In this document: in pieces, positions 1 to 64,000 of the stretch
Layout: every line of letters begins with the position of its first letter
Position numbering within the stretch: the stretch's first letter is position 1
Origin: Buxus sempervirens
Taxonomy: Eukaryota; Streptophyta; Magnoliopsida; Buxales; Buxaceae
Direction of reading: 5' to 3'
Assembly: GCA_947561395.2 (NCBI GenBank)
Contig: OX387184.1
Span: 60,013,197 to 60,077,196, forward strand
Length of the DNA: 64,000 nucleotides
The notes under the pieces: generated by a model
Database searches by the model: none
What the model was told of the DNA's origin: nothing
Seen by the model: the letters and a program-made list of their open reading frames with translations, nothing else
Translations under genes and position numbers: made by a program

Positions 1-600
1 ATAGAACCAATCAATTTGAAGGCATTTGATAATATCCATGATCAATGTGATGCATCTTTTGCGAATGTGGAAACCATTGATGAGTCGCCTTCAACCACTT
101 GGTCAAACATTTGAAGCTTCACAGACTCCAACAAAGGTAAAACAAAGAGGTATAAAACACTTTTAGATGTGCGGCAAATATTTAACACAATCTATACAAA
201 AGCCTTTTAGAAATTTTTTTTTTCCCTTTCTTTTTAAGTGAATATCACAATATTTTTATTAATTTAAAGAGAATTGCACATAAAAACTATGTAAAACCAG
301 CTGTCTATGACAATAAGCCACACAACATCATGATACACCAAAAATATGATAAAATAAAACTATTATATAGTTGAATCCAGTCAAACCCTACTTCTGTAAG
401 GTGATCCACCATCTTGTTGGCTAATCTATGGACCCAACAAAAATAGATACGCATTGGTAGTGGAACTAATCAATTTGAAAGTATTTGATAGCATCTATGA
501 CACATGTGATGCATCTGTTACTAATGTGGTAACTGTCGATGAATCACCTTCTACGACTAGGTTGAATAATTGAAGCTTTATAGATGCACAATGCATATCC
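1..600 (-). mobile_element. L1 LINE 3' fragments with RNase H-like sequence, two diverged copies
   Basis: Read on the minus strand, two stretches (about 3-127 and 462-587) are diverged copies of one ~125-bp sequence. Both translate with the motif VVEGDSS, as in the RNase H-like domain near the 3' end of some plant L1 elements. A T-rich tract at 216-230 followed by a TA-rich leader looks like the poly(A) tail of the right-hand copy, which would then run from about 590 down to 216. The left copy is cut by the window edge. Stops break both copies. Family assignment is by motif only. Confidence 0.4.
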
Positions 601-1614
601 CCCCCACAAACAAAAAACGGGCAAAGAATAAAAAATAAAAAATAAAAAAATCCACAAAGGTACAAGAATGACGTAGCAACCTGTTAAGTGCCACCTAGTT
701 GGATCCCATCTATCAACGTTATATGGTTTATAGACATAACTTATTATCTAAAGAAGCCTTTATATAAAACAGTTTGCTCGATGATAATTATGAGATTCTA
801 AAAATTCTAGAAGATTCCTTTAGAAGTGTGCATGAAGGGAAAATACTTAGAACTTGTAGAGAAAATTCTAGAAGAGTGTTAATCATTTGATTTGTGAAAA
901 ATGGCATATTCATAGAAACTATTTGTAATTTAAAGGACTATTAAAAAGGTTTAGAAGGCACTTTAGCATATTTAAGCACTTTAAGTTTCAAATCTATAGA
1001 ATATTCTATTTAAGTTGGCCCTTTCCCTTCTCTTTTGCTCCAAGTCCTCTATGAATTCAATGTTGGGCTAACTTGTCATACACAGTGATTCTGTATACAA
1101 ATTTTGAGGAGGTTCACTTGCGACAAATATAATGGTTGAGATACTTCTAAATACCTTTCTAAATGCTTCTGCATTATCACCTTGTACACACCTTTATAGA
1201 GCAGCCTTCCAGAAAGCTCTTCAAATCTCATTAGAATAATCTAACAACTGACATATATACAATAATCATGGATATTAAACTTAAATATAGAAACACATAT
1301 GGTACATGTAACTCGGCAATGCATAACTCTCTCTCCACATGTTTCAAGAACCCCCTCTTCGTGTCTTTGTCTCAGAACCTTTATTTGTGTTCATTGAATT
1401 GACAAAGTGTTGACGAGCACCCAACCAGCCTCACAATTAGATATGTCTTTCTTTTCACTAGGTACTCTATGCAGGAAGTACAAATGCTTTAACATGTTAA
1501 AGTATATAAGGATGTAATCAAACTCTATATCAAATGAGGTTGTCATGGCAATTGATCCTTCTTGTGAAACACTTCCTCTAAAGTTTTCCACACCTTCATC
1601 CTAGTAATGGATGA
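601..1614. other. AT-rich spacer, no gene recognised
   Basis: No long open frame, RNA gene or repeat termini are visible. Short open frames here have no recognisable motif. If CHIP is intact, this lies in its large intron. Confidence 0.5.
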
Positions 1615-1629
1615 AAGAACTTATGCATC

Positions 1630-4177
1630 CTTTCTTTTTTTTTCTTTTTTTGATGAATAATAAGAGATTTCGTTAAAAATAGCAGAAAAAAGTAGTAAAA
1701 GCATACAATAGCCCATGAGACAATGGACTAGAGAAACCAAAAAGATAGACCTACAAAAAAAACCCCATTCCTATAAACCCATGCCCATGCTTCGCTGCCT
1801 TACTTGAATGCAAGAGCCCTCCAATGAATTGAAATTTCGGCTGCCGACATTCCTTGACTTACCTTCCGCACACTAACCCAAGATGAGGCTAGGACAATTA
1901 CCTTGGGAGGAGCATAGATATCCTAAAAAATCCTCTTGTTCCTAGCCTTCCACACAGACCACAATATGGAAAAGAAGACTGCCTTATACATTTCCCGCCC
2001 AAACTTAGTGAGAGATGGAAAGCGCCACTGGTAGGCTAATTGACAAACAGCACCTGGTACTACCCAACTCACTCCTGTCATTATGAGAAAAGACCTCCAC
2101 ACATGAGAAGCAAACTCATAATGAATGAAAAGATGATCAACCAACTCCCCATCCTTTAGGCATAAAGAACACACCTGAGGTGAGAAAGCTATAAACTTCC
2201 TTCTTCTCTGAAGATTGTCAAGAGTATTAACCTTTTTTAAAAGCACCAACCATACAAAAGCTAACACCCTTTTTGTGTTTTGGGGGGGGGGGGGGGGGGG
2301 GGCGCAGGAGATTTCCACAATGATTTGGGAGAAAAAGGGGATGATGAATGGGGTTTGAGGACAAAAGGTGCCCCAAAAAAGATTTAGAGCTTAAGGAATG
2401 TGACTTATCCAACGGCCAAAACTTCACATCCGGGATTGAAGGAACAATCACTGCATCTTTTAGCAATTCAAACAATCTACCCATCTCCTCAAGTTTTCCC
2501 CTACATAAATCCCTATTGAAATTAAGAGACCACTCTAAATCCAAGTCAGACCAGGATAGGACATCACATACAAAGGCATGCTTGTTTGAGCAAATTTGAA
2601 TAAGGGAAAGAAACCGCTAGACAAGAGTGACCCCACCACATATCCAGCCAAAAACAAAGATAATCCCCTTTTCACAATCTAGTAGAAACAATAGGAAAGA
2701 AGAACGATGCATAAGTCCAGATTGCCTTCTAGGGACTAAGAGTAGAACACCGAAGGGCATTTCGACTCTCTTCACCCATCCTGTGCAACCCAAACTTACT
2801 GGTTATCACCTTTAACCATAACACATCCTTTTCGACCATGAATCTCCATACCCACTTCCCAATGTAGAGCAATATTCCAAAATCTGATGTGGCCCAGGCT
2901 CAATCCACCCTCTTCCTTTTCTTTACACACCATGTCCCATCTTGCTAAGTGGTCCTTCTTCCTACTACCTCCTCCTTCCCACAAAAAATCCCTCAGCATT
3001 TTCTCCAAAACCTTTTACTACATAACTGGAAGCTTTAAAGAGGGAAAGATAGTACATCGGAAGATTTGCTAGGGCTAATTTGATTAAAGTGATTCGGCCC
3101 CCCAAAGATAAATAATTCTTTTCCCACGCCACTAATCTTTTCCCCACTCTCTCTAGGACCGGATCCCAAAATTGCTTCTTTAAAGGGCGAATTCCTAGGG
3201 GAAGGCCTAGATATTTAAGGGGGAAAGCTAAGGGTGTACACCCTAAAAGGCTCCTACCCTCTTCAAGAATGTTCTCTTCCATGTGGATGCCTGTAATTGA
3301 ACTCTTATTTAAGTTAATCTTCAACCCAGATACAATCTCAAAGCACCTCAAGATGTCCCTAGCCCATCTCACATAATCCAAAGAACCACCTAGAAAAAGA
3401 ATAGTATCATCTGCAAACTGCAAATGGGAGACCTCCACCTTATCCTTTCCCACCACAAAACCCTGAATTTTGCTCCTATCAATTGCCATCGCAAAAAACC
3501 GACTCAAGACATCACTCACAAGAGAAAAAAGGAGGGGAGAAGGAGGATCTCCTTGTCTGATGCCCCGTGAGGTACTAATATACCCATTCACACCCCCATT
3601 TATTAGAAAAGATAGGGTCACATTCTCGATACAACCCTGGATCCACTTACGCAATACCTCCCCAAAACCTTTTCATATGAGGACCTCATCAAGGAAGGAC
3701 CATTCAACTCTATCATAGGCTTTTTCCAAGTCGATCTTCACCACAAATTCGGCTCTCCCCTTCCTTTGGTATTCCTCCACACATTCATTAGAAATCAAAC
3801 AACCATCTAGGATTTGCCTACCAGGAATGAAAGCGCATTGATTAGGGGAAACAATCAGATCTATCACTTCCCTTAACCTTGAAGATAACGCTTTGGCCAC
3901 TATCTTATAAAGGCTAGTGGTAAGACTTATAGGGCGAAAATCCTTTATATCCTTGGCCCCTTGTTTCTTGGGAATGAGAGATAGGAATGTCGCATTTTTT
4001 ACTTTATTGATGACCCCATATCTATGGAATTCCTTGAACACCTCAAATAGATCCTCCTTCTCCGTATCCCAACACTCCTGAAAAAAGCCTATGGTGAATC
4101 CATCTGGACCCGGGGCCTTTTCCGAGTTTAACACCCATACTGCCTTTTTAACCTCCTCCAACATGAAAGGCCTTTTC
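1630..4177 (-). mobile_element. 5'-truncated L1 LINE (RT and zf-RVT part of ORF2)
   Basis: This non-LTR retrotransposon lies on the minus strand. It is flanked by an identical 15-bp target-site duplication (aagaacttatgcatc at 1615-1629 and 4178-4192), and its A-rich tail appears as T-rich sequence at 1630-1655. From its 5' end it encodes the reverse-transcriptase start with KAPGPDGF (about 4100), FIPGRQILDG and KAYDRVEWSFLDE (about 3680-3840), then the catalytic box FADDTILF (about 3400), and finally the RT-associated zinc-binding region with CSLCLKDGELVDHLF (about 2120-2200). Only the C-terminal two thirds of ORF2 are present; the endonuclease and ORF1 are missing, as expected for 5' truncation. 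Frames are broken in several places and a 21-base G run sits at 2282-2302, so it is dead. Confidence 0.9.
2282..2302. repeat. G21 homopolymer inside L1
   Basis: Twenty-one consecutive G on the plus strand, C on the L1 coding strand, between the RT and zf-RVT parts. The sequence on each side still resembles L1 ORF2 in shifted frames. It may be genuine slippage expansion or an assembly or sequencing artefact. Confidence 0.8.
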
Positions 4178-4652
4178 AAGAACTTATGCATCTTCAACCT
4201 AGAAGGTTACCACACCTCACCAAAAACTCTTCATGCCCTCTTTGTGATAGAAAAGGGACCTTCATACTTCCAAACAACCCAATTCTCTTTCTAGATTGAG
4301 CTGAGTCAGTTTTACAAATAAAAACCTAATACTTGACATTTCACATATTTTGAGTTGCATAGCTCGTACATTTAAAGGCCTCATCAAGATTTTCCAAAAA
4401 CATAACAACCTTCTCCTCCCTTTTCTTAAAACATTAATAAGCTGCATGACTATTAACGTCTACTCTTTCTATACTAAGTGAACTCACTCATTTACAATTT
4501 GTAGATAATTGAGTCCCATCAAACAACTTGATCTAATCCCTTTGATTGAAAAGTACAAAGTGCCTCAAATATAGCTCTATTAGAACAGTGATGTATCTGC
4601 AAGAAAAGTGGACCATGAGAACCAAGGAGTCTTGGTTACTGATGATAGTGAG

Positions 4653-4707
4653 AGGAACTTTCCAATAATATTTTTTTTTTTTTTATCAGTAGGAACTTTC
4701 CAATAAT
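4653..4707 (-). mobile_element. Minimal L1 tail insertion (21 bp) with 17-bp target-site duplication
   Basis: The 17-mer aggaactttccaataat occurs at 4653-4669 and again at 4691-4707. Between the copies lie 21 bases which, on the minus strand, read ACTGAT followed by a run of A and a final T. ACTGAT before poly(A) is the same 3' end seen on the long L1 at 33955. This fits target-primed reverse transcription aborted after a few bases beyond the poly(A) tail. Confidence 0.75.
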
Positions 4708-5321
4708 TACCAAGATGCATTCAATAATACAGCTCATAGGCACTCCAACAAAGGTAGCATATTTGAAGGACTTATGCACGACCACCATAATTGAATTAAT
4801 TGTGTCAATCTTTGACAAAGCAAAGAAGAGGTTCATTACACACCCCCACCATAATTCAGTCAAATGTTTCAGATTTTCACCAAACAAAGATGAGGTCCTC
4901 ACACTCTCATGGCTTCCCTGATAATGGTTTCAACAACTCTCCTAAATGTTATCACTCTACTTTTTCTCATTAAAAAAAAAATCCAAGTCCTTACATATGT
5001 TTTCACATTTTCTACTCTTGTCGCGATATAGTAAGCTAACTCAAGCAAGAAAGGTATTCATCATCGCCCAAAATGTCTAGCCCATCATGTGCTATAGAAT
5101 TCGTGGCCCTTAACTAATACCCATAAGATGTATCAATAGGCTACGGCTTGACTTGAGTACCACACATCAAGCATATCTTAGTCAGCCTACCAGTTGGTTC
5201 ACAATGCTCAACCCACTAATGAGGTTTCCCTTCTTGTTGATGCTCTCAAGCACAATAGTGCCATAAGAAAATCCAAACCAAGCTGATCATCCATATCACA
5301 CAGAGCTATACATAGGTCACG
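4708..5321. other. Spacer, no gene recognised
   Basis: No coding, RNA or repeat signature seen between the L1 tail insertion and the left end of the older hAT element. Confidence 0.5.
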
Positions 5322-6716
5322 CAGTGTTGGCGTGCCGCCGAAATTTCGATATTTTCCCTCCAGCGATGCGTTTTGCTGGGGGGAAATCGCCAGGGATGTT
5401 TCCCTTGCGAGATGTTGAGAGGAGTCGTTGAAACGCAGCGAATTTCCCTAGCGAGATGTCGATTTTTTTTAATATTTTTTTCCTTTTTTTTAATCTTTTT
5501 TCCCCTCGCATGAGTGCGAGGGAAACATTAAGAGGTGTCGCTCAATTTGTGCGAAATTTCACCTAAATCGAGCGACGACTTTGCTGAGAAGAAGGGAACC
5601 TCCCCAACTTCAAATCTTTTGCGAAATCCACTTGAATCAAGCTCAAATCAGTCTCATTCTCATCACTCTACTTAATAGAAGTGATCTAAGAGAGATTTGT
5701 GTTGATTTAGAAGAGATTGAAGGGTTCTTACACATCTTACGTTTGATAACGAGAAGGTAAACTCGTTTTTTTCATTTAGATTGATTTAAAGTTCATAGAA
5801 TGGTTTGATTATTTGATATGTGTTAGTCCGACACCCAATCTATAAATGGGTATCGGCGTTTTATTTTTTAATTAAGAAAATTATTTTTTAGCATTTTTTA
5901 TGCGAAAATTGATAGAAATTCATTTTTTAATTAATTTAAATTGTATAAACCTTGTATTATTTTATGAAAATTATGAATAATATATGGGGACACCTGACCT
6001 ACAAATGGGTGTCCCTGGATTAATTTTAATAAAAATAATCATTTTTTGAATTATTTAATCCGAAAATTAATAAAAAAACGTTTTTTTATTATTTTCAATG
6101 CTATAGACTTTATATAATATCATGAATTTTATATATAATATCTAGCAACACCCAATGTATAGATGGGTGCCAGAGAATTTTTTTTAATAAAAATATTAAT
6201 TTATTTTATTACATTTAGTCAAAAATCAATATAAAAGGATAAAAAATAGATAAATAGATAAATTCTCAAACTAAATTCATAAATTTAATTTATTTATCAT
6301 AGAAAAATTATTTTGAAGAATCGGGGTTTATATAATTTTTTATATTAAAATTTTTCTAGACTTATAAGAAATATTAAAATAATATGGAAAATTGAAAAAA
6401 AAATCTAAAAATTAACATGGTTTATAAATTATAATTACTTGGTAATGTTAATATACTAATTTATTATTGTAGATTAATAATCATAATTTTTTATTGTGCA
6501 TTGTGCAGGGGTTCATCTTTGACTGTGTAGCACTTTTTTTTTTTTATTTCAGCCTTTTTTGGTTAGAGACAGTATGGCATCTGGCAATGGTAGTGGAGGG
6601 AACCACCCAGATGACAAAAGACAGGATATTGGCCGGGGCCATGGCACAAGATTTGAGGGAAACAGAAATAAGACCGTCTGCAATTATTGCCACCAAATCA
6701 TAAAGGGTGGTGGAGT

Positions 6717-6724
6717 ATCACAAC
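6717..6724. repeat. Target-site duplication, left copy (ATCACAAC)
   Basis: Eight bases identical to 11420-11427; eight base pairs is the standard hAT duplication length. Removing the element and one copy restores an uninterrupted frame in the host hAT exon. Confidence 0.95.
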
Positions 6725-6732
6725 CAAGGTAC

Positions 6733-6845
6733 TAAGTATCGTGCCGCATCGCTCGATACGCACGATACTCTTGTATGTATCGCAATACAGCTCGTATCAA
6801 GCTGTATCGCGACTGTATCGACTGTATCCAGTCGATACAGTCCCT
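6733..6845. promoter_or_regulatory. Left subterminal GTATCG motif cluster of the young hAT
   Basis: About ten copies of GTATCG, its reverse complement CGATAC or close variants (GTATCA, GTATCC) occur within 113 bp, in both orientations. Clustered short subterminal motifs are the known binding sites of hAT transposases such as Ac. Their role here is inferred from position and density. Confidence 0.7.
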
Positions 6846-7497
6846 AAAAATAGCCTATCACGTTCAAAAACGTGAAAACAGCCCTCTTACAAGAACCCAA
6901 ATAGTTCCTTCGCTTGAAATCCTTTCAAAAATTTGTCAAACCCCCTTGATTATAACCCATTTTCGACCTAATTGGTGGTGTAAATTATTCAAAACAAGTT
7001 TGAACAACGAATCAAACAACTAAAGTAAGATTCGTCAACATTTTCGAGAGGTATTTTAGGTTTTCGATTTTTTTAATTCTAAATCTTTGTATTTTCATAT
7101 TTAAGCATTATTTAACAATCTTTTGTATGAATCTATGGATTTCACTATAGATTGAAATTGTGTTTTTAGGTAAAAAAATCGAATTTTTTTGCAATATGGA
7201 AAAAAGTGACGAAAATTCTAATTTTTTTTAAAAAAAATTATACAAACCTTAACAGTTTGTGTTCAATTTTTTATATGAGATGCACGTGAGGTTGATCTAT
7301 CCTCCCTATGATTCTTGCATTTTTTTCATGAATAAAATTATTTTTAATAATTGTTTTTGTTGAATATTAATTAAAAATATAGGAAAATAATATTATATTT
7401 TTATCAAATTTGATATTTTGGTTCCACTTTTTTTCCTAAGAGAGGTTGGTGATGCCATTTGCATGTTTCTTGATATAGTTTCAATTATTTTGTAGAT

Positions 7498-10400
7498 ATG
7501 GCACCTAAAACGCAACAACGGAAAGGGCTAGACGTCGGTTGGCAACACGGAGAGATGATTGGAAGCAATAGATTGCATACAAGATGCAATTATTGTCAGA
7601 AGGAGCTTAGAGGGGGTGGAGTTACTAGATTGAAACATCATCTTGCTGGTGGGAATCCGAATGTAGAGAAGTGCTACTGTTGTCCTGTAGAAGTTTCTAG
7701 GGCTATGAGTGAGCATCTTAGAGCTGCAAGGAAGGAGAAGGAGGAAATTACTATAGAGAGAGATGCTTTAAGAGATAGGTTAGCTGGGAGGGCAGCACGG
7801 ATGGATAGGGGAAAGGGCATCTGTGTTGATGATGATTTTTCTGATCGAGAAGATGTTATGATACGAGAGGAAAGAGAAGATGTTGATGAAGCAATGAGAA
7901 GATCAATTGCAGACATTCATTACAGAGAGCAAGGAGGGAGAAGGAGTATAGATTCTGTAGATGTTGGTTGCACACCAGGTAGAGCTAGTTTTGGGGGGCG
8001 TCGTCATAGAGCTGGTTTGATGCGCAGTACAAGTGTCAGAGAAGCTTTTGACAAAATGGTTGGAAGGCCAAAGCAGCCAAGAAAGAAGTCAAGGGGATCT
8101 ACTATAGAGGAGATGGATCCTTCAATTTATCGAAATAGAGATGCGAAGCAAATTAGGTTGAAGGATTCTTGGCATCCAGGAAAATGGGCAAATAATGTAA
8201 AGCAAGCCATTGGTAGGTGGTTTATTTACAGCAATATCGCACCAAATGCTGCAAATAACCCCTACTATCAGACGATGATTGATGAGATCGCTAGGGCTGG
8301 ACCAGGGATTAAAGGTCCCACTCCATATGAGATCACAGGCCCTATACTGGATGCAAAAGTGGATGAGATACAGACTTACATAAAGTCATTTATGAAGAAA
8401 TGGGATACTTATGGTGTAACTTTGACGTGTGATGGTTGGACTGGGCCTACCAAGCTATCGATCATTAACTTTTTGGTTTACTATGATGGAAGAGCAATTT
8501 TTCACAAGTCAGTTAATGCTTCTGACAAAATCAAGGACCATCAGTATATGTTCAAATTGATGGATGATGTTGTAGAGGAGATTGGTGAGAAATACATTGT
8601 ACAGATTGTTACTGACAACCAATCTTCATACAAGAAAACAGGGGAGTTGTTGATGGAGAAAAGGAAACATCTGTACTGGACCCCGTGTGTGGCACATTGT
8701 ATTGATCTTATGCTCCATGATTTTGGTCAGAAGAAGAAGGTGAAAGGTGTGATTGAAAAAGCAAGGAGATTGACAAACTTTATTTACAACCACAACTGGG
8801 TACTTAGCCTAATGAGAGAACACACCAAAGGGGAGCTGCTTAGGCCTGGTCTTACAAGATTTGCCACAAATTTCATTGCAATTAATAGTATTATTATGTC
8901 TGAAAAGGCTGGATTGAGAAAAATGTTTTTATCAGATAAGTGGCAAGAATGTCGACAAAGACGGGATGTTTTTGGAAAAAAGGTTGAGGATATTGTTCTA
9001 AATAACACTTTTTGGAAGAATGGACGATTGGTAGCTGAAATACATGATCCTCTTGTGAAAGTGTTGAGAGTTATGGATGGAGAAAAGCAAGCCACAATAG
9101 GTTATCTATATGAAGCTATTAGAAGGTCTAAGCTTGCTATTGCCGAAGCTGCTCCTGATGATCAAGAGATGTATTGTGCAATTATTGATAAAAGATGTAA
9201 GAAGCAGCTTATTCAAGACATCCACCGTGCAGGTAATATACGTAAATTTGTTTCCAATTGTCTACTTCCTATCTTGAATAAGTTACTAATTTTTTTTATT
9301 GAATTAGCATTTTACCTCCACCCGGCGTATCATTACACTGAAAATCTTGGGGATGATACGGAATTAGTGAGTTCATTCAGAAGGGTGATGTTGAGATTGG
9401 AAAGGGATCCAGAGCGTGCCAGTAAAGCACTTAGTGAGGTGATTTAGGAATTAGGAATTTTAAGAATTATTTACTTATTATTTTTTGTAATGGACAATCA
9501 CTAACAGTGTTTTTTTTTTAATAAGAGAAAACATTTAGAGATGCTATGTATGGTTTTGGAGATCCAGCCGCTATTAGGGCACGGACTACATGTGAACCAG
9601 GTAATAGAAATTAAACAATGAAAATACTTATTTTCATTGTTCAAGTAAATTGTATAATTTGCATGTGGGAGGGATTCATTTTTTTTTTTTTGGTTATTTC
9701 TGCAGCTGAGTGGTGGTTCTTGTATGGAACCGATGCATCAAATTTGAGAAGAATTGCACTAAGACTTTTATCACAGACGGCTTCATCCAGTGGATGTGAA
9801 AGAAACTGGAGCACTTTTTCTCTCATCCACACTAAAGTGCGGAACCGTTTGAGTTATGCAAAGTTGGAGATGCTGGTTTTTGTGCACTACAACATGAGGC
9901 TAAAGATACGACATCTTCAAAAGCAAAGCAGAACGGGGGAGGGCGAGTTTAGGCCGATTGACCTTGCACACATATTTGATGAAGATGCAGATGAGCTACT
10001 CACGGAGTGGTTGGATAATCCAGAGGAGGTAGTGCTCGATGAATTAGATGATGAGGGGAGGCCTACAAGACCAAGTAGCTATGTGGCAAACTTGGTCAAC
10101 AGATTTAGTGATGATGAAGGAGGAGGAAATACTAGAGCTGCAGGGAGTAGTCGAGCTGGGGTGAGCAGCAATAATACTAGAGTGGGTCGTGATCCTCCTG
10201 ATGATGGTGACGATGATGGAGATGATGGCGATGAAAGTGACGACGATGATGATGTTGGACGTCGTGAGAGTCCTTCATCACCACCAAGTCCACCACAGGG
10301 TGGTACTGGTAGTGGCTATGGTGGTGGTATTCACATTACAGAGGAGGCTGAGGAGCAACAGCAGCAGTATGATCATGGTAGTGGCCATAGGGGACATCCT

Positions 10401-10952
10401 CCTTCCATTCATAATCTTTACCATCGGAAACGACGTGGAGGCCATCCAGCACCAGGATCAGAACATGATGATGTGATGATGCCACGTGGACATAATTTAG
10501 ATGCCATTACACAAGGAATAGACTTGATTAATGTGGGTCTTTTAGGCATATTTGGAGGTGGACCAAATTCAGGGTCGAGGTCGTCGTCTTTTGGGCGTAC
10601 CCAGGAGAGGTCATCTTCTTCGTATGATTATGGTTATGGCCAGGGAGGATCATCTTATCAGTCTAGTCATGGATATGGTTATGAGCATACAGGCTATGGG
10701 TATGGCCAGGAGGGATCATCATCTTATGGGCAGCAGATGGATCAGTATGGTCACTATGGTGGTAATGTTGGGGGTTACTATAGGCCTACTTCAGCACAGT
10801 ATCAGCAATTTAGAAGGGAGTATGAAGCATGGTATCGAAATTATATGGATTGGGCTTCTTATTGTCAGCATGTTCAACGCACGCATAACGTGCCATTGGC
10901 CGATTATGAAGAAGCTGAAGATGAACCTGCACGTCACTCCTTCTGGCATTGA
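7498..10952 (+). CDS. hAT-family transposase, four exons, 1061 aa, no visible break
   Basis: Proposed exons are 7498-9232, 9308-9438, 9528-9600 and 9706-10952. All introns are GT-AG (75, 89 and 105 bp), and the total of 3186 nt is exactly 1062 codons. The start follows an acceptor-like ttttgtag, which suggests a 5' UTR intron. A BED-type zinc finger lies at residues 30-59 (C30, C33, H48, C59). The DUF659/RNase H-like core starts near residue 225, with catalytic candidates D312 in CDGWTG and D373 in VTDN. Joining exons 1 and 2 gives AAFYLHPAYHY, a typical hAT motif. The C-terminal dimerisation region contains EWWFLYGT and CERNWSTF, where E678 is the expected third catalytic residue. After it comes an unusually long tail: an acidic run near residue 814, then a Tyr/Gly/Ser/Gln-rich stretch at about 950-1015. 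Function is inferred: cut-and-paste transposition in the nucleus. Whether it is active is unknown. Confidence 0.93.
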
Positions 10953-11310
10953 AGAAGATATTAGGGACCATGAAGTAGCTTTATATGTTTGGATTTTGAA
11001 ACCACCTATTTTTATGTAATGGATTATGGAGAATGTTGTGTTATGAATCATGATAGTAATTTATTGTTAATTTTGATGTTTTAAGTGTTAATAACTTAGT
11101 GTGTTACTTATATTACTTGAATGAATTTTCTAACCTTATTTATTGGTTTATTTAACCTTTTATAGCTTTTATTATAATTTTCATTCATTTTCGCGTGTGC
11201 CTATTTGCTTCTAAAATGCATAGATATTATTTGTATAGTCCTATAATGCTAGGAACATGTTTATTTAACATATTTTTAACTTATCTTTCTATCTAGATAG
11301 GTTTTAATCT

Positions 11311-11410
11311 ATGTATCCACCCGTATCCACCATTTTAGACCGTATCCGTGCGTATCCTCGATACGTTTCCATTTTTGGATCGTCCGATACAGCACGTCAA
11401 TACAATACTT
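11311..11410. promoter_or_regulatory. Right subterminal GTATCC/CGATAC motif cluster of the young hAT
   Basis: Repeated GTATCC, CGATACG and CCGATAC motifs mirror the left cluster, consistent with transposase-binding subterminal repeats. Confidence 0.65.
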
Positions 11411-11419
11411 TGAACCATG

Positions 11420-11427
11420 ATCACAAC
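11420..11427. repeat. Target-site duplication, right copy (ATCACAAC)
   Basis: Exact match to 6717-6724, directly abutting the right terminal inverted repeat of the nested hAT. Confidence 0.95.
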
Positions 11428-14400
11428 TTAAACAACATTTGGCACACGGCTACAAGAACATGGCCAACTATCCTCAAGTTCCTCCAGAGCTTAAGAGGCA
11501 GATAAGAGAACACTTACAATCATAGAGTACATCTAGGGAGGAGAGGAGGCATGCACAGGAGGAGATTAGACGTAGATTTACAGAGCCTATCCGACCCCCT
11601 ACGGCTGAGGATGATGATGATGATATAGTGTACCCTGACAACATAGTGACAGAGCCAAAAAGGGCAGCATTCAGAGCCTCAGTGGGAGCATCTTTGCAGT
11701 GTGAGTTTGAGAGGAGAGAGGTTGGGAGGTATGGATTTTACAGATGTGGTACCTGTAGAGGAGATGCAATTGATGTTGATGATCCTAGGCGTGGGGCTGG
11801 GCCTGGGCTCACTCATTCTTAGAGCACCAGGATGCCCGAACTTATGGAGCCTAGTATGTTCCATTCATCTGGTGCCAGGCAGAAGTGATTGAGAGATATA
11901 TGGGGCAAGGGTAATGTCAGGCAGAGAATGGGGAAATTCATATCAAAATTCTTTATCTTCAATCACATTCCAGCAAATGCAACAGCGAGTCCAGACTTCA
12001 AGAATATGGTTAATGTTATCCAGGAGTCTAGTCAGAGGATCTTACCTCCTACGCCTCGAAAGATTATAGGTACGTACTTGGACGAGAAAGAGGCAGAGAT
12101 GAGAGTTTATTACATCCTTATGACCCCACTGGAACCAATTTGGAGTTAGTAATGGATGGACAGGTCCTACTAAACTGTCCATCATCAATTTCATGGTTAT
12201 TGCAGAGGTAAGGCAGTATTTTTTAGAACTGTTGACGCATTAGACAAGATCAACGATGCACCCTATATTGCAGGCCAATTAAGGAGCGTGATAGAAGAGG
12301 TTGGCATAGAACACATGGTTCAGATTGTGACAGATAATTGCAGTGCATTCAAGAAAGTCGGCCAGACATTGGAGCAGTAGTATAACTTATATTGGGCGCC
12401 GTGTGCAGCACACTGCATCGACTTGATGCTAAAGGCGATTGGCCAGAGGAGTCATATGCTTACCACATTGAGGGATGCACGATCACTCACTACATTTGTG
12501 TACAACCACAACTATGTACTTGCGAAGATGAGAGAGAAATGTGGTGGGGACATTGTTCGGCCGGGCATTACCAGATTCGGTACGAACTACATTGCATTAG
12601 ATAGTACTTTAAGGCACAGACAAGGATTGAGATCACTCTTCACCAATGAGGATTGAGTGAGCTGTACTCAGAGTCGCACGGATATAGGGAGAGTAGAGGA
12701 TATTGTTTTATCCAGCACTTTTTGGGAGCATGTGCGAGAGTTGATTGATGTACTGGAACCTATATACCGTGTACTGAGGATAGCTGGCACAGATGCCCAT
12801 CCCACGATAGGATCTATATATCAATGTATGGCTGTGATGAAATCTCAGATTAAGGCCGCATCACCTTCATCATACAAGTGGCAGTATACAAGATTAGATG
12901 GTTCAAGACGCTAGCTCATCCTCTGCATTCAGCTAGTATAATTATAATTCTATTTGAATTTTTCATGTTCAATAATGTTTATAATTATATTTTAATTGTA
13001 CTAATGCTTTTTTTTGTAATCGTCAATGTAGCATATTATTTGAATCCCAAGTACCATTATAAGGATAACCTTGGCACCTACACAGACCTATGCGCTTCAA
13101 TCCACCAAGTCTTCATGAAGTTGAACCCTCATTCAGATGCAGTTGACAATTTTGGAAACAAGATAGGGGATTGTAAATTGTAAAAATGGTAGTGAATCTA
13201 TTACTTCACTTATGCATATTAGTTCTTACTTCTTAATAGTTTTATTAAATACTAAACTCTTTAACCCTTTCAAATTCCACTACCAGCTGATACTATTTAG
13301 AGATGCGATGGGCTCGTTCAAGTCGACCACGACGATTGCATCGAGGACGACAATAATGCCATGTAAGTAAAACTTATTTGTAAATATTAATTATTAAATG
13401 ATTTTTCTATATTCTAATTTCTAAATAAATGTTAATATTTTCTTTTGTAAATCCAGGTGAATGGTGGGCGATGTATGGAATAGATGCCCCTACACTGAGG
13501 AAACTAGCATGCCAAGTATTGGCTCAGACAACATCTTCCCTGCTTGTGAGCTCAATTGGAGCATGTTTGCACTCATACACACAAAGCAGAGGAACCGGCT
13601 AGCTTATCAGAGATTGCAAAAGTTAGTCTTCTGCCATTATAACATGAGGCTGAGGACGAAACAATTAGAGATAAAGCAGCGCACCACGACGGTGAAGGAT
13701 CCTTTAGACGTGTTATTCAGTAATGAAGTTAATGAGAAGGATCTATTTGCAGAGTGGGTTAGATGTGTTGAGATGGATGAGCCTGATGGTCGTCCTAGCC
13801 CAGTCATTGCGCATGCTGCAGCAGAAATGGGCATCAATGTGGATGCAGCTATGGATGAGGACAAGGGGGGAGGGCAGCGAAGATTCATTAGATAGATCCG
13901 TGAGAGTTGTTCCTCCCTCCGTTGCTGCAACGACATCAACCCCAGTCCCAGTCCCAGTCCCAACCTGTGGATATGTTGAATCATCATCAGAGGAGGAAGA
14001 GAAGACAAATGAGGAGGATGAGTCCGAATCATCAAATGATAATGACGGCAATGGTGGTACTAGTGGTACTCATGGTGGTGTTGGCACCAGTGGCTCGAGG
14101 TTGAGCCCTTTTACTGAAGAGGCGGCTTTCCATCATACCACACAGGACACTGACCACGGGTTCAGAGGTCATGGTAAAAATGAGGCACATTCCTATCAGA
14201 GGAGGAAAGGCAAGGAAAGACAGCATACAAGGATGCACGATGACTCGTCCTCCATGGCCCAAAGTTTCGGATCTTTAAATGTTGGAGCATCATTGAGTTC
14301 TTATGGAGAGCAGTATCCACCACAGCTGAGCCAGGGACACTATCCATTCTACTATCCTCAACAGCTTGGGCCAGCAGATTCATCGGATAGTAGTAGTTAC

Positions 14401-15131
14401 GGTACTTCATATGGATATCCTGGAGCACACATGCAGACATCTGATCCATTTGGGAACTTTCCAGTGAACCCATATCCGTACAGTTATTATGACATGCCTA
14501 TACCTACTGGAGTTATAGCCCCTCCATACGAGCATCCTGGTTATCTTACGTTGTCTCCTTCATCACCACCACAGCCAGAGCCAGATCATTGCTACCACTA
14601 TTCTGATTTCCCTCCAGTTGGTATCATGACATAGGAGTATGAGTAGCATGTCCGTTCATATCAGAGAGAGTATAGATTTTGGATGGGATGGAAGCATTAC
14701 TGCCACTTTATTGGCGAGAAAGCAGGGTTTGCGCCTCGCCATTCATTTTAGTACCGATTTAGCAGTATGATTGTATGTTTTTTACTCTTTGAAATACTGT
14801 TTCAGTTTAATTTAAAATTTGGATCCTATTTGTCATTTTGATTTATGCACAGCCCACAACATCACCCTGATCATTACATTTACATGTTACATTGCATTTG
14901 CATGATTTTTTGAAGTATATAACTGCTACTTGTAGTAATTTTAATACAATTATACATGCAAATGCAATTATTTTACATATTATTATTGTAAATCATTGAT
15001 TTTAGGACTAAACAAGGGAAAAAAAATTTCACTCGATTCACCGGAAAATCAATTTTCCAGTGAATTGGTGACATTTCGGCAACACGGTGCCCTAGGCGAC
15101 ACGCCCAGCGGCACCAAAACTCAAAACCTTG

Positions 15132-16184
15132 ATGTTACGTCATTACAATGAACACTAAACAGCCAAGAAGCCCCAGAGCAAGGTTTAAATTTCACATGCC
15201 GGTAAAATTTCGCTAGCATGCTGTTGAAATTGAGGTAATGTTGGGAAATATATATATATTGCTATTTTTTGCCCTTAGGCTCATTTAATACATAAAAAAA
15301 AAACTTAAACTGTGATATAATAAACATAAGTAATCTTGAAATAATACTCATTAATCATTAATTTGTAAATTAAAACACACTTTCATTGAAAAGCCATTAC
15401 CTATTTCTAATACTTTTAACACTTAAAGCGCTGCATTTCATTTTCTTATCTGCTCCTATTTCTTCTCTGTATTGCGCTTTTTTATGATCATCATCAATCT
15501 CTCAAATGCTTTTCCTGACAAAATCAAGGTTTTGTTTTCCTATTCTCCTTAGAGTGAAAGCCTTTGTTTGGATTGTGGCTCCAAGAAAAAAAATTAAAAT
15601 ACACACACACACAAATGTTGTCCGTCGTATGAGAAGTACCTAGATTTCATTTCAAATGTGTATGTGCATGGCAAAGGGGATTGCACTTATGACATTTACC
15701 TTCATTTTAATGTTGCATTGCTTGTTTGGTGCCACCATTTTTCCTTTTGCTAGTGTTGGATATTTATTAGGTTATTTGTTCAACTATTTTCTGTATGTTG
15801 TATCATTGGAAATTTGGGTGCTCAAGACTCATTGAAGTGCTTGTATAGATAATTAGAATCAAGTTCTACTATATGATATTTTTGAGATAAAAATAAGAGA
15901 ATTTTGAGAAAAAGTTTGCATAAATTCTTATTGTTATTGGTAGAATCATGGTAATGGTTGCTCACTGGGCGTCAGTCTTTAAGGATTTCCAAGGTGTCAC
16001 TCTTGGTGCTATTTTGATGACTAGAAAGGAGTAATTTACTCCTCTACCATCACGTGGTCATGATTGCTGCCATCTCCAGGTTCATTCTGGGCTGATCAGA
16101 ATGACATTTAGTACCCCTAGAATCACCATTAGTGTATATTTCAGGCCTTGAATCAAACACTGCCTTCAACAAGAAACCGGTTCG
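15132..16184. other. Spacer with a hAT-like terminus at about 15182
   Basis: At 15182 a sequence starting CAAGGTTTAAATTTC resembles the hAT/MITE ends elsewhere in the window (15131, 29462 and 32658 in reverse complement), but no matching partner end was found nearby. A short CA repeat lies near 15602-15613. No gene is recognised. Confidence 0.35.
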
Positions 16185-16905
16185 TTAGACGATGGTTTCA
16201 ATGCTCCTTTCTTGGCTATCAAGATGTTTGTTTTGATCATCCATCCTTGCATCAAGTTTGGCATCAAGTTTCTTCAACATCTCCATCATTGCAGGCATTG
16301 GATCAACTAGCGGTTTACTAGTATTGCCTCCTTCAACACTGTAAGACACTCCACCTCTTGTTGTCATGATAGATTCAAGATGGTTAGACTATTCCAACCT
16401 TTTGCTCTAATACCAACTGATTTAGCCTAAGAATCCTTTGATTAAATTCTCAAACTATGATACCCAGGAATTGTAGAATCAGAAAAAGTTAAGAGTAAAA
16501 ACCCAAGGGAAGACGTCTCACACCCCAAGGAATCTCTCCTTGAACAATTGAATTGCTGTGTAATTCTCTAATTATCTGTTATGAAACTATTCCCCTTTTT
16601 TTATGGAGGTTACAAAACTTCCTATACAGAAATAATAGAAACTTTCTAAAGTTGAAATAGAAATATTCCAACTCTCTTGATACTAAAATAGAATATAGAA
16701 ACTTCCCTAAAATTGAAATAGGAAACCATCAAAATAAGAAAATACAGCTACTTTTTAAATTGAAATAGAAAATAGAAGACTTTCCTAATATTGAAATAGG
16801 AAACTATTAGAATAGGAAACTACTGAAATAAGAAACTTTCTAGAAACAAAATTTCTAAACAACTTGTAACTTTATTTGGTAGTTTCTAAATATCTCCTGC
16901 ATCAC
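16185..16905 (-). mobile_element. LTR-retrotransposon remnant: LTR, primer-binding site and start of gag
   Basis: A broken fossil on the minus strand. An LTR appears to occupy 16418 to about 16900. Immediately inside it the minus strand reads TTGGTATTAGAGC, a methionine-tRNA-type primer-binding site. Then follows the first part of a gag-like frame with the motif KLDAKLDARMDDQNKHLDSQ (16185-16367). The rest of the internal region and the second LTR were not found. It is probably Ty3/gypsy, but the lineage cannot be fixed. Confidence 0.6.
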
Positions 16906-17360
16906 TTATGTTCCCAAATATGATAAGAAGACACATAAAAAGACAATTCCAAATGTGAATACCCAATAAATCTATTGTTGGAATAGCGTATTTAAATCTA
17001 GTGACCTAAATGATCATATCGGAGCTGCAAAGTTATGATAGAGTACATGAAAAATAGATCCGATTGAAATTGCGCAATTGTTTAAGATCTAGCATCAGCA
17101 AATAGATATTCTAAAAGGAGTTAAATAATTCATGAAAATGAAGCATGGACCAAATTTGGAGTGCAGGAGAAAGTCTGGCTACACAATATATGGTTATTGA
17201 TGTTTATATCAAGACTAATGACAGGAAAACGTAAGACATGTGTTACGTGGGGAAAAGAGGAAGACAGCCACTTAAGGAAACAGGATCAAGCAAAGGAAAC
17301 AGCCCGCAGACAAGATAAAAACAAAGGAATGGGAGGCGAATAATAGAAGAAGGCACAAAC

Positions 17361-18008
17361 CTTGACAGAGTTTTTGTCAAGCTGAAGGGCTCTCCTACAA
17401 TCTTCCTCCACTTTTGTCCAATCGCTACAAGACAGCATCAAGATTTTGAACGAAACATTAGAACAACATAAACCGTCTAAAAAACAACAAAGATAAAAGG
17501 AGGGGAGAAGAGGGAATTAAGAAAATAGGATAAATTATGAAGAGAATGAAAGAGATCATACTCAATACATACTTTCGCTTCCGATGGCAAAGTGCACGAT
17601 TGGTCCAATACACTGCCACATTAGGGCACAGCGTAATAGCCTTAAATATCCACAAAAAAGGGAGAAATTAGAAAAATAAAGGAAAAGAAAACCTGAAAAA
17701 ATATCAAGAATTAAAAGGCCAAAATAGATAAAAACAGATTGCCAAAAAAAAAAAAGGAGCAGGTATGCGGAATTTGTCGGCATTAATCCAAGAGATCAGA
17801 GAAGAAATTATTTGTTTCTAGAAAGTAAGGGATGATCCTTGAGAAAATAAAGAGACAGATTGATGGAAAGAAAGAGATAGATTACCTCGGTATAAGCATC
17901 AATGGCAGCACCAAAACGATCCTTCTTGAAGTAAGTATTACCGTCTCGTCTAAGAAGTTCGGCTTGATTGGCGGCCCCCGTAGCCGGCGTCGTAACTGTC
18001 ACAGACAT
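17361..18008 (-). CDS. CHIP: CHIP-type TPR/U-box E3 ubiquitin ligase, first three exons (85 aa; 5' part of gene)
   Basis: Exons on the minus strand are 17886-18008, 17573-17640 and 17361-17424, with GT-AG introns; 255 nt give 85 codons in one frame. The product starts MSVTVTTPATGAANQAELL and contains the first TPR motifs: RRDGNTYFKKDRFGAAIDAY, then YWTNRALCHRKR, then DWTKVEEDCRRALQLD. This is the N-terminal TPR domain of plant CHIP (STUB1 family), which binds the C-termini of HSP70/HSP90 in the cytosol and ubiquitinates their clients. Clamp residues equivalent to the two Asn of human CHIP are present (N24 and the N of YWTN); Arg stands where human CHIP has Lys30. The next expected exon (AHYMLGLAL-like) and the U-box were not found to the left, so they lie beyond base 1 or are lost. 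The intron would exceed 17.3 kb and hold the nested hATs. I chose the ATG at 18008 because an upstream in-frame GTG is not a plant start. Confidence 0.9.
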
Positions 18009-18073
18009 TATCTTCACTCTTCTTCTGTGTCTGTCCTCGAATGGAATCGAAACGTTCAGAGCTTATTTCCCTC

Positions 18074-18082
18074 CTTTTTATA
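18074..18082 (-). promoter_or_regulatory. TATA box of CHIP
   Basis: TATAAAAAG on the minus strand, about 65 bp upstream of the CHIP ATG at 18008. Position and sequence fit a core promoter with a short 5' leader. Confidence 0.6.
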
Positions 18083-18099
18083 CTTCTTATTCTTATATA

Positions 18100-21020
18100 A
18101 TTAATAAAAGTAAATGACTGAAATTAAAATGGGGCAAACCAGTCAACGTCGATTCTCCTGAAAAAAGATGAGGAACCAGGAAGGAACATTCAGGAAGGGA
18201 AAGGGAAACACACGAAAAGATAGCCGAGCAGCCACTACAATATCGACGACATTTCTGATTTCTGTTTACTTTCCATTGGAAAGAGGCCCGAACCCCCAAC
18301 CCAAATATACAAACATTAGGTGGGTGCACTGCACCTGCAATGAAAAAAAGAAAAGGAGGGAATAGTTTTACAAAGGGGGGAAATTGGTCTTTCGTGTTAA
18401 TTTTTAAACATAATTGTGATTCAGTTCCCAAATTTTTCATAAATGAGAATTAATGGTACTTTTCAAAATAATTGAGAATAAATATTATTTTGCTGTTTAC
18501 ATAAGGCTTATTCTAAAAATGCCCTCAAAACACTTCTTAACCTCATTAAAACGTGAAAATAAACAAATATTTTTACAAGTATATTAAGGGCATCTTTGGA
18601 AAAAGTCCTTGATGAACAGTAAAACTACACTGATTCATTATTATTTCTAGAAAGGTATTACTAATTTTCAATTAAATGATTAAATCAGGATTATCATTAA
18701 AAAGCATCACTAGAAACCAATTTTCCATTTTACAAATGCCCAAGTTTTAAATAAATTTAAGCAGTTATGAATATTATACCCTTTTATTAAATAATCCTAA
18801 CAATGATATGTAATGGTTTTTTGGGGATATTATGATTGGCATACTTCCAAATGGGCACCTTCGACATTATATATGGTGGAGGTTAATAGATTTTATGAGA
18901 GAGAGACCACCCACGTATTTTATCTTTCACTACATTATCACTATCCCTACAAGGGCATGACTTTTGGCAGGGTATTTTGCCTTTGGTGCCTCGGATTTGA
19001 AGAAAAAAGAAAAGAAGTGAAGTGAAAGTAGTCAAAAAAAATAAAGAAGACATTTTTTAAGAAAGCACTTTTTGTTGATTGGTTGTTTCCAAAGAAAAAC
19101 AGAAAGAAATCAAAAAGTTACTTTGATTTTTTGGATTTTGTAGTAAAAAAAGGAGCATATACTTACCTATTGAGTCCACCTAATTAAAGATGGGCTGATA
19201 TTATCTTGTCGCATTAATGTAAATATATCCTAAAAATAAAATAATTTGCGCTTTCATTTCTACTCACCATCCAAAAAATGTTGCTACATTCAAATAAGCA
19301 ATTGCCATCTCAAAGCAAATAACAACCAAAAAAATAATTTTTTTTTTTTGAATGAGTGAGAAGTTCACAAAAAGAGAAAAGAGAATATGAAGTTCACTTC
19401 AAAAAAGAGTAAAATAATAAAAGCCTATCAAACTACAATTTGCAATGAAACTAAAAATTACCATATACAAGCACATATCGCAGCAGTTGTAGAATTTAAA
19501 AAAACCTTATTTCCAAGTTACATTACACCTAAGTCATAAATTACAGCAAGGAAGAGCCTTAGAAATTATAGTTGCTGGCTATCTTTATCTCTGACCATTG
19601 CTCGCGCTGCTCTTATGGGAGTCTGATCCATAAGTAATGTTGGAGAAACACCTATCTCAAATTTTGAACAAGTACATAGATCACAATCATCCATCTTTGT
19701 TTTCCACTAAAATTTCATTTTTTCCTTCATCGTAGATATTTTTACTTGCGACTTGTCCATTATTCAATCTAAAAAATGGGATGGATGAGATGTGACGAAA
19801 AAAGAAACCAAAAAGCAGAAGAAAATGGAGTAAAGAAAGAAAAGAAAAAGGAAAAAAAGGCCTTCTCTTGCCTGCCGGAGACTAATTGAAAAAAGTGATA
19901 AAATTAAAAACCACCTTCCAAATTTGTTTGAGTATTGTTCAAGCGGGTCGCGGTTGTGAAAAAAACCACCTTCCATATTTCACCATTACGAACCGAGATA
20001 GGTGTATCAGTTAATGTGGGATATGAAACTCAAATTTTCTTCTACCGATCCAAAACTTTGAAACAATAAACAGCAAGACCTCAACTGTTAAATCTTTTGT
20101 TACCTCAGTTTTGTGAAAAGAACAATGAGACGAATGAGGTCGAGATTTGAAGTGAATATGGTTGTTAATTTCAATCATTAAGAGCTCATCTAGATGAGTG
20201 AAGTTGAGATTTGGAACGAAGATGTCTGTTCAATCGTCGAGAGTTCACGTGATCATGAAGAAGAGAGGAAGCTCGAGGGAGGTCGAGGTTGAGAAGAGTG
20301 AGTGCAAGACACTTTCTTTGTGAGTTTTTGACCACATTTTCTTCTCTCTCCAAATTTCTAGGTTATCGGGGATAAAATTTTGGGAGGGAAAGAAAATTTT
20401 TGTGCTAATTTTCTTTCCTGATCTCAAATTTGCTTTCTTTCCTTCTACCAAGCAGAGGAAAAGACTTTTTGGTTATTTTCTTCTCTAGGTTTTCATACAC
20501 ATCCTTGGTACCATCAATAACAAGTAGGGGCACATGCTTGTGGAACAGGATGGCCTGAAATATTACCAACAAAAAAAAAAAAGCAGGATGGCCTGAAAGA
20601 CAATCCCTATCACCATTATTACACATTACACGAAATGCGGCTGTTAACTCATGTGTTAAATATATTAATTATTTTAATAATTAATATATTAAATTAACTA
20701 AAATAAGCATTTGGACAATTATTAACATATATTTAATAAATTATATTAAAACATTATAATATTATGTTATTAAAATCTAATAATATATGTTACTAGAATT
20801 AATTATTAATTATTTTGACAGTTTTTATCAAAATAACTATTATATTAATACATTATGATTATATAAAATTTTAATATAATACTTGTATATTAACTATTTT
20901 AATAATTAATGCATTTAATTAATTAAAAATAAGTATTTTGATAATAATTAATATATTATTTGATTAATTTTATTATTGTATTAAGATTCCTTATACTTTG
21001 AGATGATATCGATGGACCAA
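18100..21020. other. AT-rich intergenic DNA, no gene recognised
   Basis: CHIP upstream region and spacer. The open frames here are short and lack motifs. At 20640-20990 the sequence is extremely AT-rich, with repeated TTAATTA/TATTAAT-like blocks, possibly a decayed repeat or a matrix-attachment-like segment. No transposon ends are identified. Confidence 0.5.
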
Positions 21021-21246
21021 TCTATACTATATATAATGAGAAGAGGCCCTTAGGAATCTTGCTGAACAAAATAAACAACTTTCCATAATAGCCCTTACAC
21101 ACTATTGAAAATATTTAGTAATTAAAGGGTAAAACGATCAAAACTACCTCTCAACTTTTCCAAAAACTAACAAACAGTTTACAGTTCCCTCTAGGGATAT
21201 ATACCTCCATCCCTTCCTATACACGTGCACGTGAACCCCTTCTAAT
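21021..21246 (+). mobile_element. Short non-autonomous Helitron-like element
   Basis: It begins TCTATACTATATATAATGAG directly after an A, the usual plant Helitron 5' end. It ends with the 12-bp palindrome CACGTGCACGTG (21222-21233), eight bases, then CTAAT (21242-21246), which fits the Helitron 3' rule of a hairpin followed by CTRRT. No coding sequence. No target duplication is expected for Helitrons. Confidence 0.65.
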
Positions 21247-23094
21247 ATATCTAATCATAATGCTCACCATCTTTAAAGTGAGCAACATGAGTTTGCATTC
21301 TGAAGAACTAAAGATAACAAAAATACTTGACCAAAGTATTTCAAAGCATTCATACCTTGGGAGTGACAACTAAATATATGAATCTACAACTAAATGAAAC
21401 TTGAAATACGGAGATCAACAACATGCTATAAGTTGAGGATTTTGAAATCTGCAAATCCCTTTTTTTTTAATCTAAATTTAGTAGTATTTTAATAGTTATT
21501 CCAATTATTAAAATCTTTAAGTTGGATAAGTTTCGCAAATCTTTCATGAGGGGTTGAAAACATGCAAATCCATTTTTTTTTTCCGTTTAGTAGTAGGACT
21601 TTACTAATAACCCCAATTATTAAAAATCTTCAAGCTAGATAAGTTATAGGAGAAGTCTAATTTATTGGATTATCAAAATTTTTTTGCTAGATAAGTATCG
21701 GAGAAGAACTCTACACGCCCAAAGACGGCTAATTAAATGACTACGGCAATAATAAAAAAAAGTATATACTTTTATAAGTAAATTCCAATTTTTAAAATTC
21801 TTTTAATTAAATAAGTAGCAGTGACTGCCCAAGGTTGGCTAAGTAAATGACTCACGGAAATAACAAAAAAATTTTTTTTTTAAATTAAAGATTCTCGAAA
21901 AGACTATTTTAGGTACGTAAAAATAAAAAAAAATTTCGATAGTTCATGTTTTTAAGAGAACTATAGATACAGATATAGATTAAGTATAGATATAGATTTG
22001 TAATTGTAAGTAAATGACACTTTAATCTCTTTAAAGACTTTCTAAATTTTCTGTTTGACCCTTAAACATAAGTTGAATTATTATTCATCTCTTACACATA
22101 TCCCCCTCTTAAACTAAGAAATTTAAAAAATTTTACAAGGTAAAAATGAAATTTATAAATCTGTAGGTCTGTCTAATATATTTTTGTTTTATAAACGCCC
22201 CTCGATCTAAAACCCTGCAAAACAAATGAATGATCACACCTTTCCGGGGGCAGTCCCTTATATCTAAAGAACCATTTATACATTTAAATACTAGATCAAG
22301 CCCTGCTCTACTGAAAAGATAAGGAAAAAGAAATTCTATGACATGGTATGCATCTAGTTAGGTCTGCTACTTGGGTTCTACAACACCAATTTCTTATGAA
22401 AACAACAGAGGTATCACCCTCAGGCATATCAAGGAAGTATTCACACGAACGCATCGGTTCAATCCATATGTACCTAAAAATATCAAAGTCCTATACATTC
22501 AGATCAGTCCCATAGTGACACTTATTGAAAGCATTGTACAGAATATTGATCTAAATGCTCTACAGCATTTAGCTTGTGTCTTAATGGCAATCGATGCTAC
22601 AGCCTCGAAAGCCTCAACTGGTTTGACGTGAGCAAATGTCCTGGAAAAAAAATAACATAAGATGATGCATGTTGCACTGAGAAGATGTCATGTATCTCAA
22701 GCCCAATGATCCACAGAACTCAAGACTCATGCATCTGCATGATCAAAATAAGTTGTAGTTTTTTAAACGACCAGCCTTACAATATCTGAATGACTCATCC
22801 AATAAATCTTTGTCTACACCATTTTTTCTTGAGACTCTGACGAATTACCTTAGACCAGAAGTAACAGATGCCAAGAACACAGTAAAGCACAAGAAGACAC
22901 ATACATGTGAAACAGACATACTGGTCCAGTCTGAGGCAATGCATCCAGATCCATTCTAGTGATGACAATCAAGAGATGCAACAAAGAGATCGCTAATAAA
23001 TATCGCTGCAATAATTCTAATTACGAACTTCCATCTTTACAGACAATTCCAATTTAAGCCAAACCAGTATACGTGAAAATAAATTGGAACAAAC
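21247..23094. other. Downstream flank of GSTZ, including its probable 3' UTR
   Basis: AT-rich to about 22200. The last several hundred bases before 23094 should include the GSTZ 3' UTR on the minus strand. No polyadenylation site could be fixed. An open frame at 22371-22631 (+) has no recognisable motif. Confidence 0.4.
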
Positions 23095-26000
23095 CTATGC
23101 TTTTGGGTAATCAGGTTGCTTTTCAGGCATAGCAGCTTGGAATGCTGGTAGCTTGTTATATTCCTCGTTCAGCCTAGATAAAAGAGGGAATTGAGTCTGC
23201 ACAGGCAGTTGAGGAACAGAAAAAGATTATCAGGCCTTAAATGCATCTGAATCACCTGGAGGGATTGGATGCAAAAGGAAAAAAAAATGGGAAAAAAAAA
23301 GCACAAAAAAAATGTCATATCCTAACTAGCTGCTAGCATGGATTGAGAATATGAAGCTTGTTCTGCAAATCCAATCAACAACCAAAATTTCAAATAAGAT
23401 TATCTGCCTTCAGAACACCTCTGACCAACTCTGTAAAGGTGGTCTCAACACCATACAGTCCTCCTCGGATCCTTCAACTTTCACCAGCTCACATGTTCTC
23501 TCAGGATACAATATGGTTTAACATTAATGAAAAGTTATCTCCTAGTGGGTCTACTTTCTAGATTCTCTTTTTTTTCTTTCTAGCTTCTTTTTTTTAGTCA
23601 TCCTGCACATTTATCATACATCCTCATATGGAAAAGCCATAGGCACTATAAGTATAATCCATATTCTATAAAAGGTAATTACTGTGGTATTGAATGACTA
23701 AAAGGTCGTGGAAGGAGTCAATTAGTGGGGTGCAAGGATGGACAGGTTATATATCCATAAAAGGATTACAAAGAGTGGAAGTTAAGGTCAGGATTGAGTT
23801 TAAAAATGAAACCTTATTGAACTGAATTGAGGACCTTGATAGAAGGGATGAAAGGTTGGAATTGGAGACCTATGACCGAACAAGGAGAAAAGAATTAAAA
23901 ATAGAGTTGAGCGAAGTCTTAAAATGGGAAGAAATTTCTTGGAGACAAAAGCAAGAGCAACTTGATTAAAATGGGGGGATGGGAATACGAGTTTCTTTCA
24001 CAGGTTAGCAAGTGGATGTATAAGTTAAAACACAATTTCCAAGTTGAGGGTAAATGCAGGGGAGGTGGATAGATGGAATGAAATTGTGCAAGAGTTGACT
24101 GTTATTTCCTTCTTTACAAATTGGAACAACAGTGCACGTTCTCACTAAAACAAAATTAGATGTTGGTTGAAGTAATTACTTAAGACTTGGTTGGAGAGGG
24201 AGTTCGAGGTATAGGAAGTTAAAATGGCAATAATGGAAATGGCTTGGAGCAAGGCTCCTGTTCCAGATGGATTCTCTATAGTTTTCTTTCAGGAAAATTG
24301 GGAGACTATCAGGGATGATCTAATGCAAGTTTTTAGGGAGTTTTACTTCTATTATTTGATATTTAAAATCATTAATGCGACGTTCTTCGTGCTTGTTCAA
24401 AAGATGGAACTATAGAGATCAAAGACTATCATCCTATTAGCATAACCATTAGTACGAAATGATCACAATAAGTGTTCTCTTAGAATAAAATCAGTGCTCC
24501 CTAAGTTAATTTCTCCCCAGCAAGCTGATTTTGTCCAGGGGGTGTCAGATATTGCATGTTAATTGCCAATGAGTGCGTAGAAAGTAGGATTCATTTGGGA
24601 TCCCTAGAGGTTGTTTGTAAATTGGATCTAGAGAAGGCCTATGATTGTATCGAGTGGAAATTTTAGGACACAGTCACAAGAGAAAGCAATCGACGAAAGT
24701 CCTTTCTCTTATTCCCATGTCTCGTTGATAAGATATACTTTCTCTTATTTTCTTCCTACATATAATCCCTCATCATTCATTAAAAAAATGGAAGAGATCT
24801 GACAGTAGATAGAGAGGGTGTATAACAGGGTGTCTTAATAAAGTGCAATTCTGCTCTCTTGAATGGGTCAGTGGTAGTCCTTGTTCCTTCATCTAGGGGT
24901 CTGAGGTAGAGGGAACCATTGTCAGATTTTTTGTTTACATTGGTAGGTAATTTCCTAGCCTCCTAGGTTGGATTATGGTTCAAGCTCAAGAAAGGGCTTT
25001 GATACCCAGTTTTCATGTAATATTGGAGATCACTAGTTTTTCTAATCTAGAGTTTGCTGATGAAACTATAGCTTTCCTGGAGGTTGAACAGTTGTAGATA
25101 ATACATTTGACCCAAATCCTACATAATTTCGAAAGTGTTTGGCGTTAAGGTGAACTTAGAGAAAAGGTCAATGCCGGGTAAATTTGGGAATAGATGACAC
25201 TAAAGCATTGGCTGATAGATTAGAATGCTGAGTGAGCCCTTGGGCAATGTCCTATTCAGGACCTCTGGTGTGGGTGGGTGATCAGGGACCACGCAGGATC
25301 CATCATTTGTGCTTACGACGGTGGATCAAATGGTGAGGTGGATGCACTTCGAGCAGAAATGTTAGCCAAAAAGAGAAGGGTTTAAAGATATAGCTGTTGA
25401 GGGATGCTTTTGACAGCTTGTAAATAGATATGCATATTAAAGGAGCCATCTACTAGGTCTTTAATATGCATATTCTATTTACTGCTCTTTCCTTATGTAT
25501 GAGATCTGTAGATCTATATACTTGTATAACTAATTCTTAGGCTGAACATGGTAAGTGGATAGCCCTGCTCTTTTCTTATATCAGTCAGATAAGTGCTTGC
25601 CTAGACAGCACATATCAAGCCATAATTAGTCTATCTATTTATGGCATGATTCTTGTATTACAGCTGTACATATCTTTGTAATTAACAGTATAATTATAGC
25701 TTCCTTCCTTAGTTAGATTTGATTGATGCAATTGCTGATATTCAGCCTCGTAATTATCCCTAAAGGCTCTATATAATCAGAGGAACACTGGCAATGAGAG
25801 GCATTCAATCCAATTGACATGGTATCGGAGCCTCGCCTCTGAACCTGTGGTCATTCCTGAACCTCAATTTTCCCTGCTTCCTCTTCAGTTTTTCCTCATC
25901 TTGCTTTGGTTCTCTTGGCCTTTGTTGTTGCTCTGGTGTCCTATTGTTGTTTTTTTTCTGGCTTCTGAATTTCGGTGACCTGTTCTTGGCTACTCTGTTT

Positions 26001-29000
26001 TTGGTGCCCTACTTGGTGTCTTGTTTTCGAGTGATCTTCTCCTGCTATTTTTGCTTTTCAGATCTGATTTCTTGAGGCCGCATCATGTCTTCAGAATGAT
26101 CTGATTCCTTTTGCATAAACTGTAAAAGTTTAATGGCAAGAATAATTCTACCTGGGAATTTCAATTCCAGATTTATGTAAAGTGGAAAAAATTATGGGGT
26201 TATATTGATGGCACGAATCCTGCACCTGACAAGGAGGACAAGGAAAAATATGCCAAGTGGGAGATCAAGTACGCTTAGATTATGTCCAGGATTCTTGGAT
26301 CTGTTGAGCCTTACTGAACTTCCAGAGGGATGTGGAGTTACTTGAAGAAAGTTTACAGCCTGAGCAACACAGCCCAGAGGTTTCAGCTTGAACTCGAGCT
26401 GAGCAATCTCACTCAAGGCAGCCTTTCTATTCAAGAGTTCTACTCTTCTTTTGAGAATCTCTGGGCTGATTACACTGACATTGTGTATGCAAGTGTTCCT
26501 CCCGAAGGGCTCTTGGCTGTATAAAGTGTCCATGAGACCAGCAAGCAAGATCAGTTTCTGATTGAGTTGAAGGCAGAGTTTGAAGCTGTTAGGTCCAATC
26601 TGATGAACCAAGATCCAGTTCTCTCCTTGGAAGCATGTCAAGGTGGTCTTCTTAGGAAAGAACAAAGACTCCTTACTCATGCTGCCATGGAACAGAAGGC
26701 TCAAAGATCTGCCCCAATTCCAATTGCATATGCTGCTCTAAGTCATCCACGGAGGCTGAATATAGAGCTATGTCTGCAGCATGTTCCGAAATTGGGTGGT
26801 GACGTGGTCTTCTCTCAAAGCTTGGATTTCCTCAGGATGCTCCTACTCCACTTCATGGTGATAACACTAGTTCCATTCAGATAACTGCCAATCACATGTA
26901 TCATGAACGCACCAAGCACATTGAAGTTGATTGTCATTATATTCGGAAGGCCTTTCACCGCCATGCGATCACTCTTCCTCATATATCTATGGATCTTCAA
27001 ATCACTGATGTCTTCACCAAAGCCATGACTCGTCATCACCATCACTTTCTTGTTAGCAAATTGATGCTAATAGACTTACCAGCATCAATTTGAGGCGGGA
27101 TCTCAATAGATATGCATATTGAAGGAGCCGTCTATTAGCTCTTTATTTCGCATATTCCTTCTGCCATTCTTTCCTTGTGTACTAGATTTGTAGATCTGTA
27201 TATTTATATAGCTAATTCTCACGCTGAACATGATAAGTAGATAGCCTACTACCCTTTCCTTATATCAGTCGGATATGAGCTGGCCTATACAGCACATATC
27301 AAGCCATAACTAATCTATCTATTGTAGTATATCTATACATATCTTTGTAATTAGCAGTATAGTTATAGCTTCCTCATCTAGTTAGATTTGATTGATGTAA
27401 TTGCTGATATTCAGCCTTGTAATTAGCCTAAAGTTTCTATATAATCATAGGAACCCTCAATGAGAGGCATTCAATCCAATTGACAATGCTAGCATAGTTT
27501 CCCTTGCATGTGAGTTGAACACTTCATTCCACCACATGATTAAACCCACAAATGAGGCTGTAGATACATTGGCTGAGGGATGAGTAGAAAGTAGGTCAAT
27601 ATGGTTTGGGCATGCAAAGCAAAGGCTTAGGGAGGCAGTTGTGAGAAAATGTGAAAGGGTACTCATTGAAGTATCTAAGAAGATGAGAGAGGCAAAAAGA
27701 ACGTGGATAAAATTAGTCAGAAAGGATTTAGATTATAATAATTCGACTGTAAGTAATATTTTTGATAAATTGGGATGGAGGAAAAGGGTTCATATAAACC
27801 TATTAATTGGGATAAGGCGTTTTATTATTGTTATATATACAAACCAGTCTCATGAGGCTTATATCTTTTGCTTTGGCCAAGTGAAACATCTATCATCATG
27901 CCTTAACATTCAAAGAATTGCTTCCTAGATAGATAAACATCAAAGGCAGTCCTTCCCATTCCTACCCATATTGATGATTGTTATTGGGGCTTGGTTCTAC
28001 ATACACTTCAGCTTCTTGAGTAATATTTATTATCCAATGAGCATTGGAAATAATAGCATCAAACTCCTTATAATAGAAAATTTTTCTTGACAGGAAAAAA
28101 GACAACAATCAAACATTGAAAACTATAAGAATTTACTCAAAACTCAGTTCACATTTGACTAAAATATCACATGCCTATGAATGCATTTGGTATGTCAATA
28201 TACAGAAAGGTCACTACCATGTCAACGTTGAACCGTGCAGTTGCTGAAAGAATCTGTGGGGCCAAAAACAAATCCGCCTGCCAATAATGGTAAAAAACTT
28301 GCATCAAGTTTTATTTAATACTCAGTAGCAGCATAATTTGATATCAAACATAATCCTATAGCCCAGTAGAACTAAAAATGAATACTTAAATTATTACAAG
28401 TAGAACAGTTTCACCACCATAAGAGCAATAAATTAAAGGCAAAGGTCAATCATATCAATTGAAAGTACTTTGTTCTCGAAGTTTCAAATGACCTTTTAAC
28501 AATAAAAACCTAATGATTCAATAGAATCTGTACCCCTACTGCCAAATAATGCGGCAATAGGGAAGAAAAAGACAATAAGAAGAAGAATAGTAAGAAGAGA
28601 CTGATTTTCAGCATCTGACATTTTACTTTGGTTAGAATTCCAAATCTAAAGGTTCCCTTGATGTAAATTTCGAACCAGAAATACAATCGCTTAACTTGAA
28701 CCAGTATATTTTCATTCTGGTGCACATATATGTAGCCTCAAAAAAGAAAATGAATACCATATTAATTTACTTACTACATTAAATCAATATACATGTAACT
28801 CCGTAAGTATTTGCTTTCTTGCTATTTCTTTAATGCACTACCAGACCCAAGACCGGATAAAGGAGGAGGGTTAGATCAAGTTAGCCGCAGATATAAAAAC
28901 TTTTATGAAATTTAAATGACATGAATCTTGAATTAGAATTTTGTATAAATGCTACGGCATCGTCCAAAAATCACACACTACAATAGAGCCCAGTTACAAT

Positions 29001-32000
29001 AAGAAATAAACAAGGATTGACTAAGGCATCCTCCGTAAATGACACGGTGCAATGTCGCCTAGTTGCAGTGAGAAATGAGCAAGGACTTTTGCATCAAGTT
29101 GGACGAACGTAAGTAAAGAAGCTAGTCCACTTAGGTACTACGAATATAGAAACTTAAATAGGGAAGAAACTAGAGTTAGCAGATACTATGAATAGAAGAC
29201 AAATAAAATAATGTATTTACAAGAAACGAAATGGAAAAGAGGGAGGGGGGGGGTGGTGGTTTAGGGTTGAGGAAGTTAATGAGTATACACTTTGGTACAC
29301 AGGGAAAGATAATAACAAAAATGAGGAGGGAATAATGGTAGACAAGAAAATGAAAATAATGTCGGTGAAATTTCCCCAAAATAAAAAAATCCCAATTTTT
29401 GCCTCACACCGGTGAAATTTGATTTCGTGCCGCCCGTCAGCACTAAAACAGTAAACCTTGGTACCAATGAAATATATTGATGCACTTAAGGATATACACA
29501 AGGGAGCCTTAACTAAAGTAAAAACTATTGGCGGTGAGACAATTGAGTTTTTCAATTAAGATAGGTTCGCACCAAGGGTCAAATATTAGCCCTTAGTTAT
29601 TTGGCTTAATTATGGATGAGTTAGTAAGTCATATTCAAGATGATGTACCTTGGTGTATTTTATTCGTATATGATGTAGTCTTGATAAGTTACACTAGAAA
29701 AGAAGTAAATGTTAAGCAATAATCATGAAGCAATACCTTCGAAGTAAAGGGTTTTAAAATAACTTGTGCGAAGACTGAAAATATGAAATACCCTTTTACA
29801 TATATTTATATAACATTTTTTTTTCTTAGAAACCTCTAAGTATAACTAAGAAACTATAGTTAAAAATATAAATAAATACTATATATATAAGAGAGATAGT
29901 GGACATGTACTTAAAATGGGAACCATAATAGACGAATTTTGTGTTGAATTAGTATATAAGAAAAGGTTTTTGATTAAAGGTATAAATAATCTAAAATAGA
30001 AATCATGTCACGTGCAATGCACGTGTTACAATTTCTGGTTAGAATAAAAAGATGAAAACATTTGATATACATAATTATTTTATTTTATTTTGAATTAGAT
30101 TTTTTGTATAAATTTCTTCGTGCCAACCAAACCTTGGAATTAGAATTTCAAGAACTTAAAAAGTTCGAATCCCAATTGTCCATTACAGCCAACCAAAGAA
30201 TTTTAATTTAAAGAATTAGAATTTAGAGAATTAAAAATCCGTAGATTTGTAATTCTTTCGCATAATTTTAATTCACTGTAACAAATAGGATAAAACAAAA
30301 CTGTAGCAAAAATAACTCAGGTCATTCTAGGAAAACTTCTTCTCAAAAACACCTCACATTCAAATGTAAAAAATTGAACTAAATGAACTAAATTATACCA
30401 ATTATAGCAATCTCAAAATGAACTAAATTATGCCCATCTTATTTATATAAGAGCAAAACAAAATGAAATGATTTCTCCAAAATAACTTAGACTATATATC
30501 TAATATCACTCTCTGAATATTTAAATTATACCCAGTACAATATTAATAATGCTACATGAAATAATTGATCTATCTCTATATTCTTACTTTTAAATAGGTA
30601 GAATAAAGATTATGAATGACTAGTTCTTTGATAATCTTTATTCTACCTATGTAAAACTTTTACATGAAATAACTGAACGTCTCATTCAATCATGTGCCCA
30701 AGGAGGCCAATGTTATTGCAGATCGTCTGGCTAAGTATGGAGTGTCCAGATTAGATACATATGCAAGCCCTTTCCGATGAGTTTGTAGAGCTTTGTTCAT
30801 AGGAGATCGATACAGCTATGGGGGGGATCTTGTTGTATATGGAAGTGGTGTCTTATTTCTGTAATGGGCGGTTTTTTTGTGAGGTTTTGTTGCCTCGTTG
30901 GGGTTAGGGGAGAGTGTGATCAGCATATGCTTGCACCTATATTGTACTTATTTTTCATGTTAATATATATCATTATCATTATTCATTAAAAAAAATGACT
31001 AGTTCTTTGACCAAAAATTGAGCATAGCAGGTGATAGGGTGGATGTTTGTTTATCTGTGTGTGTACATCTATCAGATTAGATACATGAGCATATCTGGGT
31101 GCCCGTCCAGCAAAGAGTTTGGATGGGTCAACCCTTTTTGTTTTTTATTACCCTTTTTTCCTTAAAAGTGATATCTGCAATGAATTTAAGGTACTCCCCA
31201 ACTCACATTGTCACAAGTTGAATTTTATATTCTAGCACATAACCACATTTTGAAAATATAACCAAATCTCTCTGTGTTATGGAATTAAAACTACAAAAGA
31301 TTCAGTTGATAGTTGAATAATCACATACCAAAAGAGTATATGGCCTCTTAATAGGAAAAAAAAAAGAGTGTAGTGCTCAAACAGAAAAGGAACTGTAAAC
31401 ATTGCAAACCTACAACTGATACCAATTGTACGGATTGTATGGACTTCTCTTTAACATCCTTCTGTGTAACTAAAGATGGAGCCAATCCAACAATATGTAG
31501 CATAAATGCAAAAAGAGATGAAACTTGAAGGAACAAACCAGGAAGACTTCATCTCCCGTCGCATATTTTCCAGCCGAGTCTTTTAGGAGCTTCTCAAGTG
31601 CTGAAACACATCCAGATGCATGTCAAATGAGATGAAAACCACTAAAGACGGTCCAGGAAGCACGTAACATAAGGTAACATGGAAATAAACATCCACGATG
31701 GACGAGAAATTGCTGGACTGACCAAAGAATTTAAATAGATATTGCCACTCAACTATTAAGCAATTCAGACAAATGGGTTAAAACTTTATCATTCAAGAAT
31801 TCACACCTATTTTGCAATGTTCATAGCAAGATTAAATAGCAAATCATGGTCAACAACAGCTCATCATCATCATCATCATTATAAGCACTCCATATTCGTG
31901 TCGCCAACACGAATATTCTCTCTCCATCTCGCTTTATCAAAAATCATATCTTTAGTTATTTTAAGTTTTTGAATGGTTAATAACAGCGACTTAATATTAA

Positions 32001-35000
32001 ATCCCAAAGTAATGCAATATTAAAACACTCCATATAGTTATAATTTGAGGACTATTACCCATCTAAATATTCAACTCTTATTGATACAATAGTAGACAAT
32101 GCAATTCCTCCCATGGTTTGCAATTTCATGAAATTTCATTTTCAGTAAGGTAACCCGCATGAAATGACGGGGGAGTTCCCCAGTTTCCCGATATTCATGA
32201 AATTTAGCAAGATTTCTCCCATTCCCCCGTAGTGAGGGGAAATGGGGAAATATGTGTTTTTCTTATAGTTTTTTGGTTTAATACGTTCATAACACATACA
32301 TAGTTATGAAATAGATCCGAAACATCCAAGAAAATCGCATCCACTAATCCACATGGAATGTACTAGATATGTGATTGTAATTGTATTATACTCAGTCTTT
32401 AACTCTTTTGTATATGTTGACTTGATTAGTATTATGATATTATCTCATTTACCTTGATTTTCTATATGCAATATGCATGAAATGACTTATACATCATATT
32501 TCTTTTTGTTTTCTTGGATGTTTTGGATTTATTTCACACTCATATATACATTATAAATCTATTCAACCAAAAAGATATAAGAAAAAACATATATTTCCCC
32601 CCAAAGCCACGGAAATTTTGCTGGATCTCACTGGCAAAATGCGAAATTTCAATCCTTGGTTGAGATTCTCATAAAACTGCCCATTGTATCTGGTTATGAG
32701 TTGTCATAACCGAGAACCAATGTTATGCATACTGTTTCAAACATAAAGAAACAAGTATGGGTAGCCTATTGAGACCAGTTTTGAGATCTTACTGTGACAA
32801 CTTTTACAGGCACAGTTGACCAGACCTTTTGTTCCTTGTGTTGCCCTACATGATACTTCTAGATACGACAGGTTTCAAGTTCCAAGCCAAAATACATCTT
32901 ACATGAGCAGGGTAAAAGACAAAAGAAAAAAGCTCCCATGTGATTATATTTTCATTATTTGAATGACTCAGACGATATCAAAAATTGATCACTGCCACAT
33001 CCATGGCAAATTCAAATCTATTTTTATTATAGGGCTTGCTTAGATGGAATGGTTGGTTATGTCATCTACCAAGAGTGTTCCTATTGAACAGCAGAACAGA
33101 ATGGCAACAACAAGCATTCCAGAACCAAACCCCATGCCTCATCACAAAATTAAACTTGGCACAACTAAAAGGAGAAATCCTTGTCCCTTGAAGGGTTTGA
33201 TGAGAACTATCCAAATTGAGAAATCTGAGTGCAAATTTTGCAGGTGCAAAGAAAACCAGTCAACTCACATGTAAGATTCCTACATCAGCAGTCGTCCATC
33301 ATACAGTCCAATCAAAGATTGTAATAATCATTATGTAAAGCATCTAAAATTTATCATACAGTAGCAACCAAAGCTTACCCGTAAAGCCTTTCCCAATATG
33401 ATATTGAGCCCAAGCAATCTTCTCATCAAGACCAACTTTTTCCTCAATATATTTCTGTGGATGGAAAAGCAGAGAAAGACCAAAAACCATACTAAGCAAG
33501 ACAAGGTCACTCAAATATCATATGATTTTCAGCAATGAATGAGGCTGATATGGAAGCATTACTCCTACTTAAATGCTTACCAGAACAACTAGATTCTGAA
33601 GAGGCTGTATGCTCGAAGACACCACATTTGCAGCCTAAAAGTGAAAAGATAATTGTAACATTTGTTATTGTCTTCGTTTGAACTAATAAATACCAATTCA
33701 TGTTTTTAAACAAAGAGCCAAATGTAAGGATACCAAAAATCTATAAATACAAAAAAAGAAAAAGAAAAAAGGAAAATGATATATTACAAATAACAGGGAC
33801 AAAATTAATACTATTATATATGAATGATAAGAATATCGATCTATCCAATCCATGCTGTCCTCATAATATTAAATAATTGTACTACAGATTGAAAGGAATT
33901 TGAGGTACACAGTCAATTTGGTACAAATTCAGGCTTGAAAATAATTTCAGTCTTTTTTTTTTTTATCAGTAAATAATATGATATATATATTGAAGTAAAA
34001 GAAGAAAATGTCTTGGTACACAGAAAGTGTACCAAAGACTACAAGCAAGCAAAGAGAGAAGACTAGGATCTCTTCATCTACATCTTCACAACCCCCTAAT
34101 TCGGGAATGTTTCCCCCATTAAGAACCCTTGAAGTGATATATTAACCATCAGATTATCAATAGAAGCCCATCCAAACATCATGAGCAGAATTTTCCTTTG
34201 TAGGGCCTCTCCACTCACTACTTGATCCTCAAAAGTCCTCCGGTTTCTTTCAGCCCAAATCCCCCAAGCTATAGCTTCTGGAGCTATATTCTACAATAAA
34301 GCTCTCCTGGTCTTTCCTTTTCTGTGCCCCCATGATTGTAAGTGTTAACACAAATTTTCGTGTCTAAAACAAAAGACAAGAAAAATGTAACAAATAACAA
34401 TTTGTATTTGAAAAGAAAAAATGGGTTACAATCTTTGTAATTTCTCCTCTGATTCGATCTCCTTAATGGGTCTTGTTCCAAGGGCTACACGAGTTTGATC
34501 TTGAATGAAACTTCAATATTCAATTCGAGGGCCGAAAGAGCTTGATCTCGAACCAAACTTCGATCTTCAATTCGGGGGCTACAAGGCTTGATCTCGAACC
34601 AAATGTAGTTGTAGAATGATCTTTTTTGTGGTTTTTATTTGTCTTCTATTTCTCGAAGTATGGGTAAGAGAAAGAGAAAACAATATGGATTTGATGTAGA
34701 CTTGAATGAATTTCTTCAAGCCTTTGAATTTCTACAGAGTTTCTCCAAGCTTTAGGCAGAACTTCTATAGCTTGAATTTGCCTTTTGATTTCTGCAGAAT
34801 TTCCCCAAGCTTTAGGCAAGTCTTCTAGAGCTTGTTCAATTCTCTCTTCTTCTCATTGAGGTCCTTTATTTATAGGCAAAGGTCATGAGCACTTGCCTTA
34901 ATATGAGGATCTCTTTTGATAGAGAATTTCCTTATGAGGGTGCGTCTCATTTGGCAGCAATTTGAATTTGATTGAGCATACAAGACTGAGAAATTTCTTT

Positions 35001-38000
35001 GCTTTGATTTTGGCATTCATTTGAATATTGAATTATTTTTTAATATTCTATGCTGTTTGTGGGGTTGTGACTTTCCTTCTTCAGATCATCACAACTTTAT
35101 TACCAAAAGACATCAATTTTGTTTTAGTAACAAATATAACCCATACCTTGCTTTGTGAAGCCCATTTGAAGTTAATGGGTTGGATTTATAGAATGCTTGT
35201 CTTGACCCGTATTTCATAATTTAAGGGTCGAACCATCATTTTGTTTAACCTGGCTTATTTGTTTTAATAAGCCTTGGCCTTGGATTTGATCTCATTTACC
35301 AAAGTCAATTTATTTTGACTTGGTCAACTTTTTGACTTGATGACACAAATTTTAGTGTCTACAGTAAAACCTTACCAAAGTTCTCCGATTGAACCCACAC
35401 TAATCCAAACAATGCTATAAATCTATCCCAAATAGTCCTTGCCTCCCTACAATGAACCAGAAGGTGCTGAACTGTTTCTTCTTCTTCCCTGCACATTATA
35501 CACCTATTAGCCATCTGCCACCCTCTATTTTTTAGGTGGTTAATAGTTAGAATCTTATCCAAAGCAGCAGACCACAAAAAGAAGGCAACTTTGCTTGGTA
35601 TTGACTTGATCCATATTACTTTACTCTCCTGGAACCTGAACCCATACCGGGCTAGGCTTTGAAATGCTTCTTTAACTGAAAACAAACCAGATCTGCTGAT
35701 TTTCCACTTCCTGGAATCATCCCCTTGTTCCATTTGGACAATATAGAGCTCCTGTAATTGTTCTTCATAGCTGTTAATCTGCCAGCCTAGCAAATTTCAT
35801 CTTAAAAGTATATCCCACACAGTTCCAGCATTAGAAGTCGCCATATAGTCACAAACCAATGCATTTTTGTCTCTACATACATTATACAGACTTTGGGTAT
35901 TTGTCCTTCAATCTTCCATCTCCGCACCAAATGTCTTCCCAAAACCGGATTCCAGTTCCATCTCCCACCAAGAATCTATAGTCACTTGCAACTGAATCTA
36001 TTAGCTTTGCTATAGGCTCACCCCAAGAGTTGCTTTTGTTCGACATGGAAGCCAATCCCCATAGGATTTACCATACTTACTTTGGATAACCTTCCTCCAT
36101 AGATTGTCCCTTTCAATGCCGTACCTCCACACCCACTTTTGAAGCAATGCCTTATTAAAGACCTTAAAAGGTCTCATCCCTAGCCCCCTTTCACTTTTCA
36201 ACATGCAAACAGATTTCCAATCTACCAAATGAAATCTAAATCCCCCCCCCCCCCCCCGGCGGGCCCTCCCATGGGAATCTCCTCTGAATCTATTCCAATC
36301 TCCTGGCAATAGATGTGGGGATGGTCATGATTGACATGAAGAACGTAGGAAAACTTGCAAGCACACTAGATACCAAGGTCAACTTGCCCCCCTTGGAGAG
36401 AATGCAACTCTTCCGAGTGGATAGCCTTTTCTCCAATCTTTCTACTATCGGGTTCCAAACTGAAGCTTTCTTATACCCTGCACCAAGTGGAATACCTAGA
36501 TGTGTTGTCAAGAGCTTACTTATTTTACACCCCAAGAGGGTACTTAGGTTTGGTAAATTCTCTACTCCTCCAATCCCAAACATCTCACTTTTTCCCAAGT
36601 TGACCTTCAACCCCGAACATGCCTGAAAACACAGAAGGATGCCCTTAAACCACCTCACTTGATGGATGGAAGGCCTACAAAACGTTAAAATGTCATCAGC
36701 AAATAATAAGTGGCTTACATTGACATCTACCCCAAATGAAACTCCCTCTATGAAACCCATTTGCAAGGCCCTAGACATCATCTTACTAAAAGCTTCCATA
36801 ATTAGGGTGAAGAGGAGGGGGGAAAGCGGGTCCCCTTGCCTAAGACCTTTCTAGATGCTGAAAAAACCAGCTATAGAACCATTCACCAACACGGATAAAC
36901 GAGCTGTTGAGATGCAAAATCTCATCCATCTCCTCCATTTTTCTCCAAATCCCATCCTTCTAAGCATATAAGTTAAAAACTCCCAATTGACATTGTCATA
37001 TACCTTTTGCAGATCTAATTTGCACATTAACATACCTCTCTTCTCCTTGATGCATGTATCTATACCTTCACTAGCCACTAAGGATTCCATCCTGGAGCTG
37101 CCTCCCTCCAACAAATGCTCCTTGAGCTTGAGATACTAGCGGATTAAACCCCGCTTTCAATCTGTTAGCCAAGAGTTTTGCAATAATCTTGTATACACTA
37201 CCAACCAAGCTAATAGGTCTGAAATCTTGCACTTTGATGGCCCCCTCCTTCTTAGGAACTAATACAATGAATGATGCATTCATGCTCTTTTCAAAGCACC
37301 CATCCTTGTGGAACTCATCTATGGCTTCCATAAGGTCCTTCTTAAGAACATGCCAGCATGATTTGAAGAATGCTAGGGAGAATCCATCTGGCCCCGGCGC
37401 CTTGTCCCCCTCCAATTGGTCTACAACCCCCTTAACCTCCTCTTCCAAAAAAGGGGATTCCATTCTATTCATTTATTCGGGATCAAGACTGTTAAATTCC
37501 AGCCCATCAACTGCTGGCCTAAAGTGCTTTTTCCTCTTTAAAAAGGCTAGAGAAGTGTAAGGACCTGGTCAAACATACTAAATTAATGCTAGTAAGACTT
37601 TGGCCAAGACTATGAGTCCTCAATATTACAAATTTCTATTGGTTGTGTACAGTTGTATTTGTAGATGCACACACACCGTATCATATTTATCATATTGAGA
37701 TTTGAAAGGAAATCAACGGCTAAGATATATTCTCTTTTAATGAAGGGAAATATGGTTGAATTAAGAAGATGAAGAGTCCCAATAACCTATTTTCGTTTTT
37801 GGGAGAATCCAACCATTTTGGGGAAAGGTTTGAGAAGAAAAGTGCTAAAAAACCTTGGATTTGTTACTTTTGGCCAAAGCTTTATTGAAGATAAATGGTT
37901 TTAATCCATTCTTTATGCTTGTAATGCTTAATTTCTCTTGTTATCATCATTGATTTGTTGTTGTATGAATCTGAATTTTATGGAAAAGCTCTTGAATGTG

Positions 38001-41000
38001 TTAGCATAAATCTAGGGGAAGACTATGATATTTTTATGATTTTGGTATGATGGGTGTAAGTGGATATGTGGTTTTTCATATGAATGATCGTGCAATCAAA
38101 AAAAAAGAAAAATGGTTTGATGGTAACGTGTTCTATTGGGGTTGAACTCAATTGTAAATACTTTAGTGTGAATATTGGGGTTGAACTCAACGGTCAATAC
38201 TTTAGTCCACCGTGATGTGAATATTGGCGTTGAACTCATTTTGATTTAGTTGCTTTGAGTAAACATATTTTCAATTATTTGATCCCTTGACGAGAATGCT
38301 TTTGAAATGAACTAAATTTCAATTATTGGTTGTACAAACTCAATTTCAATTAGTGTGGTTGTACAAGGTGTTCCTAGTGAAACTCATTCGTAAATATTCT
38401 GGTAAAGCAAAATTTTTGCTTTTGAAGTTTAACTTTATTTTAATTACTTTACCCTGCAACTTTTAGGTTGAAATTGATCTTAATTATTTTACTTTTCATT
38501 CATGTGTAACTTTTTGGTGGAACCTAATTTTTTATTATTTTACTTTTCATCTGTGTTATGAGTTATGGTGAGATTTCCGTAAGATTACGGAATGACATGG
38601 AAAGATTGTGTTGTGAACTTTGTGATATTTTATTTTGAAATCTGTTTCTTGAGATAAGTGTACTGCTAGTGGTAAAAACTGCTAGTTCAGTACCCAATAA
38701 GAGAATTGCTAGGATGAGTTTGTACTGTTAGTTAAAACACTAGTTCAGTACCCACCGTGAATAAACGTTGGGAGATTTATGATGATTGTACTGCTAGTTG
38801 AGATACTAGTTCAGTACCCAGTTGGGAACACTTGTGGGATGGTATTTGATTCACTTCTAGTATTTGCCACATACTAGTTAAGTACCCACAAGGATTACCG
38901 ATGGGAGAATCGTACTCCTAGAGCATTAACTAGTTGAGTACCCAGTGAAGGACGCCTACTGGGATATAGATATTGATGAGTACTCCTAGCTTATAATGCT
39001 GGTATAAGTACCCGTTATGACTTTGGGTCTACTGGGAAATGTGGCTATGTGATACTCCTAGTGTAAATTACTAGTCAGAGTACCTAGTGACCGAATGGTC
39101 TATTGGGAAGTTGAGATCTGGCATTCTGATCTTATTGTGGACTTGGTTTAATTAATCATTTAAATTTTTATTTTGTTTATTGTTATTGTTATTATTGGTT
39201 ATTAGGTAAATGGTTCATTTTCATGGTGAATTTTATTCTTAATATATTCTGTTAAATTCTTTTCATGTTAATTGTTAAATTAATCGTTGATTTGATAAAG
39301 AGCATGATCCCTTATATTTAAGATTTATGTATATGGTATATATATTGACTATAAATGAACATAGGAAACACATGCATGAGTACAGTTTATTAGATATATA
39401 TATATATATATATAATATTGGCTGTATTTATATTAAATGGAAATTTAGCATGCAATCATATGGAGTGCATTAACTCCACTTACTGAGTTTATGTAAACTC
39501 ACCCCTTATTATTTTACAGAAAACTATCATAACTGTGGAAACGAGAAGAAATGAGAAGTTATAGAATTAATGATGTTTAGTGGATCTTATGAACATGTTA
39601 CTAGTTAATATTTGAACCTTTGGTATTATGGCTGATTTCGTGTAATAGCTAGGTGGTTTAAACTTGGTTTGGATTTTTTATTTATTTATGAAATTCCGCT
39701 ATAACTCTGATAATTAAGTTTATTAATGAAAATTCCATGTTTCGAAACGAAATTAATTCATAGGTTGTATTCTCTTATGAGCAAGGTTACGTCCGGACCC
39801 ACATGTGTATAATTATACGCGATGTGTGGTTTCAGGGCATGACAAGTAATCTGAAATCTTCTCCTTTACGACCTTCTCCTCTTCATATATCTGACCCTCA
39901 ACCTCTACTTTATCAATTAAGTTTGCCCTCCACCTTGCATTGGCCATCCTATGAAAAAACTTGGTGTTTTTATCTCCAGCCTGCAACCAAATGGCTCTTG
40001 ATTTTTGACGCCAGCTCACTTCTTCCAAATAAGCCCACCTTTTGAATTCTAATTTCAGTCTCTCCCTCCTAACCCATTCTTTCGCAAGTAGTTGATCAAC
40101 CTCTTCCCTTCCATCTAATTCTTTAATCTCGGACAAAATCCTTGCTAGGTTGACATCAATCCTTCCAAACTCCTCGCTGTTCCACTTCTTAAGAATCATC
40201 TTCAGCAACTTCAGCTTCCAATTAAGGGCAAAACTAGGCTTTCCCTCAACCTTTAACCCTCCCCACCACTCCTCCACCTTCTTGACAAACCCAGGATCTT
40301 CTAACCACATATTCTCGAACCGAAAAGGGGCGGTTTTCTTGATGTTGTTCTCGCATATGAGCAATAGAGGGCCATGATCAGAAGTGGGCCTTGGTAAGTC
40401 CTCAACCGACAAATTCAGAAATCTAGCTTCCCACCCCAACGAAACCAAGAATCTATCAAGCTTGGAGAATGATGTCTTGTTAGACCACGTGTATTTTACT
40501 CCTTTAATAGGAATGTCTAACAAAGCACGCCTATTTATAAACTCTGAGAACTAATGCATTGCAGTGGAGAAAGAAGTACATCCTTTTCTTTCAAACGGGA
40601 AGCGAACCACGTTAAAATCTCCACCCAAGCACCATGGGGCTTGCACTCCTTGCCTTACATCATCCAGCTCCTCCACATTCTTGACAATTCCGAGGCCACA
40701 TTTGGGCCATATACCCCACTGATTAGCACCGGTTCAGCTGACTTGCAGTCCATTAACATGGCTGATATGGAATAATCCTTGATCCATTGCTGCTTCAGAC
40801 AGAAAACAGCTCCTTTCCATATCACAATTACACCCCCTCCTCTTCCATTCGACGGTAGTGAAATCCATTTCAGATTATGGTTTCCCCAAATGTCTCTAAT
40901 AATACTATCCTCAACCACTTCCATCTTTGATTCCTAAATAATCACTATATCTGGATTCCAGTTTCTTAGTACCAGCTTCATGGCCTCCCTCTTATCTTTT

Positions 41001-44000
41001 GCATTTAGGCCTCTGATATTCCATGAGAGGATCTTAGTCTTCATGATAAGCCATCTTATCCCTCCGAGCACCTTTCCTGCTACTAGTGTGGAACCCCGCT
41101 GAATTGGGAGTATCACTCATAGACCATGACAACCTTTGGAGTTCCCTAACCACCTCCTTGCTGGACTCTTTCTCCTTCTTGTGTTGGGATTCTATGGCAA
41201 TGAATAATGCCATTGCCTCTGTTTCAAATCCCAAAAAACGAAACTCCCAGGGCCCTACTCATATTTAATATTCTGCTCATCATCCCTTCTTCTTCCTCCC
41301 AATCGAACTCATATGCCCTTCCCTGTAATTGATTTCGCAAAGGCACATTCACCAGATCCTCCTCCTCTTCCAAACACAGATTACTCTTTGACATAGGAAG
41401 TATACACTCCTCGTTATTAGTTCCGTGAATCAAAACCATCTGCCCCCAATTTCCTTCGACTGGTTGACCCACTGAAGCCCTTTCAAGCGCTTCAACTACC
41501 ACTGCCAACCCATTCAAGTTGACTTCAGGTTCACCCAAGCTCTTAGGTGTTCCATCTCCTTTGCTACAGGTAGACGACTCCTGAGTTTTATTTAGGGACT
41601 GATTCACCTCCTCCATGGAACCCCCAAACGGGCTTAAGGCACTGAACCTCCCCTCTTTAATGGTTTTCTCTGAGTCGTCCACAAGCGACACAGAGAAGAC
41701 ACTATTAGACGCTTGTCTGACCCCACTTGGGAAGTCGCCCTCATCAATGGTTACTCCCTAGGACCTTGTCTCAGATATAGAATCCCCGGACCACTCCTCA
41801 AGGTCTAACGCCTCCCCGATGTCTTCCTCACCGCAAACAACCCCATCATCCTCGATACTATTGGAGGAAGCATCCGGTTCTTTCCCAGCATCATTGATAC
41901 GATCTATCAAGGGAAAACCATGATCTACCGCCTCTCCCACACCTTCTCGGCCCTCTAGGATTACCGCTAGATCTTCCCAAGCTACTGGCTGCTCCCCATC
42001 TGCTGCTTCACAGTTGGAAGCAATCCTGCAAGGCGCCTCAAACTCTTCCCCAACTCCAATCTCAGAGACGCCTGTTGCAACAGGCCTATACCCTTCAACA
42101 GGCCCATGGCCATTTGAATTGCTGGCCCTCACACGAATAGGAGGCCCAGAAACTTCAGCCTAACTCACCCTTCTCACCCCGATATCCTCCCGGGCCCCCC
42201 ATCCTAGCGCCTGCCTTGGACTCCTAATTCTAGGAGGGCTTCGGATCAGTCTTCGAACCTGGATGTCTTGATGGGCCAACGGCCCAAGCGGCCGGTTTTC
42301 CCCTGTTTGTATTAAAGCGCCAACAACCTCTGACCTTGCATTCAATGCTTCTTCTCTAAACACTCCACCTTCTGACTGATTGCAATCCCTTTGGACCTGA
42401 TTATCTCCCATCCCTCCACGTGGCAGCCTGGTTTGAGCCAAGTCGTCATCTTCTACCCTGAGAAGGTGAGACCACCTCGGGCAATCCCCTGAAAAAGCTT
42501 CCGGCAGGACCTGAATAGCAGTTTCAAAGTACTTTGACCCATCCCATAGGCAGATGGAGGAAGGAAGTCTTCTAACTAGAACTTCATTAACCAACAATAG
42601 AATTTTAGTCAAGTCATTTTGGAGAATCACATCTCCGATTTTCTTAACCCCTCCACAAATGCCCCCCACTGATTTCATAGTGTGTGAAGCTACGAGATGT
42701 TATATCTGTAAAACCAAGAACCACCAAAGTTTACATTCCGATTTTCTTGGATTCCAGATACAGAAATCCAAGAACCACCAAAGTTTACATTCCCCACATT
42801 CCGACCACCATTTGCGTCATATCTGTAAAACCACACTCTCTTTCGACCCTCCATACAGAATTCTCTCATCTGCAATAACCGTTGTACCTATCCTTCCGAT
42901 TGAGTAAACAGAACCACCTTTCTAGCTGTAATTTCAAACAGGGTGCAATTTTGGTCAATAGTTCTCCTCAGCTTCCGTTGGACTAGATGCCACCCTGCCA
43001 ATGCTTGAGGCTGATCTGATGACACATCACTGCAAAGCGCCATCTCACATCAGTTGGGCACGCTCCCACGACGGGTACCCACCCCATATCATGCACTGAA
43101 CTGCAAACTCCATTTTCCATTATGACATCCTTAAGTTTTTGGGTCATGAATCCTCTATCAATACCCACAGGAGCTTCATCCTCCCTTGCGCGACTTGAAC
43201 CATGACTCCCAACCCATCTTCTTCCCAACACGTCTTCAATAGAGGAGCTGATATAATTCCAGCCGTTATGCTGATCATCTTGCAGAAATACTAGACTCCA
43301 CGTATTCCTCTGTCCATATGCAGAAAGTTGAAGATAACATCCCTACTGGTTTCGTTTCTTCTCAAGCACCCATTTTCTGGATCCTGAATGATAAACTCCA
43401 ACCACTGCATACTCCTTAGATTGATTCCAAGTATCCTTGATACTTGATATTAGCCAACCCCATTCTTCTTCCTGGAGCATCAGCCAACGAGATTTCCCAC
43501 CCGCCTTCTCTGTGATTCTCACTACTTGCCTCGAGTTGTTCGCATACCCCTCAAATAGGAACGCCTTGCGTTGAATAGAGACATGGGATTTACGTACGAA
43601 CTCCGACGCAGGTCTCTGGTGATTTCTCCTACCGCCACAAAACTGAAAGGTTCGTCTCCTTCCTCCATCCCTTGCAACCCTTCGATGGGCTCCCCTGTTG
43701 TGGAACATCTTACCCACAGATGAACACGACTATCTCCTCCAACTGGCACCGCTGAGCAACCTCCGACAACTAACATCACTGAACAGCTCTGACCCACCTT
43801 CACCGCAAGACAAAGATCCTACACGCCTTCCACCGTGCTCAGGAGCACAAGAACTCCGACAACATGAAGAACAGCTCCAACGACGAACACGAACGCAAGC
43901 TACGACGATGAACGCAAATAGCTCTGACCACTTTCACCACGCTCCAACGACGAACGCGATTAGCTCCAACCACTTTCATGCGCACCAACGACGAATGCGA

Positions 44001-47000
44001 TTAGCTCCAACAAACACAAACGCGAGCTTAAAATTGCAATAATTGAACAAGAACAGGAACAAAAATAGAAAGAGGACGATTGGTGTCGAAAGCAAATATG
44101 GAGAGCCACAATCCAATTTCAGTCTTCGTTATATGACTAGTAGATTTAGTTTGTCTCCAAAGCAAGAGAGTGTGAACCCTTCCTCACCAAATGAAAGATA
44201 ATTTTTAGTTTTGAACTCAAAATTTATTCATTTTCCGCTTTTATAAAGACTATAGTTTGCCCATAAGAACCTATATGTAATTTTGCATTGTGAAATCAAT
44301 AACTAGCTAATAAAAGCCTAGTGAATTTAAATTCAACCCACCCATAAGGATGTCTCAATAACCCATAGATCTTCATCTTAAATAAGAAATAACAAGGACC
44401 ATAACCCAATGTAGGTCTTGCCAAAGCCAATCCTGAGAGGGATAGATGGACAACGGACCTAACCTTTCACATCAAAGAGGTTGCACTCAAACTCCAACTC
44501 AAGTTTTCACAATGGCAACCCAAGGTTTTTAATGTTGCACCAAGTGATAGTAAAAATAATAAATAAAAATATTAATTAATTGGTTAAAAAATAAAATCTA
44601 GGTTGAAAATTAAAAAAAGTTTGTCTCCACAATTCTTTTTTTATTTTCAAATCCTAAATTCAATAAAATCCGTGATGAGATGGTCATATCATTCTATCAC
44701 ATAACCATGAATTTTCATCATTATTTCATAATTAAACAATAAAGCTAGGGCAAACCTACTCAGCTTCACTTGTTCTTTGAGTTTTTAGAACAAGAACATT
44801 AGAACAATTAGTAAACCCTCAGAAAAACATGGAAATATTACCAATTGATTCATTAAAATTAGATTAGGAAGTTATTTACACAAGAAACAAAAAGTTGAAA
44901 AAGTTCCTGGATTCCCATCATTAGCAGATTAATATGAATGTTGAAAATCTCCCTTATTTGGTTCAATAAATCTCTACCGTTAAGCTAAAGACACTCTATC
45001 AGGAGTATATACTGTGATATTCAACATATGTCACCATATATCATGACAAATAGAATTCTATTGAGGGATATTTCGTAAAATCATATTTCTCATACCCAAC
45101 CCCGCCCAGTGATTATGTTAAAATGTATAGATTGAGGGATAAATGGACATATTTTGAACTATGTGTGGATTTTCAGTTCTTCTATTATTTCAGTTCAGTT
45201 TATCTTCTATAGCCTAATGTATGCTCTTCATGTACTAAGGGCTGGTCCCCCTCATTTTGATCAATAAAAAATTTCCTTTGCTGATCAGAAAAATATATGC
45301 CTTTGTTGGTCAATTACTAAGAATCTCTCTAAATTTCTGGCACCATCCGATGTGCAAAGGAACCATACTTCAGCAACGATTGAAATAATTATTAATTGTA
45401 CCTGTAAATTGATTGCTTTTCTTTTTAGATCTTGAGGCAACAGTGGATTTTGAGGATACTTCTCTTCCAAATACTGTAAATGAAAAAGTAAACAATGCAA
45501 CGTATAAAAGCACATAAGTCAATTATCATGTCCTAACGAAAATGGAAAGAATAGAATAGGAGATTGTTGGATTCACCATTAAGATGGCAAAAGAGTCTGC
45601 AATTACAATGTCCTCATCAACCAGCACAGGTACGTAACTAATAGGATTAAGCTTTAAAAACTCTGCAACAAGCATTAAGGGATTAGAAACAAGAACAAAC
45701 ACAACACCTACGATTTTGAATCCCATTATATCCATGACTCTATCATACAAGACCTTATACAATTCCAATGTCAAGATAAATTTGAAATCATCTGAACAAG
45801 TAATAAATATATAATCTACGAATACCAAAAAAAAAGGTTAATTCATGCAAACATAGAAATATCATGCTAACAGAAAATGTGTTAATAAGAATTCCATGTC
45901 ATATGGTACAGAAGGATGGAAGCAACACTACTAAGATTTGTAGGCTTCAACAAATAAATCCATGGGATGTTTAGATTGCTGGCTGCGTGGGGGAGATTGC
46001 ATCCCACTTCTCATGGGATGCAATGCAACCACTATTTGTTTGTTTCTTGTTTCTGATATTATAATATATGTTCCATTACTGATATTAAACAAAAAAGACA
46101 AATAAATCCAATTCCTTGATCTATGCAAGGGCTTGTAATGCATAATAATATTTTTTGCTTATTTTTTTAACCAGAAAAAAGTGCATGTAGTGCACTACCA
46201 GATTCTGATGTATTCAAATCATAACTGAACATAAATAAATGAATAGATATAACTACAGTACTCTACAAACATTTACGCACTTTATTCTTGGAAGTAAGCT
46301 GATAGTAGAACTGAAACAGTTCTCAATCTATCATTTGGTTTATATGCATATTTTGAGATCTGCATTTGATGTGTATGCATGTGTATCACAGAAGAGAGAG
46401 AGGATAATGCCAAAAATGAATTTGTCTATCTTTGATATATATTGGTGTCAAGTGGCAGAACACTGGATAATCTTGCAGGAAGCCCCTTGGGTTACCTGTT
46501 TCCAAAACTTTGGGACTGTAACAAATATAATCTAGCTTCTGAAATGTCTCAGAAAAGTTTTTGTCTCATAATTTTTTTATTTTATTTTGTACATTTGTCT
46601 AGCCTATGCTGTTGTCTAATGGCTTGTTTTGGTGGCTTGCCTCTACACATATTCTTCCTTTCCAGAAGGCTCACCCTTTTATGCAATGCTTTAAGTTGCA
46701 ACTACAATCATTTACTAATCCAAGAAATTAAAATATTTGAGATTCATAACCATGATGACAAGCAAAAATTTCTGATCCAACCAATCAACTCACCCACCAT
46801 GTTTGCAGGCTAGAGACTGGATCATCATTATTCTCAACCTACAAATCAGGTTAAGATTGAAGTTTCTCAACCTGCTTATGAATGGCTTGGTTTCAGGTTA
46901 AGTCGCCCACAAAAATCACGTCCTAGTATCCAATTAGATTTTGAAATCAATAGTTATGTTCATAGCATAAATAATTGGATACTTGCATATTTTATATTAC

Positions 47001-50000
47001 AACACAACTTGTTTTAATAATTACTAAAGTCTTATTTTATTTATTTTATAGTCTTTCAAGAATGAAGTGTAAATAGATTTTGGTAATATAGGTATCTGTG
47101 TAGGATAATGGAGCAGGATAAAATTGAGTGACTCCAGCACAGGTCAGCTTGTCTCCACCTAACTATTAAATGGGTAGATTCAGGTTGATCACCACCCAAA
47201 TCCAATCAATGGGCCATGAAATTTCCCAGGGCTACATTTTTCGATATCTCTACTTGATAATTCACAATGAAAGAGACCAAGGAAGTGAACATATTCAAGG
47301 ATATCTAGGTGTTGTCCAAATAAGAAATAGGAGGAAAGTAGGTTAAGATGGTTTGGTATGTATGTTGCAAAGCTAGGGAGGGTTTTGACAGACTGGATGA
47401 AGGAATGAGATTTGTGTTGTCGATCCCAACTAGCTGCGATAAGGCATTTTTATCGGTGTTAATGTTGTAGAAATACTACGTAAGACATAACCATGGAATT
47501 ATAGAATGATGGCTAAAAAGATGGTTTTCAATAGTGACTACATGATAGATACATTTCCATCAGACTGAGAGAAAAATTTGGTAAGATAGCAACAATACCA
47601 AAAGTTCTTTACGTTATAGAATATTCTTTTTGATCAGTAATAAGAATAAATTAAAATAGAAGATTAGGAAAAAAGGAGTACACAAGATACACAAACAGTA
47701 TACAAACAGAAACCACAGACACCCCCCCAAAGAGAGAACAGGGGTAAAAAAATACAAAGTTCCAAACACTTCCATGAAAAAGTCACAAGACAAGAACTCT
47801 TCCAGCTGAAAACAAGGAAAGGTTGGGTATCTGAGATAACCACCAAAACAATAGCCTTAACACCCTCGATTCCAACCTTTCTAACCACATCTCCTTATTC
47901 CTGAAAATTCTCCGATTTCTCTCCCCCCAAATAGCCCAAGAAACTGCTGCAGGCATCAAATTCCTTAACTTCAATAAGATGGTCTTCCCTTTACATTATA
48001 GAATGTTAGGGACCAAGAAACAGCGTATCTACAAAACAAATGTAACGGAGTTAAGGATGTTAAGATGGAAGAATGGAAAGACTAAAAAAAAATATAATTC
48101 TATTGACGAGGCTCTACGAGTAGCTCCAACAAGGGATTGAAAAAAAAAGTGCAGTTAGTAAATTTTCAAAACTAGCCAAATCGTATAGATCAAGAGCAAG
48201 AACAAGAGAGAGAGTATTTGTGAGAGTTAAGAGTGAGAGTTGGAATGAGAATGGGAGTGAGATATTAAAATTGTCAAATAAAAGATCTCTTATGATCCAC
48301 ATCAGCAAAAGCCAAAGAGTGGAGATCAAGAGCAAAAACAAGAGCGAAAGTAAGTGTGAGAATTTAAAGCAAGAATCATAATGATAAGGGGAGTTTTTCA
48401 GGTAAAATATCTCATATGATCCACATCAGCGTTATGAAAATCATTTGCTACACAATTTGAATAACGCTACTAAATTCATGCAATATTGCACATATTGTTT
48501 ATGTGGTAAAAAGTTATTTTAAACTACTCAGTTTTATTTAAATACTGAGATAAATTGAAACATCATATAACATATCAATACTAGATATGTGCTACAGTAC
48601 CCCATGTTTAGAGCTGGGAAATATTTCACCAAAAGTAGGAGATTTCATCTGTATGTCACTCAAAGTCCCAAAAACTCTCCAACTTCCAATTTTTTGTTTT
48701 GAATCAAAACTTACTAGAATTTTTCAACTTGCTTTGAATCTATGCCATTTTTTTCTCTGATAAGTAAACAAAAGTTTCATTAATATATATATAGCAAATA
48801 ATACAATGAACACCCTAGAAGAAAGCCAAGGGTGTCACATGAACACTCTCTCATATCTATGCTATTTTCATAGATTCGGGCAGACATTTGGTGTTTTGGT
48901 TCCTAGAATCTCTTAAGAACGCCTCTATATAATTTTAGGCTTGCTTCATATTCTAATGGAATTGAGAGGAAGACACCCTTCACTATCGAAAATGGACCCA
49001 ATCTGTTTCTTATGTAGTAAATCTGATGAATCTGTTAAATATTTACTGGCTCATTAATCAGAAGTGTTTTACTCTTTTATAAGTCAATTTTCTAGAACCC
49101 ATATATATCATGGAAGATATTGAAGATTGGCTTCATTAGTCCAAATGACCAAATCTGGCAAGGCACAAAAATTGCCCTTGACAGAAAGTCATAATTATTT
49201 TCTGGCTTGCCAGGAGAAATAGAAATGTATATTACTTTTAAGACGGAAGCCCGGCCCTCATGATTTATTTGAGAGGTTACAGACTTTGTAATCAAGTAAA
49301 TATGGACTCATCCATTTACAAATATATTGATCTGATCCCAGTTCAACCATCCTCAAAAATACCCTGTTCCCAAATGGATTAAGTTAATCCCACCTCAATC
49401 TCATTATATCCAATTAAATATTTTATTTTTTTTTATCGGTAATGAAAATCATATATATAAAAAGGAAGAGAAAAGAGAAAGTACAAGATAGCACCCCTAT
49501 AGAAAGGTGCCAGATGTCACCCGAACACCACTACAAACCCGTTGTCATTAATTTTATGGCTCAATGGATAATTACAGATAAGCAAAAACACCATTCACAA
49601 TCAGAGAATACAACAGAAAGCCTCTAAAAACCCATCACTCTCAGTGGTATCAACGCACTATCAGTAGTAGAATGTACTCTTTTGGATGAACCTAATTCAA
49701 ACTCCAGAGTTAGTCACTACACAGGTATGGCTGGAAGGGTACCTGAAATTTGCATTGGGTTGTTTTTAATGCAAATTTTCCCCTCATTGATCCAGATGGA
49801 ACCTCATTCACAATGTTTTCAGATTGAAAAAATAGGGAAACTTTCAAGTTATTAAAAACAGGATTTTTTTTTCTTTTTAATTTCAACTTTTTTATACATC
49901 CGTCCAAGAAACTAGATAGCAGTCTTCAGGTGTGTCAGGTGGTTAACAGTGATGGGAGATGGAAAGATCAGTTTCTTCATGCATCCAAATTTGCTGCAAT

Positions 50001-52699
50001 ATGGGCCCCTGTAGACGGCAGTCTTCAGGTGTGTCAGGCGGTTAACATTTTCATATGATTCCACTGAGTTAATATGGACCCCCGTAGCATGAGGTAAATT
50101 TACCACTGCCTCAGCTTATCCACTGCTGAGAGCCAGAACTAATAAAAGTAAAGAGGCCAAATGGATATGGATCAATATTATACTTCCAAAAATATCAGAC
50201 TTCACGTGGAAGCTCCTAATCAAGGTATCCTCAAAGAGGAAAGAATTCAACAGATTGGGATTAGCCTGGTTTCTAGGTGCAGATGCCATCCTAACAGTAG
50301 ATGTTAAGGCATTAACCACCTCTTCTCCAACAACGACTTGGCTACAGAGGTGGTGAGACTTATATCCAACTGTTGTGATTCTCCCTACCTAGCCTAGTTT
50401 GTTGGGAATTATAGCTTTCTCAGAACAATTGAAAGTTTGAAGAGATCGCTCCAAAGTCATCAGACATCTACAAAAACATCCTGACCTGGTTGAAGGGCTC
50501 AACTGAAATTACTCCAGCATTTGGGAATACAGTTTGGTACGGGAAGGTAGCATTGAAGAGTTTTGAACTCAGGCCCACAAGAAGTTTAGCCAAATTTGCT
50601 CAGTTCATCAAGTAGTTTAAACCATCTATTGGTAAACTCAAGCTGAATACTTTGGAGGGGGGGGCGCCTAAGAAAGCAACTCTTTATGCATGCCAACACC
50701 CCCCACCCCCCAAACGCCAAAAGAAAACACAGAAGGAGGTGCCTCTTGGGCTGACTTGGCATCAGACAGTTTTAATAAAATAAAAAAAATTTAAGTTTCT
50801 TAAACAATTTAAATGATCTCCCATTGTTTGTCAACTTGAGAACAAAGCACTTTCATGCAGAATTTTCAGCATAAGTAAATATTTTGCTAATTCAAGAGCA
50901 AGGTACTTTCTTGTAGGATATCCAATCATAAGAATATTAAACTCCAAGCAAATAAGAACCTGATAAAAAAAATTGTGACCCTCCAATGTGGACATCTGAT
51001 TTGCATACCATGCAAAAAACATGTAGCATGACAACAGAGCAAATGGCATACTCCATGAAAACAAGGGCACGATCAGAGCACTACAATTATCCAATCAGAT
51101 CGATTCTTTACATGGAGGCTGATATGGGAAAATAATCAATGAGATCTTATTTTGCCTTTTTAAGCAAACAATTGCCTTGTGTTAGGATATTAAGTTGTGA
51201 GTAGGTAAGGTTTCCAATTCATTATGCACAGGAAACCCATCTTCCCATGCCATAGACAAAAACAAGATCAGTCATTTCATACAGAGCACATAAACTAATA
51301 TTTCTAAATAATAAAAAAAAAATTTGAAAAATAAGATTTTGGGCTGATAAGCATTAGCCATGATTAACGGGATCTCCAAATCATTGTACTAGCATCACCC
51401 CTTGGGCATCAGTTGATAAATTCTAACAAGGATACATTTCACAACTTCATATATCCACTTATAGGAGTATGATGGGTATGGCGAAGCATAAGGAGATCAA
51501 TAGTGTACCCAAAAGATAGTGTATCCAAAATACTATTTAGTCAGTAGTTGATACTGGGTGTGTTGGGGGTGGGGGGTGTGAAGGGTGTTGATAGAGTTCC
51601 TTCTTGTTCTAGATGCTAGTTCTGTGTTTAGTCAGTAGTTGATATTATGTTCTGGTACGCAGTTTGTGTACCTGTATAAGCTATTTCTAACATATAAAAT
51701 ATCCATTACTTACTGATCAAAAAATAGTGTGCATATTAATATTCATACAAAAAATGGATAGGAAGAATCACATCTACAGTCTGGTGGTAACTCTAGTAGC
51801 TTGCTATTCGTGGTAACCATCCAAGTGCATGCCATTGAACTTGTCTTATGGGTATCAAACATAACCTCTCAATCATTTGATCATCACATCATGATCATAG
51901 ATGGGCATGTACTTGAAATTGTATCTGGTGTCTACCACCAAATAATATCAGCAAGCCAAAGTGCTTTACAGCATCGATGCGAATCTATGTCACAAATTTC
52001 CTTCTTTTCTGTTCGCATCCAAAACAAAGCATTTTTCTTAGATCACCCGCATGAGGTGGTATACCGTCTTGGAAAGTGGACAATCCATTCGGTAATACGA
52101 AATACAACGTGTGAATGGTATAAATTACGAAGCATCAAAAGACGGAACCATGGTAGAATTCATTTACGTGAGTGCACTTTCTATGTATCTCAGAGTTCGA
52201 AAGAGTAACAGATTTTACATACCGGGACTGAACTGCTCTCCTTTTACCAAATTAACAGCCTTGTACTCATAATCCAAGCCTTTTTGGAGAACCCCAGAAG
52301 GAAAAGAAATAATAAAAGACCAAAATCAATCCTCAATTCTCATCATAATCAAACAAATACAAATCAAGGGATGAATAAAAAAGAAAAGGATCAATCAGGG
52401 TTTGAAATGGAGAAAGGAAAACAAACCTTTCAAGTTGAGTGCAATTCGAACACGTTGGGAGCAAGAGCTCCGCCAATATGAATAGAGTTTCAATTTGGGC
52501 TCCTCAAAGGTAGAATTGCCAGCACCAGCCTTTTCACACAAGAAGAAAGAAGAAAATTCAGCTCGATTATGAGATAGAAATGGAAACGAAAATGAAAGAA
52601 CATGGGGAAAAAAAATCAACCCACCATGATCCGATGAGCCAAACCTTGTCCAAGAAACCACGGAATAGGGCTTTGCAACCACAACCGGCTATAAAGCAT
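23095..52699 (-). CDS. GSTZ: Zeta-class glutathione S-transferase / maleylacetoacetate isomerase, complete, ten exons, 248 aa
   Basis: Exons on the minus strand: 52625-52699, 52427-52529, 52223-52279, 45577-45662, 45402-45473, 33581-33634, 33379-33454, 31539-31600, 28218-28277 and 23095-23196. All junctions are GT-AG, phases agree, and the sum is 747 nt (248 codons plus TAG). GSTZ isomerises maleylacetoacetate to fumarylacetoacetate in tyrosine catabolism, using glutathione in the cytosol. The hallmark is [16 protein letters not shown] with the zeta signature SSC at residues 46-48. The cis-proline is P90 in YVPVL, and the glutathione-site D101-S102 is in IADSFAIL. The helical domain continues with [47 protein letters not shown] and [15 protein letters not shown]. 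Most zeta enzymes read NP-x-G before the cis-proline loop; here Ser87 replaces that Gly. A 25-residue N-terminal extension precedes the usual start, and M25 would give a standard 224-aa form. Introns 3, 5, 7, 8 and 9 are inflated by transposons, yet the frame is undamaged. Confidence 0.96.
23750..25280 (+). mobile_element. Degenerate L1 LINE fragment in GSTZ intron 9
   Basis: Sense-strand pieces match L1 ORF2 between the endonuclease and RT. They include [10 protein letters not shown] (about 23928), [17 protein letters not shown] (about 24250-24300) and KAYDC-like sequence (about 24630-24650), then weaker RT remnants. Many stops and shifts make it old and dead. The orientation is opposite to GSTZ. 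Ends are approximate. Confidence 0.7.
25419..27485 (+). mobile_element. Internally deleted copia-type LTR retrotransposon with both LTRs
   Basis: Two diverged LTRs at 25419-25819 and 27101-27485 enclose an internal region of only about 1.3 kb. The left LTR is followed by TGGTATCGGAGCC, a methionine-tRNA-type primer-binding site. A purine-rich tract (gaggcggga) precedes the right LTR. Inside are gag-like sequence (about 26100-26710) and the end of a copia RNase H region (about 26745-27092, with [13 protein letters not shown] and DVFTKA). Protease, integrase and most of RT are absent. It is broken, and the LTR divergence suggests an old insertion. It lies in GSTZ intron 9. Confidence 0.85.
27590..27845 (+). 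mobile_element. RTE-clade LINE 3' fragment
   Basis: The frame contains [20 protein letters not shown], then [12 protein letters not shown] and [10 protein letters not shown]. This is the C-terminal signature of plant RTE LINEs (WFGHV..R, then TW...V..D, then W..RI). It starts just after the copia element and lies in GSTZ intron 9. Confidence 0.75.
28278..29479. other. GSTZ intron 8, left part; no element identified except a possible hAT end
   Basis: No genes. Sequence near 29400-29462 reads, in reverse complement, CAAGGTTTACTGTTTTAGTGC, resembling the hAT/MITE ends noted elsewhere, but its partner end was not found. A pyrimidine/purine-biased run lies at 29238-29266. Confidence 0.35.
29480..29795 (+). 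mobile_element. RTE-clade LINE reverse-transcriptase fragment
   Basis: It encodes an RTE-like RT core: GGETIEFF, then [20 protein letters not shown], then [15 protein letters not shown]. The catalytic box reads VYDV instead of ADD, so it is dead even where open. It lies in GSTZ intron 8. Confidence 0.65.
29876..30039 (+). mobile_element. Very short Helitron-like element
   Basis: The 3' side has the palindrome CACGTGCAATGCACGTG (30009-30025), nine bases, then CTGGT (30035-30039), fitting hairpin plus CTRRT. The 5' side near 29876 (TACTATATATATAAGAGAGA) resembles a Helitron start but lacks the terminal TC, so the left end is less certain. Confidence 0.55.
30040..30614. other. Intronic AT-rich DNA, nothing recognised
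   Basis: GSTZ intron 8 between the Helitron-like element and an L1 fragment; no coding or repeat termini seen. Confidence 0.5.
30632..30993 (+). mobile_element. 5'-truncated L1 LINE with RNase H end, flanked by 17-bp duplication
   Basis: The 17-mer aatgactagttctttga occurs at 30615-30631 and 30994-31010. The insert ends in an A run and encodes [17 protein letters not shown], the C-terminal part of an L1 RNase H domain, then a 3' UTR. Its first ~45 bases are not L1: they are an inverted copy of the flank just upstream, followed by a short direct copy of the flank. Confidence 0.8.
31857..31975 (-). mobile_element. RTE-clade LINE 3' tail with ATG microsatellite end
   Basis: On the minus strand, sequence resembling the RTE C-terminus (W-R-E with I-R-V, then the 3' UTR) runs into (ATG)n, which appears as (CAT)n at 31863-31878. 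A simple-repeat 3' end is typical of RTE LINEs. It lies in GSTZ intron 7. Confidence 0.5.
32112..32658. mobile_element. hAT-type MITE
   Basis: About 547 bp with inverted ends CATGGTTTGCAATTTC (left) and CAAGGATTGAAATTTC (right, reverse complement), 13 of 16 matching. The interior is rich in GAAATTTC-type and CCCC/GGGG blocks, like the subterminal parts of the older hAT at 5322. No coding capacity. A clear 8-bp duplication was not found. Confidence 0.55.
34343..35363. mobile_element. Solo LTR (1.0 kb) inside the L1
   Basis: It starts TGTTAACACAAATTTTCGTG and ends TTTTAGTGTCTACA, with five-base flanks gtaag (34338-34342) and gtaaa (35364-35368). L1 coding sequence continues on both sides. Internal segments are repeated (blocks around 34500-34600 and 34700-34840). 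No internal retrotransposon region remains. Family unassigned. Confidence 0.7.
36242..36257. repeat. C16 homopolymer in L1 ORF2
   Basis: Sixteen C on the plus strand, G on the L1 coding strand, just after the RT domain, at a point where sense sequence on both sides is recognisable L1. Confidence 0.8.
38133..38245. repeat. Three tandem units of a ~40-50-bp repeat
   Basis: The core ATTGGGGTTGAACTCAA followed by AATACTTTAGT recurs three times with small changes, inside the same solo LTR, just left of the hairpin array. Confidence 0.7.
38660..39115. repeat. Tandem array of about seven hairpin-forming 55-75-bp units
   Basis: Each unit has the form GTACT(G/C)CTAGT, a short AT-rich loop, (A)CTAGTTCAGTACCCA, about 15 variable bases, then TGGGA. 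The two arms are near reverse complements, so each unit can fold into a hairpin. Units are diverged but arms co-vary in part. It lies within the solo LTR. Confidence 0.85.
44127..45195. other. Intronic DNA, nothing recognised
   Basis: Remainder of GSTZ intron 5 between the L1 and the exon-proximal L1 tail; no genes or repeat ends seen. Confidence 0.45.
45196..45293 (+). mobile_element. Possible L1 3' UTR tail
   Basis: Sequence ending GATCAATAAAAAATTTCC then GCTGATCAGAAAAA resembles the 3' UTR tails of plant L1 copies. Short, no coding part, no duplication identified. It lies about 110 bp downstream of GSTZ exon 5 in transcript order. Confidence 0.35.
45663..47269. other. GSTZ intron 3, left part, nothing recognised
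   Basis: No motif-bearing open frame. The open frames at 46239-46813 (+) show no known domain and lie opposite to the host gene. Confidence 0.45.
47270..47475 (+). mobile_element. RTE-clade LINE 3' fragment
   Basis: The end of this piece reads GATCCCAACTAGCTGCGAT then AAGGC and a TGTT-rich tail, the typical 3' terminus of plant RTE LINEs; upstream sequence is a decayed RTE C-terminus. Confidence 0.55.
47626..47989 (-). mobile_element. 5'-truncated L1 LINE with 18-bp duplication
   Basis: The flanks tttacgttatagaatatt (47608-47625) and tttacattatagaatgtt (47990-48007) match at 16 of 18 bases. The insert, on the minus strand, encodes only the end of ORF2 ([20 protein letters not shown]) and a 3' UTR ending TTACTGATCAAAAAG. 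Confidence 0.85.
48745..48850 (-). mobile_element. L1 3' UTR tail
   Basis: The T run followed by CTGATAAGTAAACAAAAG and TA repeats matches, on the minus strand, the 3' end style of the L1 copies here. Non-coding. Confidence 0.45.
49425..49530 (-). mobile_element. L1 3' UTR tail
   Basis: The T run, then ATCGGTAATGAAAATCATA and a TATATA stretch, then a GGTGTCA-type block are shared with the tail at 48745-48850, so both derive from the same L1 subfamily. Confidence 0.45.
49919..50052. repeat. Local direct repeat
   Basis: A ~30-bp block containing cagtcttcaggtgtgtcagg and ggttaaca occurs at 49920-49949 and 50020-50049 with one difference, about 100 bp apart, in GSTZ intron 3. Confidence 0.75.
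50053..51545. other. GSTZ intron 3, right part, nothing recognised
   Basis: No genes or transposon ends seen. Short G-run at 50659-50668 and C-runs at 50699-50711. Confidence 0.45.
51546..51727 (+). mobile_element. L1 3' end fragment
   Basis: Terminal L1-like 3' UTR ending TTACTTACTGATCAAAAAA. It contains a ~20-bp direct repeat (tttagtcagtagttgatact at 51536 and a near copy at 51627). Non-coding. Confidence 0.45.
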
Positions 52700-52827
52700 C
52701 AAAGCTTCGTGTCTGTATCCGAGTCCGAGCTGTCTCGATTTTCTGAATTGTTTTTTTAATTAAATAAAATCCTCCCCCCCAGTAACAAAGGCTTGCTTAA
52801 AAGAACGACTTTCTATTAAAAATTACT

Positions 52828-54624
52828 AGCCGTTGCACGCGCCTCGATGAGAGAGAACAGAACCTCCATGAGGGGAAAATTATGGAAAAGGTCAATTTAC
52901 ACATTTAATTATAAAAACATGTCACTAAGATGGCAAATTACATAAACATACCACTTTTCAATAATAATTGCTCTAAAGAGTCATCTACTATTGGGCTTTT
53001 ACAAATGGCAAAATTGCTCTTGGTTAAAATAAGGGGAAGGAGAAGGAAACATGTGATTTCCCTCTTCTTCTTCCCCAAAATCAATTTTCTCCCCTTCCAA
53101 CGAACCAATCACACATGCCTTGGTGTTTTCGCTCATTCCATCTCTCTCACCCTCTTTCATTCTCATACCATATCAACGAACATCAAACCCTCGGTCGAAA
53201 CCCTTCCATCCCAACAAACATCGAACCATTCCCTCCTACCATCTCTCTCTCCCTCTTTCATCAACGTTGTTGTTCATCGGAACAAGAAGGTTGCAGGTTG
53301 CGGTCAACGAGGCATCGCTGTGGGGATTCTTGTCCCCGTCGATCAGGTTGCTGCCGTCCAATAGCTCGCGCACACTTTGCTCATTTGGAGGCCATTGGCA
53401 TCAAGGTTTGCAGATTTAACTTCATTTACTTCTTTGAACAAAATGCCCAAATCCCCAATGTTGCTATCCCCATCTTCTCCATTGTGTTGCCATCCCCATC
53501 CCCATCTCCTACAATGTGAGCAATCCCCAATGTTGCCGGTATTATCAATCCTGGTGCTGAGGGATTCCAGAAACTCTTTTTTGGCCAAGAGGAAATTGCC
53601 ATACCAGTTCACTCAATGTGTGTATAAACTTTTTCTTCCTGCTTTTCTTTCTACTGTTTTATTTTCTTTGTTTTTTTTATTACACTTCAACCTTGAACAT
53701 GAAATAGGGTCTGCAAGAATAGTAGTAATACAATTAATTACCATGTTTCATTTGCTTTTCCCTTTCTTTAAAGGTACCTTGTCTCAGTTAGTCTTGATAG
53801 AGGCACTTACCATATTAAGCTCTTTGTGCCCCAGTCAATCTTGTCACGGTCAATCTCGTCCGATGAATTAACATAATTTTTAAAATTAGTACATTGTTTC
53901 TAAATGTTATTTATAATAGTGACATATTTAGATTTCAATACGGGTTTAAACCCCAATAGTTTTTTCCCCAACATCTGTCTTCAATTAATTTAGAGGAGAA
54001 TTGGCTGATATACTTGATCTGTTCGTGTATTCTTGTCTTGCGAGCCATATTTATGTACTTTAGATACTCTGGCCAGTGATTGTGATAGTAGATAAAGAAT
54101 ACTGCTAATGCAAATGATATAGATAGTAGATAAAAAATTAGTGTTCTTAAGCATTTGTGCTTTACAACTTTTTATAGTTTTGGACAATCAAAACTCATAC
54201 ATATCATTGCACCATTTGGTTCTTTGTGGAAAACATGCTACTCCAGTAGAGTCTATAAACAATCTTGAATAGCTGAAATTTTGTAGATATGAGATTAAAG
54301 GCTACCTCTTTAAAGATTCTTCCAGCCCATATGGTTGACACTAATGACAAAATTGATCTGAGAATTACATTTATGGGACAAAGAATGGAGTTGCAGTTGT
54401 TAACTGCCTCTTCGATTATTGTATAATCTGCTGAAGCAGATGATCACTTCCTTAGACATCTTAATCATGGATAATAACATATTGCTTTGTGAAGCAATGT
54501 GTTTAAATTTAATATATTTGGTTTCAAATGTGGTTTATTTTAGTATGTTACAATATTTCAAATTAGATTTTCTTCATAATATTTGCATATGAAAATTTTA
54601 ATTTAATGCGGTGGACAGTGCACA
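52828..54624. other. Region upstream of GSTZ: possible Helitron 3' end, otherwise unassigned
   Basis: On the minus strand a CTAGT ending at 52825, preceded by a GC-rich stretch, could be a Helitron 3' terminus, but the hairpin is weak and no 5' end was found. Between 53100 and 53270 a pyrimidine-rich stretch repeats CCATCTCTCTC(A/T)CCCTCTTTCAT. The open frames at 52930-53871 (+) show no recognisable motif and are biased by this composition. Confidence 0.35.
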
Positions 54625-55087
54625 ATGTCGGCACCGGGTCTATTCTATTTTTGTCACTTTGGAGGGCACGTTATTATCAAGGAAGATGGATCAGTGGGGT
54701 ATCGTGGGGGATGTAGTAAGGGTATGGGTCTAAATAACAACATGAATTATACTGAGGTCATTGAAGCTATTTGTGGGTTATTCATGTAAAACCCCAGATT
54801 TTAGTTAATATAATTTGAGGAATTATTTAATATTCTATTGAAATATTATTGGTGAATATTTCAGGTAACTGAGGAGCAAGGGTAATCTTTGGAATTTCAC
54901 TAGTCTAAGTGAAGAGGGGTATTATTTAATGTAAGTGGCTATTATAATTGAAGTATTAATGAGCTGATTAGGTAGGAAGCCTGGGTAGGCGAGCGGGGTA
55001 GCGAATCCGGAGATAAAATTCATTTAAGTGCCAATGGCCAACCTATAAATAGGTTGTAGTTGGTCTGATCAATGTTTGGCTGGCTTG

Positions 55088-55410
55088 TGTGACATCCTGG
55101 CTGTCTGAATATGCAGGTGAATGGGTAATCTCACTGGGCGAGCTACCAAGCGAGGATGTGCATATGGTTGGGATCCCACAACGCTCAGGGATGCTATAAG
55201 TAGTCTTAAGATCCCTTACAAAGCAAGAGGCTTTTTAAGGTATAACGGGGGACTAAATACCCTTGGAATCCGGAAGTTAAGCGTGTTCGCGTGAGAGCAG
55301 TGCTAGGATGGGTGACCACTAGGAAGTTTTCTCGTGTTATCCCTTGAGAACAAATCCGTGAGGACCCAGAGCGGACAATATCTTGCTGGGTATGGGTCCA
55401 GGACATAACA
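55088..55410 (+). mobile_element. Cassandra-type TRIM solo LTR with 5S-rRNA-like core
   Basis: A 323-bp LTR, TGTGACATCC...GGACATAACA, with a perfect 5-bp duplication GCTTG at 55083-55087 and 55411-55415. It contains the ATCCCACAACGCTCAGG-type block, the 5S-like stretch, and the CCGTGAGG...GCGGACAATATC block typical of Cassandra TRIMs. Non-coding, as the family is. A solo LTR nested in the gypsy LTR. Confidence 0.9.
55266..55344 (+). repeat. 5S rRNA-derived segment inside the Cassandra LTR
   Basis: The segment runs from an AGTTAAGCGTG block through GAGAGCAGTGCTAGGATGGG and GTGACC to CTCGTGTTATCCC. It follows the 3' two thirds of plant 5S rRNA, including the internal Pol III promoter boxes. 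It is not a real 5S gene: the 5' third is diverged and it is embedded in an LTR. Confidence 0.85.
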
Positions 55411-56835
55411 GCTTGGGATTTGAAGGAGCTCACCATCTTAGAGATTGAACCAATTCGTTGAGGAGAGAAGGAGAAGAAGAATTCTAGATTTCGTTGATTC
55501 AGAATTGAGGTTGCCGAAGGTCTGATCGGAGGTAAACCAGAGGTTGGCTGGGAATTGAGCAACGGTTCCTGTGAGCCTTCGTTCAGATCAACTTCAGTTT
55601 AGAGAGTAATCAAGTGAGTACAAATTTGATTTCAATTTCGTGAGTGACTACGTGAGGAATTAGGTTGTGATCCAGACCTAATCAGGACTGGAAATATCTG
55701 TAGAACAGTGATCGATCGGCAATCAATTTTGAAACTTTAAGTTGCTGAGATTGGAGAATTCAAGGTTCTGGTGGTCTCTGAGTATCTTAGGTAAGTAGCA
55801 CTCCTATTTCATCGGTTGTGAGTGAATTTTTCCTATTTTAATGATTGTGTAATTGGAATTGTGGAGAATTGGAATGACCATGCATGAAATTTCGAATTCC
55901 TGAGTTTCCAATAAATGTTGTGGTTATATTAAATTCGAATTGTTTGATTACGTTTTTAGGAAGCTAATGAAGTGGAGTTTAGTGTTTTGAATGGTTAATT
56001 TTAGTTCAAGGAATTCCATATTAAAGTTACAATGACCGGTCGATTGGCAGGAGATTAATCATCCATGGGTGCCTACCAGCGCCTACTGCAGTAGAATGGG
56101 TAGCTGTTCAGATTTCAGGAGATCGCCTAGGGGGCGCCTAGGAGATCACTAGGTGCCTAGTCCCTATTTTCCAGCCATGTGCGGCCAATGCTTTAGGAAT
56201 GAGATTTTTGAGTTTTAACCCCTAAATGCTATTCCATGGAACCTAAATGAGTGTTAGTAATACTTGGTAGTGGTCCTTAATAGAAGATTCGATACAATTA
56301 CTAGTGTGAGAGAATTCTAGTATTATAGATGAGGTTAAGTGATGAAATGAGTAAATTAGAGGCATGTTACTGTTTTATGATTAACTGACAATTTCCTTAT
56401 CTGATTTTGGTTTCTGTACCTTCGTGTTTAACATTTGAGATTTCAGATTTATGTACCACTTGATTTTGGCCGGAATTTAGTTAACTTAAGGTGCTGAAAC
56501 AGATTTTAGGCAACGATTAATTAATAAGTGTTTTACATAAAATGTTGATTTAATATTGATATTTGGTTTTGGGAATTGCATATTAAGAACTCCAAGATGG
56601 AGTGGTATGGTCCTGAGTGACCCATGATACATATAGAGATTATACTTGGCTATTTGTTGCATTACATATTGGATATTGTGCTAAAGATTACAGCTTGTTT
56701 TAAAGGTGATAGATTGATTTTAATTACTAGTTTAGCTTGTCCTAGATCCATGTCTAAGCTTAATAGTGTGATGTTTTTGCTTCGTTGGTGTAATGGCATG
56801 GCCCTGTGTTTTGCCACGACTAGTGTAGAGCAGCC

Positions 56836-56955
56836 TGAAACCCTGAGTAAGTCAGATTGTCAATGCCGAAACCTAGAGTGGGCCGACATTGGATGACGAA
56901 ACCCCGAGTAGGCCGTCATTTCAAAGTTTTGAAACCCAGAGTAGACCGGAACTGT
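56836..56955. repeat. Four tandem ~30-bp units
   Basis: GAAACC(C/T)(A/C/T)GAGT(A/G)(A/G)GCC-like units recur four times with small changes, in the gypsy LTR just before the nested LTR. Confidence 0.75.
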
Positions 56956-57720
56956 GTACATGGAGGTGTGGATGTCGTCTTGGCATGTCGATTACTCAAT
57001 CTAAGCAAAGTACATGACATTGACCATGATAATACTTGTTGAATGTTGCTGTTTGAAAACTTACTTCATGTTATTACCAAGATTGTGCTGATTTCAGATT
57101 TCCATATGTATCGCTATTGTTTAATTGTGATCAGTCTTTATCGTGGCTGTAAGCACCTCATTTTTGTGCTCCCAAAAAGCCAAAAAATGCAAAACCCTGC
57201 TGAAAAGTCAAACCCTAAGGGGTGAAAGGTTGACCTTTAATCAGATAAAATTTGGCCACCTTGCTTTATCTTAATGGATAGAGAATCCCGACACGGTTCC
57301 AACGCAACTGGGTTTGCAGGAATCGGAATCCGGATAAAGGTTCTAAGGGCAGTCAAACTTAAGGAAAAGCCGAGAGTTAACTTTTCCTCGAATTCTGTGC
57401 CAAGTGCTTAGCCCCATGTCATTAAATAGAGGGATCCGATACGAGTGCAACGCAATTGAGTTTGCTCAAATCGGAGTTCAGATGAGTGAGATATGAGCTG
57501 TAAAAGTTCACAAGCTGCAAAGCCAGAAGCTGCACACGTGGCGCAGAAGCTGCACACGTGGCAGCCAATGCAGCGAAATATCTCAGGGACTAAATCTTAA
57601 ATATCCAAAGTTTAATAAAAATCCCATGGACTAAACTGAAATTCGCAGGGACCATTTTGTAATTGTTAAAAAGTGTCGAATCGGTCAAGTCGAGGGGCAA
57701 ATCCGTAATTTTTCAACTTG

Positions 57721-57887
57721 TATCCGGTCATATATGCCGGATACACTGCCTCTCCTTCATATCCGGACTTGAAGGCCGGATACATGAAGATATTCGCGCG
57801 AGATTTGCGCCACTTGGCCGACAGATTTGCGGTGGCATTAAATTTTGAAATGATTAAGTCATGTATCCGGCCTGAGTTGCCGGATAC
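57721..57887. repeat. Three TATCCGG...CCGGATA palindromes
   Basis: Imperfect hairpins at 57721-57742, 57760-57782 and 57863-57887; four related ones recur at about 58928-59075 in the same LTR. Confidence 0.8.
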
Positions 57888-57897
57888 ATTAAGTTGT

Positions 57898-57906
57898 CTA
57901 TAAAAG
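57898..57906 (+). promoter_or_regulatory. TATA box in the nested LTR
   Basis: CTATAAAAG, about 285 bp upstream of a consensus splice donor (58183), fits the start of LTR-driven transcription. Confidence 0.55.
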
Positions 57907-60900
57907 CCAAAACAGCAACTCATTTCGGGGTTGGCTTTCATTTTTTCCTTTCTCCTGCTCTCTTCTCTCACCTGCACATCTCGAATCCCTTCCCTTCCAA
58001 CCCTATTAGCCTTCCATCACCTCCCCATACCACCCTAAGCCACTCTCATCTCCTCCTTCTCCTCTCCATTCTTGTTGAAACAAGAAGGACTGAAGTGCTG
58101 TGGTGGCCAAAGGAGGAGTTCCAGCTCAATCCCTTGCTACAAGGAGGTGCTAATACACCGCAAACAGGTTTTAAAACCTCAGGTAAGACTCCTCACCATC
58201 TTGTATTGAACATATATTAAAATAAGCATTTTCTGAAATTTTTTCTACCAAGTTGCCTTCACCTCTCTGCATGGGCTAATCTTCATGTCATCTTATGCAT
58301 GCATTTGCTATTTTTTTATGACATGAGATCTTGCACCGCTTAGGAGTCCACGTAGGTCTTTTTCTTCCGGCATGGAAGTTTCCTTTGTTACCTTTTTTAG
58401 TGTTAGTTAGTGTGCTGTTTTGAGAAACTATAGGAGGAGAGTGTTCCTCCCATTTTCATCCATTGTATCCCCATGATAAGCCCCCTCCTCTCTCCTTTCT
58501 TCAAGTTTTTACTTGTTTAAGGCACATGGCTCGTTTTAATACCTTATTGCTGTGGTTAAGTGATGAATATGATCCCCCACCCCCAGCCCTTCCATTGTAG
58601 TATGCTTCCTTTATGCATACTAGTGATTGGGCGTATGGCCTTGAGGTTTGGTCATTTATGTTTTGCTGTTTTTGTACAAGCATGATCCCCATCCCCCACC
58701 TTGCTGCTGTGATGTTTGGAAAAAGGAAGGAGAGGGGCAGCAAGCCCCAGGCCTTCCCAACACCCCCATGTCTTGATGAGTAATCAAGAAGAGAGGCCAA
58801 AGGAGGCCTCTCCCCAAATCTGAAACAATGTGGGCCTTCCCAAGGGCCCACAAGACTAGTAAAAGACCTTAGAAACCCCCTAGAAATACCCCGAATGGCA
58901 GAAAGCCCAAAAAAGCCCATTCCAGGGTGATCCGGCAACTCAGGCCGGATCACCTGTGGGCTGGGTGTATCCGGCCACTCAAGCCAGATAACCCATAGGC
59001 CCTGTGTATCCGGCCACCTAGGCCGGATCACCTGCAGACCTTGTGTATCCGGCCTGAGTTGCCGAATACACACAGAAATGTATTTTTTGCATATCTTGAT
59101 GTCCAGCTGAATTTCGGAATGATTTAAACCATAACCAATTGAACCAATAGGGTTTCCGGGCCACCCGGAAACCCAAGATGGGACTTGGACCGCCGGTCCA
59201 AACTTGGCATACCCGTTGGCCTTCCAACGGGGCCCACCAAGCCCGATGAACACCAAAGCATGCAACTTAAGCAAGATTAAGTGAAATTAGCAAAACTAAT
59301 CGGATGGGCCAAACCCAATGCGGCCCACTCGTACCTTGATGTGTGAATTAAGTGCATGAACTGCCTGGTTTGGCCGAGACCATGGGCTAGGGCCTGTGGG
59401 GCCCGCCAAAGCCCGCCGATCAAACCAAGTTAGGGTGCAAGCCCTAAACTTCGAAGCACTGGGCCTTCAAGCCCAAAGTCTGGATCACGGGCCCCAAGCC
59501 CAGTGACCAGCCCACTTTGGCAAAATTAAATAAGATAAACTAAACTTACTTGGCCACCATGTGGGCCCACCTAAGGGGCCCACAAACCAATCCGGCCCAC
59601 CTTCTGCATGAAAGTAACTTAATAATCAAACTTGAACCCCAATGTAAAACCAACTCATTATCCAAAACCCACAGGGCCTCCTAGGGCTAGACAGAGGCCC
59701 ACCAAGGGCACACGGGCCCACTCAAGCCCACCAAGGACATTGTGGGCCTTCCAACGGGGCCCACCCGATCAGACTCAGAAAACCCAAAATTAAGCAAAGA
59801 TAAAATCAACTAAAGGGACCCACACCACTCAGGTGGTCCCGCCAAGACCTAACAAAAATGCATGCTGGATTAGGAATCAGGTGAGAACCAAAATAGGAAA
59901 AGCTGACTCAAATCAGGGAACCCACGGGACCCGTCATCTGACAGGGTGGATTGGGGTGTCTACGGACTTCCCCAGCCCGCAACCGAGAACCAAACTCCGA
60001 ATCTCAAGCCGCAGACCAAGAGCCCTAAAATAGACAACATTAGGCACCCAGGTGTCCGCCTGCACCTCATCAGGCGGTGGCGACTCCGAATTTACCCCTT
60101 GCCGCGTTTCCCACGCGCGCACAATGGCATGTTTTAGAACTGATGTAAACTATTTTTAGCATGCATGTGCTACTTGCTGGAATATTCGTATCTCATCCAT
60201 TTCGTTTTGTTTTTGTTTTCAGATACTTGTGATGAGGTATCGATTGCTGGGGTAGAGCCTATGGATCTATACAGGGAGGAAGAATACTACTACATTCCCT
60301 AGACTAGTAGGTTTTCATTGTTGGTTTTGAGATGTTGAACTTGTAATCTTGGGTTGAATATTGATTAGTACCAGATTCTATTGGATTAATATTAATTGTG
60401 ACCAAATAAATTCCCATGCTTCTTAGTAGTTAATTTTCCGCATTCTGATGAATAAGACCCAATTGATTAACCAGCAATTATATCAGTCATGGGCTCATAC
60501 ATAAAACTCCATAAGACGTGTTATATCTTTATTGAACAACACATATCTGAGGCATTACAATTTAATATATCCCCAGTGAGTGTAAGTTTGAAGTACTTAG
60601 TCAAGTTTGACAAAAGCATTTTACTCACACTCATTGATTAAGATGTGTTACCGTACCTACTGAACTTCAACGAGGGTGCTACCAACATTTATGTTTATGA
60701 CAGTGAAGGATCATCACACCAGTGAGAATCTTGTAGAAGGTAATTTACATTAACCATAAACTGATTACGCTTACTCTATATTGCAAGTAGTGATAGTCAT
60801 ATATTTTGTAATTTCAGGACGACTGTACCTTTAAGTGGTCATTCTGTACTTCCGTGCGCTGATAATGTAGTAGAGGATTGGGAGAGACTGCTTCTTGAAA

Positions 60901-61005
60901 GTTGCACTGACTTTAATAGAGGTCTACTTGTATGTAACTTATGGCAAGATGCAATTACTGGGGAGGGCCAGATATTTAAGACCCTCGACAAGTTTAGAGA
61001 AGCAG

Positions 61006-63142
61006 TGTGCACGCGTCATAACGACGCACCGCTAAGCGCACGGGAGTGCATGCTTCTTTTCAAAGTAAATCGGGGGTTTGGAGTCGTTAATGCCTGATGG
61101 GGTGCAGGTAGACACCTGGGTGCCTATGTTTATCTATTAAGCAGTCTGCAGCTTGAGATTCTGTGTAAGGTCTCAGTTACGGTCCGGGGAAGTCCGTAGA
61201 CACCTCGATCCGCCCCGTCAGGTGACGGGTCCCACAGTTTTCCTGGTCCGAGTCAACTCAGTCTATCTCACCCAATTCCTAAGCCAAACATGCACACATT
61301 TTGTTTAATCTGGTGGGGACCACCTAAATGGTGTGGGTCCCTTTATTTAATTTTTATCTTCCTTATTTAGGTGACCTTGGTCTGATTGGGTGGGCCCCAT
61401 TGGAAGGCCCACGGATCCCTTGGTGGGCTAAGCTTAGCCCACAGGTCTCTTGTTGGGCCTCAATTTAACCCTAAAAGCCCTTTGGGGGTTTGGTGAGTTT
61501 GCTTGATTTTATTTAGGGTTTAGTGAAAGATTAGCTTAAGATTTATTCTTTGGTGGGCCTTGATGGTTTGTGGGCCACACCTGGTTAGCCTTAAGAGTTG
61601 TTATCTGGGTTAAGTTCATTTCCCAACGGGCTAGGAATGGGCTTGGGGCCCATAACCTAGGCTTGGGCTTGAAAGCCCAAGGCTTCATGGGTTAGGGTTC
61701 TAGGTACCATTCCCTCTCTCTGGTTTAAGTGGGCTTCCCTTTTAGAAGGGAGTAGGGCTCGATAGGCCCAAGCCCACAATCTCGGTCAAACCACTCCTAT
61801 TCTAGCCAGCATGCTTTGATTAGAGCTTTTGTCGGGCCTCCATGGTATGGCCCAATTACTTAAGTTACTTGTTGATTTTAGAACAAGGCTTACAAGTTGG
61901 ACTGGGTGGGCCCCATTGGAAGGCCCACGTGTGCTCAAGTTGGACCCAAGGCCCATGTTGGGTTTCTAGTTGACCCAGAAACCTTGTTAGATGGTCTAGT
62001 TCATTGGGAAATGGATTGGAAATGGGCAAGAGGGGCTGAAGCCCTAATTTTAGGGTTTGCAGTGTGTAGCCGAAATGTTATTTCGGCTACATAGAAAAAC
62101 TTATTTCGGCTACATTAAAAAAACAGCTTTGCCAGACCTAAGTTGTCGGGCAAGCACAAAAAATGCCTTTTTTGGGGTTTTTAAAAGGGGACAGGGTTTT
62201 TTGGGTTTCCAAAGCTTGTGCGGGCCCACAGTGGTTAGGGAATGGGGGGAGAGCCGTACTTGGCCACTTTTTGAGACTTTTGGAGCCATGCACTTCATTC
62301 AACAAGTGCACATGCTAAAAAAAAGGAACTTGAAACATACGATCAAAACAGAAAATTATTCGTGCATAAACAAGACTTGAGACATGTTAAAAAAGTGGGT
62401 TAAAGAGTGTGTGTTTGTACTCTCATGAAATATATACACATGGAATCAACTTAAAAAAAGGGAGAAGCCTAACATACTCCCTAAGTGTTATGCACATGTA
62501 TGTGCATGGTGTGGGTGGTGAGAGAAAGAAGGTGAGCATGCCATCCAAGATGTGTAAAATACCTAACTCTAGACAAGCATGCTTCATGGTAAAGTGAGAA
62601 CAAACTAGTAAGCATGATGTTAAACTAAACAACTCATTAAAGAAGGGATTTGGGGGGTTTAACGGGTACAAAAGATTAAAGGGGGAAAGGAGAACATGCT
62701 CTCCTTTTCAATAATACCAAGGCAAGAAAACATGAAAGCAATGCATACTTAGATGATGCTTTGTACACTATGAGTCGGTCCCTCCTCCCCATTTTGAACA
62801 TGGTTGCTCCCTCTTACCATAGGGTCATATCTTTGTAGTAGAATAAAGAGAAAAGTGAAGGAAAAGTGAAAGAAGACATACTAGGCATGAGAGAGAACAA
62901 AATATTAAAGCCACATGCTCACATTCCATTGATACTCACATATGTTGAATAAAATGTGAAGGGAAGCCATACCTTGAAGTCTAGAACTTCCTTTGAAGAG
63001 TGTTGAACCCCTTTGGAAGCACAACAGCAGCTGGACACCTCTTTTCTCCCAACAAACAGCACCTCCAAACTCTTTTCAATGTGTGAAGAGGGAGAAGAAC
63101 GAGGGAGAAGGCGGCTTGGAATGGTTTTGGTGTGCTTTGAAG
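61006..63142 (-). mobile_element. Inverted, diverged relative of the nested LTR (partial)
   Basis: The plus strand starts TGTGCACGCGTCA, the reverse complement of the end of the LTR at 60123. Collinear inverted similarity continues through several landmarks: the GGCACCCAGGTGTC block, GGACCCACACCA...GGTGGTCCC, GGGGCCC-rich stretches and the GGTTTC...GAAACC region. It breaks the MULE fragment at its left end. Its other terminus (TGTAAGCACC-like) is not seen; similarity fades, and a hAT-like end follows at 63143, so the rest is probably beyond the window. Confidence 0.7.
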
Positions 63143-64000
63143 TAGGGGTGGCAATCGGTTGAATACGGTATGGATCTACAATGATCCGAATTCGATCTGA
63201 AAAAAAGTTACCGATATCCGAATTCGATCCGATATCCGACGGATCTTTAATACCTAAATTCGAATTTGAAACTCAAAGAATATTCAAAATCTGAATTCGA
63301 TCCGAAATCCGAATTTGATTCGATATTCGACAGATCTTTAATAACTAAATCCGAATTTGAAACCGAAATCTGAATTTGATCCTGTTTGAACTTGAAACTT
63401 AAAAAAGCAATTTTAACAAATGTATTATATGAGGAATCCCTCTAGATTTTTGGACTCTATTTGTAAGAAGAGTCCATCAATTCGGGACTCATAACAAAAT
63501 AGAAATGCCTAAACACGGTTTCAAAAACGAATAGAACCAAAAACCATTCAACCAAAAATACTTGCATAATTTGTTACACATTCAACCAAAATTGCTACAT
63601 CAAACCATCGCAACAAATGCCATAATTTTCAAAAGCATTCTCTTTTACCGCATCAGTAAAAACTCCAAGACAAAGCATGAACCTCAACTATCACTCTAAT
63701 TATGGTGCAAATCATACAAATAAAGATCGGATCAAACTACAATACTCGGAACAACAAGAAGATCAAAGCATAAGCTCTCACAGAAGCTCCAAATCTTTTG
63801 CTGGAAACTCACAGAATCGTAATCATGTCACAAGAAACAACAGGGGAAAAAAATCTGAAGCCACTAGAACTCAACAAATCATAATATTTTAGCTGCAAAC
63901 AGAGGTTTTATTCTTCAAAAATGAAAATCAACCAACATTTTCAGTAGTCGAATACTCGAAGAAGAAGAACTTACAGAAATCTCTCCAACTGCTTCTTGTA
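63143..64000. mobile_element. hAT-like element end with subterminal repeats, running off the window
   Basis: It starts TAGGGGTGGCAATCGG, the common end of a plant hAT/MITE group. The next 270 bp hold about ten copies of ATCCGAATTCGATCCGA-like motifs in tandem. The remainder shows no transposase motif; an open frame at 63677-63892 has no recognisable domain. The other end is outside the window. Confidence 0.6.

Follow-up and report, generated by a model that had tools for sequence, protein, structure and literature searches.

A long modular tail, probably under selection, follows the dimerisation region of BED-DUF659-hAT transposases in three families of Buxus sempervirens

The stretch of Buxus sempervirens DNA analysed here (64,000 nucleotides, called the window) contains a transposase gene whose protein continues for 344 residues (aa 718–1061, 9918–10949) downstream of the hAT dimerisation region, the end of which was set at aa 717 by our own cut. 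We consider it very probable that this tail is a translated and selected accessory region of a BED-DUF659-hAT transposase, shared by three families whose cores are 45–67% identical. The tail probably helps the enzyme work. The mechanism that we prefer, tentatively, is that it lets transposase dimers associate with one another on the repeat arrays at the ends of the element.

The young element and the anatomy of its tail

The element carrying the gene (family A, Table 1) has the features of the hAT superfamily. An 8-bp target-site duplication, ATCACAAC, lies on both sides, and the terminal inverted repeats (CAAGGTACTAAGTATCG / CATGGTTCAAAGTATTG) are short and imperfect. The four exons join in frame across GT-AG introns to give 1061 aa, and the last of them (9706–10952) is open up to a TGA. 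The same TGA is found in all 30 family A copies examined, each of the six splice dinucleotides is intact in 27–30 of them, and the right element end, with up to three mismatches allowed, is present in every copy except L011 (29/30). In the window protein, Pfam places DUF659 (PF04937) at aa 274–424 with 173.4 bits against a cut-off of 34.7, as in the DUF659 branch, and Dimer_Tnp_hAT (PF05699) at aa 642–710 with 41.6 bits against 21.4, as in hAT transposases. A zf-BED match (PF02892) at aa 26–49 reaches 20.4 bits, just under the cut-off of 20.6. By its predicted domains, then, the gene encodes a 1061-aa transposase of the BED-DUF659-hAT type, with the BED match marginal. By eye, we take the Asp of TCDGW near 8431, the Asp of VTDN near 8614 and the Glu of CERNWS at 9798 to be candidates for the DDE residues.

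The young element interrupts an older related hAT element near the start of the latter, in a region that looks BED-like by eye (6717–6724 / 11420–11427). No convincing inverted repeat was found at the ends of the older element. Elsewhere in the window, at 3673–4206 on the minus strand, there is an open stretch whose translation we take to resemble a fragment of a LINE-type reverse transcriptase.

Table 1. Positions in the window of the two hAT elements and of the parts of the family A gene and its tail.
Feature	Position	Strand	Remarks
Left target-site duplication ATCACAAC	6717..6724	.	Identical 8 bp at 11420-11427
Young hAT element, family A, 4695 bp	6725..11419	+	Ends CAAGGTACTAAGTATCG and (reverse complement) CATGGTTCAAAGTATTG
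Left subterminal array: 9 GTATC/GATAC in 150 bp	6725..6874	.	Shuffle mean 0.86; 0/500 reach 9
Exon 1: BED finger, DUF659	7498..9232	+	
Exon 2	9308..9438	+	Splice sites compared across copies
Exon 3	9528..9600	+	Splice sites compared across copies
Exon 4, first part: hAT dimerisation region with CERNWS motif, to aa 717	9706..9917	+	Pfam; exon 4 profile matches Hermes
Tail module 1: linker, aa 718-811	9918..10199	+	
Tail module 2: acidic run, aa 812-829	10200..10253	+	
Tail module 3: middle stretch, aa 830-929	10254..10553	+	No clear evidence of constraint of its own
Basic patch HRKRRGG inside module 3	10422..10442	+	In alignments, same position as QRRKGKER in family C
Tail module 4: Tyr/Gly/Ser/Gln-rich stretch, aa 930-1005	10554..10781	+	
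Tail module 5: conserved C-terminal module, ends RHSFWH, aa 1006-1061	10782..10949	+	
Right subterminal array: 6 GTATC/GATAC in 130 bp	11290..11419	.	Shuffle mean 0.59; 0/500 reach 6
Right target-site duplication ATCACAAC	11420..11427	.	8 bp, matches left copy
Older hAT element: tail remnant, one open frame	13708..14634	+	
Older hAT element: C-terminal module remnant to RHSF and stop	14634..14751	+	In-frame stops

Judged from its sequence, the tail is modular, beyond mere low complexity. The composition is most extreme in the Tyr-rich stretch, where a span of 76 residues starting at aa 930 reaches the highest content of Y, G, S, Q, N and P (79%). The initial annotation had claimed more than 300 residues after the dimerisation region and a prion-like composition. 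The length is confirmed, and the composition is prion-like in the loose sense of a low-complexity Tyr/Gly/Ser/Gln-rich stretch. What that picture overlooked is the basic patch HRKRRGG, with a putative role in nuclear localisation, and the conserved C-terminal module. The latter is a pattern of about 55 residues, running Y, R, Y, W, Y, then RHSF and the stop; across nine aligned end modules V2, Y13, R18, Y20, W30 and Y33 are invariant (window-piece numbering).

The tail is probably disordered. FoldIndex is below 0 in 249 of the 294 tail windows of family A, but it does not single out the tail, because values under 0 also cover most of the N-terminal 250 residues of the window protein and values above 0 occur around aa 876–951. 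Tandem Repeats Finder, run on 9706–10955, gave weak arrays only (6 rows, scores 32–44), and a simple DNA repeat expansion was therefore rejected. The C-terminal module was divided into 8 pieces for a simple test of amphipathic helices; none of the pieces reached significance, and this candidate was dropped as well.

No Pfam domain was found in the tail of the window protein. Among the 18 members of alignment A2, Pfam reported the dimer domain (5 members) beside weak matches in 1 or 2 members to Ribosomal_60s, DNA_pol_phi and DUF1281 (E 0.005–0.06), and no NCBIfam domain was found in the 21 members of alignment A1. The profile search of structure chains with exon 4 gave no solved-structure relative of the tail. 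The dimer part alone matches Hermes, a hAT transposase (PDB 6dww, 4d1q, 2bw3, 8edg), over 59 positions with E about 6e-5, and 11 other rows of the 15 have chance-like E values of 0.02 to 0.93. The Hermes chain ends 12 residues past the matched stretch (542–600 of 612), whereas the family A protein has 344 past its dimer region. Another hAT family of the same genome, labelled Ac-type by eye, has a hAT dimerisation domain above the Pfam cut-off and, in the same frame, a stop 16 residues past it, with a further exon possible; this figure comes from the near-identical L001, L002, L004 and L006, with L003, L005, L007 and L008 left out.

The tail in three families of the genome

The comparison between families covers loci of the same 676-Mb genome. 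Family A is the young element, family C is related to the older interrupted element, and family D is a third tailed family. Core identity is 45% between A and C, 47% between A and D and 67% between C and D. In the alignments the tails are collinear in all three, with linker, acidic run, basic patch, Tyr/Gly/Ser-rich stretch and end module in the same order. A one-off fusion is rejected because the three families share the tail, and the proposal that it is a lineage trait holds. The older element does have the comparable tail that had been attributed to it, in broken form.

Each module was compared by global alignment with 500 shuffles per pair. The C-terminal module is the best-conserved part of the tail between A and the other two families, aligning at 39% in A–C (z 7.6), 23% in A–D (z 4.4) and 43% in C–D (z 14.8), and in none of these pairs did any of the 500 shuffles reach its score. 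Between C and D, z is 22.9 for the linker, 14.3 for the middle stretch and 3.7 for the Tyr-rich stretch. In A–C and A–D these three align weakly (z 0.4 to 2.3), with 8 to 178 of the 500 shuffles reaching the score. The acidic run aligns between families no better than its composition would (z −0.2 to 1.2). The Tyr-rich stretch keeps its place and its composition, with 15, 16 and 18% Tyr in A, C and D, but its sequence is not clearly kept in A–C and A–D; the initial annotation had asked whether composition is conserved among homologues, and here it is. From these module alignments, the dimer region and the end module appear as two sequence anchors around a stretch that keeps its composition.

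Related tails are numerous in the genome. The match counts are lower bounds, the best candidates having been scored. A search with the last exon gave at least 112 matches, of which 29 span the whole 414 aa and 10 of those are stop-free. The tail of the older element gave at least 155. The last 148 aa of family D gave at least 150, including 22 that are stop-free in open frames of at least 440 aa. The 62-aa end piece of the window protein also gave at least 150, and since 15 of these are under 50% identity, further divergent carriers of the end module probably exist. The tail frame is uninterrupted in the family C loci L073 and L074. Many copies of family D are 99–100% identical over 148 aa, for which reason this family seems to have been recently active too; one copy, L072, has two stops in the tail. 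Outside the genome, one pattern from the Tyr-rich stretch found no relatives in viral contigs, and there was no match in plasmids.

In a small unrooted tree built from six cores, A, C and D are separated from three other DUF659 loci (L069, L070 and L071) with support 0.98. No long tail was found in these three loci, as read from their last open frames, later exons being possible. From the 70-residue dimer stretch to the stop there are 64 residues in L070 and 25 in L071, and in L069 the stop falls inside that stretch. L069 (1819–2121) has another sequence in place of the CERNWS motif in its dimer region, as in a domesticated or decayed copy. In L070, a linker-like DPI...SDWVEE stretch can be seen by eye after the dimer region; since this locus has no long tail, the beginning of the linker may be older than the tail.

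Selection and recent movement

Copies of family A were chosen by similarity to the window tail, and 26 of them were used for comparison with the core, four of the 30 (L030, L031, L035 and L038) having been dropped with their upstream part unaligned. A change seen once was called private, and a change in two or more copies shared. Tail omega is 0.91 (0.68–1.22) for private changes and 0.38 (0.26–0.60) for shared ones; for core plus dimer region the values are 0.76 and 0.31. We infer that shared changes mostly arose in lineages still jumping, so this contrast is what a functioning part of a protein would show. Since the shared changes are constrained like those of the core and the private ones look neutral, the most likely reading is that the tail is translated and kept. 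The exon model first proposed, which reaches through the tail, is thereby strengthened: with codon-level constraint in its frame and with splice sites and stop kept, the tail is very probably translated.

The contrast recurs in all 30 copies (private 0.99, shared 0.48), in the 9 stop-free copies (0.60 and 0.12) and after removal of C>T and G>A changes (1.04 and 0.39 over the whole tail). It is gone in the strictest setting, in which C>T and G>A are left out and shared means three or more copies (private 0.79, shared 0.55, 0.22–1.94). By module, with wide intervals, shared omega in family A is 0.29 for the linker, 0.17 for the acidic run and 0.72 (0.31–1.88) for the middle stretch. For the Tyr-rich stretch it is 0.25 (0.08–0.61) in 26 copies and 0.36 (0.18–0.65) in 30, and for the end module, with few changes, it is 0.64 (0.19–3.00). 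The acidic run says little by this contrast, because its private omega is also low (0.25).

The old B/C set has 31 rows, L042 of the 32 having been filtered out. Here whole-tail omega is 0.93 for private and 0.67 (0.56–0.82) for shared changes, with shared values of 0.29 for the dimer region, 0.69 for the Tyr-rich stretch and 0.38 (0.24–0.62) for the end module. For the end module, then, constraint is clear in the B/C set, and in family A its interval is the wide one given above.

Tailed copies of family A are also very similar to one another. L013, L016 and L017 are 0.16–0.20% apart over the codons compared, and together with L015 and L019 the range is 0.16–0.57%. That such near-identical copies sit at different places with different flanks implies that tailed elements jumped recently. 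L022 and L037 have a common flank, and for that reason they are probably one insertion that was duplicated. Around 3120 of L029, the bases beyond the right element end resemble, by eye, the 3' part of the element itself, so that this row may be one copy nested in another. In G000, related tail copies occur as pairs in opposite orientation roughly 2–23 kb apart (C4:53562298/53567986, C8:13249794/13272291, C19:16851149/16853088, C3:18040873/18043699), an arrangement that would fit duplication of hAT insertions or fragments into inverted pairs.

What the tail may do

Both ends of the young element carry GTATC/GATAC arrays (Table 1), and the remaining 4.4 kb contain 8 such sites. The arrays are possibly binding sites of the transposase, with the GTATC repeat as a putative BED target. 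Like the family A element, in which the BED finger is just under the Pfam cut-off, Hermes has BED fingers and subterminal repeats (PMC10368747). In the available text of that study, octamer formation by Hermes uses a swapped insertion-domain helix, the left end is bound by several BED domains, and a Hermes mutant that fails to octamerise is hyperactive in vitro but inactive in cells.

The preferred mechanism, which we hold tentatively, is that the tail is a self-association region giving avidity for the arrays. While the dimerisation region would build the core dimer, loose contacts between dimers would come from the flexible stretch of acidic and Tyr-rich sequence, with the C-terminal module as its anchor, so that many BED fingers would be offered together to the GTATC/GATAC arrays at both ends. 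Avidity from the tail would stand in for what the octameric ring supplies in Hermes. We favour self-association because of the collinear tails, the aligned end module, the kept Tyr composition, the omega contrast, the recent jumping, the arrays at the ends and the Hermes data on octamers and BED domains. Against it, the hAT insertion domain may already form higher-order rings here, the test for amphipathic helices was null, FoldIndex is not specific to the tail, and the omega interval of the end module is wide in family A. A bolder version, in which the sticky Tyr-rich tail with its own C-terminal module replaced or supplemented a Hermes-type ring and forms a small condensate on the subterminal arrays, with composition and not sequence being selected, we think rather unlikely.

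The nearest rival to self-association is that the C-terminal module, perhaps with the acidic run, docks on a nuclear or chromatin protein of the host that assists excision or the choice of target, with the Tyr-rich stretch mainly a flexible spacer. We rate this as somewhat unlikely. The C-terminal module does have the clearest sequence conservation of the tail between A and C or D and a low shared omega in the B/C set, and the RHSF end could be a short docking motif. However, the constraint on the Tyr-rich stretch in family A goes beyond the need of a pure spacer.

Third, the tail might form inactive assemblies at high enzyme level, and the resulting overproduction inhibition would spare the host; we consider this unlikely. 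In its favour, the Ac transposase forms nuclear aggregates. Against it, selection for self-restraint in a mobile element is usually weak, and the Ac transposase is not known to have such a tail. Overproduction inhibition, which this reading invokes, is the subject of a review (PMC3878927), and inhibition at high expression is mentioned for Ac transposase in yeast in the available text of PMC10288884, so a tail of this kind would not be needed for it.

Passive baggage, that is, a neutral and harmless low-complexity extension that is read through, is largely refuted and very improbable: the middle stretch, the B/C whole-tail value and the strictest setting, with its interval past 1, would suit it, but the shared omega of the tail in family A is like that of the core, and the tail is kept across A, C and D with one stop codon in all 30 copies. 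That splicing removes the tail, or that the protein ends before it, is hardly credible, given the codon-level constraint in the tail frame, the kept splice sites and stop, and the open tail frames of family C.

Plant databases contain BED-hAT proteins with glycine- or serine-rich ends. In the titles and abstract starts of open PubMed Central we found no prior description of such a tail, which is weak evidence of novelty because most papers in subscription journals lie outside that literature. The class I plant proteins of PMC9296551, which account for 390 of its 750 genes, have named domains (Zf-BED, DUF, Dimer_Tnp_hAT) in the same order as here; the available text makes no mention of a tail, and disordered, glycine and tyrosine have 0 occurrences in its main text. 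An accessory disordered part likewise affects the activity of a cut-and-paste transposase in piggyBac, where, according to the available text of PMC9499001, replacements that are scrambled yet disordered give no rescue. That region differs in being N-terminal, about 100 aa long and from another superfamily. The Gag protein of Ty1 likewise has a prion-like stretch, which is needed for mobility, but Ty1 is a retrotransposon, the domain acts in particle assembly, and it can be exchanged for some other prion-like domains (PMC10372613, available text).

The same study invites others to look for prion-like domains elsewhere among mobile elements. Should the tail serve multimerisation or condensate formation, it would be a case of a DNA transposase with a prion-like stretch selected for mobility. 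The tails of families A, C and D form a natural series, in elements that jumped recently, in which composition is kept and sequence has diverged, and what selection sees in a disordered region is thus directly testable here.
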